Below are positions 1 through 64,000 of a stretch of 64,000 nt of DNA, piece by piece. The stretch covers positions 1 to 64,000 of the forward strand of contig CAMXIF010000012.1 of assembly GCA_947243845.1 (NCBI GenBank), read 5' to 3'. Positions within the stretch are counted from its first letter, which is position 1. Each line of letters opens with the position of its first letter. A program made the translations under genes and the position numbers. Source of the DNA: an uncultured bacterium (lineage in GTDB: Bacteria; Bacillota; Clostridia; Lachnospirales; Lachnospiraceae). The notes under the pieces were generated by a model. It saw only the letters and a program-made list of their open reading frames with translations, ran no database searches and had not been told where the DNA came from.

Positions 1-55
1 CTAGAGCATACGGTTCATACCCGTAGTGTCGAGGGTTCAAGTCCCCCTCTCGCTA
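1..55 (+). tRNA. tRNA-Met (CAT), 5' truncated by window edge
   Basis: The 3' two thirds of a tRNA are present. The anticodon stem at about 10-26 encloses a 7-base loop with CAT at its centre. The T-arm with a TTCAAGT loop lies at 31-47, and the 3' acceptor strand TCTCGCT plus discriminator A ends at 55. CCA is not encoded. The D-arm and 5' acceptor strand lie outside the window. It is probably elongator Met, because the anticodon stem lacks the three G-C pairs of initiators. Confidence 0.9.
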
Positions 56-60
56 CTTTG

Positions 61-107
61 AAAAAGCCCCAAACTCTTGTAAATCAAGCGTTTTGGGCTT
101 TTACTTT
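61..107 (+). terminator. Rho-independent terminator after tRNA-Met
   Basis: An AAAAGCCC arm at 62-69 pairs with GGGCTTTT at 95-102. A T-rich tail follows directly. It is placed 6 bases after the tRNA end, as expected for the end of a tRNA transcription unit. Confidence 0.8.
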
Positions 108-435
108 TTAATTATAATTGAAAAGTAATCAGTAAGGCATATGTGGAGGAAGGAAAAGGAAAGACAAGAACACGTTTGGGATATACTGGAATGCTCACAA
201 AAATTTACATTTTCAAATGCTACATAGGATATGATAACTTTATGTATCGTCACGCAGAGAGTTTTTGTCTAGTTAGTGATGAGGCTGACTGCCAAAGGTT
301 AGGTTCACAATGAACCAATTGAAATGTATCCGCTTTATGATTGCATAAAAATGCATTATATAATAAAATATTTATCAAAAGCAGATGTGATTAACTGTTA
401 GTGACTAAATCTTTAATTGGGGAAAGGAACAAAAA
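108..435. other. Intergenic stretch without a recognisable gene
   Basis: About 330 bases of AT-rich sequence. Only a 28-codon open frame beginning with ATG at 140 is visible; it has a GGAGGAAGG stretch inside it and matches nothing I recognise. The position right after a tRNA, a common integration site, leaves open that this is decayed mobile DNA, but no integrase motif is seen. An imperfect AT-rich promoter may lie at 330-370. Confidence 0.4.
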
Positions 436-1650
436 ATGGAGAATGATTACAATCAGCAGACGAATGTAAATTCAGATCAACAGGGCAATGCCTATCCGCA
501 GGGTAATTTTTCGCAGCAGGGTAATGCCTATTCGCAGGGGAACTTTTATCAGCAGAGCAATGGTTATCCACAGGGGAATTTTTATCAGCAGGGTAATGGC
601 TATCAACAGGGTAATGCCTACCAGCAGGGTAGTGGTTATCAACAGGGCAATGGCTATCAACAAGGTAATGCCTACCAGCAGGGCAGTGGCTATCAACAGG
701 GTAATGCCTACCAGCAGGGCAATGGCTATCAACAGGGTAATGCTTACCAGCAGGGCAATGGCTATCAACAAGGCAATGCTTACCAGCAGGGAAGCGCTTA
801 TCAGCAGCCCAATTCTTACATAAATAATGGTTACGGAAATCAGGGAGGTTCTTATAATTACGGCAGTAATCCTGTACCACAGAAAGCCCCTAATATATTC
901 CAGCAGTTTGCCTTTGCCTTTGTTCCTACCAGATATGATGGGTTGACGAGGGTAGGTACCGGAAGCATGATTGGGTTCGTGACACTTCTGGCGCTGGTGG
1001 CAACGATTATTTCATTCTTGAGTCTGATGATTGGCTTTTCACCCAGTGATATGAAAGAATTGGCGGGATATCTGCCGGATTTTGAGATCAGCGGCGGACG
1101 GCTGTCTTTGGAAGAAAACTTTATTTATGATGAAGATGGAATATTTGTATATATGACAGAGGATAGAGGAGAGTTTTCTTACGATGATGCAGCTGAGTTG
1201 GCGTCCGAAGGATATCAGAATGTTATGCTGGTAGGATGCAACAGAATCTCAATTATGCAGAACGGGGAATATCAACAGTTGGATTTTGCTGATTTGGGAA
1301 GTGATATGGAAATCAGCAGGGATTGGATCATTGACCAGTTGATACCAATTATTATGGTTGTGATTGTAATGGGATATATTATCTTCTTTATAGGAAGAGT
1401 TTGCTGGTATTTCCTGTGTGCGGCCATTTATATGCTGTTTGGAATGATTATTGCCTCTATTATGAAAAAGCAGCTGACAGCAGGAGCACTGTATAGAACA
1501 GCCGTGTATGCTAAAGTGCCGATGTTTGTAATAGCGACATTTCTCAGTTTGGTTCCCCTTGTGGACGTATCAGTGCCTTTCATGCTCAGAGTCGTTATCA
1601 CTTTGGTATTTATGGGATTTGCATTAGCAAAACTTCCTGAAAGAAACTGA
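436..1650 (+). CDS. DUF1189-like membrane protein with Gln/Asn/Tyr-rich repeat N-terminus
   Basis: 404 residues. Residues 1-150 are low complexity, built from about twenty copies of a six-residue unit such as QQGNAY or QQGNGY. From about residue 155 a polytopic membrane domain begins: one helix near 175-198, an extracytoplasmic loop of about 100 residues, then three or four helices between 300 and 400. The order (membrane helix, soluble loop, helices) and the GLTRVGTGSMIGFV start resemble DUF1189 proteins (YvdJ-like), whose function is poorly known. The start follows GGGGAAAGGAAC. The gene appears monocistronic, bounded by a terminator at 1731. The repeat tail may act as a flexible or self-associating cytoplasmic segment; that is inference. 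Confidence 0.7.
   Translation: MENDYNQQTNVNSDQQGNAYPQGNFSQQGNAYSQGNFYQQSNGYPQGNFYQQGNGYQQGNAYQQGSGYQQGNGYQQGNAYQQGSGYQQGNAYQQGNGYQQGNAYQQGNGYQQGNAYQQGSAYQQPNSYINNGYGNQGGSYNYGSNPVPQKAPNIFQQFAFAFVPTRYDGLTRVGTGSMIGFVTLLALVATIISFLSLMIGFSPSDMKELAGYLPDFEISGGRLSLEENFIYDEDGIFVYMTEDRGEFSYDDAAELASEGYQNVMLVGCNRISIMQNGEYQQLDFADLGSDMEISRDWIIDQLIPIIMVVIVMGYIIFFIGRVCWYFLCAAIYMLFGMIIASIMKKQLTAGALYRTAVYAKVPMFVIATFLSLVPLVDVSVPFMLRVVITLVFMGFALAKLPERN
478..813 (+). repeat. In-frame tandem 18-bp repeats in a coding region
   Basis: Near-identical 18-bp units, each encoding six residues of the form (Y/F)QQGN(A/G/F) with occasional S, run head to tail inside the gene at 436-1650. The units differ at synonymous positions (caa/cag, ggc/ggt). 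This suggests expansion by slippage or unequal recombination followed by drift. The copy number may vary between strains. Confidence 0.85.
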
Positions 1651-1730
1651 TGGGCATCTTTTGATGGAATTTTTGGGTAAAATGAAGCCGTCCACTGTCC
1701 TATTGGTAAAAGATGTAAGTTCGGAGTTAA

Positions 1731-1759
1731 AAAGTACCGCTTATGGCGGTGCTTTTTTT
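1731..1759 (+). terminator. Rho-independent terminator
   Basis: An ACCGC arm pairs with GCGGT across a short TTATG loop, with flanking AAGT/GCTT partial pairing, followed by TTTTTTT. It ends the transcription unit of the repeat-tail membrane protein. Confidence 0.8.
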
Positions 1760-1941
1760 GCTATAAATTGTTGAAATAAAATAACAGCTATGCTACAATT
1801 CTCTTATGACCATATTCCAGTTTCGCTTTATGGCAGGATAACCTCAATACGGCTATGTTACCATGTGAGTAAAGCTGGTATTTTAGTATGAAAAATTTTT
1901 GTGGCTTTCTAGAGTAATAAAGCAACGGAAGGAGATTTAAA

Positions 1942-3594
1942 ATGCGCAGAAGTATCAAAATAATGGTGGGTCTTAGGATAGTGGCAGCTTTTTTAGCAGT
2001 TATGCTGTTTAGTTGTCTTACGACCAGGAATATCATGAGGATGGAAGCCTCCGAGGAATATAATATTCAGGTGAACGCCCTTTTGCAGAGAGCTCAGAAA
2101 GCGGAGACGGCGCATTACAAGTGGTCCAGTAATCTCAGCAATGCCCTGTATGCAGGGAAAGAGTTTACCGGAAGTACAGATCCCACCGGTTGTGTGCTGG
2201 GACAGTGGCTTTATGGTGAGGCGGGAACAGAAGATGAGACGATTCTTAACCTGCGCAGTCAGTTGGAGCCGTTACATAAAGAACTGCATGAGTCTGCGAC
2301 CTATGTACTGGAACTGATGCAGACAGATCCGGAGCAGGCACAGGCATATTATCAGGAGACGATTACCAGTAATCTTGGGGTCTTGGTAGGCCTTTTGGAA
2401 GAAGTGGTGGAGCGTGGCGTTATACTGAATGAGATCAGTGAAGAACACATGCATAATACGGTAATGACCATGCATTATGTCACGATTGGCGGCTTAACCC
2501 TGACGATTATCAGTCTTCTGAGTCTGGTCATTTATATTATGAGACGTGTGGTGAAACCGATTCTTACCATTACCAGCAGAACGAAGCCTTTGCAGGATGG
2601 TAATCTGAAATTGGAACTGACTTACAATGCGAAGGATGAGATTGGTGATCTGAGCAGAACGCTCAGAAATTCCATAGAGCAGATAAGTAAATATATAGAA
2701 GATATCAATTATATGATGGGAGAACTTTCCAGAGGGAACTTTAATGTCAGGACTTCCGTACCTTTCATTGGAGATTTCAGTTCCATTGCAACATCTATTG
2801 AAAGCTTTACGGATTCGCTCTCAGCGGCTATGGGCAATATCAATAATGTGGAACAGAAGGTGTTCGGTCATGCAAGGACGCTTTCCGATGGTTCTCAGAT
2901 GCTGGCACAGGGTGCAACGGAACAGGCCAGTGCGGTAGAAGAACTTTCTTCAACGCTGGACGAATTGGCAAGAAGTGCGAAGCAGAACATTCAGAAGGCT
3001 TCCGAAATGCGGGATAATGCGCATCTTACCGGCAAGCAGGTGAACTTGAGTAGTCAGCAGATGGATCAGCTGATCAGTGCTATGGATAATATCAGCGCGA
3101 CATCCCAGCAGATTGAGAAGATTATCTCCACGATTGAGAATATTGCATCCCAGACGAATATCCTGGCCTTAAATGCAGCTGTGGAAGCAAGTAGAGCGGG
3201 TGAGGCAGGAAAAGGCTTTGCAGTGGTGGCTGTGGAGGTTCGTAACCTCGCCGCACAGTCAGATCAGGCGGCCAAGGCTTCTAAGGAGTTGATTGAGAAT
3301 TCGGTACTGGCAACGGAACGCGGCAGTAAGATTGTGAAAGAAGTTTCGGAGTCCTTACGCAAAACTCTTGATCTGGTGCTGAAATCCAATAGTGCCATCG
3401 ATGACATTACAGATGCAGTAGAAGAGGAAGCGACATCTATTGAGCAGGTGGCCGAGGGTATCGGACAGATTGCCAGCGTGGTACAGACCAATTCCGCTAA
3501 CAGTGAGGAGTCGGCGGCTGTCAGTGCAGAGTTGTTTGAGCAGGTGAACCGTATGCAGGATCAGACCAGTAAGTTCCGGTTAAAACAGAGATAA
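1942..3594 (+). CDS. Methyl-accepting chemotaxis protein with CZB-like sensor domain
   Basis: 550 residues, a chemoreceptor of the cytoplasmic membrane. A first membrane helix spans about 8-27 and a second about 175-198. The region between carries H58, W61, C84-x-x-G-x-W89 and H112-x-x-x-H116, which matches the CZB zinc-binding motif normally found in cytoplasmic chemoreceptors. A HAMP domain follows (about 200-255). The coiled-coil signalling domain (300-550) contains the conserved hairpin tip near 410-440 ([20 protein letters not shown]). It should signal through CheW/CheA, none of which is encoded nearby. AAGGAGAT precedes the ATG. The ligand may be zinc-related or a zinc-modulated oxidant signal; this is inferred from the motif only. 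Confidence 0.9.
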
Positions 3595-3621
3595 ACGGCA
3601 TATATAGCTGTTATATGGAAT

Positions 3622-3658
3622 GAGCATCCAAGATATTGGGTGCTTATTTCTTTTTTTG
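3622..3658 (+). terminator. Rho-independent terminator after chemoreceptor gene
   Basis: AGCATCC (3623-3629) pairs with GGGTGCT (3638-3644) around an 8-base loop and is followed by a run of T. It separates the chemoreceptor from the DUF5722 gene. Confidence 0.75.
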
Positions 3659-3749
3659 TAAGTTATCGCTTGTTATGTGCCCGATTTTATCATATAATAT
3701 ATAATCAAGAGTATAACAGAGAATATAATGGTATGTAATTGGAGGAAAC

Positions 3750-5408
3750 ATGAGAAGAGGCGAAAGAGGAATGAAAAAATTTATAAAACTGGCAGTTGCC
3801 GCGACATTTGCTTTTGCGGCCGTGATTGTGACCGGACATGGACAGATGAATGTGCAGGCGGCAGGGCGCCCTGTGGAGATCAGCAGCTGTTTGATTTCCG
3901 GTGACAATGTACTTTGTATGCTCAAGGCAAAAAGTGTGCCGAGTAGTGATGACGGCAAGTATTATGTCTATGCCAATGAGGTGTTTGAGGATGGGCCGGA
4001 AGGTGAGATCGTGGCTACAGTTGATGCCGAGTCTTCGATTACGGCAAGTTTTCCATTGAACTATAATACAGAGGATTCCAACCTGAGCCGCAAATTCTTG
4101 GTGGCAGTAAAAAGAAACGGTCAGATGATGCAGGTCAGTGATGAGCATTATATTACGAACCCGGAGGAAGTGGCGGCATTCACTTCTCCGCGGATGACCA
4201 CTGGAATCAAAGGAATCCTTTTGGATACCACAAGGGTTCTCGGAGGAGATTTAGAGGATTTGGGCATTCAACAGGTCATTTATAATCTCAGCGTAGATGA
4301 ACTTTGTTCCGGTGCGGACGTTCCGGGAGCAATTCCTTTTGACTATAATGGAAAAACATATTATTTTGATCATACAACAGTGACGCATTATGACCTGCTG
4401 TTTAAGCTTTTAAATGAAAAGGGTATTCAAGTAACAGTAGTTCTTCTAAATAAGGGGGAGGGCGCCTACTCCCAGGATCTGGTGCATCCGATGGCCAAGG
4501 AGGGCGATGTGGAATGTCCGGGTTATGCGCTGAACGTAGCGGAAGCGGATGGAGTCAACCACTTGAAAGCAGTGTGCGCTTTCTTAGGACAGCGTTATTC
4601 CGGCAGGGTAGACTGCGGGCAGATTGACAACTGGATTGTGGGCAATGAGGTTAATGCCAGGACAGAGTGGTGGTATATGAATTCCACTTCTCTGGATGTC
4701 AATGTGAATGTTTATGTTAAGGCGTTTCGTATCATGTACAATGAGATGAAAGCTATGAACGCCAATGTACAGATTTACAACTCCATAGATCAGGAGTGGA
4801 ACCGGAAGTCTAATCCGGGAAGTTTTCTGGCAAAAGAGTATCTTGACAAATTCAATTATTATATGAATCGTGAGGGCAATGTTGACTGGGGGCTTTCTTA
4901 TCATCCTTACAATTCGCCCCTTTATGATCCTTATGCGTGGAATGGTCCGGCGGTGTGGGTGAAACAGAATCTTTCCACTCCTTATATCACCATGCAGAAC
5001 GTGGACATTCTGATAGACTATATGCATGAGGATAAATTACTGAATCCCTCCGGAGAGGTGAGGAGTATTTCTTTGGCGGAGATTGGCTATACATCCTATT
5101 TCGGGGATTCCAAGCAGGAGGCATCGGTGGCTTATGGTTATCTGAAGGCGGCTTCTCTGCCGGATGTAGATGCGTTCATGCTCTTTAGGCTGACGGATGA
5201 TGCCCACGAGATGGAGAGTAAGCTGAGTCTTGGCATCGAGGATCAGTTTGGAAATAAGAAGCCCGCTTATGATATCTATAAGAATCTGGGATCAGCGAAT
5301 GAGGCGGAAGCAAAAGAGAGAGCCTCGGAGATTATCGGTATGGACATTGACGAAATGATTCGTGATAATATTGTCTGGACCAGAGGCGGCGATGGTGTTG
5401 TTCAATAG
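3750..5408 (+). CDS. Exported DUF5722 protein, TIM-barrel glycosidase-like
   Basis: 552 residues. After a basic N-terminus there is a hydrophobic signal segment (about 11-30) ending near VQAAG, so the protein is probably secreted. The body matches DUF5722. Residues VGNEVN with E300 and LAEIGYTS with E444 sit where clan GH-A glycosidases carry the acid/base (Asn-Glu at strand 4) and nucleophile (strand 7) glutamates. This points to a retaining glycoside hydrolase; the substrate is unknown. An equally good start is ATG at 3771 (MKKFIKLA), which gives a more typical signal peptide; GGAGGAAAC favours 3750. It lies 14 bases ahead of an acyltransferase and probably forms an operon with it and a PIG-L deacetylase. 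Confidence 0.75.
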   Translation: MRRGERGMKKFIKLAVAATFAFAAVIVTGHGQMNVQAAGRPVEISSCLISGDNVLCMLKAKSVPSSDDGKYYVYANEVFEDGPEGEIVATVDAESSITASFPLNYNTEDSNLSRKFLVAVKRNGQMMQVSDEHYITNPEEVAAFTSPRMTTGIKGILLDTTRVLGGDLEDLGIQQVIYNLSVDELCSGADVPGAIPFDYNGKTYYFDHTTVTHYDLLFKLLNEKGIQVTVVLLNKGEGAYSQDLVHPMAKEGDVECPGYALNVAEADGVNHLKAVCAFLGQRYSGRVDCGQIDNWIVGNEVNARTEWWYMNSTSLDVNVNVYVKAFRIMYNEMKAMNANVQIYNSIDQEWNRKSNPGSFLAKEYLDKFNYYMNREGNVDWGLSYHPYNSPLYDPYAWNGPAVWVKQNLSTPYITMQNVDILIDYMHEDKLLNPSGEVRSISLAEIGYTSYFGDSKQEASVAYGYLKAASLPDVDAFMLFRLTDDAHEMESKLSLGIEDQFGNKKPAYDIYKNLGSANEAEAKERASEIIGMDIDEMIRDNIVWTRGGDGVVQ

Positions 5409-5422
5409 TACAAGGAGAAAAG

Positions 5423-6703
5423 GTGAAGATTAGGACTGCAAAAAGGAGTTATGAGCAGGTAATCACTCTGCCGGCCCAGGCACATTTAAAGCCTGTCAGG
5501 CAGCATATATTGTTTCGCATTCTATTAAGGGTGTTGTCCGCATGGGATTTGTGGGCAACACACTTTACTTATCGTCAAATCGGCATGGAACGTCTGAAAA
5601 AGGGAGAACCCTGTCTGGTTCTCATGAATCATTCCAGTTTTATTGATCTGAAAATTGCTATTATGGTGCTATTCCCCCGACCTTTTCATATTGTTTGTAC
5701 CTCAGATGGATTTGTGGGTAAGAAACGGCTGATGCGCAGGATCGGTTGTATTCCTACGAGAAAATTTATGAATGACGTAGTCTTGGTGCGGGATATGATC
5801 TATGCCCTCAGGGAACTGAAAAGTTCTGTGCTGCTATATCCGGAAGCCAGTTACAGTTTTGACGGGACACAGACGCCTTTGCCGGAGAGTATCGGTAAGT
5901 GCCTGAAATTATTAAAGGTTCCGGTGGTCATGATCCGTACGCAGGGAGCATTTGCCAGAGATCCCCTTTACAATAATCTGCAGCTTCGCAAAGTGAAAGT
6001 ATCGGCGGAGGTGGAATACCTGCTTTCGCCGGAGGAGATTGCGCAGAAAACGCCGCAGGAGTTAAACGCTATCCTGCAGGAAAGATTCACTTTTGACTAT
6101 TTTCGTTGGCAGCAGGAAAATGGAGTTAAGATCAGCGAGCCTTTTCGGGCGGACGGTCTTAACAGGATGCTGTATAAATGTCCGGAATGTCTGACGGAAG
6201 GTGAGATGAGAGGGCAGGGAATCAGCCTGACATGCGCCCATTGCGGAAAATCCTATGAATTGACGGAGTATGGTTTTTTACAAGCAAAAGTGGGGAATAC
6301 TATATTTAACCATATTCCGGACTGGTATCGCTGGGAGCGGGAATGTGTGCGGGAAGAATTATTACATAATACATATCATATGGAAGTTCCTGTGGATATC
6401 TATATGATGGTCAATATGAATTATATCTATCAGGTAGGGGAAGGCATTTTAACCCACACAAGAGAGGGTTTTTCCTTACATGGCTGCGATGGAAAGATTC
6501 ATTATGTACAGGCGCCTTCTTATTCTTATAGTCTGTATTCAGATTTTTACTGGTATGAGATTGGCGATATGATCTGTATCGGAGATGAAAAGGCGCAGTA
6601 TTATTGTTTCCCAAAGGAAAGCGGAGACATTGTGGCAAAGACCAGACTGGCGGTGGAAGAGTTGTATAAGCTGGTGCGGCAGGAGAGTGCGAGGAGGATA
6701 TAA
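5423..6703 (+). CDS. PlsC-like acyltransferase with zinc ribbon
   Basis: 426 residues, GTG start after AAGGAGAAAA. The N-terminal half shows the glycerophosphate acyltransferase HX4D motif (H70, D75 in NHSSFIDL). A second block (PEASYSFDGT, about 140) stands in place of the usual EGTR-type motif. It should transfer an acyl chain to a lipid or glycan hydroxyl at the membrane. Residues about 250-280 add a CPEC...CAHC zinc ribbon, then a C-terminal domain of unknown role; this is not standard for lipid-synthesis PlsC, which is about 240 residues. Its place between an exported glycosidase-like gene and a PIG-L deacetylase suggests surface glycolipid or polysaccharide modification. The specific substrate is unknown. 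Confidence 0.75.
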   Translation: MKIRTAKRSYEQVITLPAQAHLKPVRQHILFRILLRVLSAWDLWATHFTYRQIGMERLKKGEPCLVLMNHSSFIDLKIAIMVLFPRPFHIVCTSDGFVGKKRLMRRIGCIPTRKFMNDVVLVRDMIYALRELKSSVLLYPEASYSFDGTQTPLPESIGKCLKLLKVPVVMIRTQGAFARDPLYNNLQLRKVKVSAEVEYLLSPEEIAQKTPQELNAILQERFTFDYFRWQQENGVKISEPFRADGLNRMLYKCPECLTEGEMRGQGISLTCAHCGKSYELTEYGFLQAKVGNTIFNHIPDWYRWERECVREELLHNTYHMEVPVDIYMMVNMNYIYQVGEGILTHTREGFSLHGCDGKIHYVQAPSYSYSLYSDFYWYEIGDMICIGDEKAQYYCFPKESGDIVAKTRLAVEELYKLVRQESARRI

Positions 6704-6704
6704 G

Positions 6705-8180
6705 TTGGTGGAACGTAAAGTATTACTGATTGTGCCACATCAAGATGACGAAATATTGTGCGGAGGAGGGCTGTTGAAACAGTTTGTCCAAAGTACAGAG
6801 TATGAAATTTATGTTGTATTCACCACGAACGGGGATTATTTTTCCTACGAGGCTGATACCCGCATTCGGGAATCTTTGCATGTTTTGACGAAATTATATG
6901 GAATAGAGGAATCGCATATTTATCTGCTCGGATATGGAAATGAGTGGAAAGGAACGACTCATCTGTACAATGCGGAGGGGCAGAAGACACTTGAGTCTGT
7001 GAGCGGAAGGACAGAAACATACGGCATTGAAGGGCATGCAGAATTCTGTAAGATGAAATCCGGATGCCATAATATATATTGTCGTAATAATTTTAAAAAG
7101 GATTTGAAAGAACTGCTTGCGGATGTGAGGGCGGATATCATCATAGCGGTGGATTATGATAAGCATCCAGATCATAAGGCAGCTTCTCTGATGACGGAAG
7201 AGTGTGTCGGGGAACTGTTGATGGAAATACCGGAGTATCGCCCTGTTGTCCTAAAAAGATTTGGTTATAATGGGGTGTGGGATGGAATGGCAGATTTTTT
7301 TGAGATATCGCGCAGGCAGACAATTTTGTCGCAGGAGTCGGATGCGCCTTATAGTGAGGAGGATATGATCTGTATTGCCATGCCGCCGGAGTGCTGTACA
7401 CCATATCTTAGAAAGAATTTTCTCTACAGGGCTCTTAAATGTTACAGAACACAGGAAGCTTGGCAGAAAGCGGATGAGATCATCAATATTGACGAGGTGT
7501 ATTGGAAGAGAAGAACAGATAATCTTCTGTATGAGGCAGCACTGACGGCATCATCCGGTGAGCCGGAATACATTCGTGATTTTAAACTCTTCGATTGTGC
7601 GGATGTGCTACAGAAGGATTTGATATTGGGGAAATGTGCATGGCTTCCAGAGACCTCGGATTGTGAAAAAGAAGTAAGGGTTCATTTCGCCAGTCCCAAG
7701 ATGGTGGAACGAATCAATCTATATGCCCGCGGCAGTAAAGAGACAGATGGACTGGCAGGGGAATTTATTTTTGATACAGGTATGAGGCTGGCAACGGGGG
7801 ATATCTGTTTGGATGGCAAAAAGAATTCCTATTACGTTGCAGGGCAGAGTCAGGTGCAGGATTTTAGCTTTCGTATTACCCGATGTATAGGAACCCCGGC
7901 TGGCATCACACAGATGGAGGTGTTTTCCGCAAAGGATAATACAGTGCCGGAAGTATTACGGCAGTTTGTTTTTGAGAAGGATACGCTTTCTTATAATAGG
8001 TATACCAGATTGGTTATGAAAATAGAGCGTTTTCTTCTGTACTTCAAACGGAAAATATTCAGGCGGATTCCCAACGAGTACGTTTTGAGGCGGCATTACC
8101 CGCAATTACAGGAAAAGGATTCCAACCTGTTACCTTATCGGATTAAATATATTTTGGAACGTATCAGAAGTAAGCTATAG
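6705..8180 (+). CDS. PIG-L family de-N-acetylase (LmbE-like)
   Basis: About 491 residues from a TTG at 6705 (GTG at 6708 is equally possible). AGGAGG at 6692-6697 sets this start and lies inside the preceding gene's end; in-frame ATGs further upstream are ignored because they overlap the acyltransferase. The N-terminus has PHQDDE (metal-binding AHPDDE motif) and later a HPDHKAA motif, both diagnostic of zinc-dependent PIG-L deacetylases acting on GlcNAc-type sugars. A C-terminal region (about 300-420) looks like a beta-sandwich, possibly carbohydrate binding. No signal peptide is seen, so the substrate is probably a cytoplasmic or lipid-linked glycan. It is the last gene of the 3.7-8.2 kb cluster. 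Confidence 0.85.
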   Translation: MVERKVLLIVPHQDDEILCGGGLLKQFVQSTEYEIYVVFTTNGDYFSYEADTRIRESLHVLTKLYGIEESHIYLLGYGNEWKGTTHLYNAEGQKTLESVSGRTETYGIEGHAEFCKMKSGCHNIYCRNNFKKDLKELLADVRADIIIAVDYDKHPDHKAASLMTEECVGELLMEIPEYRPVVLKRFGYNGVWDGMADFFEISRRQTILSQESDAPYSEEDMICIAMPPECCTPYLRKNFLYRALKCYRTQEAWQKADEIINIDEVYWKRRTDNLLYEAALTASSGEPEYIRDFKLFDCADVLQKDLILGKCAWLPETSDCEKEVRVHFASPKMVERINLYARGSKETDGLAGEFIFDTGMRLATGDICLDGKKNSYYVAGQSQVQDFSFRITRCIGTPAGITQMEVFSAKDNTVPEVLRQFVFEKDTLSYNRYTRLVMKIERFLLYFKRKIFRRIPNEYVLRRHYPQLQEKDSNLLPYRIKYILERIRSKL

Positions 8181-8182
8181 AC

Positions 8183-8226
8183 AAACCGCCGTCTTTGCGA
8201 CAGACCATGCAGAGACGGCGGTTTAT
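8183..8226. terminator. Bidirectional terminator between convergent genes
   Basis: AAACCGCCGTCT pairs with AGACGGCGGTTT (12 bp), with A-rich and T-rich flanks on either side. It can serve both the deacetylase gene (+) and the ribbon-helix-helix gene (-). Confidence 0.85.
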
Positions 8227-8243
8227 TTTGTGACATGTGTTAT

Positions 8244-8447
8244 TTATGAAATATCCAGTTCAGGCGGAACATCCAGTTCATGGGGAACGGGAGAACCGTT
8301 TTTCTTTCTCTGTCGTACACATTCTGTCAGCAGATACTCTATCTGGCCGTTCACAGATCGAAAATCATCTTCTGCCCAGGCTGCGATGGCGTTGTAGAGT
8401 TTTGATGACAGACGCAGGGGTATTTGTTTCTTGCTGTTGTCGGCCAC
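8244..8447 (-). CDS. Arc-type ribbon-helix-helix protein
   Basis: 67 residues, GTG start directly abutting the TAA of the SPFH gene, so translation is probably coupled. [22 protein letters not shown] followed by [14 protein letters not shown] fits the Arc/MetJ fold: a beta strand, then two helices that dimerise and bind DNA. The C-terminus is a short polar tail. Genes of this size commonly follow SPFH genes in Clostridia. It may autoregulate the pair through the palindrome at 9583-9601; that is inference. Confidence 0.75.
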
Positions 8448-9485
8448 TTAGTAGAGGCTTCCCGAATTAACGATGGGCTGGGCATCCCGGTTGCCGCACA
8501 ATACCACCAGGAGGTTGGAGACCATGGCAGCTTTGCGCTCCTCATCTAACTGCACCACTTCTTTGGCGGAAAGACGATCCAAAGCCATTTCCACCATACC
8601 GACTGCACCATCTACGATCATTTTTCTGGCGTCAATGATGGCGGAAGCCTGCTGTCTCTGCAACATAACAGCTGCTATTTCCGGAGCATAAGCCAGATAG
8701 GTAATTCTTGCTTCGATGATTTCAAGGCCGGCTTTGGCTACTTTGTTCTGAATTTCTTTGCGGATACGTTCTGCCACTACTTCGCTGGAACCACGCAGGG
8801 ATCCTTCGTCAGCCTGGCCGTCTCCGGTGGTGTCTACGTTTTCGGCCACATCGTAAGGATACATGCGGACGATGTTGCGCAGGGCGCTGTCGCACTGCAG
8901 GGACAGATATTCTTTATAATTATCTACGTTAAAGACCGCTTTGGCTGTGTCTGTTACCCGCCACATGACAGCAATGCCGATTTCAATTGGATTGCCCAGA
9001 CAGTCATTTATTTTCTGACGGCTGTTATTTAATGTCATGATCTTCAGGGAAATCTTTTTGCTGGTGCCTGCATTTACAGAAGAGCCATCTTTTCCTGATG
9101 TAATCCGTAATAGGCCATTTCCGCTGTTTCCCACATCACCGCTCTGTTTTAGCTTCGTTTCCGCTGCCGGATTCAAGGCGGAGCAGAAAGGGTTCACCCA
9201 ATAAAAACCGTCTTCTTTCAGGGTGCCGATGTATTTGCCAAAGAGTGTCAGTACCAGGGCTTCCTGAGGGCGTAACACCTTGAGTCCGCAAAACAGGATC
9301 CAGCCCAGGGCGAGATAGATAAGGCCGATGACAAAGAGCGCGATGCCCCAGGCCTTTGGCCCTGATTCATCGATGCTGTTGATGCGGCCGATGATTGTAG
9401 CAGCAATCGCTGCCAGATAGAGCGCCACAGTAAATAGCAACATGGGCATACCGTTTTTGTTCTTGTTTAAAATCTTCTCTTCCAT
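8448..9485 (-). CDS. SPFH/band 7 domain membrane protein
   Basis: About 345 residues from ATG at 9485, chosen because GGAG lies 6 bases upstream; upstream ATGs at 9497 and 9521 flank a GCCGCC/GGCGGC hairpin. Two membrane helices lie in the first 80 residues. A band 7 domain follows (EALVLTLFGKYIGTLKEDGFYWVNPF onward), then a helical segment rich in Q, A and E (about 270-330) typical of SPFH oligomerisation. Such proteins form ring-like scaffolds in the membrane and organise partner proteins. The partner is unknown. It is cotranscribed with the ribbon-helix-helix gene. Confidence 0.85.
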   Translation of the reverse strand: MEEKILNKNKNGMPMLLFTVALYLAAIAATIIGRINSIDESGPKAWGIALFVIGLIYLALGWILFCGLKVLRPQEALVLTLFGKYIGTLKEDGFYWVNPFCSALNPAAETKLKQSGDVGNSGNGLLRITSGKDGSSVNAGTSKKISLKIMTLNNSRQKINDCLGNPIEIGIAVMWRVTDTAKAVFNVDNYKEYLSLQCDSALRNIVRMYPYDVAENVDTTGDGQADEGSLRGSSEVVAERIRKEIQNKVAKAGLEIIEARITYLAYAPEIAAVMLQRQQASAIIDARKMIVDGAVGMVEMALDRLSAKEVVQLDEERKAAMVSNLLVVLCGNRDAQPIVNSGSLY

Positions 9486-9582
9486 AAGAATCTCCATTCC
9501 GCCGCCGTTTTCTGGCGGCATTGATTGTAATGAGAGCCTGCTTTTTCGTAAGAGGTTTCATTATTGTTTGTTGATATTTAGA

Positions 9583-9601
9583 TGATATCATTATGATATC
9601 A
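9583..9601. promoter_or_regulatory. Perfect 19-bp palindrome, candidate operator
   Basis: TGATATCAT-T-ATGATATCA is a perfect 9+1+9 inverted repeat about 100 bases upstream of the SPFH gene. Its AT-rich half-sites suit a dimer of a small repressor. The ribbon-helix-helix protein of the same operon is an obvious candidate binder, unproven. Confidence 0.5.
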
Positions 9602-9699
9602 GAATGTCAAGAAGATTATTATAGAAAGGGATTGTACACCAAAGAAATGAAAAGGCCGATTGCTGTGGAATGTACACAGATAGATAAGTGATGGACATA

Positions 9700-9738
9700 A
9701 AAAGGCCGGGTATGTAATGGCTTACATATCCGGCTTTA
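9700..9738 (-). terminator. Rho-independent terminator of purC
   Basis: AAAGCCGG-TATGTAA pairs with TTACATA-CCGGCTTT reading on the minus strand and is followed there by a short T-run. It lies 26 bases beyond the purC stop. Confidence 0.75.
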
Positions 9739-9763
9739 GATTAAAAATATTTTTGAGAAGTTC

Positions 9764-10633
9764 TTACAGTTTATGTCCTGTCAGAAGTTCGTAACCCTGC
9801 AGGTACTTATCGATCGTCTTCTGTACGATGTCTTCCGGGAGTGTCCATTCGTGGCCATCGTTGGCTTTGAGCCAGTCTCTGGCGAACTGCTTGTCGAAGG
9901 AAGGCTGGCTGTGACCGGGTTCATAGCCTTCTGCGGGCCAGAAGCGGGAACTGTCCGGCGTGAGCATTTCATCACCCAGAACGATATTGCCTTCTTCGTC
10001 CAGACCAAATTCAAATTTGGTATCTGCAATGATGATGCCGCGGGTTAGTGCGTACTCAGCGCATTTCTTATACAGGGCAATAGTGTAGTCCCGGAGTTTC
10101 GATGCATACTCTTCACCTTTACCGGGGAATCTCGCCTCCAAATATGTCACACTCTGTTCATAAGAGATATTTTCGTCATGATCGCCGATTTCCGCCTTGG
10201 TGGAAGGGGTATAGATGGGTTCCGGCAGTTTGTCCGATTCCTGCAGTCCTTCCGGGAGTGTGATACCGCAGACGGTACCATCCTTCTGGTAACTTGCCCA
10301 GCCGCTGCCGGTGATGTAGCCGCGGACGATACATTCGATGGGAAGCATGTTCAGTTTGCGGCAGAGCATACTATTACCATCGAACTTTTCCTGTCTGAAA
10401 AATTCAGGCATATCTTTGACATCTACAGAAATCATGTGGTTGGGCAGGATGTCCTGTGTCATGTCGAACCAAAACTTCGACATCTGTGTGAGGACAGTGC
10501 CCTTTTTGGTCACCTGATTGTTCAGGATCACATCAAAACAGCTGATGCGGTCTGTGGCAACCATGATCAGGCTGTCGCCATTGTCGTAGATTTCGCGTAC
10601 TTTTCCTTCTTTGATCGGTTTTAATGCAGTCAT
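9764..10633 (-). CDS. purC: SAICAR synthetase (phosphoribosylaminoimidazole-succinocarboxamide synthase)
   Basis: 289 residues. It joins CAIR and aspartate with ATP to make SAICAR in purine synthesis, in the cytoplasm. The protein begins MTALKPIKEGKVREIYD. It shows LPIECIVRGYITGSGW, then STKAEIGDHDENISYEQ, and the C-terminal IADTKFEFGLDEEGNIVLGDEMLTPDSSRFW block, all hallmarks of the family; the length is that of the longer, yeast-like bacterial subgroup. GGAGGAAACC precedes ATG at 10633; the frame is open further upstream but lacks a ribosome site. No other purine gene is adjacent. Confidence 0.97.
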   Translation of the reverse strand: MTALKPIKEGKVREIYDNGDSLIMVATDRISCFDVILNNQVTKKGTVLTQMSKFWFDMTQDILPNHMISVDVKDMPEFFRQEKFDGNSMLCRKLNMLPIECIVRGYITGSGWASYQKDGTVCGITLPEGLQESDKLPEPIYTPSTKAEIGDHDENISYEQSVTYLEARFPGKGEEYASKLRDYTIALYKKCAEYALTRGIIIADTKFEFGLDEEGNIVLGDEMLTPDSSRFWPAEGYEPGHSQPSFDKQFARDWLKANDGHEWTLPEDIVQKTIDKYLQGYELLTGHKL

Positions 10634-10851
10634 TGGTTTCCTCCATATCAGAGTATTATCATTGTTCATTACTTCTATATCTTATAACAGCACAGGCAGA
10701 TTTACAATAGGAGAACTTCCTTATATTAGAAAATATGAAATCAGGAGAAAGGTTTGGGGAAAAGTGGCAATACTGTAAAGAAAACAGGTCTGCTGCGTGG
10801 ATTTGCTACGGATTTCCACGGGAACAAAGACCGGTAAAAGGAGGAAATCAC

Positions 10852-11391
10852 ATGGAATTAAAAGGATCAAAGACGGAAAAGAATCTGCTGGCGGCTTTTG
10901 CGGGGGAATCGCAGGCTTACACCAAGTATACTTATTATGCGTCCAAAGCCAGAAAGGACGGATATGTACAGATTGCCAATATCTTTGCAGAGACAGCGGC
11001 GAATGAGAAAGAACACGCAAAGATATGGTTTAAGTATCTTAATGAAGGGGTGATCCCTCCTACTAACAGGAATCTGGAAGACGCCGCAGCCGGGGAGAAT
11101 TATGAGTGGACAGATATGTATGCAGGGTTTGCTAAGGATGCCAAAGAGGAAGGATTCGAGGAACTGGCAATGCTTTTTGAAGGCGTGGCGCGGATTGAAC
11201 GGGAACATGAGGAGCGTTATCGGAAATTGATTGAAAATCTGGAAGACGGTCTGGTCTTTTCACGGGATGGTGACTGTATCTGGCAATGCCTCAACTGTGG
11301 TCATCTGGTGATTGGTAAAAAGGCGCCTATGGTATGTCCGGTCTGCAAACATGAACAGGCGTATTTTCAGATTAAGCCGGAGAATTATTAG
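10852..11391 (+). CDS. rbr: Rubrerythrin
   Basis: 179 residues, a cytoplasmic diiron peroxidase that protects anaerobes by reducing hydrogen peroxide. The N-terminal four-helix domain carries the two E-x-x-H-type ligand sets (E19, E52/H55 and E97-E118-H119 region). A C-terminal rubredoxin-like domain has C146-x-x-C149 and C162-x-x-C165 for one iron. The start at 10852 follows AAAGGAGGAAATCAC; the open frame extends upstream to 10735 without support. It is monocistronic, with a strong hairpin at 11429-11468. No PerR-box was identified with confidence. Confidence 0.95.
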
Positions 11392-11428
11392 GAGCAGGGC
11401 TAACGGACCTGCAAAGTCAACTGTTTTG

Positions 11429-11482
11429 GTTACAGTTCAGCCTGTCATATGTTTGGCTGAACTGTAACATACTTTTGTATCT
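11429..11482 (+). terminator. Strong 14-bp hairpin terminator
   Basis: GTTACAGTTCAGCC (11429-11442) is perfectly complementary to GGCTGAACTGTAAC (11455-11468), with a 12-base loop. The tail is only moderately T-rich (ATACTTTTGTATCTTTT). It probably terminates the rubrerythrin transcript; such a long stem could also stabilise the mRNA end. Confidence 0.75.
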
Positions 11483-11497
11483 TTTCGAGGACAAAAC

Positions 11498-11526
11498 TTG
11501 TCAAAGAATAGTTGATGTGGTATGAT
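11498..11526 (+). promoter_or_regulatory. Sigma-A type promoter for the pantothenate/CoA block
   Basis: TTGTCA (-35) and TATGAT (-10) are separated by 17 bases, giving a start site near 11533, about 43 bases ahead of the ECF S-component gene. Confidence 0.75.
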
Positions 11527-11575
11527 GTCACCGTATTGTATCTCGTACGAGAATAATAACAGGAGGAATTGTACC

Positions 11576-12439
11576 ATGAAAAATGAAAAAACCTATGAAC
11601 TTGTGCTTACGGCACTGTTCACCGCCATAATTGTGATTATGGCATTCACACCACTGGGATATATCCCGCTTGTAGTCATCAATGCGACAATCATTCACAT
11701 CCCGGTAATCCTTGGAGCGCTATTTCTCGGACCGAAGAAAGGTGCATTTTTAGGATTCGTATTTGGTCTCACCAGTTTCATCAACAACACATTTAAGGCG
11801 GCAACAGCCTCGGCATTTGTATTTTCACCGGTCTTAGCCTTTAACATGGTCGGCGTATCCGGCATTTTCAAGAGCCTGTATATTTGCTTTGTACCAAGGA
11901 TTTTGGTCGGCGTGATTCCGTACTTTATCTATGTCCTGATCCGTAAGGCGGCAGGAAAAGAAAAGAAGGCAGGAAGGGTAGTTGTCAACGCAATAGCATC
12001 TGTTATTTTATTCGTGTCCGTTAGGGCATTCCTGATTCGGTTGCTGCCGGAGAGTCTTAGTGTTATGGCATGCACAATCATTGGACTTGTGGCCGGTGCA
12101 GCGCTTATGGCAGTACTTACTGTCAGTGGCAGTAAGAGAGGATCTGCGGACATAGCGCTTTCCTATGCAGGGCTGGCAGGTGCTTTTACCAATACGCTGT
12201 TTGTCATGAGCGGTATCTTCATTTTGTATAAGGATGCCTATGCACAGGCAATGGGAGTGGCCGGCGATGCAGTGCTGGATGTCATCATGGGCGTGGTGGC
12301 CTTTAATGGTGTCGTGGAAGCCGTAGTGGCAGCGATCATCGTGACGGGTGTGGGTTTGGCTTTGACCAGAGTGAAGCCGGTATATACAAAGACGCAGAAT
12401 CAGTCAAAAGAAGCACTCTTAGCCGCGAAGAAGGCTTGA
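11576..12439 (+). CDS. ECF transporter S component, probably for pantothenate
   Basis: 287 residues from ATG at 11576, set by AGGAGGAATTGTACC; an in-frame ATG at 11522 is upstream without a site. At least six hydrophobic helices and the LGPKKGAFLGFVFG segment fit the substrate-binding S subunit of an energy-coupling-factor importer. It would work with a shared EcfA/A'/T module encoded elsewhere. Type III pantothenate kinase starts 45 bases downstream and coaBC next, so pantothenate is the most likely substrate by context. The sequence alone does not prove specificity. The C-terminus is a short basic cytoplasmic tail. Confidence 0.8.
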   Translation: MKNEKTYELVLTALFTAIIVIMAFTPLGYIPLVVINATIIHIPVILGALFLGPKKGAFLGFVFGLTSFINNTFKAATASAFVFSPVLAFNMVGVSGIFKSLYICFVPRILVGVIPYFIYVLIRKAAGKEKKAGRVVVNAIASVILFVSVRAFLIRLLPESLSVMACTIIGLVAGAALMAVLTVSGSKRGSADIALSYAGLAGAFTNTLFVMSGIFILYKDAYAQAMGVAGDAVLDVIMGVVAFNGVVEAVVAAIIVTGVGLALTRVKPVYTKTQNQSKEALLAAKKA

Positions 12440-12484
12440 GGGATGCATATAAGCTATTTATAAGGGAAAGGCGGGACAGAGGAT

Positions 12485-13255
12485 ATGATTTTGGCGATTG
12501 ACATTGGAAATACCAATATTGTCATCGGTTGTATCGAGGGCGAGAAGGTAAACTTCGTGGAACGGGTGTCCACAGACCTCTCCAAGACAGAATTGGAGTA
12601 TGTGGTGGAATTTAAGACCCTATTTGACCTGTATCAGATTGGGCTGGGAGATATTACCGGCTGTATCATTTCCTCTGTTGTACCTCCTCTCAATAATATC
12701 ATGAAGTCATCTTTGGAAAAAATGCTGCATCGGGTGCCGCTTGTGGTGGGGCCTGGTGTTAAGACAGGATTGAATATCCTCATGGATAATCCGGGACAGT
12801 TGGGCTCTGATCTGGTGGTTAATGCGGTCGCAGGACTGCATTATTATGGCGCTCCGATCATCATGATCGACATGGGCACGGCAACTACCATCAGTGTGGT
12901 GGATGAAAAACGCAATTACATAGGGGGCATGATTCTGCCGGGAGCCAAGGTTTCTCTGGATTCTCTTGTAAATCGTACCTCCCAGCTTCCACGTATCAGT
13001 TTGGAGCCGCCGAAGAAGGTGATCGGTACGAACACGATCGACTGCATGAAGAGTGGTATCGTGATGGGACAGGCCGCCTGTCTGGACGGGATGATTGAGC
13101 GGATTCATGAGGAGTTGGGGTATCAGGCGCCAGTGGTGGCTACCGGCGGCCTGGCGGCAAGCATAGTGCCATATTGCAAACAGGAGATCGTCTGTGACAA
13201 TGAACTTACCCTTAAGGGGCTGGGACTCATTTATCATAAGAATGTAGAGGGATAG
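12485..13255 (+). CDS. coaX: Type III pantothenate kinase
   Basis: 256 residues. It phosphorylates pantothenate to 4'-phosphopantothenate, the first step of CoA synthesis. It has the ASKHA-fold phosphate motif DIGNTN (5-10), the GQLGSDLVVNAVAG segment with the catalytic Asp (about 105-120), and IDMGTATT near 130. ATG follows AAGGCGGGACAGAGGAT. Three bases separate it from coaBC, so the two are almost certainly coexpressed and form consecutive steps of the pathway. Confidence 0.97.
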   Translation: MILAIDIGNTNIVIGCIEGEKVNFVERVSTDLSKTELEYVVEFKTLFDLYQIGLGDITGCIISSVVPPLNNIMKSSLEKMLHRVPLVVGPGVKTGLNILMDNPGQLGSDLVVNAVAGLHYYGAPIIMIDMGTATTISVVDEKRNYIGGMILPGAKVSLDSLVNRTSQLPRISLEPPKKVIGTNTIDCMKSGIVMGQAACLDGMIERIHEELGYQAPVVATGGLAASIVPYCKQEIVCDNELTLKGLGLIYHKNVEG

Positions 13256-13258
13256 CAT

Positions 13259-14467
13259 ATGTTATTAAAAGATAAACATATCGTATTAGGCGTGAGTGGC
13301 AGCATAGCAGCCTATAAGATTGCTTCTTTGGCAAGTATGCTGGCTAAGCAGAGAGCGGATGTGACGGTGATCATGACGCAGAATGCCACCAATTTTATCA
13401 ATCCCATCACTTTTGAATCGTTGACGGGCAATAAATGTCTGGTGGATACTTTTGACCGGAATTTTCAGCACAGCGTGGAGCATGTGGCTCTGGCAAAAAA
13501 AACAGATGTTATCCTTGTGGCGCCGGCTTCGGCCAACGTGATTGCCAAGGCGGCATATGGGATTGCGGACGATATGCTGACCACAACGCTTTTGGCCTGC
13601 CAGTGTCCGAAGATATTTGCTCCGGCGATGAACACCAGAATGTATCAGAATCCAGTAGTGCAGGATAATCTAAAGATTCTTGGGAAATATGGAATGGAAG
13701 TGGTCACTCCGGCCAGCGGTTATCTGGCATGCGGGGATACCGGAGAGGGCAAGATGCCGGAACCGGAGGCACTGTATGAGGCGATTGTGAAAGCATTGAC
13801 GCCCAAGGATTTGGCTGGAAAGAAGGTACTGGTCACGGCAGGTCCCACGCAGGAGAAGTTTGATCCGGTGCGTTATATCAGCAATCATTCCACCGGAAAG
13901 ATGGGATATGCGGTTGCCAAGGCTGCCATGCTTCGCGGTGCAGATGTGACACTTGTGTCAGGAAAAACAGCAATACAGCCCCCCGCAGGAGTTAATGTGG
14001 TGCCGGTGATATCGGCGGCAGATATGGCACAGGCAGTCAAGGCGGTGGCAGACGAACAGGATATTATTATCAAAGCTGCCGCGGTGGCGGATTATCGACC
14101 CGCACAGACTGCCGATGAGAAGATGAAGAAAAAGGATGGGGAACTAACGATCGCTTTGGAACGCACGGAAGACATTCTGGCCTATCTGGGCGCACATAGA
14201 AGAGAAGGGCAGTTTATCTGCGGTTTTTCCATGGAGACAGAGCATATGCTGGAAAATTCCAGGGCCAAACTGGAAAAGAAAAATATTGATATGATGGTGG
14301 CCAATAATTTAAGACAGGAAGGGGCGGGCTTCGGAACGGACACCAATGTGGTGACGCTGCTCACAAAAGAAGAAACCCTGGAACTGCCCATACTCAGCAA
14401 AGAAGAGGTGGCGGACAGACTGCTCACCTTTATTCTGGAGAAACAGGGAAAGAAGGCTTTAAAATGA
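13259..14467 (+). CDS. coaBC: Bifunctional phosphopantothenoylcysteine decarboxylase/phosphopantothenate-cysteine ligase
   Basis: 402 residues in two domains. The CoaC flavoprotein part (1-180) shows GSIAAYK, the catalytic His in VEHVALA, the PAMNTRMYQNP substrate motif and the ACGDTGEGKMPEP active-site flap. The CoaB part (190-400) shows VTAGPTQEKFDPVRYISNHSTGKMG, the dimer and nucleotide binding region. It ligates cysteine to phosphopantothenate with CTP and then decarboxylates the product to phosphopantetheine. It lies directly after coaX and overlaps the following MATE gene by four bases. Confidence 0.97.
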   Translation: MLLKDKHIVLGVSGSIAAYKIASLASMLAKQRADVTVIMTQNATNFINPITFESLTGNKCLVDTFDRNFQHSVEHVALAKKTDVILVAPASANVIAKAAYGIADDMLTTTLLACQCPKIFAPAMNTRMYQNPVVQDNLKILGKYGMEVVTPASGYLACGDTGEGKMPEPEALYEAIVKALTPKDLAGKKVLVTAGPTQEKFDPVRYISNHSTGKMGYAVAKAAMLRGADVTLVSGKTAIQPPAGVNVVPVISAADMAQAVKAVADEQDIIIKAAAVADYRPAQTADEKMKKKDGELTIALERTEDILAYLGAHRREGQFICGFSMETEHMLENSRAKLEKKNIDMMVANNLRQEGAGFGTDTNVVTLLTKEETLELPILSKEEVADRLLTFILEKQGKKALK

Positions 14468-15789
14468 TTCAGGATCTGACGGTGGGAGATTCGCGAAAGA
14501 CACTGGTTGGGTATACGGTGCCCATGTTCATCAGTGTGGTCTTTCAGCAGCTGTATAATATTGCGGACAGTATGATCGCGGGTAAATTTGCGGGAGAGGA
14601 CGCGCTGGCAGCGGTGGGAGCTTCCTACCCGATCACCATGATATTCATGGCGGTGGCGGTGGGAAGCAACATCGGCTGTTCGGTGGTCATCTCCCAGCTT
14701 TTTGGAGCCAAGGCTCATGAAAAGCTGAAGACGGCCGTGTCTACCACGTTGATCACAGGATTTGTGCTGGCAGCCTTCCTGACCGTGGCCGGCCTTTTGA
14801 CAACACCAGCGATGATGCGCATGATACAGACGCCGGAGAATATCTTTGCGGATGGTGCACTTTATTTAAAGATTTATATCGGCGGCTTTATCTTTCTTTT
14901 CTTATATAATGTGACCACAGGTATGTTTAATTCATTGGGGGACTCCAGGACACCGCTGTATTTTCTGATCGGTTCGTCTGTGGGAAATATCGTGCTGGAT
15001 ATTCTCTTTGTGGCAGTGTTTAGGTGGGGTGTGGCCGGTGTGGCCTGGGCTACCTTTCTTGCGCAGGGTGCGGCCTGTATCCTGGCGCTGATCTCCTTTG
15101 GCGCGCGGATGCGGGAGATTAAGACACAGGGACGCGCGCAGGTCTTTTCCTTTATATTGTTAAAAAAGATCAGTATGATTGCAGTTCCCAGTATTTTACA
15201 GCAAAGTTTTGTGTCTGTGGGTAATATTTTTATACAAAGTCTGGTAAACTCATATGGATCGGGTGTGATTGCAGGATATTCTGCGGCGATAAAACTCAAT
15301 ACCTTTATCATTACCGGATTTACAACGCTGGGCAATGGTGTGTCGGGCTTTACAGCCCAGAACCGCGGCGCCGGTAAGCCGGAACGGATCAAAGACGGAT
15401 TTACAGCGGGATTGAAGATGGCTGTCTGTGTTGCTGTACCCTTCTTTGTGGCATATTTCTTCTTTGGACGCGCGATGGTGCTTCTGTTTATGGATGATAC
15501 AGGGAGTGACGCTCTGTCCACAGGGATTACTTTCCTGAAAATTGTGTCGCCGTTTTACTTTGTGATAGCTGTCAAGCTGGTTGCCGATGGCATGCTTCGC
15601 GGTGCGGAACGGATGAAGGAATTTATGGCGTCTACTTTTACGGATTTGATCCTGCGCGTTATTCTGGCGTTTGTGTTCTCTGCCAGTCTGGGTTCTGTGG
15701 GCATCTGGCTTTCCTGGCCGGTGGGCTGGGGGATTGCAGCTGCGATGTCTTGGGCGTTCTGCCGGCGGGAACTTGGGAAGAAGCAGTAA
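14464..15789 (+). CDS. MATE family efflux transporter
   Basis: 441 residues with about twelve hydrophobic helices in two similar halves. The FISVVFQQLYNIADSMIAGKF opening and the later FVSVGNIFIQSLVNSYG repeat are typical of MATE Na+ or H+ coupled drug/metabolite exporters (DinF/NorM group). The ATGA overlap with coaBC implies translational coupling. A link to CoA metabolism is not known for this family; linkage may only be operon hitchhiking. The substrate cannot be predicted. Confidence 0.92.
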   Translation: MIQDLTVGDSRKTLVGYTVPMFISVVFQQLYNIADSMIAGKFAGEDALAAVGASYPITMIFMAVAVGSNIGCSVVISQLFGAKAHEKLKTAVSTTLITGFVLAAFLTVAGLLTTPAMMRMIQTPENIFADGALYLKIYIGGFIFLFLYNVTTGMFNSLGDSRTPLYFLIGSSVGNIVLDILFVAVFRWGVAGVAWATFLAQGAACILALISFGARMREIKTQGRAQVFSFILLKKISMIAVPSILQQSFVSVGNIFIQSLVNSYGSGVIAGYSAAIKLNTFIITGFTTLGNGVSGFTAQNRGAGKPERIKDGFTAGLKMAVCVAVPFFVAYFFFGRAMVLLFMDDTGSDALSTGITFLKIVSPFYFVIAVKLVADGMLRGAERMKEFMASTFTDLILRVILAFVFSASLGSVGIWLSWPVGWGIAAAMSWAFCRRELGKKQ

Positions 15790-15802
15790 TCCTACGCAAT
15801 GC

Positions 15803-15860
15803 CAGCAAGAATTACGCAGTAATTCTTGGGAAGCAAGATGCTGATCTTGCGTCCGTTGTA
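15803..15860. repeat. Dispersed two-hairpin element, copy 1
   Basis: Two successive hairpins, AAGAATTAC/GTAATTCTT and GCAAGAT/ATCTTGC, lie in a 58-bp unit. A second copy at 30251-30308 has the same layout and changed stem bases that still pair. It sits between the MATE gene and ispF. Confidence 0.75.
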
Positions 15861-15906
15861 TTATAAATGTATCAATGGAAGCCGTATGGCAGGAAGTGAG
15901 GAAGTA

Positions 15907-16455
15907 ATGAGAATCGGAATGGGGTATGATGTACACCGGATGGTGGAGGGAAGAAAGTGTATTATCGGGGGTGTGGAGATTCCTTATGAGAAAGGACTGT
16001 TAGGGCATTCAGATGCGGATGTGCTGGTGCATGCGGTGATGGATGCACTCTTGGGTGCGGCCGCGCTGGGGGATATCGGCAAACATTTTCCGGATACGGA
16101 TCCTGCCTATGAGGGGATTTCTTCTATTAAATTATTGGAACATGTGGGAACACTTCTGGAAAAGAATCTGTTCCTGATTGAAAATATTGACGCCACGATC
16201 ATTGCCCAGGCGCCGAAGATGCGTCCCCATATCGATACTATGCGGGAGAATATGGCGAAGGCCCTGGGAATCGATATCTCACAGGTCAATGTGAAGGCTA
16301 CCACAGAAGAGGGGCTTGGGTTTACCGGCAGCGGGGAGGGCATTTCCGCCCAGGCGATCTGTATGTTGGCAAATCCCAGCGAGATTTACAGCGAGGATGT
16401 GCAGGCCCGTGGATGTGAGGGATGCCCGGGATGCAGCAGAGCGGGTGATAAATAA
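15907..16455 (+). CDS. ispF: 2-C-methyl-D-erythritol 2,4-cyclodiphosphate synthase with Cys-rich tail
   Basis: 182 residues. It cyclises CDP-ME 2-phosphate in the MEP isoprenoid pathway. The zinc ligands D8 and H10 (GYDVH) and H42 (LGHSDADV...[11 protein letters not shown]), and the FTGSGEGI motif near the end of the fold, are all present. Usual length is about 158; here about 22 extra residues follow and end in a CEGCPGC cluster, a possible metal or redox tail. ATG at 15907 follows GGAAGTGAGGAAGTA; the upstream in-frame ATG at 15826 lies in the repeat element and is not used. ispD is not adjacent. Confidence 0.95.
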
Positions 16456-16585
16456 GCGGAAAGATAGGTTAAGGGGTTATAATCGTAAAAAGAGTCCGGC
16501 GGACTGTTGTGGCAGGGAGTTAAACTATCATAGCCTGACAGCCCGGCCGGTGAGAGCTATATTGTGGGGAATAGCAGGGAAACAG

Positions 16586-18235
16586 ATGAAAACCAGAATA
16601 TTCAGCGTAGGGATTCTGCTTGCGGCGCTGGGGGTCATGCTCGTTGGCGGCAGGCAGATGGATGGAATAGAATCTTTGAAGCGGCAGGAAAGTGACTGCG
16701 GTAAGGACGATCAGAAAACAGAGAATGGTATAGTTGGTTATGAGACAGCCGTAGATGCACAAGAGCGGGAAGAAGCCGAAAGTACAGATGTTCAGCAGAG
16801 TACTGACGATGCCTGCATGGAAGAACCCGAAGATACAGAGACTCCGGAGATTGAAAAAGACGGGAATTACTGGATGCTGAAGATACAGGCTGAAGCCACC
16901 ATAGATTATGGCGGAGAAACAGTTCCGGTCAGGCACAGCGATGAAGTGATCACTGCCGAGTATACGGATGACCTGTCTTTACTGGAATGTGCAGATGAGA
17001 CAGATCATTATTATGCGTATCAGGACGGTAAAGTATATTATCGGCAGTATCATGAGGACTCTTTCGAGGAAAGCGGTCTGTGGGCCAATTATAATCCGGT
17101 GCCGGGAACAGAGAAAGAAATAGTCTGTATCGACCAGGCGGGCGTGAAGACAGAACTGTTTAAGGATGAAGGTTATGGGGCGTTCTATCTGCTTGGTGGA
17201 AGATTTTATATGAAGGAAGTCGGAAATGTATATTCCGTGGATATGTCCGGGCAGAGTCGGATTGATTATGGGCCGGGGGAGATTGTGGCAGTTGACGAAA
17301 TGGAACACATAATCGTGCTGGAATTGCATGACGAAGAGCTTCGAGTCGATTTTTATGTGTTGGACTATGATACCGGTGTGTGTAAGAGTCTGTCATCGCA
17401 GGGAACTGTCCGAGATGAGACAGGAAGCCCTTTGGATTTTTGCGCTTATCAGGATGGATACGTCTATTTGCAGAAATATAAGAATCCCGAAAGGACCACA
17501 GAACTTTATGCAGTGTCTATAGAAGGAGAGTGGGAAAAAATCATAACTCTGACGCCGGATGCAGAGCATTATTATGCGGACTTTATTGTACATATGGAGA
17601 TTTATGGGGACAGACTTTTCTTTACCTATGGTGGCTATGATGGATCAGAACATTGGTATCAAGGCGGCAGGATTACAACTGTGAAGAAAGATGGTTCTGA
17701 TTACCGTTCGGTGAGGGGAATGTATGATGAGGCGGATTATTTCTATCTTTGTCAGAAGGGGGAAAGAACATTCGTGTTTTATCCCAATAATCATCTGGTT
17801 GCGGTGGACGCTGACGCTAATGATTATCAGCGTTATTATGTGACAGCATGGGATATTGATTCCGGGATTATGTATCCGGTTGAGATACCTTTTTCGGCTG
17901 TCCTTGCAGATGATTATTATATAGACTTTATAGAGGAGGCAAATAATGTCAGGGCTTTGCCGGACAGGACTGGCAGGATTGTGAAAGTGGTTGAACATTT
18001 GGATGATTTTATAGAAGTATTTCCGAGTGGAACTGAGGGAGAAAGTTTACATCCTCGATATTCTTATTTCTATTATAAAGACGGGTACTTATATTTTGAG
18101 GCGGAGTACAGTGTATGGAGCAAGGAAGACTGCATTGGCTGGCGGGATGGATACCGCAGGGTGCAGACGCGGCTGTATCGCCTGAAACTGGGGAAAGATA
18201 GAGCGCAGAAAGCGGAACTGTTGTATTCCTATTAA
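16586..18235 (+). CDS. Exported or membrane-anchored protein of unknown function
   Basis: About 549 residues from ATG at 16586 (weak CAGGGAAACAG site). The open frame begins at 16316 inside ispF, but the hydrophobic signal/anchor segment (IFSVGILLAALGVMLVGG) sits right after this ATG. Residues 30-95 are an acidic, disordered linker. The rest has repeated strand-rich blocks with YxxDGxxYxxxY character (for example AYQDGKVYYRQY and YYKDGYLYFEAEY), suggestive of a beta-propeller like DUF5050 proteins. No catalytic motif is recognised. It lies between ispF and sigH, 39 bases before the sigH start. Confidence 0.6.
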   Translation: MKTRIFSVGILLAALGVMLVGGRQMDGIESLKRQESDCGKDDQKTENGIVGYETAVDAQEREEAESTDVQQSTDDACMEEPEDTETPEIEKDGNYWMLKIQAEATIDYGGETVPVRHSDEVITAEYTDDLSLLECADETDHYYAYQDGKVYYRQYHEDSFEESGLWANYNPVPGTEKEIVCIDQAGVKTELFKDEGYGAFYLLGGRFYMKEVGNVYSVDMSGQSRIDYGPGEIVAVDEMEHIIVLELHDEELRVDFYVLDYDTGVCKSLSSQGTVRDETGSPLDFCAYQDGYVYLQKYKNPERTTELYAVSIEGEWEKIITLTPDAEHYYADFIVHMEIYGDRLFFTYGGYDGSEHWYQGGRITTVKKDGSDYRSVRGMYDEADYFYLCQKGERTFVFYPNNHLVAVDADANDYQRYYVTAWDIDSGIMYPVEIPFSAVLADDYYIDFIEEANNVRALPDRTGRIVKVVEHLDDFIEVFPSGTEGESLHPRYSYFYYKDGYLYFEAEYSVWSKEDCIGWRDGYRRVQTRLYRLKLGKDRAQKAELLYSY

Positions 18236-18274
18236 GTGTTGTTTATTGTGTAAATGTTCTTGGAGGGAATCAGA

Positions 18275-18895
18275 TTGAAGGAAGACTATACGCAGTACAG
18301 TGATGAAGAACTTTTAGTCCGCCTGCGGGATGGTGAGCCAGGCATCACGGATCATATCATGAATAAATATAAAAATCTGGTCAGGAGCAAGGCCAAATCC
18401 ATGTATATTCTGGGGGCGGACAGCGAGGATCTGATTCAGGAGGGCATGATCGGACTCTTTAAGGCTGTACGGGACTATGATACCGGGCGGGATGCCAGTT
18501 TTTCCACCTTTGCGGATCTGTGTGTTTCCAGACAAATGTATACGGCGGTACAGGCTTCCAGACGCAAGAAACATATACCGCTCAATAACTATGTGTCCCT
18601 CTATGGCAATGTGGCCACAGATCATGAGGGAGAGGAAGAGGAACTGGTCAATGTGTTGGCGGACAGGTTTGAGCAGAGCCCGGAGGAGATGGTCATCGAT
18701 CAGGAAAATGTGGACCGGATTGAGATGATCATCGATAAGGAACTGAGCAGCTTTGAAAAACAGGTGTTGGATCTGTACCTGACGGGGATGGGATATCAGC
18801 AGATTGCCAAGGTTTTGGGCCGGGATGATAAGTCCACGGACAATGCATTGCAGCGGATTAAGACCAAATTGAAGAAAGCAATCAGAAAACAATAG
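18275..18895 (+). CDS. sigH: RNA polymerase sporulation-type sigma factor SigH
   Basis: 206 residues from a TTG at 18275. GGAGGG at 18262-18267 lies 7 bases upstream, and the in-frame ATG at 18254 precedes the ribosome site, so it cannot be the start. Sigma70 region 2 is clear (SEDLIQEGMIGLFKAVRDYD...FSTFADLCVSRQM) and region 4 near the C-terminus (SSFEKQVLDLYLTGMGYQQIAKVLGRDDKSTDNALQRIK). The pattern is that of SigH/Spo0H, which directs early sporulation and stationary-phase genes, and competence in some species. A tRNA-Thr follows. Confidence 0.93.
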   Translation: MKEDYTQYSDEELLVRLRDGEPGITDHIMNKYKNLVRSKAKSMYILGADSEDLIQEGMIGLFKAVRDYDTGRDASFSTFADLCVSRQMYTAVQASRRKKHIPLNNYVSLYGNVATDHEGEEEELVNVLADRFEQSPEEMVIDQENVDRIEMIIDKELSSFEKQVLDLYLTGMGYQQIAKVLGRDDKSTDNALQRIKTKLKKAIRKQ

Positions 18896-18902
18896 GCGGG
18901 TA

Positions 18903-18932
18903 TTGACAAAGCTAAAAAGGCTGTGATATACT
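18903..18932 (+). promoter_or_regulatory. Promoter for tRNA-Thr
   Basis: TTGACA and TATACT are separated by 18 bases, 37 bases upstream of the tRNA 5' end. Confidence 0.75.
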
Positions 18933-18968
18933 ACAAAACGATGGCAAAAGGGAAACCTTTCTTGTCAG

Positions 18969-19041
18969 GCTGCTGTGGCTCAGTCGGTAGAGCGTCGCAT
19001 TGGTAGTGCGGAGGTCACGGGTTCGATTCCCGTCAGCAGCT
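18969..19041 (+). tRNA. tRNA-Thr (GGT)
   Basis: Acceptor GCTGCTG pairs with CAGCAGC. The anticodon loop TTGGTAG gives anticodon GGT for ACC/ACT codons. The T-loop is TTCGATT. The discriminator is T and CCA is not encoded. Minus-strand reading frames across it are artefacts. Confidence 0.93.
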
Positions 19042-19063
19042 TTTTGGCCGTAATGCAACAGAA

Positions 19064-19160
19064 TAACAGGGGCGCTGGACACAAGTCCGGCTGAGATGCA
19101 GAGGTGTAATGTCACTTCCGGTCCCTTGAACCTGATCCGGGTAATGCCGGCGTAGGAAGA
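19064..19160 (+). ncRNA. TPP riboswitch (THI element)
   Basis: GGGGCGCTGGACACAAGTCCGGCTGAGATG and later CCCTTGAACCTGATCCGGGTAATGCCGGCGTAGGAA match the conserved halves of the thiamine pyrophosphate aptamer. It lies about 210 bases upstream of thiT. A hairpin (GCAGTCTG/CAGACTGC, about 19173-19195) and a GTACCGC/GCGGTAC terminator follow. This fits transcriptional shut-off of thiamine uptake when TPP is high. Confidence 0.93.
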
Positions 19161-19231
19161 ATATTCGACTTAGCAGTCTGTCTGTAAACAGACTGCGGCT
19201 ATTTGTGCAACAGAATAGATGTCGTCTTTTT

Positions 19232-19273
19232 CGTACCGCGTTATACCTGACTGTATTGCGGTACTTTTTTGTT
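19232..19273 (+). terminator. Terminator downstream of TPP aptamer
   Basis: GTACCGC (19233-19239) pairs with GCGGTAC (19258-19264), followed by TTTTTTG. It is the likely expression platform of the TPP riboswitch. Confidence 0.75.
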
Positions 19274-19290
19274 TTAGGAAACTGCTCCGC

Positions 19291-19353
19291 ATATACCGGA
19301 TCCGCGAAGCGGATCTCGCAAAGTTAAATTGCGGAGCAAATTAACTTTTTATA
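19291..19353. repeat. Dispersed palindromic element, family 2, copy 1
   Basis: It contains TCCGCGAAGCGGATCTCG (19301-19318), shared exactly with 27393-27410, followed by a GTTAA...CGNAGC...AATTNAC hairpin-like stretch also shared in pattern. It sits between the TPP terminator and the thiT ribosome site. Confidence 0.65.
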
Positions 19354-19367
19354 TGGAGGAGACATCT

Positions 19368-19931
19368 ATGACACAAAAGAACAAAATCCGCGCTCTGACA
19401 GAGGGCGCAATCATGATTGCTGCCGCAACGGTATTGGGATATTTTCGGATATTCCGCTTTCCGTTCGGAGGATCTATTGATCTGGCATTAGTACCGATTC
19501 TGGTTTATTGTCTGCGCTGGGGTCCTAAATATTCCCTGCTGTGTTGTTTTGTTAACGGCTTGCTGCAGTATTTTCTGGGCGGCGGTATCGCCATTTCCTG
19601 GCAGTCTATGTTACTCGATTATGTGGTGGCATATATGCTCGTGTTTTTGTGCGGGTTCGGCTGCGGGAAGAAGTTTGGCTGGCTGTGGGGCACTGTTTTA
19701 GGGTCTTTTGGACGCTGGGTATCGCTGACATTATCCGGCGGCCTGCTCTGGTATATGTATATGCCGGAGGTATTTTTAGGGATACCGATGAAGAACCCAT
19801 GGGTCTATTCGATTCTGTTGAACGGTGTGCTGGTATTGGCGGTCATGGCGGTAGATCTGGTGGTGCTTGGCATTATGCAGAGTGTTCCGGCTCTGCGGAA
19901 GATTGTGCTGTCCAGTCAGGTGGGAGAATAG
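19368..19931 (+). CDS. thiT: ECF transporter S component for thiamine (ThiT)
   Basis: 187 residues, six membrane helices. The protein is the thiamine-binding S subunit of an energy-coupling-factor importer. The segment FRFPFGGSIDLALVPILVYCLRWGPK and the later loop with aromatic residues (SGGLLWYMYMPE) match ThiT, in which Trp/Tyr residues stack thiamine. GGAGGAGACATCT precedes ATG at 19368. It is under the TPP riboswitch at 19064, which independently supports the substrate. Shared EcfA/A'/T partners are not in the window. Confidence 0.93.
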   Translation: MTQKNKIRALTEGAIMIAAATVLGYFRIFRFPFGGSIDLALVPILVYCLRWGPKYSLLCCFVNGLLQYFLGGGIAISWQSMLLDYVVAYMLVFLCGFGCGKKFGWLWGTVLGSFGRWVSLTLSGGLLWYMYMPEVFLGIPMKNPWVYSILLNGVLVLAVMAVDLVVLGIMQSVPALRKIVLSSQVGE

Positions 19932-20013
19932 AGCCTAGCCGCCGGCAACAGATACAATAGCGCAGAGCATAATTACCAAAAGTTAATAAATAGAAAAATC
20001 AGGAGCTGCCCAA

Positions 20014-20694
20014 ATGAGAAAATCAACTTATAAACTGATAGAAAATTATATGAATGACTGTATGACAGACAGTGCCCATGATAAAGAACATGTCTACCGG
20101 GTATTATATAATGCTTTGACAATTGCCGATACAGAGGATGCTGTTGATTATGATGTTTTGATAACAGCATGTTTGCTGCATGATATAGGAAGAAAAGAGC
20201 AATTTGAGAATCCGAACTTAAATCACGCTGAGGTGGGAGCCAGGAAGGCTTATCAATTTTTGAGGGAACATCATTTTTCACAGGAAATGGCAGAACAGGT
20301 CAGGGAATGTATCCGCAGTCACAGATTTCGAGGAGAGACGTTTCCTCAGAGCCTGGAAGCGAAAATCCTGTTTGATGCGGATAAGATTGATGTGGCCGGT
20401 GCGATTGGTATTGCCAGAACCCTGATCTATAAAGGACAGGTCGCTGAACCGCTATATTCCGTAAGGCCGGACGGATGCGTCTCTGATGGCATAAACGATG
20501 AAGAGCCTTCTTTTTTTCAGGAATATAAGTATAAACTGGAAAATTTATATTCCCAATTTTATACGAGGAAGGGTACACAGATGGCCAGGAAACGACAGCA
20601 GGCCGCGGCTGCGTTTTATGACAGTATTTTTCGCGAGGTAAGTGAGGCATACACGGATGGAGTGGATATATTGAGGCGGCAGATGGAGGAATGA
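20014..20694 (+). CDS. HD domain phosphohydrolase
   Basis: 226 residues. Metal-binding HD-superfamily motifs are present in order: AHDKEHVYRV (first His), LLHDIGRKE (HD doublet, about residue 60), SHRFRGE and FDADKID. The arrangement is that of the YedJ/YpgQ-like group of nucleotide or phosphate-ester hydrolases. AGGAG lies 8 bases ahead of the ATG. It is monocistronic on the plus strand and convergent with tRNA-Val. The substrate is unknown. Confidence 0.85.
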   Translation: MRKSTYKLIENYMNDCMTDSAHDKEHVYRVLYNALTIADTEDAVDYDVLITACLLHDIGRKEQFENPNLNHAEVGARKAYQFLREHHFSQEMAEQVRECIRSHRFRGETFPQSLEAKILFDADKIDVAGAIGIARTLIYKGQVAEPLYSVRPDGCVSDGINDEEPSFFQEYKYKLENLYSQFYTRKGTQMARKRQQAAAAFYDSIFREVSEAYTDGVDILRRQMEE

Positions 20695-20703
20695 GATAAA
20701 AAA

Positions 20704-20777
20704 TGGAAGCAAAGGGGCTCGAACCCTTGGCCTCCCGCTAGTCAGGCGAGCGCTCATCCCAGCTGAGCTATGCTTCC
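20704..20777 (-). tRNA. tRNA-Val (GAC)
   Basis: Read on the minus strand, GGAAGCA pairs with TGCTTCC. The D-arm is AGCTCAGCTGGGATGAGCG, the anticodon loop CTGACTA gives GAC, and the T-loop is TTCGAGC. CCA is not encoded. Confidence 0.93.
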
Positions 20778-20801
20778 ATAAGTTATTATGAACTTGTGTC
20801 T

Positions 20802-20829
20802 ATTATATCATGGTATTCTCATAAAGCAA
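20802..20829 (-). promoter_or_regulatory. Promoter for tRNA-Val
   Basis: On the minus strand TTGCTT and TATAAT are separated by 16 bases, about 25 bases upstream of the tRNA 5' end. Confidence 0.65.
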
Positions 20830-20858
20830 ACAAGATTTTGGGGAAGCCAGGAGAAATT

Positions 20859-21677
20859 ATGATTGCAAAAACATATCAGACTTCTAAAGGAACAATTCAT
20901 TATTGGGTAGGAAATAAAATAGATGGCATGAAAACGACATTAGTCTTCCTGCCGGGGCTGACAGCGGATCATCGTCTGTTTGACAAACAAATTAAGTATT
21001 TTGAGGACAAGTATAATGTTTTTGTGTGGGATGCGCCGGGACATGCTTTGTCCTGGCCGTTTGAACTGACTTTTAGTTTAATGGATAAGGCGGGATGGCT
21101 GGACGAGATCCTGATGTTGGAAGAAATCCACAGACCTGTCATTATTGGACAGTCAATGGGCGGATATGTGGGTCAGGCATATGCTCAGTTATTTCCAGAT
21201 AAGCTGGCAGGCTTTATTTCCATCGATTCTGCTCCACTGCAGAGAAAATATGTGACAGCGGCTGAACTTTGGCTTCTTAAGAGAATGGAGCCGGTGTACC
21301 GCCATTTTCCCTGGAAGCTTTTATTGAAATTGGGAACGACCGGAGTAGCAGTTTCTGCGTATGGAAGAGCGTTAATGCGTGATATGATGATAGCTTATAG
21401 CGGGGATCAGGAGAGATATGCAAAATTAGCCGGTCATGGTTTTCGTATATTGGCGGAGGCGATGGAGGCTGACCTTCCTTATAGGATTGGCTGTCCGGCT
21501 CTTTTGCTGTGCGGAGAGAAGGATCAGGCAGGTTCTTGTATCCGATATAACAAAGCGTGGCATAAGAACACCGGGATCAGGCTTGTATGGATAAAAGGCG
21601 CCGGCCATAATTCCAATACAGATGAACCGGATGCAGTCAATGCGTTGATTGAGAGGTTTGTACGTGATATAAGCTAA
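20859..21677 (+). CDS. Alpha/beta hydrolase
   Basis: 272 residues from ATG at 20859, set by CAGGAGAAATT; the frame extends upstream but without a site. VFLPGLTADHRLF forms the oxyanion region. GQSMGGYVGQAYAQ is the G-x-S-x-G nucleophile elbow, CGEKDQAGSC the acid loop and GAGHNSNTDEP the catalytic His. It is a cytoplasmic esterase or lipase-like enzyme of unknown substrate. It stands alone between tRNA-Val and the T-box leader. Confidence 0.88.
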   Translation: MIAKTYQTSKGTIHYWVGNKIDGMKTTLVFLPGLTADHRLFDKQIKYFEDKYNVFVWDAPGHALSWPFELTFSLMDKAGWLDEILMLEEIHRPVIIGQSMGGYVGQAYAQLFPDKLAGFISIDSAPLQRKYVTAAELWLLKRMEPVYRHFPWKLLLKLGTTGVAVSAYGRALMRDMMIAYSGDQERYAKLAGHGFRILAEAMEADLPYRIGCPALLLCGEKDQAGSCIRYNKAWHKNTGIRLVWIKGAGHNSNTDEPDAVNALIERFVRDIS

Positions 21678-21748
21678 ATACAAATGGTTTCCGTTGGCAT
21701 GGATGCAATCAATGGAATCTGGATATATGAAATCGAACCTATAAACGC

Positions 21749-21777
21749 TTGACAAAATCCCCATCTTTGCATATTCT
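21749..21777 (+). promoter_or_regulatory. Promoter of the T-box/cysE operon
   Basis: A consensus TTGACA and TATTCT are 17 bases apart, immediately upstream of the T-box leader. Confidence 0.8.
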
Positions 21778-21784
21778 AAATACT

Positions 21785-22056
21785 ATAGGCAGTGAAGGAG
21801 AAGAGTACCTTCTATTCAGGCGTCAGAGAGAATCTGTCATTGGCTGGAAACAGATTTCGCAAAGGAGGAAGGGAAGTGCGCTCCGGAGTCAGGCGAGGGG
21901 AAAGGCCGCAGGCGCGGTTTAGAGTATCTTCGTCCGGTCAGCCCCGTTACAGGCTTTGAGTGAAAAACTGCAGGCAGTTTTTAAGTAGAGTGGAACCGCG
22001 GATCAATTCGTCTCTATTTCCCACCGGGAAGGACGTATGAACCGCGTTTTTTGATG
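21785..22056 (+). ncRNA. T-box riboswitch, probably tRNA-Cys specific
   Basis: The leader contains AGAGTGGAACCGCGG (about 21987-22001), the T-box bulge that pairs with the uncharged tRNA 3' end. A terminator follows, made by CGCGG...CCGCG plus TTTTTT ending at about 22052. Stem I occupies about 21790-21900. TGC at 21877-21879, followed by a purine, is a plausible specifier, matching the downstream cysteine genes. Uncharged tRNA-Cys would relieve termination and raise cysE-cysS expression. Confidence 0.92.
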
Positions 22057-22072
22057 TCTATGGAGGAAAGGT

Positions 22073-22768
22073 ATGGGATTTGTCAATAATATAAAGGAAG
22101 AGATCCGTGTTGTAAGAGAACGTGATCCGGCTATCCATTCCAATATGGAAGTATTCCTTTATCCAAGCTTCAAGGTCATGCTGTACTATCGCGTGGCTCA
22201 CAGGCTTTATTTGAAAAAGCATTACTTCCTGGCCAGATGGGTATCCCAGAAGGGGGTGCGCAAAACGGGTATTGAGATACATCCGGGTGCGCAGATTGGC
22301 AAGGGGTTTTTCATTGACCATGGTAACGGTGTCATCATCGGAGAGACCACGGTCATCGGTGACAATGTGACGCTTTATCAGGGTGTGACTCTGGGTGGTA
22401 CGGGAAAGGAACAGGGCAAGCGTCATCCTACCGTAGGAAACAATGTGATGATCAGTACTGGTGCCAAGGTGCTTGGTTCTTTTAAGATTGGTGATAACAG
22501 CAAGATTGGGGCGGGCAGTGTAGTGCTTGAAGAGGTGCCGCCCAATTCTACCGTGGTGGGTGTGCCGGGACGTGTGGTCAAACGGGACAATATGAGTCTG
22601 CCACAGGAGGAACTGGATCAGACGCATCTGCCGGATCCGGTGCGGGAGGATATTGTGCTTTTACAGAAGGCCAATGCGGAACTGACCAACCGGCTGCTTG
22701 ATATTGAAAGGGAACTTAAGCTACAGCGTAAAGAGAAAGGTAAGGAGGCAGAGAATGAAAGTATATAA
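22073..22768 (+). CDS. cysE: Serine O-acetyltransferase
   Basis: 231 residues. It acetylates serine with acetyl-CoA, the first step of cysteine synthesis. The N-terminal helical region is short. A left-handed beta-helix of hexapeptide repeats runs from about residue 60 to 165 (IHPGAQIGKGFFIDHGNGVIIGE and onward) with the catalytic DHG and the GGTGKEQGKRHP loop. The C-terminal 40 residues form a helix extension. GGAGGAAAGGT precedes the ATG. It overlaps cysS by 14 bases and shares the Cys T-box, so cysteine supply and cysteinyl-tRNA charging are co-regulated. Confidence 0.95.
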   Translation: MGFVNNIKEEIRVVRERDPAIHSNMEVFLYPSFKVMLYYRVAHRLYLKKHYFLARWVSQKGVRKTGIEIHPGAQIGKGFFIDHGNGVIIGETTVIGDNVTLYQGVTLGGTGKEQGKRHPTVGNNVMISTGAKVLGSFKIGDNSKIGAGSVVLEEVPPNSTVVGVPGRVVKRDNMSLPQEELDQTHLPDPVREDIVLLQKANAELTNRLLDIERELKLQRKEKGKEAENESI

Positions 22769-24164
22769 CACATTATCCAGAAAGAAAGAAGAATTCATCC
22801 CCTTGGAGGAGGGAAAGGTCAGTATGTATGTCTGCGGGCCTACGGTTTATAACCTGATTCACATCGGCAATGCCAGGCCCATGATTGTCTTTGACACGGT
22901 GCGCCGGTATATGGAGCACAAGGGCTATGCGGTCAATTATGTGTCCAATTTTACGGATGTGGATGATAAAATTATCAAGAAGGCCAATGAGGAGGGGACG
23001 GAAGCGTCCGTGATCTCAGAACGCTATATTGCGGAGTGTAAGAAGGATATGGAGGCTTTGAATGTGAAGCCTGCCACCACCCACCCTAAGGCAACCTGTG
23101 AGATTGACGGTATGATCGATATGATCAATACGCTGATCGAGAAGGGGCATGCATATGTGGCGGAGGATGGTACTGTTTATTTTAAGACCAGAAGTTTTGT
23201 GGAGTATGGCAAACTTTCCCATAAGAATTTAGACGATCTGCGAAGCGGTGAGAGGTCTCTTTTGGTGTCTGGTGAGGATCAGAAGCAAGATCCGTTGGAT
23301 TTCGTATTGTGGAAGCCGAAGAAGGAAGGAGAACCTTTCTGGGAAGCGCCTTGGTGTGAGGGACGTCCGGGGTGGCATATCGAGTGTTCTGTGATGAGTA
23401 AGAAGTATTTGGGTGATGAGATTGATATCCATGCGGGCGGCGAGGACTTGATTTTCCCACATCATGAAAATGAGATTGCACAGTCGGAGGCAGCCAATGG
23501 GAAGCCTTTTGCTAAATACTGGATGCATAATGGGTTCTTGAATATCGACAATAAGAAAATGTCCAAATCTTTGGGAAATTTCTTTACGGTACGGGATATC
23601 AGCGAGAAATATGATCTGCAGGTGCTGCGTTTCTTTATGCTCTCGGCGCATTACAGGAGTCAGCTAAATTTCAGCGCAGAACTGATGGCGGCAGCCAAGA
23701 ACGGTCTGGACAGGATCGTGACCAGTGTGGGAAATCTGAACTTCCTTTTGGAGAACGCGGGTGATGGTGCGATGCGTGAGGCGGAGGAGAAGTTATTGAC
23801 AGAGGCGGAAGGGCTTGTGGACAAGTTTGACGAGGCCATGGACGATGACTTTAATACAGCGGATGCTATCTCGGTTATTTTTGAGTTGGTTAAGTTTGCC
23901 AATACGCATGCAGATGCGAAGTCCAGCGGCGTCTTTTTAAGGGATTTAAAAGAGAAAATTGTGATGCTTTCCGATATCTGCGGTCTGATCGTGGAGAAAA
24001 AGCAGGAGATGCTGGATGAGGAAATCGAGGCGCTGATACAGGAACGGCAGGAGGCCAGGAAGGCGAAAAATTTTGCGCGGGCGGATGAGATACGGAATAT
24101 CCTTACGGAAAAGGGTATTATCCTGGAAGATACAAGAGAGGGCGTTAAATGGAAGAGGGCATAA
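22755..24164 (+). CDS. cysS: Cysteinyl-tRNA synthetase
   Basis: 469 residues, class I synthetase. CGPTVYN carries a zinc ligand, HIGNAR is the HIGH motif, WHIECS and FPHHENE carry further zinc/active-site residues, and KKMSKSLGNF is the KMSKS loop. The C-terminal helical domain ends with RADEIRNILTEKGIILEDTREGVKWK, typical of CysRS. ATG at 22755 follows AAGGAGGCAGAGA, so an upstream frame start at 22698 is not used. It is the second gene of the T-box operon and overlaps mrnC by 16 bases. Confidence 0.97.
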   Translation: MKVYNTLSRKKEEFIPLEEGKVSMYVCGPTVYNLIHIGNARPMIVFDTVRRYMEHKGYAVNYVSNFTDVDDKIIKKANEEGTEASVISERYIAECKKDMEALNVKPATTHPKATCEIDGMIDMINTLIEKGHAYVAEDGTVYFKTRSFVEYGKLSHKNLDDLRSGERSLLVSGEDQKQDPLDFVLWKPKKEGEPFWEAPWCEGRPGWHIECSVMSKKYLGDEIDIHAGGEDLIFPHHENEIAQSEAANGKPFAKYWMHNGFLNIDNKKMSKSLGNFFTVRDISEKYDLQVLRFFMLSAHYRSQLNFSAELMAAAKNGLDRIVTSVGNLNFLLENAGDGAMREAEEKLLTEAEGLVDKFDEAMDDDFNTADAISVIFELVKFANTHADAKSSGVFLRDLKEKIVMLSDICGLIVEKKQEMLDEEIEALIQERQEARKAKNFARADEIRNILTEKGIILEDTREGVKWKRA

Positions 24165-24589
24165 CGATCTTAGAAGCGATCAAACGGGAGTTTGCCTGTA
24201 AAGAGGTCGATATCAGAACCTATTCCCCACTGACACTTGCCTATATCGGTGATGCGATTTATGATCTGGTGATCCGTACGATCGTGGTGGAGCGGGGGAA
24301 TACGTCCCCTAACAAGCTTCACAAGAAGACGGTGAAGTATGTCAGCGCTGTGGTGCAGGCAAAGTTGGTTGACGGGCTTTGGGAAGAACTGACGCAGGAA
24401 GAGCAGGAAATCTGCAGACGGGGGCGCAATGCCAAGTCTTACACCACGGCGAAAAACGCTTCTGTCATGGAATACCGCAAGGCCACAGGATTGGAGGCTT
24501 TGTGCGGCTATCTGTACCTGCAGGGCAGGCAGGAGCGGTTATTATGTCTGATCAAAAAGGCGATTGAGGGACTGGGTATGGAGATCTGA
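24149..24589 (+). CDS. mrnC: Mini-ribonuclease III
   Basis: 146 residues, RNase III catalytic domain only, without a double-stranded RNA binding domain. It has the signature LAYIGDAIYDLVIR with the catalytic acidic residue, NKLHKKTVKYVSA, and EEQEICRRGRNAKS. It matures 23S rRNA ends in Firmicutes. Its place between cysS and rlmB is the conserved order of this phylum. Confidence 0.95.
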   Translation: MEEGITILEAIKREFACKEVDIRTYSPLTLAYIGDAIYDLVIRTIVVERGNTSPNKLHKKTVKYVSAVVQAKLVDGLWEELTQEEQEICRRGRNAKSYTTAKNASVMEYRKATGLEALCGYLYLQGRQERLLCLIKKAIEGLGMEI

Positions 24590-24655
24590 AGCAGAATCCG
24601 GTCTGGCGCCAGACAGGCATGTCCAAACATGTGGTTTGATAGGATGGAGGAGAGG

Positions 24656-25441
24656 ATGAAAGAACAGAATCGAAAAGAGCGGGGCAGAGAAGAATTCCCA
24701 AAAGAAAATTCGGAATTTATAATAGAAGGCAGAAATGCCGTGATTGAGGCCTTCCGTGCAGGAAAGACCATAGACAGGCTGTATATTTTAGATGGCTGCA
24801 AAGATGGGCCCGTTATGACCATCAAGCGGGAGGCAGCCAAACAGGGAACCATGATCAAGTATATCGCCAAGGAGCGCCTGGACCAGATGTCCCAAACGGG
24901 TAAGCATCAGGGAGTAATTGCCAGTGCGGCGGCTTATGGATATGCAGAGGTGGAGGATATTTTGTTAAAAGCCCGGGAAAAAGGGGAACAGCCCTTTATC
25001 CTGCTGCTTGACGGGGTGGAGGATCCTCACAATCTGGGAGCGATTATTCGTACAGCCAACCAAGCGGGGGCACACGGAGTCATTATTCCCAAAAACAGGG
25101 CGGTGGGGTTGACTGCTGTGGTGGCGAAAGCGTCAGCAGGGGCGCTCAACTATACGCCGGTGGCAAAGGTGACAAATTTAGGACAGACCATTGAAGAATT
25201 AAAGAAAGAAGGGCTGTGGTTTGTTTGCGCGGATATGGGTGGTACGCCCATGTATCAGCTGGATCTGAAAGGGCCGATCGGGCTTGTGGTAGGTGGAGAA
25301 GGAAACGGTGTGGGGCGTTTGGTCAGGGAAAAGTGTGATATGTGTGCGGCAATCCCCATGCGTGGAGATATCGATTCATTGAATGTATCTGTGGCAGCAG
25401 GAGTGCTTGCTTATGAGATTGTAAGGCAGAGAATGTTATGA
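24656..25441 (+). CDS. rlmB: 23S rRNA (guanosine-2'-O-)-methyltransferase RlmB (SpoU family)
   Basis: About 261 residues from ATG at 24656, with GGAGG five bases ahead; ATGs at 24629 and 24644 lie upstream of that site. An N-terminal substrate-binding domain (IIEGRNAVIEAFRAGKTIDRLYI) is followed by a knotted SPOUT domain: LLDGVEDPHNLGAIIRTANQAG (motif 1), GLVVGGEGNGV (motif 2), and PMRGDIDSLNVSVAAGVLAYE (motif 3). It methylates G2251-type ribose in 23S rRNA. The end overlaps the SGNH gene by four bases. Confidence 0.95.
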   Translation: MKEQNRKERGREEFPKENSEFIIEGRNAVIEAFRAGKTIDRLYILDGCKDGPVMTIKREAAKQGTMIKYIAKERLDQMSQTGKHQGVIASAAAYGYAEVEDILLKAREKGEQPFILLLDGVEDPHNLGAIIRTANQAGAHGVIIPKNRAVGLTAVVAKASAGALNYTPVAKVTNLGQTIEELKKEGLWFVCADMGGTPMYQLDLKGPIGLVVGGEGNGVGRLVREKCDMCAAIPMRGDIDSLNVSVAAGVLAYEIVRQRML

Positions 25442-26961
25442 GAAGATTAAATGATATTTTAGCAGTATGTATTTTGGCGCTGACGGCGGTTTTGCTGGCG
25501 GCTCTCGGGTTGAAAGCCTATCACACGCATGTGGAGTCGGAAGAACTGGAACGGCAGGAAGAAGAGCAGATTATGGCCGAAGTGTATGCCCGGAATGTGG
25601 AAGCACACAATCGCGTGCAGGAGATGCAGGTGGAAATCCAGGAGATGACGCAGGATCATGAAAAGCTGGAAGCGTTTATTATGCAGCTTCAGGAAGAAAG
25701 CGCTCTTAGAGAGGAAGAGATAGCGCGTGCAGAGAAAGCCTCTATCGAGGAAGGCATGGGGCTTCGGGGCGAGTGGGAAAGCGAGAGCGTGTCTGACAAT
25801 GAAAATATATCCGGTGAGAGTGATGGCAGCGACAGTGTATCCGATAATAGAAGTGTATCCGGGAATGGACAGGATGGTGGGAGTGTGTCCGACAACAGGA
25901 GTGTATCGGATAACAGGAGCGTATCCGATAACAGGAGCGTATCCGGCAACAGCAGCGTTTCCGGGAACCAAGGTACGTCTGGCAGCAGGACAGTATCCGG
26001 AAATACTTCATTTGGCATAACGCTGGAGGAGCGGCGGGCTGTCCGCAGTTCCATGAAAGAAACAATGATGGTGAACCGGAAAGACCGGAATCGTATTTCG
26101 GACAGCGAAATAGATTTCACAGGGAAAAAGATTGCCTGCCTGGGAGACAGCATTACGGCTGCGGCTAATCTGGAGTCGGAAGAAGATTATCAGCAGTATG
26201 CGTATCCTGCTCGATTAAAAGAACTTTTGGAGGCGGAAGAAGTCTACAATCTGGGAATCGGCGGCTCTTCTATAGGCCGCTATTGGGCAGATGCCTTTGT
26301 GGAACGGTATCAGGATATTCCGGAAGATGTGGATATCATCATTGTCATGGGAGGCACCAATGATGGATTCTGTCTCTCAGAGAATGAACTGGGCAACTTG
26401 GATGAGAGAAAACCCAGCACCTTCTGCGGTGATCTGGATGAACTTTTCAGGGGACTCAAGGAAGACTATCCGGATGCGGATATCTTTTTTGCAACACCGC
26501 TGCCCAACATTTTGCACGATTATCTGATGCGTGAACGTAGTTACCTGCTGCCGCAGAGACGGATTGTGAATGTGATGCTAAAACTGGCACAGGAATATGA
26601 CATTCCTGTCATTGACATGTATAATTCCAATATTTTGGATTCCCACGATGTGGATATTGTGGAGGAATACGTTCCGGACGGCGTTCATGGCAATAAAGAA
26701 GGCTATCAGATTCTGGCGGAGCATTTTGCTGCAGAATTGGTGCGTTATTATGAGGATGGCGGATGGGAGTCCATTTCCGGGAATACCATTTCGGGGAATT
26801 CTATTTCTGGAAATGCAGCTTATGAGAGCACCGTTTCCGAAAACTCTATTTCGGATAATACGACATCAGAGGATTTTGATACGGATGATGAGCGGGAGGA
26901 AGAATCCATTTCGGATAATTCGACAACAAGGCATTCTCTCTCCGGTAATTCTTCCCGCTAA
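25438..26961 (+). CDS. Membrane-anchored SGNH hydrolase flanked by S-x-S-x-N repeats
   Basis: 507 residues. A membrane anchor spans about 7-27 and a charged coiled coil about 35-100. A low-complexity region of SVSDN/SVSGN units covers about 117-190. An SGNH hydrolase domain covers 228-440: GDSI with Ser238 (block I), GIGGSS (block II), MGGTND near 304-309 (block III), and D414-x-x-H417 (block V). A second repeat tract of ISGN/ISDN units ends the protein. Such enzymes deacylate or acylate carbohydrate or peptidoglycan at the cell surface. Overlap with rlmB implies coupling. The repeats on both sides are unusual. Confidence 0.85.
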   Translation: MRRLNDILAVCILALTAVLLAALGLKAYHTHVESEELERQEEEQIMAEVYARNVEAHNRVQEMQVEIQEMTQDHEKLEAFIMQLQEESALREEEIARAEKASIEEGMGLRGEWESESVSDNENISGESDGSDSVSDNRSVSGNGQDGGSVSDNRSVSDNRSVSDNRSVSGNSSVSGNQGTSGSRTVSGNTSFGITLEERRAVRSSMKETMMVNRKDRNRISDSEIDFTGKKIACLGDSITAAANLESEEDYQQYAYPARLKELLEAEEVYNLGIGGSSIGRYWADAFVERYQDIPEDVDIIIVMGGTNDGFCLSENELGNLDERKPSTFCGDLDELFRGLKEDYPDADIFFATPLPNILHDYLMRERSYLLPQRRIVNVMLKLAQEYDIPVIDMYNSNILDSHDVDIVEEYVPDGVHGNKEGYQILAEHFAAELVRYYEDGGWESISGNTISGNSISGNAAYESTVSENSISDNTTSEDFDTDDEREEESISDNSTTRHSLSGNSSR

Positions 26962-27019
26962 CCTTGCGGTGCAGGGTGGAATGGTGTACAATAAGAAAAA
27001 GTAAAACAGGAGGAAAGGT

Positions 27020-27298
27020 ATGGATTTCTTAGATAAACTGGGCGAAACCATCACAACGAAGAGCAGGGAAGTGTCCGATAAGGCTAAGGATCTGGCGGAG
27101 ATTGCCAGCTTGAAAAGCCAGATCAATACCTGTGAAGAGGTGATTAAGAAAAATTACATTGAGATAGGCAGAATCTATTACGAGCAGCATGCGCTGGAGC
27201 CGGAAGAAGCCTATGAGGAGGCCTGTCGTGCTGTCACAAATGCCAAGAACGGGATTGCTGATTTAGAGCAGAAGATCAGGGATGTGAAAGGTATCTGA
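27020..27298 (+). CDS. Small conserved helical protein of unknown function
   Basis: 92 residues, strongly predicted coiled coil throughout, with no membrane segment. It begins MDFLDKLGETITTKSREVSDKAKDLAEIA. Two halves are separated by a YEQHALEPEEAYEEAC linker. Similar small proteins are common in Lachnospiraceae, without known function. AGGAGGAAAGGT precedes the ATG. It follows the SGNH gene by 58 bases and is closed by a strong terminator. Confidence 0.75.
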   Translation: MDFLDKLGETITTKSREVSDKAKDLAEIASLKSQINTCEEVIKKNYIEIGRIYYEQHALEPEEAYEEACRAVTNAKNGIADLEQKIRDVKGI

Positions 27299-27330
27299 GA
27301 TTATAATAGTGAAAATTTACAGTAGAAAAA

Positions 27331-27358
27331 GGGGTGTCGATTGCGGCACCCCTTTCTT
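27331..27358 (+). terminator. Rho-independent terminator
   Basis: GGGGTG-CG pairs with CG-CACCCC over an ATTG loop, followed by TTTCTTAT. It ends the cysE-to-27.3 kb operon. Confidence 0.85.
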
Positions 27359-27388
27359 ATGCTTTTATATTATATTATCCAAACTATC

Positions 27389-27455
27389 CGAGTCCGCGAA
27401 GCGGATCTCGTAATCGAGATTGCTGGATTTGTTAATCTACGAAGCGAATTTACTT
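27389..27455. repeat. Dispersed palindromic element, family 2, copy 2
   Basis: It shares TCCGCGAAGCGGATCTCG exactly (27393-27410) with the element upstream of thiT, and the following GTTAATCTACGAAGCGAATT stretch in pattern. It carries an additional AATCGAGATT palindrome. It abuts the stop codon of the penicillin-binding protein gene. Confidence 0.65.
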
Positions 27456-30179
27456 TTATTCAGCTGGTGGCGTATCGGCAGGAGGCGGTGTCTGTTCCGC
27501 AGCCTGTTGCTGGGCAGCCAGAGCAGCCTGTTGTTGTTCCAGAATGGCCTGCTGCGTTCGCTGTTCCAGCTCCATTCTCTGTAGATCCAGAACAGCTTCA
27601 TAGTTAGGATCGGAGAAGAATGCCGCATCGTGCGGGCACATGTTGGTCTGGGCTGCGGGTACAGCCACGTTATTGACAGTGCCGTCCGGATCTACCACCT
27701 GCGTTACCGTGGAGGAACCACTCTGCAGGGAGATATCCTCAATGGGTGTTAATTCTACTACGCCCTCTGCCTTAAAGGGACAGAATTCGCTTGCCGGCAG
27801 CCCGGTGTATTGACAGATCTGTCCTGCATAGTGTACATCACAGGTATCTGAGGGTACGGTGCCTGCCGCGAAGTATTCGCTGCGGAGCGTGCCGTTGCAC
27901 AGTCCTTCAATTGGAAGTTTACCGGATCTGGAGCACACAGTGGCGGTCACGATACCGGAAGGAACCGAGAAAGATTCACTGGGAAGTTCTTCGTGAATCT
28001 TGGACATCACGGTGCGCCATAACTTTTTGGCAAGGTTTTTCTCATCGCCGGAAAGTTTTACATTGTTGTCGAATCCGGCCCAGGTTGTAGCTGTATAGTA
28101 GGGTGTATAGCCTGCAAACCATACATCGTTATAATCGGAAGTAGTTCCTGTCTTACCGGCAATTGCCATATTGCCGAAGTTGACAGAACCGCCGGTGCCG
28201 CTGGTTACTACATCCACCATGGCATCTGTCAGAAGGAATGCGGTGGTTTCTTTAATAACCTGTCTGGACTGAGGCATTGTGTTATCCAGAATGATGTTGT
28301 CATCGTGGTCTACGACCTTAGTGTAGAGTTTTGGTTTAATGTAGGTGCCATGATTGGCGATACATGCGTAGGCAGCATTCAACTCTTCGTTGGTGACGCC
28401 TTTGGTAAGTCCGCCAAGTGCGGTGGTCTGTTGGATATCGGAGAAAATCTCTCCGTTGATTTCCATGCGGTCGACCACTGTTGTGAAACCAAAACTTTTC
28501 AGGTAATCAAAGCCCAGCTGTGGTGTAATCTGTGTCAAGGTCTTAACGGCCACGATGTTCATGGAATCACGGATACCATCCCTTAAGGAAGAAAGCCCCC
28601 GGTAAGTTTCTCCGTACCAGTTTGCCACCGGACGACCTGTCGCATAGTTAAACGGGGCATCATTCATGACTGTTGCCAGTGTGAGACCGGCACTGTCTAA
28701 AGCCGGCGCATAAGTGGAAACTACCTTAAAGGTAGAACCGGGCTGTCTGACAGTATCGGTGGCACGGTTTAAAGTACGGCTGGCGGATTTGGCGCCGCGG
28801 CCGCCCACCATGGCCACAATATGACCGGTGCTTTGATCCTCCACCACCAGGGAGACCTGGGGCTGGGGCGTTAAACTGATTCTTTCTCCGTACACCTCAT
28901 CGCCGGAAGACATGACAGCTTCCTTGTAGGCTTCGATATCCTGATAGGCTTCTTCCTGGGAAGCATAGATCAGATTATATTTGGAAGAACGGTTTTCCCG
29001 CCAATAGGCGCGGAACATTTCCGTACTGACATTTTCCCGGTCTCCGTTAGCCTTGTCAATGGTCAACTCGTAGTTCAAATACCATTTGGTATTGGCAGGA
29101 AAATTAGTTTCATCTGCAAAGGCTTCGTCACAGATTTTCTGTATCTTCGGATCCAGAGTGGAATAAATTTTAAGTCCGCCGCTGTAGAGCAGGGTGTAAG
29201 CCTGTGTCTCATTGTAGCCCGCCGCAATCAGATCTTCTAACACATCATCTATCAGCGCATCCGTAAAGTATGTATTGATAGATGACTCTTCATTATTTTC
29301 GGAATCGGCAACCTGAATACGGGAATACACATCGTCAGCCAGCGCTTCATCATATTCCTCCTGCGTGATAAAGCCCTGCTTTTTCATGTCCTCCAGTACC
29401 TTTTCGCGGCGTTCGGCATTGTCTTCAGGATGCGTGATTGGATTAAAGCGGGAAGGATTCTTGGTAATTCCGGCGATTACGGAACACTCAGACAGAGTTA
29501 GTTCATTGACATGCTTGCCAAAATAACGGTTGGATGCCGCTTCCACGCCCAACGTATTCTGTCCGAGATTGATGGTGTTCATGTAGTTAATCAGAATGGT
29601 ATCCTTATCCATGACTTTCTCAAGTTCCAGCGCCAGATACTGTTCCTGAATCTTACGCTTTACTTTATCAGCAAATGAATCTTCGCTGGTCCAGTCCGTA
29701 AAGACATTGTTCTTTAAAAGCTGCTGAGTGATGGTGCTGGCGCCTTCAGAGAAGTGCCGGTTTTTGATGCCTGTCACTCCGGCACGGATAATACCTTTAA
29801 TGTCGATACCGTTGTGGTCGTAGAAGCGGGCATCTTCGATAGCGACAAAGGCGTTCTGCAGATCCTGCGGCACCATGTCGATCGTCACCGGGATACGGTT
29901 GGCATCGCGAGCCACCAGTTTGTCAACCTGATTGCCTTCAATATCATATACAAATGTTGAGAATCCGGTAGGAGTTACATCGATATTGCCGATATCCGGC
30001 GCCGTTGCGATAATCCCCTTAAAAATACCGATACCTGCGCTGATGCCGATGATGGAAATACCGATCATGGCTAAGAGAAATACCTGTATAAAGGTAAAAC
30101 CTATCTTTTTACCCCATTTTTTACCTGTAGAATTGAGAGCCTGCTGTTTCTTGCGGACACCTCTTTTACTATAATTCAT
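27456..30179 (-). CDS. Class A penicillin-binding protein 1A (transglycosylase/transpeptidase)
   Basis: 907 residues from ATG at 30179, set by AAGGAGG eight bases upstream; the frame is open to 30263. A basic cytoplasmic tail leads into one membrane helix (about 20-45). The GT51 domain has EDARFYDHNGIDIKGI and GASTITQQLLKNN. The transpeptidase domain has the GSTFKV nucleophile motif, SMN and KTGTTSDYNDVWFAGYTP. It polymerises and crosslinks peptidoglycan outside the membrane. The C-terminus is an unusual Gln/Ala-rich and Pro-rich tail (about the last 45 residues). It is monocistronic. Confidence 0.95.
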   Translation of the reverse strand: MNYSKRGVRKKQQALNSTGKKWGKKIGFTFIQVFLLAMIGISIIGISAGIGIFKGIIATAPDIGNIDVTPTGFSTFVYDIEGNQVDKLVARDANRIPVTIDMVPQDLQNAFVAIEDARFYDHNGIDIKGIIRAGVTGIKNRHFSEGASTITQQLLKNNVFTDWTSEDSFADKVKRKIQEQYLALELEKVMDKDTILINYMNTINLGQNTLGVEAASNRYFGKHVNELTLSECSVIAGITKNPSRFNPITHPEDNAERREKVLEDMKKQGFITQEEYDEALADDVYSRIQVADSENNEESSINTYFTDALIDDVLEDLIAAGYNETQAYTLLYSGGLKIYSTLDPKIQKICDEAFADETNFPANTKWYLNYELTIDKANGDRENVSTEMFRAYWRENRSSKYNLIYASQEEAYQDIEAYKEAVMSSGDEVYGERISLTPQPQVSLVVEDQSTGHIVAMVGGRGAKSASRTLNRATDTVRQPGSTFKVVSTYAPALDSAGLTLATVMNDAPFNYATGRPVANWYGETYRGLSSLRDGIRDSMNIVAVKTLTQITPQLGFDYLKSFGFTTVVDRMEINGEIFSDIQQTTALGGLTKGVTNEELNAAYACIANHGTYIKPKLYTKVVDHDDNIILDNTMPQSRQVIKETTAFLLTDAMVDVVTSGTGGSVNFGNMAIAGKTGTTSDYNDVWFAGYTPYYTATTWAGFDNNVKLSGDEKNLAKKLWRTVMSKIHEELPSESFSVPSGIVTATVCSRSGKLPIEGLCNGTLRSEYFAAGTVPSDTCDVHYAGQICQYTGLPASEFCPFKAEGVVELTPIEDISLQSGSSTVTQVVDPDGTVNNVAVPAAQTNMCPHDAAFFSDPNYEAVLDLQRMELEQRTQQAILEQQQAALAAQQQAAEQTPPPADTPPAE

Positions 30180-30250
30180 GCGTACTGCCTCCTTAACTCT
30201 ATCTGCGTCAAGTATATAATAATCACCCAAGCTGTAAACCATGGCGACTT

Positions 30251-30308
30251 CAGCAAGAATCACGAAGTGATTCTTGGGACGCAGACTGCTGAGTCTGCGT
30301 CCATTATA
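30251..30308. repeat. Dispersed two-hairpin element, copy 2
   Basis: Same layout as 15803-15860: AAGAATCAC/GTGATTCTT, then GCAGACT/AGTCTGC, then GCGTCC. Stem positions that differ from copy 1 change on both arms and keep pairing. It lies upstream of the penicillin-binding protein gene, between divergent genes. Confidence 0.75.
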
Positions 30309-30385
30309 GCAAAATTTCCCTTATAAAGGAAGTTATTTCATTTTATCTTAAGAATTGTTTACGAATTTATACACTTTTATTCCGC

Positions 30386-30414
30386 TTGTACGGAATCTGT
30401 GAAAATGTTATACT
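30386..30414 (+). promoter_or_regulatory. Promoter of the YigZ-family gene
   Basis: TTGTAC and TATACT are separated by 17 bases. The start site near 30421 excludes the ATG at 30415 as a start codon. Confidence 0.7.
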
Positions 30415-30438
30415 ATGAGAAGGCCGTGGAAGGGCCAA

Positions 30439-31134
30439 ATGGAGCATCTTAGGGAAAGGGAAGTAAGATTTACGGATATGGAATCAGGTCGAAGGTTTGA
30501 GCCATATAAAATCATAGAATATGGAGGAGTGGGCGAAATAGAGGAGAAAAAATCTCGCTTTATTGCTCAGACGCAAGCGATATCCACGGAGGAGGATGCG
30601 CAGTCCTTTATTGATTCGGTGCGAAAGCGATATTGGGATGCAAGACACCACTGTTACGCTTATATTGTGGGAGAGCAGGGACAGATTATGCGCTTTTCGG
30701 ATGACGGTGAGCCTTCGGGTACGGCCGGCAGACCGATTTTGGAAGTGCTGACAGGTTCCGGAATCCGCAACCTTGTATTGGTGGTGACCAGATATTTCGG
30801 GGGTACACTGCTTGGTACCGGCGGTCTTGTGCGGGCTTATACACAGGCAGCCCAGGCCGGCATTGCGGCCAGCAGGGTTTGTACTATGCGTTATGGATGT
30901 ATATTCACTGTGGAGACCGATTATACTGGTATCGGCAAGATACAGTACCTGCTGGGACAGCGGGGAATCCCTATAGAGGATTCCGTGTATGCACAGCAAG
31001 TGTCCATTACGTGTAAGGTTCCCTATGAAGAGAAAGATAAATTGTTACATGAGATCACAGAGGCCACCGCAGCAAGAGCGCAGGTGACCATCTCAGATCC
31101 CATATATTATAAGAGCGCAGGAGGCGCTTCCTGA
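30439..31134 (+). CDS. YigZ/IMPACT family protein
   Basis: About 231 residues from ATG at 30439 (GGAAGGG four bases upstream); ATG at 30478 would give 218 residues, closer to the family length. The N-terminal IMPACT domain is clear (EEKKSRFIAQTQAI, DARHHCYAY, SDDGEPSGTAGRPILEVL, VVTRYFGGTLLGTGGLVRAY). The C-terminal ferredoxin-like DUF1949 domain follows. The family is thought to act on translation or protein turnover in the cytoplasm; the biochemical role is unsettled. It lies 82 bases before mgtE, probably in one operon. Confidence 0.9.
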   Translation: MEHLREREVRFTDMESGRRFEPYKIIEYGGVGEIEEKKSRFIAQTQAISTEEDAQSFIDSVRKRYWDARHHCYAYIVGEQGQIMRFSDDGEPSGTAGRPILEVLTGSGIRNLVLVVTRYFGGTLLGTGGLVRAYTQAAQAGIAASRVCTMRYGCIFTVETDYTGIGKIQYLLGQRGIPIEDSVYAQQVSITCKVPYEEKDKLLHEITEATAARAQVTISDPIYYKSAGGAS

Positions 31135-31216
31135 AGACTGCACATCGGCGGATCAGGCTGATATGCAGAGCGGTATGCCGGGAAAGCCTAAAGCCTGTGC
31201 GGAAAGGCGGCATACT

Positions 31217-32626
31217 ATGGGTGAGATCAGGGATGAGAGAGTTTTGACAGAAGAGACAGGTGCAAACCTGCATTATGAGTATGCGGATTTTGGTATGGAG
31301 GAAATCCGGGAACTTCTGAGTAAAGGACAGTATACCAAACTCAGGCAGGCGATTCAGGAGTTGAACGATGCGGATATCGCCGATTATATGGAAGAGATGG
31401 AAGAGGAAGAAGTCATTAAGATTTTCCGTATCCTGCCCAAGGATATGGCGGCGGACGTTTTTTCCTATCTGGAGATTGACAGACAGCAGTCCATCATTAC
31501 CTCTCTGTCCGATAAGGATGCTGCCCGCATCATCGATAATATGATGGCCGATGATGCCAAGGAACTGATGGAGGAGATGCCGGCCAATGTGGTGAAAAGG
31601 CTGATTGCAAATACCAGTCCCGACACCCGCCAGGCCATCAATCATCTGATGCGCTATCCGGAAGATTCCGCCGGCAGTATCATGACGGTGGAGTATGTGG
31701 ATTTAAAAGAGAACCAAACTGTGGGAGAGGCCATAGAGCGGATCCGTAAAGTGGGGCTGGACAGCGAGACCATCAATATTTGTTATGTGTTGGATAACAA
31801 AAGGACGCTGGTAGGCACTGTAGCATTGCGATATCTGCTCATCAGTGATGCGAATGCGATCATCGGGGAGATGATGCACCGCAATGTGGTATCCCTGCAC
31901 ACCCTGATGGATCAGGAAGAAGTGGCAAGGCAGTTCAGAAAATACGAATTTACGGCTATGCCGGTGGTGGACAATGAAGACCGTCTGGTAGGTATCATCA
32001 CCATGGATGATGTGGTGGATATTCTGGAAGAGGAGACCACGGAGGATATCGAAAAGATGGCGGCCGTGATGCCTTCTGACAAGCCGTATCTGAAGATGAC
32101 GGTGTTTGACGCCTATAAGAAGAGGATTCCCTGGCTGTTACTGTTGATGATCTCAGCCACTTTTACGGGAAGTATTATTACATCTTTTGAGAGTGAACTA
32201 AGAAAATATGTGGTGTTGACAGCTTTTATCCCCATGCTGATGGATACGGGCGGCAACGCTGGTGGACAGGCATCGGCCATTATCATACGTGGTATCTCCC
32301 TGGAAGAGATAGAGTTTGGCGATTGGCTGGTGGTGATTTGGAAAGAGATTCGCACGGCGGTTTTGTGCGGCCTGACATTGTCAATCTGTAACTTTGTAAG
32401 GCTGATGATATTTGATCAGGTGGGTGTGCAGGTGGCGCTGGTAGTCTGTATGACCCTGTTGACGGCGGTTATCGTGGCGAAAGTGGTAGGCTCAACGCTG
32501 CCGATGCTGGCTAAGAAGATTGGACTGGATCCAGCGGTGATGGCGAGTCCGTTTATCACCACGATTGTGGATGCGATTTCATTGTTGATTTATTTCAGGG
32601 TAGCAGAATTGGTGTTAGGGATATAG
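31217..32626 (+). CDS. mgtE: Magnesium transporter MgtE
   Basis: 469 residues from ATG at 31217. An MgtE_N superhelical domain (about 20-125) is followed by two CBS domains (about 130-255) with TAMPVVDNEDRLVGIITMDDV. Five membrane helices follow (about 285-465) with the pore motif around FIPMLMDTGGNAGGQAS and a final DAISLLIYF helix. The CBS/N domains sense cytoplasmic Mg2+ and gate the channel. No M-box riboswitch was seen upstream. The accessory island begins right after it. Confidence 0.96.
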   Translation: MGEIRDERVLTEETGANLHYEYADFGMEEIRELLSKGQYTKLRQAIQELNDADIADYMEEMEEEEVIKIFRILPKDMAADVFSYLEIDRQQSIITSLSDKDAARIIDNMMADDAKELMEEMPANVVKRLIANTSPDTRQAINHLMRYPEDSAGSIMTVEYVDLKENQTVGEAIERIRKVGLDSETINICYVLDNKRTLVGTVALRYLLISDANAIIGEMMHRNVVSLHTLMDQEEVARQFRKYEFTAMPVVDNEDRLVGIITMDDVVDILEEETTEDIEKMAAVMPSDKPYLKMTVFDAYKKRIPWLLLLMISATFTGSIITSFESELRKYVVLTAFIPMLMDTGGNAGGQASAIIIRGISLEEIEFGDWLVVIWKEIRTAVLCGLTLSICNFVRLMIFDQVGVQVALVVCMTLLTAVIVAKVVGSTLPMLAKKIGLDPAVMASPFITTIVDAISLLIYFRVAELVLGI

Positions 32627-32642
32627 ATGGGGGATGCTATTT

Positions 32643-33338
32643 ATGAAGAAACTATTTCAGGCAATTCGCAAAAAGGATATTGAGCAGGTGAAACAGATCA
32701 TCGAGCATAAGCCGGAATTGGTCAACTGTGTTGCGAAGCAGCCTCCCAAAAAGGATGACGGGCAGTCTCCTTTGCAGGTGTCTTTGAAGACCGGCGCTTT
32801 TGAGATTGCGGAATATCTGATTGATAAGGGGGCTGATTTGAATTTTATGGAAGACAGTTCCTGTTGCAATGCATGGAGAGCACCCGTTATTCATGACGCT
32901 ATCAATGCTGCTGTTATGAACAGCAGATGGAATACCAATGATAATATCCGAGGATTCAGAGTGTTCTCTACAGAACAGGATGCCAGAAGGGCCTACAGGA
33001 TACTCGAAAAAATGCTTACGCTGGGGGCCGATGTCAATGCATTGGATTCCTATGGTAATTCGGGAATCTGGCGCTTCTGTCTGCAGGCGGCCCAGATATT
33101 GCCTGCGTATCACTATAGCAGTCACTGTGAAAGTGATGAAAGAATTTTCACCAAAGAACTGGAAGAGGATCTGACAAAAATATTACATCTGTTATCTTAT
33201 TATCATGCTGATTTTTCTTATGCGACTCCCAATACTGAACGAAACGTTCTGGAATTTTACAAAGAAGGATCTATGGCCAAGCTGTTGCAAAACAGGGAGG
33301 GTGGGAAAGTAAAGAAAAGGAAGAGAAAGTTCTGGTGA
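32643..33338 (+). CDS. Ankyrin-repeat protein
   Basis: 231 residues from ATG at 32643, which has GGGGG nine bases upstream; ATG at 32634 sits on that site. The opening LFQAIRKKDIEQVKQIIEHKPELVN is a helix-turn-helix ankyrin unit. It is followed by DGQSPLQVSLKTGAFEIAEYLIDKGADLN and a later EKMLTLGADVNALDSYGNS unit, so at least three repeats are recognisable. It is probably a cytoplasmic protein-binding protein without catalytic motifs. It is first gene of the island, 16 bases after mgtE, and may still share its transcript. Confidence 0.8.
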   Translation: MKKLFQAIRKKDIEQVKQIIEHKPELVNCVAKQPPKKDDGQSPLQVSLKTGAFEIAEYLIDKGADLNFMEDSSCCNAWRAPVIHDAINAAVMNSRWNTNDNIRGFRVFSTEQDARRAYRILEKMLTLGADVNALDSYGNSGIWRFCLQAAQILPAYHYSSHCESDERIFTKELEEDLTKILHLLSYYHADFSYATPNTERNVLEFYKEGSMAKLLQNREGGKVKKRKRKFW

Positions 33339-33344
33339 TGAAAC

Positions 33345-33827
33345 ATGATGGAATATTTGGTAGCGGCTGAACAAGACATAGAACAAATTTTCATGATAGT
33401 GCAAGATACCATACAGAAAATTTATCCGATGTACTATCCGGAAGAAGTGGTTGCTTTCTTTTGCAGTCTTCATTGCAAGAAAAATATATATGAGGATATA
33501 AAAAGGGGCTTTGTTGGAATTTTGAGGGACAGTCATACCATTGTGGGAACGGGCAGTTATAAGGATAACCATATTACAAGGGTATATGTAAAGCCAGAAT
33601 GTCAAAATAAGGGCTATGGAAGTTATATTATGCAATGTTTGGAAGAACAAGTCGCTTTGCAGTATGATACCGTATATTTGGATGCCTCACTGCCCGCAGC
33701 CCATTTATATGAAAAAAGAGGGTATCGGACGATAAGGCATGAAAAATGGAATGTAGAAAATGGAAGGGTACTTGTTTATGAAGTCATGGAGAAATCGTTG
33801 TCAAAAACCTCAGCTTGCAGGGATTGA
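33345..33827 (+). CDS. GNAT family N-acetyltransferase
   Basis: 160 residues. The acetyl-CoA binding segment is ITRVYVKPECQNKGYGSYIMQCLE (about 85-105), with the Q/R-x-x-G-x-G/A-type loop present as QNKGYG. The late YEKRGYRTIRHEKW motif (about 130-142) is the usual beta-bulge and Tyr region. The N-terminal domain is short. The acceptor substrate is unknown. Six bases separate it from the ankyrin gene, so both may be translated from one message. Confidence 0.9.
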   Translation: MMEYLVAAEQDIEQIFMIVQDTIQKIYPMYYPEEVVAFFCSLHCKKNIYEDIKRGFVGILRDSHTIVGTGSYKDNHITRVYVKPECQNKGYGSYIMQCLEEQVALQYDTVYLDASLPAAHLYEKRGYRTIRHEKWNVENGRVLVYEVMEKSLSKTSACRD

Positions 33828-33864
33828 CTTAGTGCTGGATTGATATTTGACGGAGGGATATGAT

Positions 33865-34332
33865 ATGAGCTATCAAAATTATATCAAAGCGATGGAGCTT
33901 GCACCGAAATGTAAGTTTTATACAACCGCAGGCGGAAAAAGCCAGGAGGAAATAGGAAGATCCGAAGAACTGCTAGGTATTCAGTTTTCCAGACAATGCA
34001 GGCAGTTTTACGAGCAATATGGATATCTGTCTTTCTTTGGGAATGAGATTTTTGGAATCGATCCCGATGATTTTGACGAATTAGAGGGAAATTCCGTTGC
34101 GTATGCTTTAAATGACCGGAAAGAATATGGGCTGCCCATTAGATGGATCCCAATCTATAACTTTGACGATGGATTAATGGCATATTTGGACTATTCAACA
34201 ATAAATGATGATGGCGAGCCTTGCGTTATCATGGCTGGATTCAATGGTTCAGAGTATCAGATTGAGGAAACGATTGCGCAGGACTTCGGAGATTTTGTTC
34301 TTGGGCTTGTAATGCAGCAGCTTGAGGGCTGA
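33865..34332 (+). CDS. SMI1/KNR4 (SUKH) family protein
   Basis: 155 residues from ATG at 33865, with GGAGGG eight bases upstream; the TTG at 33847 lies before the site. The conserved SUKH pattern is present: IGRSEELLGIQFSRQCRQFYEQYGYLSFFGNEIFGI, then VPIYNFDDGLMAYLDYS-type strands and the terminal DFGDFVLGLV helix. SUKH proteins often act as immunity proteins against polymorphic nuclease or deaminase toxins. No toxin gene is adjacent, so it may be an orphan immunity gene; that is inference. Confidence 0.85.
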   Translation: MSYQNYIKAMELAPKCKFYTTAGGKSQEEIGRSEELLGIQFSRQCRQFYEQYGYLSFFGNEIFGIDPDDFDELEGNSVAYALNDRKEYGLPIRWIPIYNFDDGLMAYLDYSTINDDGEPCVIMAGFNGSEYQIEETIAQDFGDFVLGLVMQQLEG

Positions 34333-34370
34333 TTTCCGGTTTGGCTGATGGGAATTGAGTAGCCTGTTAG

Positions 34371-34508
34371 ATGACGAAAAATGATACGTTTGATTACACG
34401 AAATGGCAGAGACAATATTTTGATGCAAAGACACCGGAAGAAATCCGTATAGAAGCTGATTGCTTTGAGAAAGAGAAGCCTTTTGTCAGTGATGCAGTAA
34501 GCTTTTGA
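34371..34508 (+). CDS. Small acidic protein, 45 residues, unknown
   Basis: A complete short frame from ATG at 34371 to TGA at 34506-34508. The composition is ordinary coding-like (NDTFDYTKWQRQYFDAKTPEE, then an acidic E/K helix and a phenylalanine at the end). The pattern resembles the N-terminus of larger conserved Firmicutes hypothetical proteins, so it could be a truncated gene. A clear ribosome site is lacking, which lowers confidence. It lies between the SUKH and GNAT genes. Confidence 0.45.
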   Translation: MTKNDTFDYTKWQRQYFDAKTPEEIRIEADCFEKEKPFVSDAVSF

Positions 34509-34543
34509 GAAGTGGACAAAACGGAATTAGAGGTTATTAAAAC

Positions 34544-35053
34544 ATGATACTTGAAACAGAAAGATTATATTTGCGAGAAATGAACCAATCTGATTTTAAT
34601 TCCTTGTGTAAGATCCTACAGGATGAAGAAACAATGGTTGCTTATGAAGGCGCATTTAGTGACAGCGAAGCGCAGGAATGGCTGGATAGACAGATTTTTC
34701 GTTATCAACAATGGGGATTCGGCTTATGGGCAGTTATTCTAAAACAAACGAATGAAATGATAGGACAATGCGGATTGACCATGCAGCCGTGGAAAGATAA
34801 GGAAGTTCTTGAGATAGGTTATCTTTTCAATCGTTCATACTGGCACAAAGGGTACGCTATTGAAGCAGCAATGGCCTGCAAAAAATATGCTTTTGAAATA
34901 CTAGAGGCAGATGAAGTCTGTTCTATCATCAGAGATACAAATATTGCGTCCCAAAATGTAGCTATCAGAAATGGTATGACAATCGTGGATATATGGACAA
35001 AGCACTATAGAGGTGTTGATATGCCCCATCTTTGTTATACGGCATACCGTTGA
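34544..35053 (+). CDS. RimJ/RimL-type GNAT acetyltransferase
   Basis: 169 residues. ETERLYLREMNQSDFNSL is the typical start of the RimJ/RimL branch. IGYLFNRSYWHKGYAIEAAMACKKYAFE is the acetyl-CoA binding motif. DEVCSIIRDTNIASQNVAIRNGM is the late motif. The usual substrates of this branch are N-terminal amines of proteins or small molecules; the target here is unknown. A CGGAATTAGAGG leader precedes the ATG by 10 bases. Confidence 0.9.
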   Translation: MILETERLYLREMNQSDFNSLCKILQDEETMVAYEGAFSDSEAQEWLDRQIFRYQQWGFGLWAVILKQTNEMIGQCGLTMQPWKDKEVLEIGYLFNRSYWHKGYAIEAAMACKKYAFEILEADEVCSIIRDTNIASQNVAIRNGMTIVDIWTKHYRGVDMPHLCYTAYR

Positions 35054-35070
35054 TAAATCGGGAGTTGCGG

Positions 35071-35925
35071 GTGGGAATTAGAGAGGCAATATATTCAATG
35101 AAAAGACAGTTTATTCCGTTTTTAAGTGCATTACCGAGCGTTTTGTCAGGAAGCTTAATAATGTATATTTGCGGGACTTCAATCAATATTTACATACAAA
35201 ATATTATATACTTGATTTTGTTTAGCGCTTTAGCAGGTACCTATATTTCAAAAAAATTTGTTATCAAACAAAGCGTATGTTATTTAATAACTGTTATAAA
35301 TATTTTACTATTATTTAGTTCGTTAATTTTTAATGGAATATCAGGTGTCCATCGATGGGTTAATATTGGGCCAATTGCCTTAAACATAGCATTTATTGCA
35401 GTGCCGATTTTGTTGATTTGCATCTACATCTTTTCAAATAGTGGTCATTTACAGACTTGCTATAGTCTGATTTTGTCCATAGCTGTAATATTGTTTTTGC
35501 AGCCGGATGCATCTATGTTAACCGCTTTTTTTATGGCCCTAATCCCGTTTTATCGTTCAAATAGAAATAAGTTTTGGAAATATAGTTGGATTCTATTACT
35601 AATTTTATCAGGTGTTTCTTGGATAAGAACAGATACTCTTGAACCGGTCTCCTATGTAGAAGATATACTTATTATAGCAATAAATATCAGTTGGGGGTAT
35701 TTGTTTTGTTTCCTATTTTCGTTTGGGGTTTTGCTATGGCCCTTTTTCAAAAGGAATAATTGTAAGCAATACAGAGAAATATCCACAAGTTTAGGACTGT
35801 TTTTCTTGTGTCTCATTGTGAGTACTTTATTTGGGAATTTTCCAGTTCCTTTAATTGGCTATGGAATTTCTCCAATTATTGGTTATCTGGCATCCGTTTC
35901 CTATGTTGAAAAAAATAGAACATAA
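35071..35925 (+). CDS. Short SEDS (FtsW/RodA-like) membrane protein
   Basis: About 284 residues from GTG at 35071 (GGGAG six bases upstream); the TTG at 35032 overlaps the preceding gene. Around nine membrane helices are visible. Three blocks resemble SEDS glycosyltransferases: GVHRWVNIGPI (FtsW-like GxRRWxxxGP), LFLQPDASMLTAF (QPDLGTA-like), and FPVPLIGYGISPIIGYLASV (the LPFISYGGSS-like C-terminal block). The family is usually 370-420 residues, so several helices are missing, and the conserved tail glycines and serines are only partly kept. It may be a divergent or inactive lineage. The DNA is very AT-rich compared with the flanks, consistent with transfer. Confidence 0.6.
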   Translation: MGIREAIYSMKRQFIPFLSALPSVLSGSLIMYICGTSINIYIQNIIYLILFSALAGTYISKKFVIKQSVCYLITVINILLLFSSLIFNGISGVHRWVNIGPIALNIAFIAVPILLICIYIFSNSGHLQTCYSLILSIAVILFLQPDASMLTAFFMALIPFYRSNRNKFWKYSWILLLILSGVSWIRTDTLEPVSYVEDILIIAINISWGYLFCFLFSFGVLLWPFFKRNNCKQYREISTSLGLFFLCLIVSTLFGNFPVPLIGYGISPIIGYLASVSYVEKNRT

Positions 35926-35994
35926 TGTATAAAAATCTTTGCTCTAGTATTGCATGTATGGTACACAGTTTGCTTTTTGACGGGAAGATGTGCT

Positions 35995-36243
35995 ATGCTT
36001 AGCTCCTTAACGGACAAGGGAAGGTATATAAGCCTCTTCAACAATGGTTGGACTTAACTTTCATTTCGCTGGAATGAATGGAAGATCATTAGTCTTGAAG
36101 ATGGATACTCCTATTATGCCATTTCTATGGAGAATGGGTATGTTGTTTATGGAAGTGAACCGGATTTTGAAGAATGTAAAATAGCTGCTAAATTATCTGA
36201 GGATTTTATGACAAAAATTATGAAATGCGAGATTGCAATATAA
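35995..36243 (+). pseudogene. Interrupted small gene with in-frame TAA
   Basis: A frame starting ATG at 35995 reads 20 codons to TAA at 36055-36057 and continues open in the same frame for 61 more codons to TAA at 36241. The downstream half (RWNEWKIISLEDGYSYYAIS and onward) has protein-like composition. The parsimonious reading is a roughly 82-residue gene broken by a nonsense mutation. I do not recognise the family. Confidence 0.5.
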
Positions 36244-36311
36244 CAAGTTCTGATACAGGTAAGGGAATTTGGAGTAGCTATAGACACAGGCGATTTGAGA
36301 GGAGTATGAAA

Positions 36312-36923
36312 ATGTATTGTATATTAGTGACAGGTATTCCGGCAGCAGGAAAAAGCACTATGGCAGAAGTCATGTCAGAAAGGTTGGAACTGCCTGTTAT
36401 TTCAAAGGATACCATAAAAGAGTTGCTGTTTGACAATGTTGGTTTTCAGTCGAGAGCAGAAAAAGTAAAACTTGGAATTGCCAGTATGGAAATCATGTAT
36501 TATGTCGCAGCACGGCTTATGAAAGCAGGACAACCTTTTATCCTGGAGAATAATTTTGAATATTCGTCAGAACAGGGCATTAAAAATCTTATAGAAAAAT
36601 ATCAATATTCCGTATTGACCATTACCTTAACAGGCGATTACAAAGTTATCTACCAGCGTTTTCTGAAACGGGAAAGCAACCCTGACAGGCACAGGGGGCA
36701 TGTAGTGAATGACTGTTATCCGGAAACGAAAGAGCATCAGCTGAAAACTCTAAAAGCAAACCCTATTTCTTATGAAAACTTTGTTTGTGGAATAGAAACG
36801 AGGGGATTTGATGCTTTTTGTGCTGATGGCAGACAAATCAAAGTTGATACAACAGATTTTTCAAAAATACATATGGAAGAGTTATTTTTACAGATTGAGG
36901 CATGGAAGGAGGAAATCCCGTAA
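36312..36923 (+). CDS. P-loop kinase-like ATP-binding protein
   Basis: About 203 residues from ATG at 36312 (GAGAGGAG seven bases upstream; ATG at 36306 is also possible). The Walker A motif is TGIPAAGKST at the N-terminus. It is followed by LELPVISKDTIKE, the DNA/nucleotide-kinase style strand 2, and a lid region KRESNPDRHRGH with arginines. The family of small zeta-toxin/gluconate-kinase-like proteins includes antibiotic phosphotransferases and nucleotide kinases. The substrate is unknown. Confidence 0.8.
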   Translation: MYCILVTGIPAAGKSTMAEVMSERLELPVISKDTIKELLFDNVGFQSRAEKVKLGIASMEIMYYVAARLMKAGQPFILENNFEYSSEQGIKNLIEKYQYSVLTITLTGDYKVIYQRFLKRESNPDRHRGHVVNDCYPETKEHQLKTLKANPISYENFVCGIETRGFDAFCADGRQIKVDTTDFSKIHMEELFLQIEAWKEEIP

Positions 36924-36956
36924 ATTTTGTGTTATAATGTTTTATGTGATTTTGTT

Positions 36957-37010
36957 GTCTACGCTCCGCTTCGGTCGGTACAGAGCAGATGTCCACTGGA
37001 CATCTTGTGC
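36957..37010. repeat. Palindromic intergenic element
   Basis: A perfect 9+1+9 palindrome, AGATGTCCA-C-TGGACATCT (36987-37005), follows a GC-rich GCTCCGCTTCGG...GAGC hairpin (36963-36986). GC-rich sequence stands out in the AT-rich island. It resembles dispersed extragenic palindromes; only one copy was found in the window. Confidence 0.5.
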
Positions 37011-37136
37011 CTTCATTTTCCACGATTAAGGTTCGTAATGCCCTGTGGGTAGATATCATACAAGGGAAACTTTAAGGGAAAGTTCACCTGCGATAAATTT
37101 AGTGTTTTCATAATCGGAATTTGTGAGGAAAAACAT

Positions 37137-37634
37137 ATGATTAGAATAAGACCGTATAAAGTTTCGGATGTAGATACGATATTATCGTGGTGTCAAGATG
37201 AAAAAGCATTTTATCAATGGACAGCAGGTATACTCGGTAATTACCCTATAACACAAAAAGAATTTTGTTTTGTTGATTCTTTAATGCCGTTTACTGCATT
37301 TGATGAAACAGGAACTGTTGGCTTTTTTACATTAAGGAACCCTGATGAGTCATTGGATGAATTACGCTTTGGATTTGTTATCGTAAATCCTCACAAGAGA
37401 GGAAAAGGCTATGGAAAAGCTATGCTTCAGCTGGGGCTAAAATTTGCATTTGAAATATATGGAGCCCAAAAAGTATCATTGGGTGTTTTTGAGAATAACC
37501 TTCCAGCTTATTACTGTTATAAAGCAGTCGGTTTTAACGAAATAGTTCTTGATACAACAGAAAAATATTGTATTCTTGGGAAGGAATGGAAGTGCATAGA
37601 AATGAATTTGCAGAAGAAACGGGGGAAGGTATAA
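37137..37634 (+). CDS. GNAT family N-acetyltransferase
   Basis: 165 residues. It opens with IRIRPYKVSDVDTILSWCQDEKAFYQW, a RimJ/RimL-like start. LRFGFVIVNPHKRGKGYGKAMLQLGLKFAFE is the acetyl-CoA binding motif with the RGKGYG loop. VFENNLPAYYCYKAVGF is the late motif. A CGGAATTTGTGAGG leader lies just upstream. It abuts the next gene: the TAA is followed directly by ATG at 37635. The acceptor is unknown. Confidence 0.9.
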   Translation: MIRIRPYKVSDVDTILSWCQDEKAFYQWTAGILGNYPITQKEFCFVDSLMPFTAFDETGTVGFFTLRNPDESLDELRFGFVIVNPHKRGKGYGKAMLQLGLKFAFEIYGAQKVSLGVFENNLPAYYCYKAVGFNEIVLDTTEKYCILGKEWKCIEMNLQKKRGKV

Positions 37635-38147
37635 ATGGTTCTAATGATTGATACAACAACAGAACATATAGGAAAAGTAATAGCAGAAGAACTGATTCGC
37701 AGTGGTGATCATGCAGCCGGCTTTGAGCTGATTGACACCACTGGGATGCACATTTCACACTGTATTGGATGTAATTATTGTTGGCTGAAAACGCCGGGGA
37801 GATGTGCTATTCAGGACGATTATGAGCCAATCTTGAGAAAAATAAGCAAAGCTGACCAGGTTTGGCTGGTCTCGGATACGCACTTCGGATTTGTTTCCTG
37901 GCAAACCAAAAACATTGTAGATAGAATTATGCCGCTTGTCACCATGTATCTGCAATTCAAAGACGGGCAGATGCGTCATGTAATGCGCTATGATCACCAA
38001 CCGGATATTGGGATTATCTATACCGGAGACGGCGACCAGGCATATCTTGAACGGTGGTGTCAGCGTACTACGCTGAATATAGGGAGCCGTTCACTGGGAG
38101 TCTTTTCTGAAAGCAAAAGAAGGGAGGCGGTTTCATGCATGTTGTAA
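37635..38147 (+). CDS. Flavodoxin-like NAD(P)H-dependent oxidoreductase (partial N-terminus)
   Basis: 170 residues. The region GCNYCWLKTPGRCAIQDDYEPILRKISKADQVWLVS is characteristic of NADPH-dependent FMN reductase-like proteins. The first strand and phosphate-binding N-G-S-P loop seen in the following gene is absent here (VLMIDTTTEHIGKVIAEEL), so FMN binding may be altered. GGGGAAGG precedes the ATG. It overlaps the next flavodoxin-like gene by 13 bases, so the pair may form a heteromer or be a split duplicate. Confidence 0.75.
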   Translation: MVLMIDTTTEHIGKVIAEELIRSGDHAAGFELIDTTGMHISHCIGCNYCWLKTPGRCAIQDDYEPILRKISKADQVWLVSDTHFGFVSWQTKNIVDRIMPLVTMYLQFKDGQMRHVMRYDHQPDIGIIYTGDGDQAYLERWCQRTTLNIGSRSLGVFSESKRREAVSCML

Positions 38148-38788
38148 TTATCAATGGAAGTCCACGGGTACAGAAATACAGCAACACGGAGAAAATCATG
38201 GCTGCCTTTGCAAAAGGACTGTCAGAAAAAGGAAGTACCTTTGAAACATATGCAATTTCCGATCGAAAAACATGGGACATCATTCGTGATGCTTATATAA
38301 AAAACGATGAAATCCTCATTGCACTGCCGTTATATGTAGAGTGCGTGCCTGGGCTTCTTTTGGAATTTTTAGAAACTTTTCCTCAAAAGGATGAGCATAC
38401 AAGACTTTCCTTTCTTTTGCAAAGCGGCTTTGCGGAGGGATGCCAGCTTCGCTGCGGCGAGGAATTTCTGGCAAAATTACCAGAATATTTGGGCGTTCGC
38501 TATGGCGGTTGTTTGGTTAAAGGGGGTAATTTTGGCATCCGATTTTTGGGTGAAGAGCAACAGGAGCGGGTCACAAAACCGTATCAGGCGATGGGTGAAC
38601 TATTTACAGAGGGAGACGGCTTCTTCCGTGAGGAAGCTAAAAAATTTACCGGCCCGGAATATTTTCCGCTTCCTATGCGTCTGATGATGGGATTGATATT
38701 CAAAACCCTTGCGAAAAGGGAATTTCAGAAGACGGCAGCATCGTTGGGGTGCAGTGTGCCGCTTGATGAAAAAGTCTGGGAAACTTAA
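38135..38788 (+). CDS. Flavodoxin-like NAD(P)H-dependent oxidoreductase
   Basis: 217 residues. VVIINGSPRVQKYSNTEKIMAAFAKGL is the FMN phosphate loop. EILIALPLYVECVPGLLLEFLETF is the second flavin-contact region, in place of the usual LYWYxxP motif. The C-terminus (LPMRLMMGLIFKTLAKREFQ) is a longer helical extension. It is a soluble flavoprotein reductase of unknown substrate. It overlaps the previous gene, so expression is coupled. Confidence 0.82.
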   Translation: MHVVIINGSPRVQKYSNTEKIMAAFAKGLSEKGSTFETYAISDRKTWDIIRDAYIKNDEILIALPLYVECVPGLLLEFLETFPQKDEHTRLSFLLQSGFAEGCQLRCGEEFLAKLPEYLGVRYGGCLVKGGNFGIRFLGEEQQERVTKPYQAMGELFTEGDGFFREEAKKFTGPEYFPLPMRLMMGLIFKTLAKREFQKTAASLGCSVPLDEKVWET

Positions 38789-38926
38789 ATGATAATAGCT
38801 GTACTGATTATATCTTTTTTCATTGGAACAGGATTTGAAGTCTATTTCAATCGTCCTTAAGGTGGATATGAACTTGTTCTGAAGAAGGATTATGGAACTG
38901 GTGAATGGGAATGTCCAACTGATTAA
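38789..38926 (+). pseudogene. Interrupted small membrane-protein gene with in-frame TAA
   Basis: ATG at 38789 reads a hydrophobic 23-residue segment (IIAVLIISFFIGTGFEVYF) to TAA at 38858-38860. The same frame then continues 21 codons to TAA at 38924-38926. The joined product would be a roughly 45-residue single-helix protein. It is the second example of this kind in the island. Confidence 0.45.
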
Positions 38927-38947
38927 ATCGGGATTTACGGAGGCATT

Positions 38948-39127
38948 ATGATAAAAAGGGTAGCTTTGACACTAAGTGTAGTATTCATCATTTTAACATT
39001 GACCGGGGCTATATATGTTCTTACTAATGGCGGGAAGGCTAATGCTGGATACGCCTGTATACCGATGGTTTTTACATTGATTTCCCTTTCTGTTTATCGA
39101 AAATACAAACAATCTGAAAAGTCTTGA
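38948..39127 (+). CDS. Small two-helix membrane protein, 59 residues
   Basis: ATG at 38948 follows CGGGATTTACGGAGGCATT, one of the recurrent island leaders, with GGAGG five bases away. The product has two hydrophobic segments (VALTLSVVFIILTLTGAIYVL and a second one ending LISLSVY) separated by a short glycine/asparagine loop, and a basic C-terminus. It is too short for most gene callers. Function is unknown; the good ribosome site argues that it is expressed. Confidence 0.65.
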   Translation: MIKRVALTLSVVFIILTLTGAIYVLTNGGKANAGYACIPMVFTLISLSVYRKYKQSEKS

Positions 39128-39144
39128 TTTGTGGAGGTATTGCA

Positions 39145-39738
39145 ATGAATTCACGTATAGAAAAGCAATTAGCGTTTGCCTTAGAAATAGACAAGGCAAA
39201 AAATATCTTCAGACAAACGCATCTGTCTGGTAACGGCAGGAACGAAAATGACGCTGAACATTCCTGGCATATGGCGGTAATGGCATATCTATTCAGGGAA
39301 TATGCAAACGAAAAAGTAGATATTGCAAAGGTAATGCTTATGTGTCTGCTTCATGATATCGTGGAAATTGATGCAGGAGATACGTATGCTTATGATGCAG
39401 AAAGTCTGCTAACACAAAAAGCCAGGGAAGATGCCGCAAAAGAACGTATATTTTCGATTCTTCCCGAAGACCAGAGACAGGAACTTATTGCCTTGTTTGA
39501 TGAGTTTGAGGCATATGAGACGGCGGAATCCAAGTTCGCACATGCGATGGATAACTTCCAGCCCCTCATTTTAAATAACAGTAATGATGGCGGCGATTGG
39601 CGGGAACATGATGTTACGGCAAAGCAGGTATATACAAGACAGGGTAAAACAAAACTAGGTTCGGAAAAGATATTTGAAGTAACAGAGCAGATCATTCAGG
39701 CTCATATACAAAAAGGCAATTTGAAATCCGAATTGTGA
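39145..39738 (+). CDS. HD domain hydrolase (YfbR-like)
   Basis: 197 residues from ATG at 39145 (GGAGG seven bases upstream). NDAEHSWHMAVMAYLF provides the first metal ligands, CLLHDIVEIDAGDTYAYD the HD doublet and following Asp, and the C-terminal part has KFAHAMDNFQPLILN. This is the pattern of YfbR/HDDC2-type 5'-deoxynucleotidases. It probably hydrolyses nucleoside monophosphates in the cytoplasm. Its stop overlaps the GTG of the next gene. Confidence 0.85.
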   Translation: MNSRIEKQLAFALEIDKAKNIFRQTHLSGNGRNENDAEHSWHMAVMAYLFREYANEKVDIAKVMLMCLLHDIVEIDAGDTYAYDAESLLTQKAREDAAKERIFSILPEDQRQELIALFDEFEAYETAESKFAHAMDNFQPLILNNSNDGGDWREHDVTAKQVYTRQGKTKLGSEKIFEVTEQIIQAHIQKGNLKSEL

Positions 39739-40058
39739 GGGACATCATATTTGACTTATACTTTTTTATAATGTTGATCTGTTGGGGGATGTGTGTGATA
39801 TGCAGTTTGAATGGAGTGACGTTGAATGATAATTATTTGCTGTATGTTCCCTATCTGTTAGGCGGTTGGTCACCCACAATTGCTTCCTTTCTATCATTAA
39901 AGAAAAGTGTATTATTTCATTGTATTGTGAATTCTTTGTCGGGAATTTATGTAATTAACGATAATATTTGGGGGAATGTCATAACAACAATACTTTTGAT
40001 CTTATGCTCTTATATTTTTATAAAAGGCAATGAAAGAGTAAATGGTTTTTTCAATTAA
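39735..40058 (+). CDS. Small membrane protein, likely fragment of a CPBP family protease
   Basis: 107 residues, GTG start overlapping the preceding stop (GTGA). Three or four hydrophobic segments are visible. LLGGWSPTIASFLSLKK matches the N-terminal block of CPBP intramembrane metalloproteases (CAAX protease-like), but the catalytic EExxxR and later His motifs are absent because the protein is less than half the usual length. It may therefore be a 5' remnant or an independent small membrane protein. Confidence 0.55.
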   Translation: MRDIIFDLYFFIMLICWGMCVICSLNGVTLNDNYLLYVPYLLGGWSPTIASFLSLKKSVLFHCIVNSLSGIYVINDNIWGNVITTILLILCSYIFIKGNERVNGFFN

Positions 40059-40081
40059 GTATTTGACGGAGGAGATAATCT

Positions 40082-40321
40082 ATGATTACTGTTTTCAATC
40101 GAAGAGAACTGATTGTGACAATGGATATGAAGCGGCAGGCGGATATCCGTAATATTCTGTCTGATAACTATATTGACTATGTTGTAAAAACAACCAACCT
40201 CCAGAGCGCATCAGCAAGGAGTCATACTGGCAGCTTTGGAATCGATCAGGATTATTCGTGTGAATATAAAATATTTGTTCATAAGAAAGACTATGGGAAA
40301 GCGGAGGCTCTGATTAGATAA
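40082..40321 (+). CDS. Small protein of unknown function (DUF2007-like)
   Basis: 79 residues. An alternating strand/helix pattern is seen: a helix with KRQADIRNILSDNYIDYVVK, a short glycine/serine loop, then a strand pair EYKIFVHKKDYGKAEALI. This is reminiscent of DUF2007-type small ferredoxin-like proteins, but the similarity is weak. GACGGAGGAGATAATCT precedes the ATG. Similar short proteins are common in Lachnospiraceae accessory regions. Confidence 0.6.
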   Translation: MITVFNRRELIVTMDMKRQADIRNILSDNYIDYVVKTTNLQSASARSHTGSFGIDQDYSCEYKIFVHKKDYGKAEALIR

Positions 40322-40368
40322 AGCGGAATTTGGAAGGCTAAGCAGATTAAGGAGAGATAGAAATAAAT

Positions 40369-40626
40369 ATGTCAGAATTAACATCCATGATGAATATTGG
40401 TAAAGAAATGGAAAGAAAACTAATATCTGTTGGTATTGAATCTTCTGAGAAACTGATTGAGGTAGGTGCAAAAGATGCATTTTTTAAGCTAAAGCAGAAA
40501 TATCCAAATGTGTGTCTGGTGCATTTATATACATTAGAGGGAGCAATTCATGATACAGAATATAACAGACTTTCAGAAGATACAAAAAAGGAACTGAAAG
40601 AATTTAGTGATTTTTTAAAAAAATAA
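40369..40626 (+). CDS. TfoX C-terminal domain protein
   Basis: 85 residues. SELTSMMNIGKEMERKLISVGIESSEKLIEVGAKDAFFKLKQKYPNVC matches the stand-alone TfoX/Sxy C-terminal domain, a helix-hairpin-helix-like fold. In gammaproteobacteria the full TfoX regulates competence; the isolated domain in Firmicutes has no proven role. It follows AAGGAGAGATAGAAATAAAT. It is cytoplasmic and probably monocistronic. Confidence 0.85.
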   Translation: MSELTSMMNIGKEMERKLISVGIESSEKLIEVGAKDAFFKLKQKYPNVCLVHLYTLEGAIHDTEYNRLSEDTKKELKEFSDFLKK

Positions 40627-40784
40627 CAGCAATGTAAATTTGCAGGTTGAAAAAGGAGCATGGTTAAGCGAATTGACATGACCCGGCGTGCCTTAGCTGC
40701 TTCCACAATGACCGGTTAATCATACAACTGCTTGTTTGCGGGCAACGGAACAGAGTGAAAGTTGGGATTTGGAGGAAATTTTAA

Positions 40785-41450
40785 ATGTTTCACTTTATAC
40801 CAGGCGAGATTGATTTTTCAAATGAAGAAACGTATAATCAGATACAAAATCAACTCAGTTTAGCACTCCAAAGTATTTTAAACAGCGAAAAATACACATT
40901 TGAACAGTTGGAAAAGCTGTTGTTTTATACGCAATCATGGATAGAGCCGTTTGTCTCTCAAATATTAGATTTTGATAGTTTAACCCCTTTTTCTGAATTG
41001 AAAAATGGATTTGAGTATGTGAAGAAGCATTGGGAAATGTCTGCCGAAAGGCCATATCCCCAATTGAAAGTTTATTGTGAGATGTGTAATCAAATCGCAT
41101 GTATTGCTGACAGCCATGATGACCCTGAATATCTTGCTTCTATACACTTTTCAAAAGAAGTGTATGATTTGTTAAGTGAAGCATATTTTTCTGAGCTTCA
41201 AGAAAAGGATAGTATATCTCATACGATCGCTCATTATAGCTACTCCATTTTTGAAGTTTATTACTATTTTATGAATTACTTTGTTGCCATTAGCGATAAA
41301 TCTCATATCATTGACAGGTGTATTGTACAAATTGAGAATATTCTTTTTAATATTTTGTGGCGGCTTGACAGCGATTTAGAAAATAATGCAGAAACCTCAT
41401 ATTTTTTGAAATTTGTTCATGAGCTTTCCTCCCATTTATCGGGAAGCTAA
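40785..41450 (+). CDS. Helical protein of unknown function
   Basis: 221 residues, mostly alpha-helical and acidic, rich in Phe and Tyr, with no signal peptide or membrane segment. A TGGGATTTGGAGG leader precedes ATG by nine bases. No catalytic motif is recognisable. The island context (SUKH, GNAT, P-loop genes) would fit an immunity or stress-related protein, but nothing in the sequence shows it. Confidence 0.65.
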   Translation: MFHFIPGEIDFSNEETYNQIQNQLSLALQSILNSEKYTFEQLEKLLFYTQSWIEPFVSQILDFDSLTPFSELKNGFEYVKKHWEMSAERPYPQLKVYCEMCNQIACIADSHDDPEYLASIHFSKEVYDLLSEAYFSELQEKDSISHTIAHYSYSIFEVYYYFMNYFVAISDKSHIIDRCIVQIENILFNILWRLDSDLENNAETSYFLKFVHELSSHLSGS

Positions 41451-41487
41451 ACTGGGCAAAAATCGGGATTTAGAGGAGTGATTTATA

Positions 41488-42153
41488 TTGAAAATTGAGA
41501 ACAATATTCTAAGATACTATCTCAAAAATGTATATTTCATTACGGGTACAGCTTACGCCGGAAAGTCAACAACAGTAAAAATGCTTGCGAATCGGTATGA
41601 TATGATTTTTTGTGGAGAAAACTATCATAGTACAATATCGGATATTGTGGCCACACCCGATATGCAGCCTGATATTTGTTTTACCAAAAACCTTACTGAT
41701 TGGAAAGATTTTGTGCTTCGTTCTCCCGAAGAATATGAACGATGGATATATAGCACAGGAAGGGAAGCGGCGGAGTTTGAGATAGCTGAACTTATATCAA
41801 CAGCAAGAGATAGAAAGGTGATAGCAGATACCAATATCCCCATTGATATACTGAAAGAAATTTCCGATTATAATCGAGTTGCTGTTATGCTTTCGCCGCA
41901 ATCCATGAGTGTTGAGCGTTTCTTTGACCGAAGCGACCCCGATAAACGGTTTATCCTTAATGTTATCGAAAGCTGTGATAACTCCGAAGCCGTTATGGAG
42001 AATTACAAGCGTGGTCTTGCGCTTATTAACAGTCAAAAGCACTATGATGAATATGCAAACAGCGGGTTTTTTACTGTTGTTAGACAAGATAATGGAAGAG
42101 ATACCAGAGAAGAGGTATGCGATGTAATTGCAAAACATTTTGGATTAATTTAG
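41488..42153 (+). CDS. P-loop kinase-like protein
   Basis: 221 residues, TTG start with GGAG nine bases upstream. The Walker A sequence is GTAYAGKSTT near residues 20-29. A second strand ends in VIADTNIP, and an arginine-containing lid (ERFFDRSDPDKRF) follows, typical of small-molecule kinases and shikimate-kinase-like folds. It is a different subfamily from the kinase at 36312. It is preceded by the recurrent CGGGATTTAGAGG motif. The substrate is unknown. Confidence 0.78.
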   Translation: MKIENNILRYYLKNVYFITGTAYAGKSTTVKMLANRYDMIFCGENYHSTISDIVATPDMQPDICFTKNLTDWKDFVLRSPEEYERWIYSTGREAAEFEIAELISTARDRKVIADTNIPIDILKEISDYNRVAVMLSPQSMSVERFFDRSDPDKRFILNVIESCDNSEAVMENYKRGLALINSQKHYDEYANSGFFTVVRQDNGRDTREEVCDVIAKHFGLI

Positions 42154-42210
42154 CAGACTTCGGTTTGTATTACGACACATAAGCAGAAGAATTTAAGGAG
42201 GTACATAAGC

Positions 42211-42543
42211 ATGAAAGATATGATTGCGTATTGCGGTCTGGACTGTGAAAAATGCGATGCTTACCTTGCGACAATCCATGATGATCAAGCACTGCGTGAA
42301 AAGACTGCAAAATTATGGGCGGAGTTAAATGATGCGCCCATTCTGCCTGAACATATCAATTGTGAGGGTTGTCGTCTGGATGGAGTTAAAACGGTATATT
42401 GTGAGAGCCTTTGCGGTATACGTCAATGTGCGTTGAAAAAAGGTATGATGACATGCGGTGACTGTCCAGATATAGAAACGTGTCAGGATGTTGGAGCGGT
42501 TATCTCGAATGATCCGGACGCTCTGAAAAACCTGAAAGGATAA
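42211..42543 (+). CDS. DUF3795 cysteine-rich protein
   Basis: 110 residues. YCGLDCEKCDAYLAT, CEGCRLDG, CESLCGIRQCALKKGMMTCGDCPDIETC give about ten cysteines in the DUF3795 pattern, likely to hold zinc or an iron-sulfur cluster. AAGGAGGTACATAAGC precedes the ATG. The function of the family is unknown. A remnant with its own iron-sulfur motif follows it. Confidence 0.88.
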   Translation: MKDMIAYCGLDCEKCDAYLATIHDDQALREKTAKLWAELNDAPILPEHINCEGCRLDGVKTVYCESLCGIRQCALKKGMMTCGDCPDIETCQDVGAVISNDPDALKNLKG

Positions 42544-42544
42544 A

Positions 42545-42634
42545 AATAAAGAACCGGTTTGTGATCATTGTAACTTATGCGTAGGTGTTTGTTCTGTAAA
42601 GTCCTTGGAGATGACGAAGAAAAACAGACATTAG
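42545..42634 (+). pseudogene. Remnant carrying a 4Fe-4S motif
   Basis: An open segment without a start codon reads EPVCDHCNLCVGVCSVKS and ends at TAG 42632-42634. C-x2-C-x2-C-x3-C is the classical 4Fe-4S ligand spacing. It looks like the tail or middle of a ferredoxin-like gene left behind in the island. Confidence 0.5.
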
Positions 42635-42698
42635 ATTAGGAATGGAAAGAACTGATATACTCACGTAGATAATGCTGTTTTAATAAATGTTAATTTGT

Positions 42699-42732
42699 GT
42701 TGCTTACCGCAACGGGATTTCCTTCGTATAAT
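42699..42732 (+). promoter_or_regulatory. Promoter with inverted repeat upstream of XRE gene
   Basis: TATAAT (42727-42732) lies 17 bases after a weak TTACCG -35. GTTGC-TTACC-GCAAC (42699-42713) is an inverted repeat that covers the -35 element. It is a plausible autoregulatory operator for the downstream XRE repressor. Confidence 0.55.
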
Positions 42733-42763
42733 GACATTGAAAAATGAAAGGAGGGCATCCTTA

Positions 42764-43288
42764 ATGCTAAACGAAAACATCAAAGCAATCAGAAAATCCA
42801 AAGGGCTTTCGCAAGAGGAACTTGCTATTAAATTGAATGTGGTGAGGCAAACGATTTCTAAATGGGAACAAGGTCTGTCGGTTCCGGATGCCGATATGCT
42901 GATTTCCATATCAGAAGTATTTGAGACGCCTGTAAGCACACTGCTTGGCGAGAACATTGCCGAGACGAGGGATGATGATCTGAGAGTAATTGCTGAGAAA
43001 CTTGAGGTCATAAACCTGCAGCTTGCGCATGGAAAAACAATGAGACAAAAAACGGTTCATTGGCTCTTTATCTCATTGTGTGCGGTTATAGTGGCTGGTT
43101 TTGCAGTCCTGATCGTATTAAATAGTCCTTACTTGGGTTGGGATTATAGTCATCCCGAAACCGCAGTTGTCGGAGTAGCGTTTCATGCGTTTGAGTGGCT
43201 GTTTATAAGAATAGCACCGTTTGCCTTGATCGGAGCAATCGTTGGCGCTTGCCGGAGTGGTTACAAATGGTACAGAGCACGATTGTAG
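42764..43288 (+). CDS. XRE-family regulator with two C-terminal membrane helices
   Basis: 174 residues from ATG at 42764 (AGGAGG nine bases upstream). The N-terminal helix-turn-helix spans about 5-60: IRKSKGLSQEELAIKLNVVRQTISKWEQGLSVPD. After a short linker two hydrophobic helices lie at about 105-125 and 145-165. Membrane-bound XRE regulators of this layout are common in Clostridia and often respond to membrane or cell-surface signals. It is the last gene of the same-strand island. Confidence 0.88.
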   Translation: MLNENIKAIRKSKGLSQEELAIKLNVVRQTISKWEQGLSVPDADMLISISEVFETPVSTLLGENIAETRDDDLRVIAEKLEVINLQLAHGKTMRQKTVHWLFISLCAVIVAGFAVLIVLNSPYLGWDYSHPETAVVGVAFHAFEWLFIRIAPFALIGAIVGACRSGYKWYRARL

Positions 43289-43320
43289 AGGATGTAAAAC
43301 AATTTCGTAGGTATTTTTAC

Positions 43321-44202
43321 TCAAAACTTGTCCTTCTCAGAAACAGGCTGGATCATGGCTTCCCGAAAAGCTGTAGGAGAGATGCCTTTGACCTTCTTAA
43401 AAGTACGATTAAAGGCAGAAATGCTGGAAAACCCACATTCGAAGGCAATATCAATCATCCTCTTTTTGGGTCCCAGAAACAGTGATTCCGCTTTGTTGAT
43501 CCTCTCCTGGATAAGATAATCGATAAAGGTCATCTGGGTATAATCCTTAAACAAATGAGAGAAGTAGGATTTACTGATGCCGAGCTGATGGGCGACCATA
43601 TCCAGTGTCAGGGGTTTCTCAAAGTTCTGGGAGATATACAGGCAGGCTTGTGCCATAAGTTTGGAGGACTTATACTGTGTGACCGTATAGCCGGGGTCTG
43701 TAGCTTTGTTTGAATGTAAGCAGTATTGTCCAAACAGGGAAAAGAAGGTTAGTAACAGGGAATAAATATTAACTTCAACAAATGGATGTTCCGATTTGCA
43801 AAGAACATCTATTTGTTTTAATGTCAAGACCATTCTGTCATTTTCCACATTACAGGAATCATAGGCGCAGTAGGGCGTTTTCGATAAAACGGGGAGAATA
43901 CGGTTGATCTCACTCATCACGGTAATCAGGCTGATCGGGAACTGAATGATCAGGAAGGATTCTTCGGATACATTTTTAACGGAATGCAGTTCTCCCGGAT
44001 AGACAATGATGAGATCGTTGGACTTTAAGACATACTTATTAAAATTGATGGTAACGGTGTTGCCGTCTTGGAGACTTAAGAGAATTTCCGCGTAAGGATG
44101 CCAATGCATGGTGTCTACATAGTCTGCATAAATTTTTTTGGCGATATTAATTTTTCTGCCTTCCCCAAAGGACAGGTTTTCATAGTATTTATCTAATTGC
44201 AT
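43321..44202 (-). CDS. AraC family transcriptional regulator
   Basis: 293 residues from ATG at 44202 (GGGAG ten bases upstream); GTG at 44238 is an alternative. An N-terminal cupin-like sensor domain (MHWHPYAEILLSLQDG...VYPGELHSV) is followed by two helix-turn-helix units at about 195-285 (LTLDMVAHQLGISKSYFSHLFKDYTQMTFIDYLIQ and MIDIAFECGFSSISAFNRTFKKVKGISPTAFR). It is divergent from the GH43 xylosidase gene and is its likely regulator, sensing a xylo-oligosaccharide or related sugar. Confidence 0.93.
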   Translation of the reverse strand: MQLDKYYENLSFGEGRKINIAKKIYADYVDTMHWHPYAEILLSLQDGNTVTINFNKYVLKSNDLIIVYPGELHSVKNVSEESFLIIQFPISLITVMSEINRILPVLSKTPYCAYDSCNVENDRMVLTLKQIDVLCKSEHPFVEVNIYSLLLTFFSLFGQYCLHSNKATDPGYTVTQYKSSKLMAQACLYISQNFEKPLTLDMVAHQLGISKSYFSHLFKDYTQMTFIDYLIQERINKAESLFLGPKKRMIDIAFECGFSSISAFNRTFKKVKGISPTAFREAMIQPVSEKDKF

Positions 44203-44467
44203 GACAATATGTCTCCCATCATTTTTGCTGTCTTTCACCTATGTGCGAAGAATGAGGTTGCAGCAATTATTTGGTATGCATGATATCTGCGAAAGTTTCA
44301 TAAAGAATATCATTTATATGTTAAAAAAGCAATATATAATACTTCCCGATACAGCGAGGATGGATATTTAGAAAAAGCAAAATCCTCACACATATACAAG
44401 AAGATATGCCCAGCATTAACGGCCCATATTGACTATAATAAAATGTAAAATATTTGGAGGTATATCT

Positions 44468-46084
44468 ATGAAAATTAAAAATCCGGTTCTTTCAGGCTTT
44501 CACGCAGATCCCTCTTTCATTCGGGTGGGAGATACCTATTATATTGCCAGTTCGACTTTTGAATGGTTTCCGGGAATCAGAGTCCATGAATCCAAAGATC
44601 TTGTTCACTGGAATCTGACAACCTCTATTCTTGACCGTATTGAACTGGTGGATATGAAGGGAAATCCCTGTTCCGGCGGTATCTGGGCCCCGGATCTGTC
44701 CTATGCAGACGGGAAATTCTGGTTGGTTTATACAGACATTAAAATTGTGAACGGCGCATTTAAAGACATGTATAATTATCTGACTGTGGCGGAGGATATT
44801 CATGGTCCCTGGAGTGCACCGATTTATTTGAACGGTGTGGGTTTTGACGCATCTTTATTCCATGATGAAGATGGCCGGAAGTATCTGATTCAGCAGACTT
44901 GGGATCATCGGGAGTACCATCATGCATTCCGCGGGCTGACGCTTACGGAATATGACCCGGAGGCGAAACGGCTCAAACCGGAAACGGCAAAAAATGTTTA
45001 TGAGGGAACCAGTGTTAAGTTAGTAGAAGGACCACATCTTTATAAGATTAACGGGTATTACTATATTTTTGCTGCCCAGGGAGGAACCACCTGGAGTCAT
45101 CAGGAGATTGTGGCCAGATCCAGAGAACTGTATGGTCCTTATGAAAGTGAGCCGGACGGCCCTTTTATCACTAATTTTGACACGCCGGATCATTATCTGC
45201 AGAAGCAGGGACACGGCGCGCTGGTGGAGACGCCTTCCGGGGAGTGGTACTATGCCTCCTTATGCGGACGTCCCCTGCATCATCCGACCGAAAATTACCA
45301 TGATCCCAGAGGGTGGTGTACGCTTGGACGTGAGACCAGTATTCAGAAGGTATATTGGGACGAAGCGGGCTGGCCGAGGATTGAGGGCGGACATGGTGGA
45401 CTTGTGGAAGTGGATGCCCCCCAAGATGCGATTGTGACTGAGGCGCCCGAAACCCATGCGGCGTATGATGATTTCATGGCAAAGGAATTGGACGGTGAGT
45501 GGAATACCCTGCGGGTACCCTTTTCAGAACATATGGGCAGTGTTGGCGGAGGCAGCCTTAAGCTGACAGGGCGGGGGTCTTTGTCAAATCGGTTTGACCT
45601 GTCCTTTGTAGCCAGAAGATGGCGGGATTTTATGTTTGCTGCAGTCACCAAAGTAAAATTCGATCCCTATAGCTATCAGGCGATGGCGGGGCTTGCCAAT
45701 TACTATAATAATGAGCATTGGTCGTGGATTTTTATCACCAAAGATGACAATAACAACCGGGTTATTGAAGTGGCGGAGTGTGATAACTGTAAGTACACTT
45801 CCATGCTCAAAGAAGATGCTGTGATCATTCCGCAGGACGTTGAATGGGTCTGGTTTAAGACCGTGGTGGATCATCTGGATTACTGGTATGAGTATTCCTT
45901 CGATGGAGAAGAGTGGCACAGGATTCCTGTAAAGCTGGATGCTATGGTATTGTCCGATGATTACGTGATGTCCCATTACGGCGGATTTTTTACCGGAGCG
46001 TTTGTAGGGCTTGCGGCAGTGGATTATTCCGGTTATGGCTCCGAGGCTGAGTTTGGATTTTTTGAATACCTGGTGAACGGCTAA
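44468..46084 (+). CDS. xynB: Family 43 glycoside hydrolase, beta-xylosidase type
   Basis: 538 residues, cytoplasmic (no signal peptide), ATG with TTTGGAGG upstream. GFHADPSFIRVGDTYYIASSTFEWFPG holds the catalytic base Asp of the five-bladed GH43 propeller. GIWAPDLSYADGKFWLVYTD and the VEGPHLYKINGYYYIFAA block carry the pKa-modulating Asp and the catalytic acid Glu. A C-terminal beta-sandwich (about 330-535) is typical of XynB-type beta-xylosidases. It should release xylose from imported xylo-oligosaccharides. No transporter or xylose isomerase gene is adjacent. Confidence 0.93.
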   Translation: MKIKNPVLSGFHADPSFIRVGDTYYIASSTFEWFPGIRVHESKDLVHWNLTTSILDRIELVDMKGNPCSGGIWAPDLSYADGKFWLVYTDIKIVNGAFKDMYNYLTVAEDIHGPWSAPIYLNGVGFDASLFHDEDGRKYLIQQTWDHREYHHAFRGLTLTEYDPEAKRLKPETAKNVYEGTSVKLVEGPHLYKINGYYYIFAAQGGTTWSHQEIVARSRELYGPYESEPDGPFITNFDTPDHYLQKQGHGALVETPSGEWYYASLCGRPLHHPTENYHDPRGWCTLGRETSIQKVYWDEAGWPRIEGGHGGLVEVDAPQDAIVTEAPETHAAYDDFMAKELDGEWNTLRVPFSEHMGSVGGGSLKLTGRGSLSNRFDLSFVARRWRDFMFAAVTKVKFDPYSYQAMAGLANYYNNEHWSWIFITKDDNNNRVIEVAECDNCKYTSMLKEDAVIIPQDVEWVWFKTVVDHLDYWYEYSFDGEEWHRIPVKLDAMVLSDDYVMSHYGGFFTGAFVGLAAVDYSGYGSEAEFGFFEYLVNG

Positions 46085-47418
46085 CGGTTATTTGATTTGC
46101 GATCCTGAATATACATCAGTATGCAGACGATTGCTAAGATAGCTTCCACAACAGGCTGGGCCGCGATCACGCCATTTAGTTTCCAGAGATAATTCAGGAT
46201 GATCACGCCGGGTATAAACAGGAATGCATTTCTTAACAGGGTAATGGTCAGCGATTTTACTGCTTTGCCTAAAGCCTGAAAATAACTCGTTATGATGTTA
46301 ATGATACCCAGCAAAGGAGCCGACAGACAAAGAACTTTCAAAAAGTATCCTGTCTGCTCGATCAAAGCATTGTTCTGCAGGAATACAGAGGCAAGCGCTT
46401 TTCCCAAAAGAATGAAGGCTGCAGTAAATACCGCACCGATTAGAATACCATACAGCATCGTCCATTTCACAATATCGGACATCCTTTTTTGCTCATTTGC
46501 CCCATAACAATATCCTACTAAAGGGGCAACGCCCTGTGATAATCCTACTGATAATAAAATCGGGATCATATCAAGTTTATAGGCGATTCCATATGATGCT
46601 ACCGAATCGGATCCGTAAATGCCGATATAGTTGTTGAGTACAATGTTGGAAACGCTCATAAGAACTGTAATGAGAGCGCCTGGAATACCGATACTTACGA
46701 CATTGCGTATCATCCTTGCATTGGGTGCAAAATATTTAGGAGCCAATGGTACCAATTGATTTCCCTTGTGTCCTTCATGGATCATGCAGACAATATAATA
46801 TATGGCGGCGCATACAAATCCCAGAGATGTTGCAAGGGCGGCGCCTGCAGTTCCCCATCCTAAGATGGCAATAAATACATAATCCAATACCATATTGATC
46901 ACATTTCCAAGTATCAATCCAATGGTGCCTTCTTTGATCAGGCCGATGGAACGGAACAAATGAACAAACCCGTTTGCAAGCATAATGAAAGGAGCTCCGA
47001 TAAAGATCCATTTCAGATAATCACAGGTATAGGCCATATTGTCTGCATCTGCACCGGATATTCGGGCCAGTGGATGCAGGAATGCCAGTCCCAGAACAAG
47101 AGTGATAATGCCGGCAGCTGTCATTGCATATACGCAGAAGTTCATGGCAGCGCCGGACTCTGTTCTTTTATCTTCTCCCAATAATCTGGCAATAACGCTG
47201 CTGCCTCCCATTCCGAATACACAGGCGATCGACATGATGATCAGCAGTACCGGTGCGCACAGCGTCACCGCAGCGATCGTAGCAGGTTCTTTTGTCAGGG
47301 AAACAAAAAAGGTGTCGGCAATATTATAAATAAGCGTTGTAAGCTGGCCCAGCATAGCAGGCAATCCAACTCGCATGATTGCTTTGGAAATGTTTTTTTC
47401 TTCAAAAACGGACGTCAT
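46081..47418 (-). CDS. MATE family efflux transporter
   Basis: 445 residues from ATG at 47418 (GGGAGG nine bases upstream). Twelve membrane helices are visible, in two halves with VGLPAMLGQLTTLIYNIADTFFVS in the first and SIGIPGALITVLMSVSNIVLNNYIG in the second. It overlaps the 3' end of xynB tail to tail by four bases. It is divergent from a Crp-like regulator at 47504, which probably controls it. The substrate is unknown; it is only distantly similar to the MATE protein at 14464. Confidence 0.93.
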   Translation of the reverse strand: MTSVFEEKNISKAIMRVGLPAMLGQLTTLIYNIADTFFVSLTKEPATIAAVTLCAPVLLIIMSIACVFGMGGSSVIARLLGEDKRTESGAAMNFCVYAMTAAGIITLVLGLAFLHPLARISGADADNMAYTCDYLKWIFIGAPFIMLANGFVHLFRSIGLIKEGTIGLILGNVINMVLDYVFIAILGWGTAGAALATSLGFVCAAIYYIVCMIHEGHKGNQLVPLAPKYFAPNARMIRNVVSIGIPGALITVLMSVSNIVLNNYIGIYGSDSVASYGIAYKLDMIPILLSVGLSQGVAPLVGYCYGANEQKRMSDIVKWTMLYGILIGAVFTAAFILLGKALASVFLQNNALIEQTGYFLKVLCLSAPLLGIINIITSYFQALGKAVKSLTITLLRNAFLFIPGVIILNYLWKLNGVIAAQPVVEAILAIVCILMYIQDRKSNNR

Positions 47419-47503
47419 ATTATCTTTCCTCCCTTGCAATTTTTAGCATTATAATATAAAATAAATCCCAAAAACGAGACAAATGTCCTGTTGGGAGGGG
47501 TTT

Positions 47504-48127
47504 ATGGAAAGAATCTATGATAAAAAGAGAATTGCAGACTGCATTGCCCAAAGTAAATACCATGCTGTGCTTGATTCATTAGCTATAGATTTTTATTTGA
47601 TAAAGTATGAGAAAGGTGAACTGGTATGTTCCCCTTATGAAAGCGAGCTGCTATTTAAGATTGTGGAACAGGGGGCTATAAACATCTATTTTATCCGTGA
47701 TGATGGCACCCGTTATTCCTTGTCAAACGGAACCACGGATTACTTTCTGGGAGACATGGAACTCTTTTATCCTCCAAACGGTAATATTTATGCTGAGGCG
47801 GCCGAAAGTCTGGTCTGCATTTCGTTTTCCATTGAGAAGCACAGGGAAACCCTTCTTTGCAATAATAGGTTTTTGCAGCTTATTTGCAGCAGTCTGTCAG
47901 CCAAAATCGGATCAATGACTACCATGGATGCCGCTCCTGCGTCCCTTACGGAGCGCGTAGTGTCCTATATGAAGTATAAATGCAGTGATGGAACCTTAAA
48001 GGGAATAGAGCAGGCGGCCTTTCATCTTCATTGCAGTGCAAGACAGCTTCAAAGAATTTTAAATCAATGTGAAAGTGCCGGATCAGTCAGGAAAATTGGG
48101 AAAGGGACATATAAACTTTTGCAGTAA
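47504..48127 (+). CDS. Crp/Fnr-like transcriptional regulator
   Basis: 207 residues from ATG at 47504 (GGGAGGGG upstream). The N-terminal half is a cyclic-nucleotide-binding-like beta barrel (YEKGELVCSPYESELLFKIVEQGAINIYFIRDDGTRYSL...FLGDMELF). The C-terminal helix-turn-helix spans about 160-205 (IEQAAFHLHCSARQLQRILNQCESAGSV). No cysteine cluster for oxygen sensing is present. It faces the MATE gene head to head, with 85 bases between starts. Confidence 0.85.
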   Translation: MERIYDKKRIADCIAQSKYHAVLDSLAIDFYLIKYEKGELVCSPYESELLFKIVEQGAINIYFIRDDGTRYSLSNGTTDYFLGDMELFYPPNGNIYAEAAESLVCISFSIEKHRETLLCNNRFLQLICSSLSAKIGSMTTMDAAPASLTERVVSYMKYKCSDGTLKGIEQAAFHLHCSARQLQRILNQCESAGSVRKIGKGTYKLLQ

Positions 48128-48278
48128 AATCCACAGGCTGCGAAAATGCAAGGCATGTAGCTGTTGTAATAGAGTTAGATGTGAGAAAAAGATATGGTTT
48201 GTGCCGGGAAGAAGAACAAATTGACAATCACAAACTATGTGTGTTAGTCTATTAAAAGATTTGGTAGGAGGATTTAGT

Positions 48279-48317
48279 ATGTTAATTGTTGTTGTAACGG
48301 AGAAAATTGCAAAATAA
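48279..48317 (+). CDS. Leader peptide MLIVVVTEKIAK
   Basis: A 12-codon ORF with TAGGAGG seven bases upstream, ending TAA, stands alone in the leader. The I-V-V-V stretch near the N-terminus recalls the IAVV/IFVI stall motifs of erm leader peptides, which arrest ribosomes in the presence of macrolides. Stalling here could free the antiterminator at 48402. This is inference from layout and short motif similarity; the peptide is too short for homology. Confidence 0.5.
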   Translation: MLIVVVTEKIAK

Positions 48318-48437
48318 ATATTGCAGGAAGAACCTGAGTGTGACACTCGGAGTCTGCCCGTATGTTGTCAGTGTGAACTGTCAGCATCTTCGCCTTACAA
48401 CTGCTTTATAATATGGTATTTATTTTCAAAAAGTATG

Positions 48438-48470
48438 AAAGCATGACGGCATGGTTGTGCTTTTTCTTTT
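48438..48470 (+). terminator. First leader terminator
   Basis: AAAGCATGAC (48438-48447) pairs with GTTGTGCTTT (48454-48463), including G-T wobbles, then TTCTTTTT. It lies about 185 bases ahead of the ABC ATPase start and would block read-through unless antiterminated. Confidence 0.7.
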
Positions 48471-48504
48471 TGAAAGGGAAGATTCGCTATAGAAAGATGA
48501 TAGA

Positions 48505-48545
48505 CCATGGTAGCATTGCTTGTCGGGCTGCCATGGCCTTTTTCG
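48505..48545 (+). terminator. Second leader terminator
   Basis: CCATGGTAGC (48505-48514) pairs with GCTGCCATGG (48527-48536) with one wobble and is followed by CCTTTTT. A weaker CCTGC/GCGGG hairpin with TTTTT lies at about 48549-48574. Tandem terminators inside a leader are unusual. Confidence 0.6.
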
Positions 48546-48654
48546 TATCCTGCGAAGCCAGCAGCGGGTTTTTGTAAGGTTTCAGGATTCTCTGTTTAGT
48601 GACAGAGAGCAAAGAGTAAAACAAAAATTATTATTAGAGAGAGGAACCAAATAC

Positions 48655-49650
48655 ATGAATGATATCGTAATCCATACAGAGAATTTAGTAAAAACCTATC
48701 GAAGATACAAGAAGGCAGAAGGACTCTGGGGCAGTATAGCCAGTCTCTGGAAACGAAACTATGAAGAAAAGACTGCGGTAAACCGCATGGATTTATCTGT
48801 CAGGGAAGGCGAGTTTATCGGACTGATCGGTCCTAACGGCGCCGGAAAGACCACACTAATCAAGATGTTGACGGGAATTATTGCGCCTACGGACGGGAAG
48901 ATTGATGTGCTTGGATATTATCCGAACGATCTGCAAAACGAATTTAAGAAACAGTATGCCGTAGTGATGGGACAGAAGAGCCAGCTGTTTTTTGAACTTA
49001 CCGTCAATGATACCCTGCGTCTGTTTAAGGAGATTTATGAGATTTCAGAGCAGGAATTTCAGAGGAACAAACATTATTTCGTAAAGCTGTTTGGCGTTGA
49101 GGAATTGATGGATGTGCAGGTCAGGACACTGTCGTTGGGTGAAAGGATGAAGATGGAGTTGATTGTTGCCTTACTGCATAATCCCAGGATTCTGTTTCTG
49201 GATGAGCCAACGATTGGTTTGGATGCGGTGGCAGCGAAACAGATTCGCGCCTTTTTAAAGGAAATCAATGAGAAAAACGGTACGACCATTCTTCTGACTT
49301 CACATTATATGGAAGATATTCAGGTGTTATGTCAGAGAACGGTTGTCGTCAACCATGGTGTGAAGATTTATGATGGTTCCACAGAGGAACTGTTTGACAG
49401 ATATCAGAAGAATAAAAGGATTATTGCATCCTTCGGGAAACCGATGAGAAAACTCCTTCTGGAAACAAAGGATGCCCGGTTGGCGGAAGATACACCCTAC
49501 AAAAAAGTATATGAGGTGCCCAGGGAGTCGGCCAGATGGTTATTGGCAGAGTTGATGAAATATGAGCCAGGAGATATTGTGGTGGAAGAAGAGGAGATTG
49601 GCGTCATTGCAGAGCGGATTTATCAGGAAGGGAGTGAATATCTTGGGTAA
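48655..49650 (+). CDS. ABC transporter ATP-binding protein
   Basis: 331 residues from ATG at 48655; the open frame begins at 48520 within the leader hairpins. Walker A is GPNGAGKTT, the signature is TLSLGERMKMEL (LSGGQ degenerated to LSLGE) and Walker B is ILFLDEPTIGLD, followed by the switch His in LLTSH. A C-terminal extension (about 245-331) is typical of exporters paired with ABC-2 family permeases. It overlaps the first permease gene by 8 bases. Confidence 0.93.
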   Translation: MNDIVIHTENLVKTYRRYKKAEGLWGSIASLWKRNYEEKTAVNRMDLSVREGEFIGLIGPNGAGKTTLIKMLTGIIAPTDGKIDVLGYYPNDLQNEFKKQYAVVMGQKSQLFFELTVNDTLRLFKEIYEISEQEFQRNKHYFVKLFGVEELMDVQVRTLSLGERMKMELIVALLHNPRILFLDEPTIGLDAVAAKQIRAFLKEINEKNGTTILLTSHYMEDIQVLCQRTVVVNHGVKIYDGSTEELFDRYQKNKRIIASFGKPMRKLLLETKDARLAEDTPYKKVYEVPRESARWLLAELMKYEPGDIVVEEEEIGVIAERIYQEGSEYLG

Positions 49651-50437
49651 ATATCTTGAAGTTACCAAAACATATATGAAGACACAGCTGGTATGGAGAG
49701 CCGATGTGATATTGAATATGGTTTTTACGGTCACCAAAATTATTTTTGCCTATCTTTTATGGAAGATGGTTTTTCAACAGAGAGAAATGGTGGGAGAATT
49801 TACATTTCATGGCATGATGTCATATTATATCATCAGTTCGTTTTTGTCACAATTGGAGATGTCAGAGGGAATCGGCAGAGAGATTCATGAGAGGATACGC
49901 AATGGCACATTTTCCAAATATTTAATCATACCGGTTGGGATAGAGAAGTATTTTATGGCCATGGAACTGGGAATTGTCCTGTTTTATGTGGTATTTGATT
50001 TTATCGCCGCTATGGTGTGGGTCTTTATATTCCGGATTCAGTTTGTGTTTGCTGCGGACAACGGGGTGATTGTATGTGCGGTGGTAATGGCGGTTCTGGG
50101 CATGGTTTTTATGGTACAGTTACATTATTTTCTGGGGTTGTTAACGTTAAAATATCAGGGGATTGGCACCTTCTTGATGATTAAAAATAACCTGATGGCG
50201 CTCGTCACAGGTACGATCATTCCGCTTGCGCTATTTCCGGAAGGGATTGTAAAGATGATGCGGCTGCTGCCTTTTTATTATGTCATATATCTTCCGGCTA
50301 TGTTATTGAGCGGAAAGTGTGAGGAGGAAGCCTGGACGGGACTGGCGGCGATCGTCTGCTGGTGTCTTGTCATGCAGTTTATCATCCATGGTACCTGGAA
50401 GAAATATCTGAGAAAGTATGACGGGGTGGGAATATGA
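49643..50437 (+). CDS. ABC-2 family transporter permease
   Basis: 264 residues from TTG at 49643 (GGGAG eight bases upstream), overlapping the ATPase stop. Six membrane helices are visible, with a cytoplasmic N-terminal segment starting GKYLEVTKTYMKTQLVWRADVIL, typical of DUF990-type (ABC2_membrane_6) permeases. With the next gene it would form a heterodimeric export channel. The substrate is unknown; the family includes putative antibiotic and peptide exporters. Confidence 0.88.
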   Translation: MGKYLEVTKTYMKTQLVWRADVILNMVFTVTKIIFAYLLWKMVFQQREMVGEFTFHGMMSYYIISSFLSQLEMSEGIGREIHERIRNGTFSKYLIIPVGIEKYFMAMELGIVLFYVVFDFIAAMVWVFIFRIQFVFAADNGVIVCAVVMAVLGMVFMVQLHYFLGLLTLKYQGIGTFLMIKNNLMALVTGTIIPLALFPEGIVKMMRLLPFYYVIYLPAMLLSGKCEEEAWTGLAAIVCWCLVMQFIIHGTWKKYLRKYDGVGI

Positions 50438-51294
50438 AGAAAAATGATAAGAGAAGCGGGAAGAAGGCAAAAACAGATATAAATGTAAATAGGAAGAGAA
50501 CTATAAAGAAAAACATGTGTGTGCTGCGGGAATTGTTTTATTTGCGGATGCATGGGCTGATGGTGTTCCGACTGGATTTTTTGGCACCTTTCTTTGTTGA
50601 CGGTTCTCTGTTCGTGATCCAGTTATTGGCATTTGGGGCGGTCTACAGCCATGTGGATGTCATCGGAGGCTGGGGAAGGGGTGAGATGATACTGTATATT
50701 GGGACCTTTTCCCTGCTAAACGCCGTAAATATGACAGTCTATTTCTTTGGTGTCAACAGCATACCCTATAAAGTCAGGTCGGGGGAGTTGGATCTGTATT
50801 TATCAAAACCTGTCAGCCCTTTGTTTCGCCTGACTTTTGAGAATATCAGTCCGGGTTCTGTGCCCCTGATTCTGATGAGCCTCTGTATCGTGGCGTATGG
50901 GATCTGTACATTGCGTATGCCGCTTACGCTGCCGGTAGTTATCAGCTACGGTTTTTGGGTACTTGTGATGACTGTCCTGTATTATGAACTGGAAGTGGTC
51001 ATCCGATCCGTTTCTTTATATGTGGTATCCATGGCTCGTCTGGAACAGATTGAGGAGGCTGGCCTTGAACTGTGCATGAAGTTGCCGGGAATTGCCTTTT
51101 ATGGTGTGTATAAGGTGATTTTTTATCTGATTCTGCCGTATGGGATTATGGCCACCCTGCCGGTGCAGAGCATGATAGGGGAAATGAATCTGCAGACAGC
51201 TGCCTATGGAATCGGGGTGGTGGCTCTGTTTACCGCAGTCACGGCAGCTTTGTGGACGCAGGGACTAAAGCATTATAACAGTGCAAGCTCATAA
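50434..51294 (+). CDS. ABC-2 family transporter permease, second subunit
   Basis: 286 residues, ATGA overlap with the previous gene. A basic N-terminal extension of about 28 residues precedes the conserved VLRELFYLRMHGLMVFRLDFLAPFF start, so translation could also begin further in. Six helices follow, with SGELDLYLSKPVSPLFR between helices 2 and 3, the conserved loop of this family. It is the last gene of the exporter operon. Confidence 0.86.
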   Translation: MKKNDKRSGKKAKTDINVNRKRTIKKNMCVLRELFYLRMHGLMVFRLDFLAPFFVDGSLFVIQLLAFGAVYSHVDVIGGWGRGEMILYIGTFSLLNAVNMTVYFFGVNSIPYKVRSGELDLYLSKPVSPLFRLTFENISPGSVPLILMSLCIVAYGICTLRMPLTLPVVISYGFWVLVMTVLYYELEVVIRSVSLYVVSMARLEQIEEAGLELCMKLPGIAFYGVYKVIFYLILPYGIMATLPVQSMIGEMNLQTAAYGIGVVALFTAVTAALWTQGLKHYNSASS

Positions 51295-51314
51295 ATCCTA
51301 TTCTTCCATGGATT

Positions 51315-51340
51315 AAGAAATGGGGCGGAAAATCCGCCCC
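51315..51340 (-). terminator. Terminator of typA
   Basis: GGGGCGGA pairs with TCCGCCCC over a 3-base loop. T-rich sequence follows on the minus strand. It may also stop the plus-strand exporter transcript, but the plus tail is poor. Confidence 0.75.
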
Positions 51341-51385
51341 ACTGTTAAGTTCGCACTTAGAATAGCGAAACACTCACTTATAGAG

Positions 51386-53227
51386 TTACTTCTTCGCTGC
51401 CGCCGAGATCGCTGCCCGCTTTCTCAGGGTAGGATCCAGAATCTTCTTGCGGATCCGCAGGCTTTCAGGCGTCACTTCCAACAGTTCGTCCGTATCGATA
51501 AACTCAAGCGCCTGTTCCAGGCTCAAGACCTTGGGCGGTGTGAGACGAAGCGCCTCGTCCGCGCTGGAAGAACGGGTGTTGGTGAGCTGCTTTTTCTTAC
51601 ATACATTTAACTCGATATCTTCTCCGCGGCCATTTTGTCCTACGACCATGCCGGAGTAGACCTTGGTGCCGGGGCCAATGAAAAGAGTGCCGCGTTCCTG
51701 GGCGTTGAAGAGGCCATAAGTGATGGCTTCTCCGGCCTCAAAAGCAATCAGGGAACCCTGTTTGCGGTACTGGATATCGCCCTTATAGGGGCCGTAGCCG
51801 TCAAAGATAGTGTTCATGATGCCATTACCTTTGGTGTCAGTCATGAACTCGCCGCGATAGCCGATGAGGCCGCGGGAGGGAATAGAGAATTCCAGACGGG
51901 TGTATCCGCCGGAGGCCAGCCCCATGTTTTTCAGTTCACCTTTGCGCAGGCTAAGCTTTTCAATGACGGTTCCGGAGAATTCTTCCGGTACATCTACGTA
52001 GCACAGTTCCATAGGTTCCAGTTTCTTGCCATTCTCATCTGTCTTATACAGTACCTCTGCTTTGCTGACAGCGAACTCATAACCCTCGCGCCTCATATTC
52101 TCGATCAGCACGGACAGGTGCAGTTCGCCGCGGCCAGAGACTTTGAAAGCCTCGGTGGTGTCCGTCTCTTCCACCCGCAAAGATACATCCGTATTAAGCT
52201 CCCGGAACAGTCTGTCGCGCAGATGACGGCTGGTGACGTATCTGCCCTCCTGACCTGCCAGCGGGGAGTCGTTGACAATAAAGTGCATGGCGATGGTGGG
52301 CTCTGAAATCTTCTGGAAAGGAATGGGCTTGGGAGCATCGGGGGAACAGAGGGTATCACCGATATGGATATCAGTGATGCCGGAAATCGCCACGATGGCG
52401 CCGATGCCGGCTTCTTTGACTTCTATTTTATTCAGGCCGTCATACTCATAGAGTTTGCTGATCTTTACTTTCTTCAGTTTGTCCGGTTCGTGGTGGTTGA
52501 CGATGACCACTTCCTGATTGACTTTGACGGAACCGTTGTCCACTTTACCCACGCCGATACGGCCCACATACTCATTGTAGTCGATGGTGCTGATCAGTAT
52601 CTGGGTGCCGGCATCGGGATCTCCCTGGGGCGCCGGAATGTGTTCTATGATAGTGTCAAAGAGGGGTGTCATGTCACCGCCCTTTACGGTAAGCTGTGTG
52701 CTTGCCGTGCCGGCCTTGGCGGAAGCGTAGACGAAGGGGCAGTCAAGCTGTTCATCATTGGCATCCAGATCCATGAAAAGTTCCAGCACCTCGTCCACCA
52801 CCTGAATCGGTCTTGCCTCCGGTCTGTCGCATTTGTTGATGCATACAATGACGGACAGTTCCAGTTCCAATGCTTTCTTTAAGACGAATTTGGTCTGGGG
52901 CATGGGGCCTTCAAAGGCGTCTACCACCAGAATAACGCCGTTTACCATTTTTAGGACCCGTTCCACCTCGCCGCCGAAATCGGCGTGGCCGGGCGTGTCG
53001 ATGATATTGATCTTGACACCTTTATAGGTGACGGCGGTATTCTTAGAGAGAATCGTGATACCGCGCTCTTTCTCGATATCATTGGAATCCATGACGCGTT
53101 CCGCCACTTCCTGATTCTCGCGGAATACGCCGCTTTGCTTCAACAACTCGTCCACAAGTGTGGTCTTGCCATGGTCTACGTGGGCGATGATTGCTATATT
53201 TCTTACATCTTCTCTTGTCTGTCTCAT
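51386..53227 (-). CDS. typA: Translational GTPase TypA/BipA
   Basis: 613 residues. AHVDHGKTTL (G1), RGITI (G2), DTPGHADFGGEV (G3), NKCDRPEA (G4) and the S-A-K G5 motif are all in the first 165 residues. Domain II, the EF-G-like domains III and V and the TypA-specific C-terminal region follow. It binds the 70S ribosome and aids assembly and stress adaptation, notably in the cold. It is monocistronic on the minus strand, with its own terminator. Confidence 0.97.
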   Translation of the reverse strand: MRQTREDVRNIAIIAHVDHGKTTLVDELLKQSGVFRENQEVAERVMDSNDIEKERGITILSKNTAVTYKGVKINIIDTPGHADFGGEVERVLKMVNGVILVVDAFEGPMPQTKFVLKKALELELSVIVCINKCDRPEARPIQVVDEVLELFMDLDANDEQLDCPFVYASAKAGTASTQLTVKGGDMTPLFDTIIEHIPAPQGDPDAGTQILISTIDYNEYVGRIGVGKVDNGSVKVNQEVVIVNHHEPDKLKKVKISKLYEYDGLNKIEVKEAGIGAIVAISGITDIHIGDTLCSPDAPKPIPFQKISEPTIAMHFIVNDSPLAGQEGRYVTSRHLRDRLFRELNTDVSLRVEETDTTEAFKVSGRGELHLSVLIENMRREGYEFAVSKAEVLYKTDENGKKLEPMELCYVDVPEEFSGTVIEKLSLRKGELKNMGLASGGYTRLEFSIPSRGLIGYRGEFMTDTKGNGIMNTIFDGYGPYKGDIQYRKQGSLIAFEAGEAITYGLFNAQERGTLFIGPGTKVYSGMVVGQNGRGEDIELNVCKKKQLTNTRSSSADEALRLTPPKVLSLEQALEFIDTDELLEVTPESLRIRKKILDPTLRKRAAISAAAKK

Positions 53228-53368
53228 GTGTTACCGTGCCTTTCTTGAACTTACTTACAAACAATAAATGCTTTTAAACTCGGACATTATATCACTTGTT
53301 TCCCTTTCTTGCAAGAGTCTGGGAACATGTGATAAAATGGGATAAAGTGTTAAGGCAGGAGGAACAGC

Positions 53369-53749
53369 ATGAATACAAGAGTGGAAGAGGCGGTCAACAA
53401 AAAGATGTGTGGCTATAACTGCGCTCAGGCAGTCGCCTGTACTTACTGTGATCTGGCGGGAGTGGATGAAGATACCATGAAGAACATCACGCATGCGTTT
53501 GCAGTGGGTATGGGAACCATGGAAGGAAACTGCGGTGCGGTAACAGGTGCCGGGGTGGTGTTGGGAATGCTCAACAAGGATCAGAGAAAGACGTTTACCG
53601 ATATCAGGCAGATTATGACACAGTTTAAAGATCGAAACGGTACCGTGATCTGCAAGGAATTGAAGGGACTGGAGACGGGCGAGGTACTTCGGGAGTGCAA
53701 TGACTGCGTCAGGGATGCGGCGGAGTTTCTGGAGAAAGTTGTAGGATAA
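53369..53749 (+). CDS. C_GCAxxG_C_C family redox-like protein
   Basis: 126 residues. KKMCGYNCAQAVACTYCDLAG, then EGNCGAVTGAGVVLGM, then CKELKG and ECNDCVRDAAEFLE give the family pattern C...GC..G...C..C. Conserved cysteines suggest binding of a cofactor or metal. The family is widespread in anaerobes, with no established activity. GGCAGGAGGAACAGC precedes the ATG. It is monocistronic. Confidence 0.9.
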   Translation: MNTRVEEAVNKKMCGYNCAQAVACTYCDLAGVDEDTMKNITHAFAVGMGTMEGNCGAVTGAGVVLGMLNKDQRKTFTDIRQIMTQFKDRNGTVICKELKGLETGEVLRECNDCVRDAAEFLEKVVG

Positions 53750-53874
53750 ACAGCATGCCATTCAGCCTGCCGCGCGACCATTAACAGTTCTATTTTCTCT
53801 CTTCATCCTATATATTGATAATACAATACTAAAAGGGATTCCTGCGATCACGCAGTGTAGAAGGGAGAAAAAAC

Positions 53875-54507
53875 ATGACAGATAAGGTAATTGAAAACAA
53901 CCAGGTGGCAATTATGGGGGAGATCGTGAGCGATTTTTCCTTCAGCCACGAGATTTTTGGAGAGGGCTTTTATATGGTGGATATCAGCGTGGATCGACTC
54001 AGCGAGTCAACTGATATCATTCCAGTGATGGTGTCCGAACGCCTCATCGATGTGAATGAGGATTATAAGGGCATGAAAATCTGTATTACAGGACAGTTCC
54101 GCTCCTACAACAGACACGAAGAGAGAAAGAACAGGCTGGTGCTGTCTGTTTTTGCAAGAGAGATTGAATTTGTGGAAGATATCGGTGAGGGTGCGAAGAC
54201 GAACCAGATTTTCTTAGACGGCTATATCTGCAAGGAGCCGATCTACAGAAAGACACCGCTTGGCAGGGAGATCGCGGATCTGCTTCTGGCGGTCAACAGG
54301 CCCTACGGCAAGTCGGATTACATACCTTGTATCTGCTGGGGCAGAAATGCCAGGTTTGCCAGCAATTTCGAGGTGGGAAGCCGCTGTGCTATCTGGGGGA
54401 GGATCCAGAGCCGTGAATATATGAAGAAATTGTCGGAGGAGCAGCTTGAGAGACGGATTGCCTATGAAGTCTCGGTCAGCAAGTTGGAGATGATAGAAGA
54501 CGAATGA
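53875..54507 (+). CDS. Tandem OB-fold single-stranded DNA-binding-like protein
   Basis: 210 residues. Two similar halves are seen: residues 6-100 (NNQVAIMGEIVSDFSFSHEI...KNRLVLSVFAREIEF) and 110-205 (NQIFLDGYICKEPIYRKTPLGREIADLLLAVNRPYGKSDYIPCICWGRNARFASNF). The second half carries the typical SSB signature, including the CWGxxA block. Fusion of two OB folds in one chain and lack of the acidic C-terminal tip for partner proteins set it apart from the replicative SSB. It is standalone; GAAGGGAGAAAAAAC precedes the ATG. Confidence 0.85.
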   Translation: MTDKVIENNQVAIMGEIVSDFSFSHEIFGEGFYMVDISVDRLSESTDIIPVMVSERLIDVNEDYKGMKICITGQFRSYNRHEERKNRLVLSVFAREIEFVEDIGEGAKTNQIFLDGYICKEPIYRKTPLGREIADLLLAVNRPYGKSDYIPCICWGRNARFASNFEVGSRCAIWGRIQSREYMKKLSEEQLERRIAYEVSVSKLEMIEDE

Positions 54508-54650
54508 GCGGGCCGGAAGTTTGATCTGCAATACAGATTCTGTGGCTGCGCAGACTCCGCTTTATAAAATAATCAGTTGCATAAAGGGAACAGTTGTGCT
54601 ATGATATGCAAACGTAGGTTTTTATAAGGAAACGGATATGAGGTATCTGT

Positions 54651-55151
54651 ATGGAAAAGGGCATGATTCAGATCTATAGCGGGGAAGGTCATGGGAAATC
54701 CCCGGCGGCATTGGGCAGGGCAGTTCAGGCAGCATGTGAGGGAGAATATGTCGTTATCATTCAGTTTTTAAAAGGGAGAGGGCTGGCGGAGTCGGAATTT
54801 GTAAAGCGTCTGGAGCCGGAGATTAAGATATTCCGGTTTGAGAAATCGATGGAAGACTTTTCGCAGTTGTCGGAAGAACACAAAACAGAAGAAAAGCAGA
54901 ATATCCGTAACGGCCTTAATTTTGCCAGGAAGATATTTAACACGGGAGAGTGTTCCCTGTTGATCTTAGATGAGGTGCTTGGCCTGATCGACAACGGGAT
55001 CATTACGGTGGCAGAACTCAAGAACCTTCTTGCCGGCAAACCGGAGGAGATGGAGATCATCATGACTGGAATCACCATCAATGACGAGGTGTGTGCGCTG
55101 GCGGATAATGTGACCAGGGTGGAGACCATGCATTTTAAGATATGGGAGTAG
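54651..55151 (+). CDS. CobO/CobA-like corrinoid adenosyltransferase
   Basis: 166 residues. The P-loop SGEGHGKSPAALG begins at residue 8, equivalent to GNGKGKTTAALG of ATP:cob(I)alamin adenosyltransferases. LLILDEVLGLIDNGIITVAELKNLLAGKPEEMEIIMTG matches the central motif. The ADNVTRVETMHF C-terminus is kept. It would attach the adenosyl group to reduced corrinoid. No other cobalamin gene is nearby, so it may serve salvage or an unrelated ATP-binding role. Confidence 0.8.
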   Translation: MEKGMIQIYSGEGHGKSPAALGRAVQAACEGEYVVIIQFLKGRGLAESEFVKRLEPEIKIFRFEKSMEDFSQLSEEHKTEEKQNIRNGLNFARKIFNTGECSLLILDEVLGLIDNGIITVAELKNLLAGKPEEMEIIMTGITINDEVCALADNVTRVETMHFKIWE

Positions 55152-55177
55152 GGAGTATCTGTCCGGGTATCTTTTGA

Positions 55178-55206
55178 TTGACAGAAAGAAGCCTGAGTGC
55201 TATTAT
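55178..55206 (+). promoter_or_regulatory. Promoter of lysine riboswitch/dapA
   Basis: TTGACA and TATTAT are 17 bases apart, just upstream of the lysine aptamer. Confidence 0.75.
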
Positions 55207-55223
55207 AAATTCAATATTATAGA

Positions 55224-55390
55224 GTTTGATAGAGGTTGCGTTTTTTATCAGTAGGGATGCAGATGCGGCAGGAGCAGGGGAAGCGTCAAGAAAGGAAAAG
55301 ACGCCGAAAGGGGAGCCGCCTGTTCGTCTCTGCCTTGGGCATACAGTTAAGAGCTGTATGACTGTCATCTTTCGATGGGGCGCTATCCAG
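55224..55390 (+). ncRNA. Lysine riboswitch (L-box)
   Basis: GATAGAGGTTGCG, ATCAGTAG, GTCAAGAAAGGAAAAGACGCCGAAAGGGGAGCCGCC, then TTGGGCATACAG and TGACTGTCATCTTTCGATGGGGCGCTATC reproduce the conserved parts of the lysine aptamer. A terminator follows at 55411. High lysine should end transcription before dapA. The ordered 5' and 3' GATAG/CTATC ends close the P1 stem. Confidence 0.93.
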
Positions 55391-55410
55391 ACCAGAAATG
55401 GCAGACTATG

Positions 55411-55442
55411 AAGACTGGCCCTATGAGGTCAGTCTTTTTTTA
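55411..55442 (+). terminator. Lysine riboswitch terminator
   Basis: AAGACTGGCC (55411-55420) pairs with GGTCAGTCTT (55427-55436), with one mismatch, and T-rich sequence follows. It is the off-state expression platform. Confidence 0.85.
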
Positions 55443-55490
55443 AGAGCAGAGGGCGCGCCGGAGAACCACATCATAGCGGGAGGAAAAGAT

Positions 55491-56375
55491 ATGGCAATTT
55501 TTAAAGGGGCAGGTGTAGCGATCGTCACACCGTTTCACGAGGACGGGAGTATCAATTACGAGAAATTTGCGCAGCTTGTGGAGTTTCAGATCGCAGGCGG
55601 CACGGACGCGATTATTGTCTGTGGCACTACGGGGGAATCTTCCACATTGACGCATGAGGAACATCTGGATATGATTCGGTTCTGTGTGGAGACGGTAAAA
55701 GGCAGAGTGCCTGTGGTGGCCGGAACCGGTTCTAATTGTACTGAGACGGCAGTCTATCTGTCGCAGGAGGCGGAGAAATACGGAGCGGATGCGTTACTGT
55801 TGGTGACACCTTATTATAACAAGGCCACCCAGAACGGCTTGTTTGCACATTATAAGAAGGTGGCGGATTCTGTGAAACTGCCAATCATTCTGTACAATGT
55901 GCCCAGCAGGACAGGATGCAATATCCTGCCGCAGACGGCGGTAAGACTGTGTACGGAAGTGGAGAATATCGTGGGAATCAAGGAAGCCAGCGGCAATATC
56001 TCCCAGATCGCAAAATTACAGTCCCTGGCAGACGGTAAGGTGGATGTGTATTCCGGTAATGACGATCAGATTGTGCCGATCCTGTCTCTTGGCGGCAAGG
56101 GCGTGATTTCTGTGTTGTCCAATGTGGCGCCCAGACAGACACATGATATCTGTCAGAAGTTCTTTGACGGTGATGTGGAGGGCAGTATGAGAGAACAGCT
56201 TCGTGCTATTGATCTGTGCGATGCCCTGTTTTGTGAGGTAAATCCGATTCCGGTAAAGGCGGCGCTCAATCTGATGGGCAAGGAAGTGGGGCCGGCACGG
56301 ATGCCGCTGTCTGAGATGGAACCGCAAAATGTGGAAAGACTTAAAAAAGCCATGCAGGAGTATGGAATCTTATAG
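55491..56375 (+). CDS. dapA: 4-hydroxy-tetrahydrodipicolinate synthase
   Basis: 294 residues from ATG at 55491 (GGGAGGAAAAGAT); an in-frame ATG at 55398 lies inside the riboswitch region. It condenses pyruvate and aspartate semialdehyde. ALIVTPF-type start (AIVTPFHEDGSINY), GTTGESSTLTHEEH, and the Schiff-base Lys in VGIKEASGNI (about 160-165) with upstream YNVPSRTG define the family. It is the first enzyme of lysine/meso-diaminopimelate synthesis and is controlled by the lysine riboswitch upstream. Confidence 0.97.
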   Translation: MAIFKGAGVAIVTPFHEDGSINYEKFAQLVEFQIAGGTDAIIVCGTTGESSTLTHEEHLDMIRFCVETVKGRVPVVAGTGSNCTETAVYLSQEAEKYGADALLLVTPYYNKATQNGLFAHYKKVADSVKLPIILYNVPSRTGCNILPQTAVRLCTEVENIVGIKEASGNISQIAKLQSLADGKVDVYSGNDDQIVPILSLGGKGVISVLSNVAPRQTHDICQKFFDGDVEGSMREQLRAIDLCDALFCEVNPIPVKAALNLMGKEVGPARMPLSEMEPQNVERLKKAMQEYGIL

Positions 56376-56421
56376 TCTTCAGGATTATAGTTTCAGAGTT
56401 TGTGATAAGCAGGAACCCCGA

Positions 56422-56456
56422 AACGTCTGCTAAAGGGATATTTAGCAGACGTTTTT
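56422..56456 (+). terminator. Terminator after dapA
   Basis: AACGTCTGCTAAA pairs with TTTAGCAGACGTT (13 bp, loop of six bases) and TTTT follows. It separates dapA from dapB, yet read-through may still feed dapB. Confidence 0.85.
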
Positions 56457-56498
56457 ATGAAAGCAAAAGGCGCCGGCGGCGCGGAAAAGAGGTAGATT

Positions 56499-57254
56499 AT
56501 GGTAAAAGTGATCATGCACGGATGCAATGGCAAGATGGGACAGACAATTTCAGGACTGATTGCGGCAGATGAAGAGATAGAGATCGTGGCGGGAGTAGAT
56601 GCCAGGGATGAGGGCAGCAATCCTTATCCGGTGTTTGCTGATATTGCGGAGTGTACGGTGGAGGCAGATGCCGTAATCGACTTTTCTGTGGCGGCGGCAG
56701 TGGACGGACTGCTTGACTATTGTGTGGAGAGGCAGGTTCCCTGCGTATTATGTACCACGGGGCTTTCAGAGAGACAGCTTGCGAAGGTGAAAGATGCTTC
56801 GCAAAAGGTAGCAGTTTTGAAATCGGCTAATATGTCCCTTGGCATTAATATGCTGTTAAAACTGTTGAAAGAGGCGGCAGAGATTCTGGCGCCGGCAGGA
56901 TTTGATATAGAGATTGTGGAGAAACACCACAATCAGAAAGTGGATGCGCCCAGCGGTACAGCCCTGGCGCTGGCGGATTCCATCAATGAACAGATGGATC
57001 ACGCTTACGAGTATGTATATGACAGAAGTCAGGTGAGGGAGAAGAGGACGGATAAAGAGATCGGTATCAGTGCGGTCAGAGGCGGTACCATCGTGGGCGA
57101 TCATGATGTGATCTTTGCCGGAGCGGATGAAGTGGTGACTTTCTCCCACAGGGCATATTCCAAGGCCGTGTTTGGCAAGGGTGCCATTCAGGCGGCGAAG
57201 TTCTTAAAAGGGCGTCCGGCCGGTATGTATGATATGGCGGATGTGATTGGATAA
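56499..57254 (+). CDS. dapB: 4-hydroxy-tetrahydrodipicolinate reductase
   Basis: 251 residues. HGCNGKMGQTISGL is the nucleotide-binding loop. LCTTGLSERQL, the catalytic EKHHNQKVDAPSGTALALA block and the C-terminal FLKGRPAGMYDMADVIG are all typical. It reduces the DapA product with NAD(P)H in lysine and diaminopimelate synthesis. AGAGGTAGATT precedes the ATG. The terminator between dapA and dapB suggests a partly separate expression. Confidence 0.97.
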   Translation: MVKVIMHGCNGKMGQTISGLIAADEEIEIVAGVDARDEGSNPYPVFADIAECTVEADAVIDFSVAAAVDGLLDYCVERQVPCVLCTTGLSERQLAKVKDASQKVAVLKSANMSLGINMLLKLLKEAAEILAPAGFDIEIVEKHHNQKVDAPSGTALALADSINEQMDHAYEYVYDRSQVREKRTDKEIGISAVRGGTIVGDHDVIFAGADEVVTFSHRAYSKAVFGKGAIQAAKFLKGRPAGMYDMADVIG

Positions 57255-57306
57255 ACTCTACCATTATGACAGAGTTTTACAAAAAATGTACAATATGGGG
57301 GAACAG

Positions 57307-59271
57307 ATGGACGAATTAGAATTAAAATACCTGAAAAGTTTATCGAAACAATATCCAACGATCGCAGCGGCGTCAACAGAGATCATCAACCTGCAGGCAA
57401 TCCTGAACCTGCCTAAGGGCACGGAGCATTTCATGACGGACATTCACGGGGAGTATGAGCAGTTCAACCATGTCTTAAAGAATGGTTCCGGTTCTGTGCG
57501 GCGTAAGATTGATGAGGAATTTGGCAATACCCTCAGCATTAAGGATAAGAAGAGTCTGGCTACGCTGATCTATTACCCGGAAGAGAAGCTGGATATCGTG
57601 ATGCAGGAGGAAGATGATAACTCTATTGAGGATTGGTATAAGATCACGCTCCACAGACTGGTGCAGATTACCAAGCGGGTTTCATCCAAGTACACCAGAT
57701 CCAAGGTGAGAAAAGCGCTGCCCAAGGATTTTTCCTATATTATAGAGGAACTGATCACGGAGAAGGCGGAGATTCAGGACAAGGAAGCCTATTATAATGA
57801 GATCATCCACACCATCATTAGGATCGGCAGGGCACCGGAGTTCATTGTAGCCCTGAGTAATCTGATCCAGCGGCTGGTCATCGATCAACTGCATATAGTG
57901 GGAGATATTTTTGACAGAGGACCCGGTCCGCATATCATTCTGGATACACTCTGCCAGTATCATTCCGTGGATGTGCAGTGGGGCAATCATGATGTGGTCT
58001 GGATGGGGGCGGCCAGTGGTCATCTGGCATGTATTGCCAATGTGATCCGGATGGCAGCCAGGTACGGTAATCTGGATACGCTGGAGGAGGGCTATGGCAT
58101 CAATCTGATCCCGCTTGCCACTTTTGCATTGGATGCCTATAAAGATACGGATTGTGAGGCATTTGCCATCAAATATAATACGGATTATGATACCAAGGAT
58201 CTGAGCCTGGATATGAAGATGCACAAGGCCATTGCTATTTTGCAGTTCAAACTGGAGGGGCAGCTGATCATGCGGCGGCCGGAGTTTGCCATGCAGGACA
58301 GACTGCTGTTAGAGCATATCGATTACGAAAATAAGGCACTGGTCATCGATGGAGTATCCTATCCCATGAAAGATGTGGACTTCCCGACCATCAATCCGAA
58401 CCGTCCTTACGAACTGACACCGGAGGAAGAACAGGTGATGGAAAGGCTCCGACAGGGATTTGTGAAGTGCGAGAAGTTGCAAAAGCACGTGCGGTTTCTT
58501 TTTTCCAAAGGCGGACTTTATAAGATTTATAATTCTAATCTGCTTTATCATGGCTGTGTCCCCATGGATGAGGCAGGCAATTTCAATAAGGTTAATGTTT
58601 ATGGGGAAGAATACAGCGGCAAGCAGCTTTATGATGTATTGGAGCATTATGCGAGAAAGGGCTATTATGCCCATAACAATCTGCAGGAAAAGCTAAAAGG
58701 CCAGGATATCATCTGGTATATCTGGGCAGGGCCGAATTCCCCGGTCTTTGGCAAGGACAAGATGGCTACCTTTGAGCGGTATTTCCTGTTGGATAAGGAC
58801 ATGCATAAGGAGACTAAGAACAGCTACTACAGGCTGCTGGACAATGAGGAGATCATCAATAAGATTCTGCGGGAATTTGGACTGGATGAGTCCCATTCCC
58901 ATATCGTGAACGGACATGTGCCGGTGGAATTGAAGAAAGGAGAGACACCCATCAAATGCGGCGGTAAACTGCTGATCATTGACGGCGGATTTTCCAAGGC
59001 TTATCAGGATAAGACCGGAATTGCCGGATATACGCTGGTGGTCAATTCCTATGGTATGCGGCTGGTGGCCCATGAGCCTTTTGAGTCCACGGAAGCGGCA
59101 ATCCTGCGTGAGTCAGACATCTTTTCGGATTCGATTATTTTAGAGACGATGTCTTCCAGACAAAAAATTGCGGATACAGAAATCGGTATGGAATTGCGGG
59201 AGAGCATCCACCAATTGGAGGAACTTCTGCAGGCCTACAGGGATGGTATATTGATTGAAAAAGGCGTATGA
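57307..59271 (+). CDS. fbp: Class III fructose-1,6-bisphosphatase
   Basis: 654 residues from ATG at 57307 (GGGGG six bases upstream); ATGs at 57247 and 57295 are open but weaker. The metallophosphatase motifs are in order: TDIHGEYEQF, GDIFDRGPGP, WGNHDVVWMG, and the late HIVNGHVPV and IDGGFSKAY segments. This Firmicutes-type enzyme removes phosphate from fructose 1,6-bisphosphate in gluconeogenesis. It is monocistronic or read from dapB, 52 bases upstream. Confidence 0.96.
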   Translation: MDELELKYLKSLSKQYPTIAAASTEIINLQAILNLPKGTEHFMTDIHGEYEQFNHVLKNGSGSVRRKIDEEFGNTLSIKDKKSLATLIYYPEEKLDIVMQEEDDNSIEDWYKITLHRLVQITKRVSSKYTRSKVRKALPKDFSYIIEELITEKAEIQDKEAYYNEIIHTIIRIGRAPEFIVALSNLIQRLVIDQLHIVGDIFDRGPGPHIILDTLCQYHSVDVQWGNHDVVWMGAASGHLACIANVIRMAARYGNLDTLEEGYGINLIPLATFALDAYKDTDCEAFAIKYNTDYDTKDLSLDMKMHKAIAILQFKLEGQLIMRRPEFAMQDRLLLEHIDYENKALVIDGVSYPMKDVDFPTINPNRPYELTPEEEQVMERLRQGFVKCEKLQKHVRFLFSKGGLYKIYNSNLLYHGCVPMDEAGNFNKVNVYGEEYSGKQLYDVLEHYARKGYYAHNNLQEKLKGQDIIWYIWAGPNSPVFGKDKMATFERYFLLDKDMHKETKNSYYRLLDNEEIINKILREFGLDESHSHIVNGHVPVELKKGETPIKCGGKLLIIDGGFSKAYQDKTGIAGYTLVVNSYGMRLVAHEPFESTEAAILRESDIFSDSIILETMSSRQKIADTEIGMELRESIHQLEELLQAYRDGILIEKGV

Positions 59272-59277
59272 TAAAAT

Positions 59278-59312
59278 ATTCCCAGACGTTACTGCAGCGT
59301 CTGGGAATATTT
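59278..59312. terminator. Bidirectional terminator
   Basis: ATTCCCAGACG pairs with CGTCTGGGAAT (11 bp). It serves fbp on the plus strand and the repeat lipoprotein gene on the minus strand. Confidence 0.85.
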
Positions 59313-59319
59313 CATGTTG

Positions 59320-59814
59320 CTAACGGTTTTTGGAATTGGTGTTTGTATTGTTGTTAGTAGTATTGTTGCCAGTACCTGTTACATCGTCAACCATGTTCTC
59401 AACACCGGTAGCCGCATCGTCAATGATGTCGGAAGCAGCGTTGCCGGCGTCATCGATCGCATCACCGACAGCACTTCCTGTACCGTTTGTGCCTGTATTA
59501 TTGTTGTCACCGGCTGTTACATCGTTCACATTATCGTTATTACCGATGCCGGTAGTACCATTATCTGTGACACCGGTGCCGTTATCTGTACCGGTCATAC
59601 CGTCATTTGCGATACCGTTGTCAGTTGTTACAGTGCCATTGTCTGTACCATTATCTGTACCTGTGGTGGTGTCAGAAGTGGTTCCGATACCTGTCTGTGT
59701 GCCGTTTGTGTTATTTTCATTACCGGCATCATTGTTTCTGCTGCCACAGGCGGTGATCACGGACATGGTCAGTACCATGAGAGAAACAAATAGCAGTGTT
59801 CTTACTTTTTTCAT
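59320..59814 (-). CDS. Low-complexity Thr/Asn/Asp/Gly-rich lipoprotein
   Basis: 164 residues from ATG at 59814 (GAGGTGAAATC upstream); the frame continues upstream to 59919 without a site. A lipoprotein signal peptide of about 22 residues ends VITAC, with the Cys as lipid attachment. The mature part is almost entirely TDNGT-, NNT- and GTN-type repeats with a DAIDDAGNAASDII helix-like segment (about 115-145). No enzyme domain is seen. It is a surface-exposed flexible protein or spacer of unknown role. Confidence 0.8.
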   Translation of the reverse strand: MKKVRTLLFVSLMVLTMSVITACGSRNNDAGNENNTNGTQTGIGTTSDTTTGTDNGTDNGTVTTDNGIANDGMTGTDNGTGVTDNGTTGIGNNDNVNDVTAGDNNNTGTNGTGSAVGDAIDDAGNAASDIIDDAATGVENMVDDVTGTGNNTTNNNTNTNSKNR

Positions 59815-59996
59815 GATTTCACCTCGTTTCTGCGCCGTTTTGCGCATAGTTTGCTGATATTGAAACAGAATGTTTGGTAAACTTCCTGTTCTTATGTTAT
59901 TATGTCTGTTAGATAGCAAAATATTCGCTGTGTATTTTTGGGAATATAAGAAAATAGTAATAAGAAAATAATAATAGGAAGTGAAGGAAGACAGAC

Positions 59997-60797
59997 ATGG
60001 AATTTCGTCCCTGTATCGATATTCATAATGGCAGTGTCAAACAGATCGTAGGAGGAAGCTTGAAAGATCAGGGAGATCAGGCCAGTGAAAACTTTGTAGC
60101 TGCGCAGGATGCCGTTTTTTTTGCCAGACTTTATCAACAACATGATGTCAAAAACGGACACGTCATACTCTTAAATCCGGTCACATCACCTTATTATAGG
60201 AAAACAAAACAACAGGCGCTTGAAGCCCTGCGCGCCTATCCGGATGGGCTGCAGGCAGGAGGCGGCATTACACCGGACAATGCGGGTGAATTTCTGGATG
60301 CAGGGGCAAGTCATGTGATCGTCACTTCCTATGTGTTCCAGAACGGACAGATTCAGTATGAGAGACTGCGGGAACTGGTACAGAAAGTGGGCAGAAGGAA
60401 TCTGGTGCTGGATTTGAGTGTCCGCAAAAAAGAAGGACGTTATTATATTGTGACCGACCGATGGCAAAAATATACCGATGTGGAACTGACTGAAAGAACA
60501 ATGGAGGAATTGTCTCTTTATTGCGATGAATTTTTAGTTCATGCGGTGGATGTGGAAGGAAAAGCATCCGGAATTGAGGAACCTGTAGCAAAACTTTTGG
60601 GGGATTGGGGTAAACTGCCTGTTACCTATGCGGGCGGCGTCCACGACTTTCAGGATTTGGAGCGATTAAAGATATTAGGGAAAAACCGCGTGCATGTAAC
60701 CATCGGCAGCGCGTTGGATCTGTTTGGAGGGCATATGCAGTTTGAGGAAGTGCTTCGGTTTACCGGATATACTACAAAAAAGAACCTGTCACATTGA
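59997..60797 (+). CDS. hisA: HisA isomerase, eukaryotic-type
   Basis: 266 residues, a TIM-barrel isomerase that opens the ribose of ProFAR to PRFAR in histidine synthesis. FRPCIDIHNGSVKQIVGGSL supplies the catalytic Asp of strand 1. GGGITPDNAGEFLDAGASHVIVTS is the phosphate loop region, and VTYAGGVHDFQDLERLK the second. The sequence fits the subgroup typical of yeast and plant HIS6 better than ordinary bacterial HisA. It is standalone, without other his genes, which also suggests separate acquisition. A terminator overlaps its stop. Confidence 0.88.
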   Translation: MEFRPCIDIHNGSVKQIVGGSLKDQGDQASENFVAAQDAVFFARLYQQHDVKNGHVILLNPVTSPYYRKTKQQALEALRAYPDGLQAGGGITPDNAGEFLDAGASHVIVTSYVFQNGQIQYERLRELVQKVGRRNLVLDLSVRKKEGRYYIVTDRWQKYTDVELTERTMEELSLYCDEFLVHAVDVEGKASGIEEPVAKLLGDWGKLPVTYAGGVHDFQDLERLKILGKNRVHVTIGSALDLFGGHMQFEEVLRFTGYTTKKNLSH

Positions 60798-60815
60798 CAG
60801 GTTCTCTTTTTCTCT
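60779..60815 (+). terminator. Terminator overlapping the hisA stop
   Basis: AGAACCTGTCA pairs with TGACAGGTTCT, then CTTTTTCT. The stop codon of hisA (60795-60797) lies inside the hairpin. Confidence 0.85.
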
Positions 60816-60916
60816 AATCCGTTACAACAATATTGCTGATTCTAAATAAAATTTACAATTTATATTTAAGAACAGGCACATCGTGATACTGATTATCGAT
60901 GTTATAAGTCCGATGC

Positions 60917-61117
60917 TTATAACTTTGTTACATTTACGGCCTGAGGTCCTTTTTCTCCGTTTACTACTTCATACTCAACCTCAGCGCCCTCTTCGAGGGA
61001 CTTGAAGCCTTCCATGTTAAGTCCTGAATAGTGAACGAATACGTCATTACCCTGCTCATCGGAAATAAAGCCGTATCCTTTTTGGTTGTTAAACCACTTT
61101 ACTGTACCTTTGTTCAT
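60917..61117 (-). CDS. Cold shock protein (CspA family)
   Basis: 66 residues from ATG at 61117 with GGAGG seven bases upstream. It has the RNA-binding motifs KGYGFIS (RNP1) and DVFVHYSG (RNP2) of a single cold-shock domain. Nucleic-acid chaperone for mRNA at low temperature and in general growth. The 5' leader is short and no long cold-sensing UTR is evident. It is monocistronic. Confidence 0.96.
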
Positions 61118-61254
61118 TATGATACCTCCACGAATATTAAAAAGTACGTTGACTCGGCAACACCCATAGAATAGCATATATCCTTATAAATGTAAAGCGT
61201 TGTTTTCTGATTATTTAAGGGATTTTTAAAGAAAAAATTTTATGTAAACAAACA

Positions 61255-61284
61255 TTGCTATCTATATGTCATCTGTGGTATAAT
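61255..61284 (+). promoter_or_regulatory. Promoter of degenerate M23 gene
   Basis: TTGCTA and TATAAT are 18 bases apart, with a perfect -10, about 38 bases ahead of the GTG start. Confidence 0.7.
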
Positions 61285-61322
61285 GGGAACGGGATTCTCG
61301 ACATATCGGAGGTAATCTTTTA

Positions 61323-62045
61323 GTGAGTGCATCAGAAAACGGGAAGAGGAAGAGAAGATTTAATTATACGATCATGATCTTCACGGACTCCAAAGAAGGC
61401 AGTATCAGGCAGCTTCGGATCGATCCCGGGGTAATTGAAACATTGTTCATAGTCCTGCTTGCAGCTATCATCATCTTAGTGGTTGTAAACAGCAGGCGGG
61501 GTGATATGATCACAGCGCTTAAAGAAGAAAAACAAAAGCAGATGGAGCAGATAGAGACGCTCGAAGAAGAGAACCAGAACCTTGTGCTCTTGCATGATGA
61601 ATTGTCGGATAAAGTTACGATTTTAAGTGATACCATCAATCAAAAAGTGGAACAGGAGGAAGCGAAGGAAGCAGAGGAGGCACAGGCGCATATGCCGGTA
61701 GGGTTCCCGATGTCTTCTTCCGCGTCCATGCAGGAGGCAGACACAGAAGAACCCATGGTGAAGTTAAACGGTTCGGAAGGCGCCAGCATCGTTGCTTCGG
61801 GAGCCGGTAAAGTTCTTTCCATCACGACAGGCAGTTCCTACCTGCACTGTGTCAGGATCGATCATGGCAACGGCTATGTCAGCATCTATCGCAATGACGG
61901 CGAAGTCATGCTCAAAGAGGGGGACGAGCTGGTCAGAGGATCGATTATCTTCGTGATTGGTGAGGAAAACACCGAACTGGGATACCAGATTACCTATGAC
62001 GAGAAATACATGGAGCCCATGGAATTATTAAATATAGATGGTTGA
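61323..62045 (+). CDS. Membrane-anchored LytM (M23-like) protein lacking catalytic His
   Basis: 240 residues, GTG start with GGAGG ten bases upstream. A cytoplasmic basic segment is followed by a membrane helix at about 38-60, a coiled coil (about 65-115), then a lysostaphin-type beta domain from about 150. The segment VRIDHGNGYVSIYRN keeps the fold, but the usual Y-A-H and H-L-H-F zinc ligands are replaced (YRN, and GYQITYD at the end). It is therefore probably a non-catalytic regulator of peptidoglycan hydrolases, like EnvC-type proteins. It looks monocistronic. Confidence 0.8.
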   Translation: MSASENGKRKRRFNYTIMIFTDSKEGSIRQLRIDPGVIETLFIVLLAAIIILVVVNSRRGDMITALKEEKQKQMEQIETLEEENQNLVLLHDELSDKVTILSDTINQKVEQEEAKEAEEAQAHMPVGFPMSSSASMQEADTEEPMVKLNGSEGASIVASGAGKVLSITTGSSYLHCVRIDHGNGYVSIYRNDGEVMLKEGDELVRGSIIFVIGEENTELGYQITYDEKYMEPMELLNIDG

Positions 62046-62082
62046 TGGATGCATCTGGCGGCAAAGCTATTTCCGAATGCAA

Positions 62083-62373
62083 TTACTTTTGGGTGAGCCG
62101 CTCAAAAATCAGATCATATCCATCATTTCCATAGTTAAGGGACCGGTTGACACGGCTGATTGTAGCAGTGGAAGCACCGGTCTTTTCTGCGATTTCCAGA
62201 TAAGTCTTATGGGATTTTAACATGGAAGCTACTTCAAAGCGCTGGGACAGCGAGAGCAGCTCATTGACCGTACACAGGTCTTCAAAAAAATCATAACATT
62301 CGTCCACGGATTCCAGACAGAGGATTGCCCGGAACAGATGATCCACAGCATCGTTTTTAATCTTTTTATTCAT
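62083..62373 (-). CDS. TrpR-like YerC/YecD family DNA-binding protein
   Basis: 96 residues from ATG at 62373 (AGGAGG six bases upstream). It has the all-helical TrpR fold with a helix-turn-helix at about 58-85 (SHKTYLEIAEKTGASTATISRVNRSLNYG). The ELLSLSQRFEVASML segment is the dimerisation part. The family is a putative transcription factor in Firmicutes with unknown effector. It is convergent with the M23-like gene. Confidence 0.93.
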   Translation of the reverse strand: MNKKIKNDAVDHLFRAILCLESVDECYDFFEDLCTVNELLSLSQRFEVASMLKSHKTYLEIAEKTGASTATISRVNRSLNYGNDGYDLIFERLTQK

Positions 62374-62504
62374 AAAGAACCTCCTTATACTTTCATACGT
62401 TAAAACTTTACAGCTGTTATGTATCAATATAACACGGATGGACTGTTTTGTAAACAGCAAAAGCATCGTAATAAATTACAAAAAGGGCTTATAAAATAAA
62501 ATAC

Positions 62505-62533
62505 TTGTCATGTAGTAATAAAAACTATATAAT
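62505..62533 (+). promoter_or_regulatory. Promoter of DUF1836 gene
   Basis: TTGTCA and a perfect TATAAT lie 17 bases apart, about 43 bases upstream of the ATG. Confidence 0.75.
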
Positions 62534-62575
62534 AGAGTGTAAGTATTATTATAGAAGGTTATAGAAGGTGTAAAA

Positions 62576-63253
62576 ATGACAATCAACATGGAAGATTTGT
62601 TGAGCAGCATATTAGGCAGCCTGGACAGGCTTGAGTATATTCGTTCGGAGGATATTCCGGATATTGACCTGTATATGGATCAGGTGACGACCTTTATGGA
62701 GTCCCATCTGAAAAATTCTGTCAGAAATCCGCTGAGTGATAAGATTCTGACAAAGACGATGATCAATAATTATGCTAAGAATGATCTGCTGCCGCCGCCG
62801 GTCAGGAAGAAATATTCCAAAGACCATGTACTGCTTCTTATTTTTATCTATTATTATAAGGGAATCCTGTCGATCAATGATATCCAGGAACTTTTAAGGC
62901 CGATCAAAGAGAAGTTTTTTGACAAGGGAACGGCTTTTAACCTGTCTTCCGTTTATGAGGAAGTACTGGGATTGGAATTGGATCAGACAGCGGTGATGAA
63001 GACGGATCTGGAAGAGAAGTTTCAGATCGCCCAAAAGTCGTTTGCAGATGCACCGGAGGATTCGCAGGAATTTCTGAGGATTTTCTCCTTTATCTGTATG
63101 CTGAGTTTTGATGTCTACATCAAGACCCTTTTGATAGAGAAGATGATAGATGGATTTGTCACCAAAAAGAATGAGAAGGAACACAAAAAGACAAAGCCGC
63201 AGGAAAAGCAGAGCAAAAAGGAAGAAACAGGCCATTCCGGCATGGAGGACTAA
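62576..63253 (+). CDS. DUF1836 protein
   Basis: 225 residues. The block NPLSDKILTKTMINNYAKNDLLPPPVRKKYSKDHVLLLIFIYYYKGILSINDIQELL is the DUF1836 signature, with a MerR-like winged helix-turn-helix in the middle (about 55-105). The C-terminus is a Lys/Glu-rich tail. It is likely a regulator or protein-binding factor of the cytoplasm. The next gene starts immediately after its stop, so both share the message. Confidence 0.9.
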   Translation: MTINMEDLLSSILGSLDRLEYIRSEDIPDIDLYMDQVTTFMESHLKNSVRNPLSDKILTKTMINNYAKNDLLPPPVRKKYSKDHVLLLIFIYYYKGILSINDIQELLRPIKEKFFDKGTAFNLSSVYEEVLGLELDQTAVMKTDLEEKFQIAQKSFADAPEDSQEFLRIFSFICMLSFDVYIKTLLIEKMIDGFVTKKNEKEHKKTKPQEKQSKKEETGHSGMED

Positions 63254-63625
63254 ATGAGACAGGTACGGACGATTGATGATCTGGCGGACAGAGGGTTTGA
63301 TGTACAGGAAGGTATCGCGATGTGCGCCGGGGATGAGGAACTTTATCTGGAAGTGCTGCAGGAAGCGTTTGAAGAGGGTGAGGAGAAGATTCCCCTGATC
63401 AGAAAACTCTATGAGCAGCGGGATTACGAGCGCTATATGGTGGAGGTGCATGGGCTGAAAAATGCCATGCGTTCCATTGGGGCCATGCATCTTTCCGAGG
63501 CTGCCAAAGAGCAGGAATTTGCGGTAAAAGAACAGGATTACGGCAAGGTTGACGAGAAGGTAGAGACTTTGCTTGCCGAGTACCAGGATGTGGTGGATGC
63601 GCTGCGGGAACTTCTGGATGACTAG
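63254..63625 (+). CDS. Hpt domain protein
   Basis: 123 residues, a four-helix histidine phosphotransfer domain. RYMVEVHGLKNAMRSIGAMHLSEAAKEQE carries the phospho-accepting H-x-L-K. It would relay phosphate between a hybrid kinase and response regulators. No partner is encoded in the window. It abuts DUF1836 and is followed by a terminator. Confidence 0.92.
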   Translation: MRQVRTIDDLADRGFDVQEGIAMCAGDEELYLEVLQEAFEEGEEKIPLIRKLYEQRDYERYMVEVHGLKNAMRSIGAMHLSEAAKEQEFAVKEQDYGKVDEKVETLLAEYQDVVDALRELLDD

Positions 63626-63710
63626 AAAGGATGACAGACTTACGGAACGCCGCAGGACATTCGGAGAAAAATATTTAGTTTACATAATATAGAAACGATA
63701 TAGAAACAAC

Positions 63711-63753
63711 AACTAACGCCCGGCATATAATCTGTCGGGCGTTAGTTTTATAG
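63711..63753 (+). terminator. Terminator after Hpt gene
   Basis: AACTAACGCCCG pairs with CGGGCGTTAGTT (12 bp), then TTATAG. It is strong and lies 86 bases after the Hpt stop. Confidence 0.85.
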
Positions 63754-63792
63754 AATAGGAAAGTTCTTTGCCTATTCGGTGCTGTGACTGCT

Positions 63793-64000
63793 TTATTTCG
63801 CTGCCTTTTGGGCAAAAGAGGGGTCTACCAGATCCGCGTAGGGAACTCTGCCATCCAGTTCGCCGGCTTCTTCCAGGATGTTCTGCAGAAGCGTGAAGCT
63901 GTCTTCTTCAAAGATCAGATCTTCTTTCCAGGTATCCTGGGCGGCATAACGCCCTACGATGGTTTCGATGGTGGCAAGGTCGGTCTCCGCGAACTGCGGC
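63793..64000 (-). CDS. ABC transporter substrate-binding protein, C-terminus only
   Basis: The last 68 residues are visible; the rest continues beyond the window. ETDLATIETIVGRYAAQDTW, then FTLLQNILEEAGELDGRVPYADLVDPSFAQKA, fits the C-terminus of SsuA/NMT1-type periplasmic binding lipoproteins for sulfonates, nitrate or thiamine precursors. TAA stop at 63793-63795. The ligand cannot be predicted from this fragment. Confidence 0.75.
   Translation of the reverse strand, partial: PQFAETDLATIETIVGRYAAQDTWKEDLIFEEDSFTLLQNILEEAGELDGRVPYADLVDPSFAQKAAK

Follow-up and report, generated by a model that had tools for sequence, protein, structure and literature searches.

The DNA analyzed here, referred to as the window, is a stretch of 64,000 nucleotides from an uncultured bacterium of the family Lachnospiraceae. 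Between positions 48266 and 48544 it carries a ribosome-binding site, a 12-codon open reading frame (ORF), three hairpins, an antiterminator segment and two terminators, upstream of an operon that encodes an ABC exporter (Table 1). The ATPase gene of this operon starts 337 bases past the stop codon of the leader ORF, beyond both terminators, and two PF06182 permease genes follow it. A first-pass annotation of the same DNA had proposed an attenuator with its own promoter, a leader ORF with a ribosome site, two tandem intrinsic terminators and the exporter as target. The ribosome site and ORF can be read directly from the sequence, and the terminators and the exporter genes lie where they had been placed. 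The promoter is the weak point of the window copy, as the -35 box is perfect while the best -10 candidate is poor, and the scan that gave the terminators did not list it; the relatives described below have better promoters, with scores of at least 10 of 12 in 73 of 90 leaders vs 3 of 90 shuffles. We found three terminator-like hairpins in positions 47400-48800, compared with 1.2 ± 1.2 in shuffled sequences, the third being on the opposite strand within the ATPase gene. The predicted folding of the 408-base leader was 5.4 standard deviations below that of dinucleotide shuffles, none of 100 shuffles being as low.

Table 1. Positions in the window of the leader elements and of the exporter genes behind them, with the basis of each assignment.
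Feature	Position	Strand	Basis
-35 box TTGACA, perfect	48221-48226	+	read from sequence
Best -10 candidate TGTTAG, poor (9/12)	48242-48247	+	motif scoring
Ribosome-binding site AGGAGG	48266-48271	+	read from sequence
Leader ORF, MLIVVVTEKIAK-stop, ATG at 48279	48279-48317	+	sequence and relatives
Helix P0, 5′ strand, in ORF codons 4-9	48288-48304	+	RNAalifold, swap test, covariation
Hairpin P1, around the stop codon	48307-48325	+	RNAalifold, covariation
Hairpin P2	48325-48359	+	leader folding; by eye in relatives, unscored
Hairpin P3	48360-48387	+	RNAalifold, covariation
Helix P0, 3′ strand (CTTCGCCTTACAACTGC)	48388-48404	+	RNAalifold, swap test, covariation
Antiterminator segment GCTTTATAATATGGTAT	48403-48419	+	swap test, folding with masks
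Terminator 1 (hairpin 48437-48464)	48437-48470	+	terminator scan
Terminator 2 (hairpin 48525-48539)	48502-48544	+	terminator scan, folding, swap test
ABC exporter ATPase	48655-49650	+	PF00005; nearest NCBIfam model drrA, below its cut-off
Permease 1, TTG start (chosen by us)	49643-50437	+	PF06182 ABC2_membrane_6
Permease 2	50434-51294	+	PF06182 ABC2_membrane_6

Just 5′ of the leader, positions 46081-48127 hold a MATE-family exporter gene on the minus strand and a possible Crp/Fnr-like regulator, a candidate with a weak cNMP-binding match below the cut-off that may control the MATE gene. Elsewhere in the window, Rfam matches over the gathering score were obtained for a TPP riboswitch (19058-19176) and a T-box leader (21783-22018), and an ordinary lysine riboswitch (94.8 bits, 55222-55393) lies just upstream of a gene at 55398 that, from its protein sequence, we take to be dapA-like. 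All three elements are outside the leader.

A DNA search of the same genome revealed a second copy of the leader, 72% identical, with the ORF MLSVIVMENSAK. Its neighbor gene encodes a 635-residue relative of MutS2 that lacks the Smr domain, hereafter short MutS2. The leader model found no third leader in this genome. When the DNA search was extended to 200 genomes of the family, 35 had any match. Ten clear relatives were obtained besides the genome's own copies, nine of them preceding short MutS2 and the tenth (L006) preceding its first codons at a contig edge; the remaining matches among the 35 genomes were short, partial and mostly uninspected. Scanning named genomes with a sequence pattern yielded 73 loci, mostly labeled Lachnospiraceae, whose first gene was short MutS2 in 51, an ABC exporter of the window type in 10, a methyltransferase in two (L058 and L101), a GNAT piece in one (L036; it shares 65% identity with the GNAT in locus L155 below), a two-component gene in two (L098 and L105) and unclear in one (L090), while six ended too soon. 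Because codons 6-13 and P1 are part of the scan pattern itself, their conservation in the 73-locus set is circular, and for conservation we rely on codons 1-5 and on the model sets. One leader list, and no other, omits ten of these loci, which had no clean end; L064, which has masked bases in the leader, was omitted from the alignments. The two two-component cases have no obvious role in resistance and may reflect either rearrangement or true targets: in L098 the leader lies 867 bases before a response regulator with an HD domain, and in L105 it lies 514 bases before a hybrid histidine kinase.

Covariance models gave a consistent picture. Model R1, built on ten leaders, matched 36 of 397 family genomes at E-values up to 0.01, and each of the matches inspected, down to E 0.0017, had a leader ORF and a target gene. 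The wider model R2 gave 55 matches at E-values up to 0.1 in 48 of the 397 genomes, including the window's own. Two of these end at a contig edge; the 53 readable first genes were short MutS2 (40), the exporter ATPase (9), GNAT (3) and a methyltransferase (1), counts that include an ATPase cut short in L152, a short MutS2 lying 1.1 kb away in L165, a broken one in L159 and the one in L006, visible only at its start. The exporter named as target by the first-pass annotation therefore holds for the window but represents a minority among the copies, the main target being short MutS2. Some loci combine targets. In L148 and L158 a single leader heads a row made up of the ATPase, both permeases and short MutS2; in L155 a GNAT gene precedes short MutS2, and in L162 a methyltransferase gene does. 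The co-occurrence of exporter and short MutS2 behind one leader suggests that they belong to one response.

The association was also examined from the side of the genes. A search with short MutS2 in 150 family genomes gave 33 genes at 47% identity or more, and we scanned 30 such loci. In 18 of them R2 matched upstream, on the correct strand, at E < 0.01; eight more had a match at E 0.01-2, in the right place and insignificant alone. Among the four without an R2 match, L191 lies behind a leader-bearing ABC operon, L204 is at a contig edge, L193 has the short ORF LLIASNYGI when inspected by eye, and L210 showed no leader by R2 or by eye. With the window ATPase as query at E up to 1e-90, 150 genomes yielded the window and two others, both with the leader. 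Most leaders come from the window's family, and other families of the order and class have them at a low rate. In a class-level sample, 5 of 391 genomes matched at E up to 0.1, two of them from the same family; of the three matches from other families, two precede a MutS2 relative and one is on a short contig piece. In an order-level sample, 10 of 295 genomes matched at E up to 0.05, five being of the same family. One strong match (G913:C124:8367-8534, E 1.6e-25) comes from a different family within the order and may reflect horizontal transfer. Two sampled genomes of the same genus had no leader by R2, and gain and loss of the leader therefore look frequent. A plasmid collection gave no DNA match, and viral contigs gave no match to the leader pattern.

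RNAalifold analysis of ten leaders predicted, together with P1 and P3, a long-range helix (P0) in which codons 4-9 of the ORF pair with a distal block, CTTCGCCTTACAA..GC. In an alignment of 55 leaders (A4), chosen for diversity and within a length limit from 91 model matches, two-sided changes occurred in 19 of 28 pairs. There were 112 two-sided cells vs 23 ± 6 in shuffles, and 93% of cells were paired vs 31-41% with slid partners; A4, like A3, was fitted to the model structure, and kinship among the leaders inflates such covariation counts. The unfitted alignment of ten leaders (A2) had 21 two-sided cells vs 6.4 in shuffles and further pair types that 44 of 500 shuffles reached, numbers counted on the very structure that this alignment had supplied. 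At P3, two-sided changes were seen among relatives at all 8 pairs. A terminator-like hairpin lies between ORF and gene in 92 of 95 leaders, compared with 34 of 94 shuffled ones. Conservation, pairings, terminators and gene linkage were all computed directly from these sequences. They show that the leader is real and conserved, which confirms the original observation, and the sequence half of the comparison by which the first-pass annotation could be refuted, namely whether ORF and pairings are conserved in homologous operons, left the claim standing.

A conserved structure of this kind might also belong to a riboswitch or a protein-binding leader, in which a junction formed with P1, P2 and P3 binds a metabolite or regulator and the ORF is a by-product. 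P0, P1 and P3 do make a junction, P3 covaries strongly, and the blocks GTCTGCCC and TTCGCCTTAC are conserved. However, P3 is absent in L060, L084 and L090, and in L042, L050, L085, L089 and L100 the P2/P3 middle is replaced by longer, differing inserts while the ORF and the CCTTAC strand are kept. A ribosome-site-like motif precedes 93 of 96 ORFs (starts were partly picked by this motif, and no chance level accompanies the count). In addition, Rfam gave no match in the window leader at the gathering score, only chance matches at E-values up to 5, and zero matches in nine relatives. We consider a ligand- or protein-binding leader improbable.

Directly 3′ of P0 lies the antiterminator segment, which in many relatives is close to GCTTAATATTGTGGTAT. 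The first-pass annotation had paired it with the first terminator, and the complementarity of TGCTTTATA and TATGAAAGCA is indeed present in the window at 48402-48410 and 48434-48443. Over 54 leaders this pairing was better than in shuffles (-7.5 vs -5.3 kcal/mol), but the partners do not match leader by leader (own -7.5 vs swapped -7.4 kcal/mol, p = 0.28), and we rejected it as the switch. The favored partner is the 5′ arm of terminator 2, ACCATGGTA in the window. In swap tests, which used the 53 distinct leaders of 96 that contained both a terminator-2 pattern and the TTAC block, the antiterminator paired with its own arm at -10.9 kcal/mol, with swapped arms at -10.0 and with shuffled segments at -5.5 (0 of 2,000 permutations as low), and the own arm beat the swapped mean in 37 of 53 leaders. 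The ORF and the P0 3′ strand behaved similarly (own -14.8, swapped -13.0, shuffled -9.4 kcal/mol; 0 of 2,000 permutations as low). The swap tests support, but do not prove, both pairings, as kinship inflates them. The competitor of the antiterminator is predicted to be P0, the long-range helix that involves the leader ORF, a pairing absent from the first-pass annotation.

We then asked how a ribosome on the ORF would affect this competition by folding 52 leaders as transcripts that stop where the 5′ arm of terminator 2 is complete, which is when the decision falls; these are equilibrium rather than co-transcriptional predictions. In free folding, P0 forms and the pairing of antiterminator and terminator 2 has a mean probability of 0.20. 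With codons 1-8 masked, the mean was 0.49, the value being higher in 42 of 52 leaders, lower in 4 and the same in 6; for the window leader it rose from 0.02 to 0.56. With the stop codon masked the mean was 0.21, with a rise in 6 of 52 leaders, and with a control mask of the same length in P2/P3 it was 0.22, with a rise in 7 of 52. Since masking codons 1-8 frees the antiterminator and masking the stop codon does not, the switch should sense early stalls and not the end of the ORF.

We consider it likely that the leader is a transcription attenuator that senses ribosomes and is released when they stall early. In unstressed cells, the leader ORF would be translated quickly and the ribosome released, upon which the ORF RNA (codons 4-9) would pair with the distal CCTTACAA..GC segment to form P0. 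The adjacent antiterminator would then be unavailable, and RNA polymerase would halt at terminators 1 and 2. A ribosome stalled in about the first eight codons would instead block P0, and the antiterminator, now free, could pair with the 5′ arm of terminator 2 and, with less specificity, with the terminator 1 flank as well. Transcription would then proceed into the operon, encoding the ABC exporter in the window and short MutS2 in most relatives. The attenuator logic of the first-pass annotation is supported by the terminators, pairings and conservation that were found, with the partner of the antiterminator revised and its competitor added.

The contribution of the leader peptide is harder to separate from that of the RNA. 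The ORFs of the relatives have 10-14 codons. Among 59 distinct 12-codon ORFs, codon 1 is M or L, codon 2 is L or S, codon 3 is mostly S, I or N, codon 4 is mostly V and codon 5 is mostly I or V. All four third bases occur in codon 4, which is GTN (GTG 27, GTA 11, GTT 11 and GTC 2 of 59), and this third base covaries with the base opposite it in P0; at codon 5, the first base and its P0 partner occur as A-U (25), G-U (9), G-C (6), U-A (6) or unpaired (4). As judged from these sequences, codon conservation in the main set is confounded with RNA pairing. The first-pass annotation had likened an IVVV stretch in the window peptide to IAVV and IFVI, named there as stall motifs of erm leader peptides. 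This comparison did not hold up, as IVVV occurs in 4 of 96 leader peptides and codons 3-5 are variable; what is conserved is neither the IVVV motif nor the terminator-1 pairing. A translational attenuator of the erm type was likewise rejected, since the downstream gene encodes an ABC ATPase and not an rRNA methylase with a sequestered ribosome site.

In distant copies the ORF is strongly altered (LLIASL, LLIASEYGA, MLSVVGE, MLSVVIN, LLSVSIVE) and the peptide start nevertheless recurs. The start NTGTTAA[GT][CT]G[CT] was present in 9 of 14 distant short-MutS2 upstream regions, compared with 0.12 expected in all, a count that gives support but not proof because the pattern was widened after some of the sequences had been viewed. 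Three leaders of distant short-MutS2 genes begin with LLIAS (L216, LLIASNYGI; L218, LLIASL; L219, LLIASEYGA) and may form a sister leader class. A P0 helix in these copies was better than the shuffle mean, but 11, 29 and 17 of 200 shuffles, respectively, were as low, too many for a new P0 to be established. Both peptide and RNA may matter, with the peptide start serving stalling and the remainder serving pairing.

These peptide data also bear on what is sensed. The short ORF, competing hairpins and terminator, and a peptide start rich in valine and isoleucine, are what one would look for in a classical amino-acid attenuator that responds to shortage of one charged tRNA. Such an attenuator is very hard to reconcile with the absence of any single-codon run, with codons 3, 5 and 10 that change amino acid freely, and with 53 readable first genes that include no biosynthetic or tRNA-synthetase gene, and we give it hardly any weight. 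A variant of early-stall attenuation is that the leader monitors the rate of translation in general, any slow-down in early elongation being the signal and genes of translation quality the targets. The main target is related to a ribosome-splitting factor, MutS2, and the variable ORF end implies no strict nascent-chain code, as this variant would have it. However, an exporter would presumably be useless for stalled ribosomes unless a drug had caused the stall, and the start M/L-L-S/I-V/A returns in distant copies despite differences in their later codons. We regard a general rate sensor as rather unlikely, though less so than the ligand-binding or amino-acid alternatives.

Short MutS2, the main target, scored 536 bits against the MutS2 model TIGR01069 (cut-off 400), covering model positions 3-511 of 790 only, with the Smr end missing; Pfam recognized MutS_V only, and NCBIfam files the protein simply under MutS2. 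The same genome also encodes a full-length MutS2 of 791 residues. The core of the short form aligns with MutS2 on collided Bacillus subtilis ribosomes (PDB 7qv3, 8qpp), from which it differs in lacking the Smr domain, and it seems to lack the stretch that links ATPase and KOW. Its C-terminal region aligns weakly at the KOW position, where the AlphaFold model has a mean pLDDT of 39, and an earlier fold model was confident to about residue 511 only. MutS2-like proteins of 34-40% identity occur in three plasmid records. PADLOC matches of two proteins that we examined were generic ATPase matches.

According to the account in PMC10897456, B. subtilis MutS2 uses its ATPase to split stalled ribosomes, and cells without mutS2 are hypersensitive to chloramphenicol, tetracycline and erythromycin, and not to beta-lactams. 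For these reasons a drug-stalled ribosome would be a natural signal for the leader of a MutS2 paralogue, and the exporter as a second target fits this signal. Ribosome-targeting drugs probably release the attenuation, the likely natural signal being one that halts ribosomes in early elongation, and short MutS2 may itself split ribosomes. Stalling, read-through, the drug signal and the function of short MutS2 are the elements that we infer. A broader proposal, which we would place a little short of an even chance, is that Lachnospiraceae and their relatives use a family of early-stall attenuators, common to unrelated genes, to run a small ribosome-stress regulon, in which the Smr-less MutS2 paralogue would be an inducible factor for clearing ribosomes stalled by drugs, the MutS family's counterpart to the ARE ABC-F proteins, alongside the exporter, GNAT and methyltransferase. 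If so, gut commensals would respond to stalled ribosomes in an inducible and as yet undescribed way, joining an exporter to a dedicated, ribosome-rescue-like ATPase, and the leader would point to a MutS-family protein as a possible antibiotic-response or ribosome-rescue factor. The leader could also serve as a simple reporter of which drugs are sensed.

Several known systems share parts of this design. One is the bmrBCD ABC exporter operon of B. subtilis, which, as described in PMC4191407, is induced by 50S-targeting drugs in a manner that needs translation of the bmrB leader. It resembles the window in having a translated short ORF, alternative hairpins and a terminator ahead of an ABC exporter; however, by that description its terminator lies inside the bmrB coding sequence, whereas here the ORF, the antiterminator and the two terminators are separate, the permeases are of PF06182 and the leader is common to short MutS2, differences that set the two apart by description. 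The MsrDL leader peptide of msrD (MYLIFM) is likewise short and hydrophobic and precedes an intrinsic terminator, and PMC10314930 reports that a drug-stalled ribosome permits read-through, with the stall at the stop codon; in contrast, our folding predicts little effect of a ribosome at that position. The uORFs of CplR and VmlR, in the account of PMC10201436, work in clostridia and bacilli through a ribosome that stalls on a short uORF, and they too control a ribosome-acting ATPase, but their consensus starts are MR[I/M] and MIN and their targets are ABC-F proteins, whereas most peptides of the present leader begin with ML[SI]V and its main target is a MutS2-type ATPase. A structured uORF candidate before a ribosome-rescue gene, with a proposed stall response, is described in PMC8632094 as uORFC-6-1; its target is hflX and its occurrence mostly in Bacillales, which by description sets it apart from the window leader, and the main text of that paper mentions neither mutS nor Lachno. 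The topAI-yjhQ uORF of Escherichia coli, as described in PMC12121999, senses several ribosome-targeting drugs and differs in target and organism. Our searches of the open-access PMC literature found no paper on this leader or on a MutS2 leader of such kind. That a leader ribosome stalled by a drug can control an ABC exporter through attenuation is already known from bmrBCD, and the logic is also seen in msrD and cplR. Although this logic is known, neither the Rfam nor the literature searches gave a match, and the leader described here, which is common to short MutS2, exporter, GNAT and methyltransferase genes, therefore appears from sequence comparison to be an undescribed family of its own.
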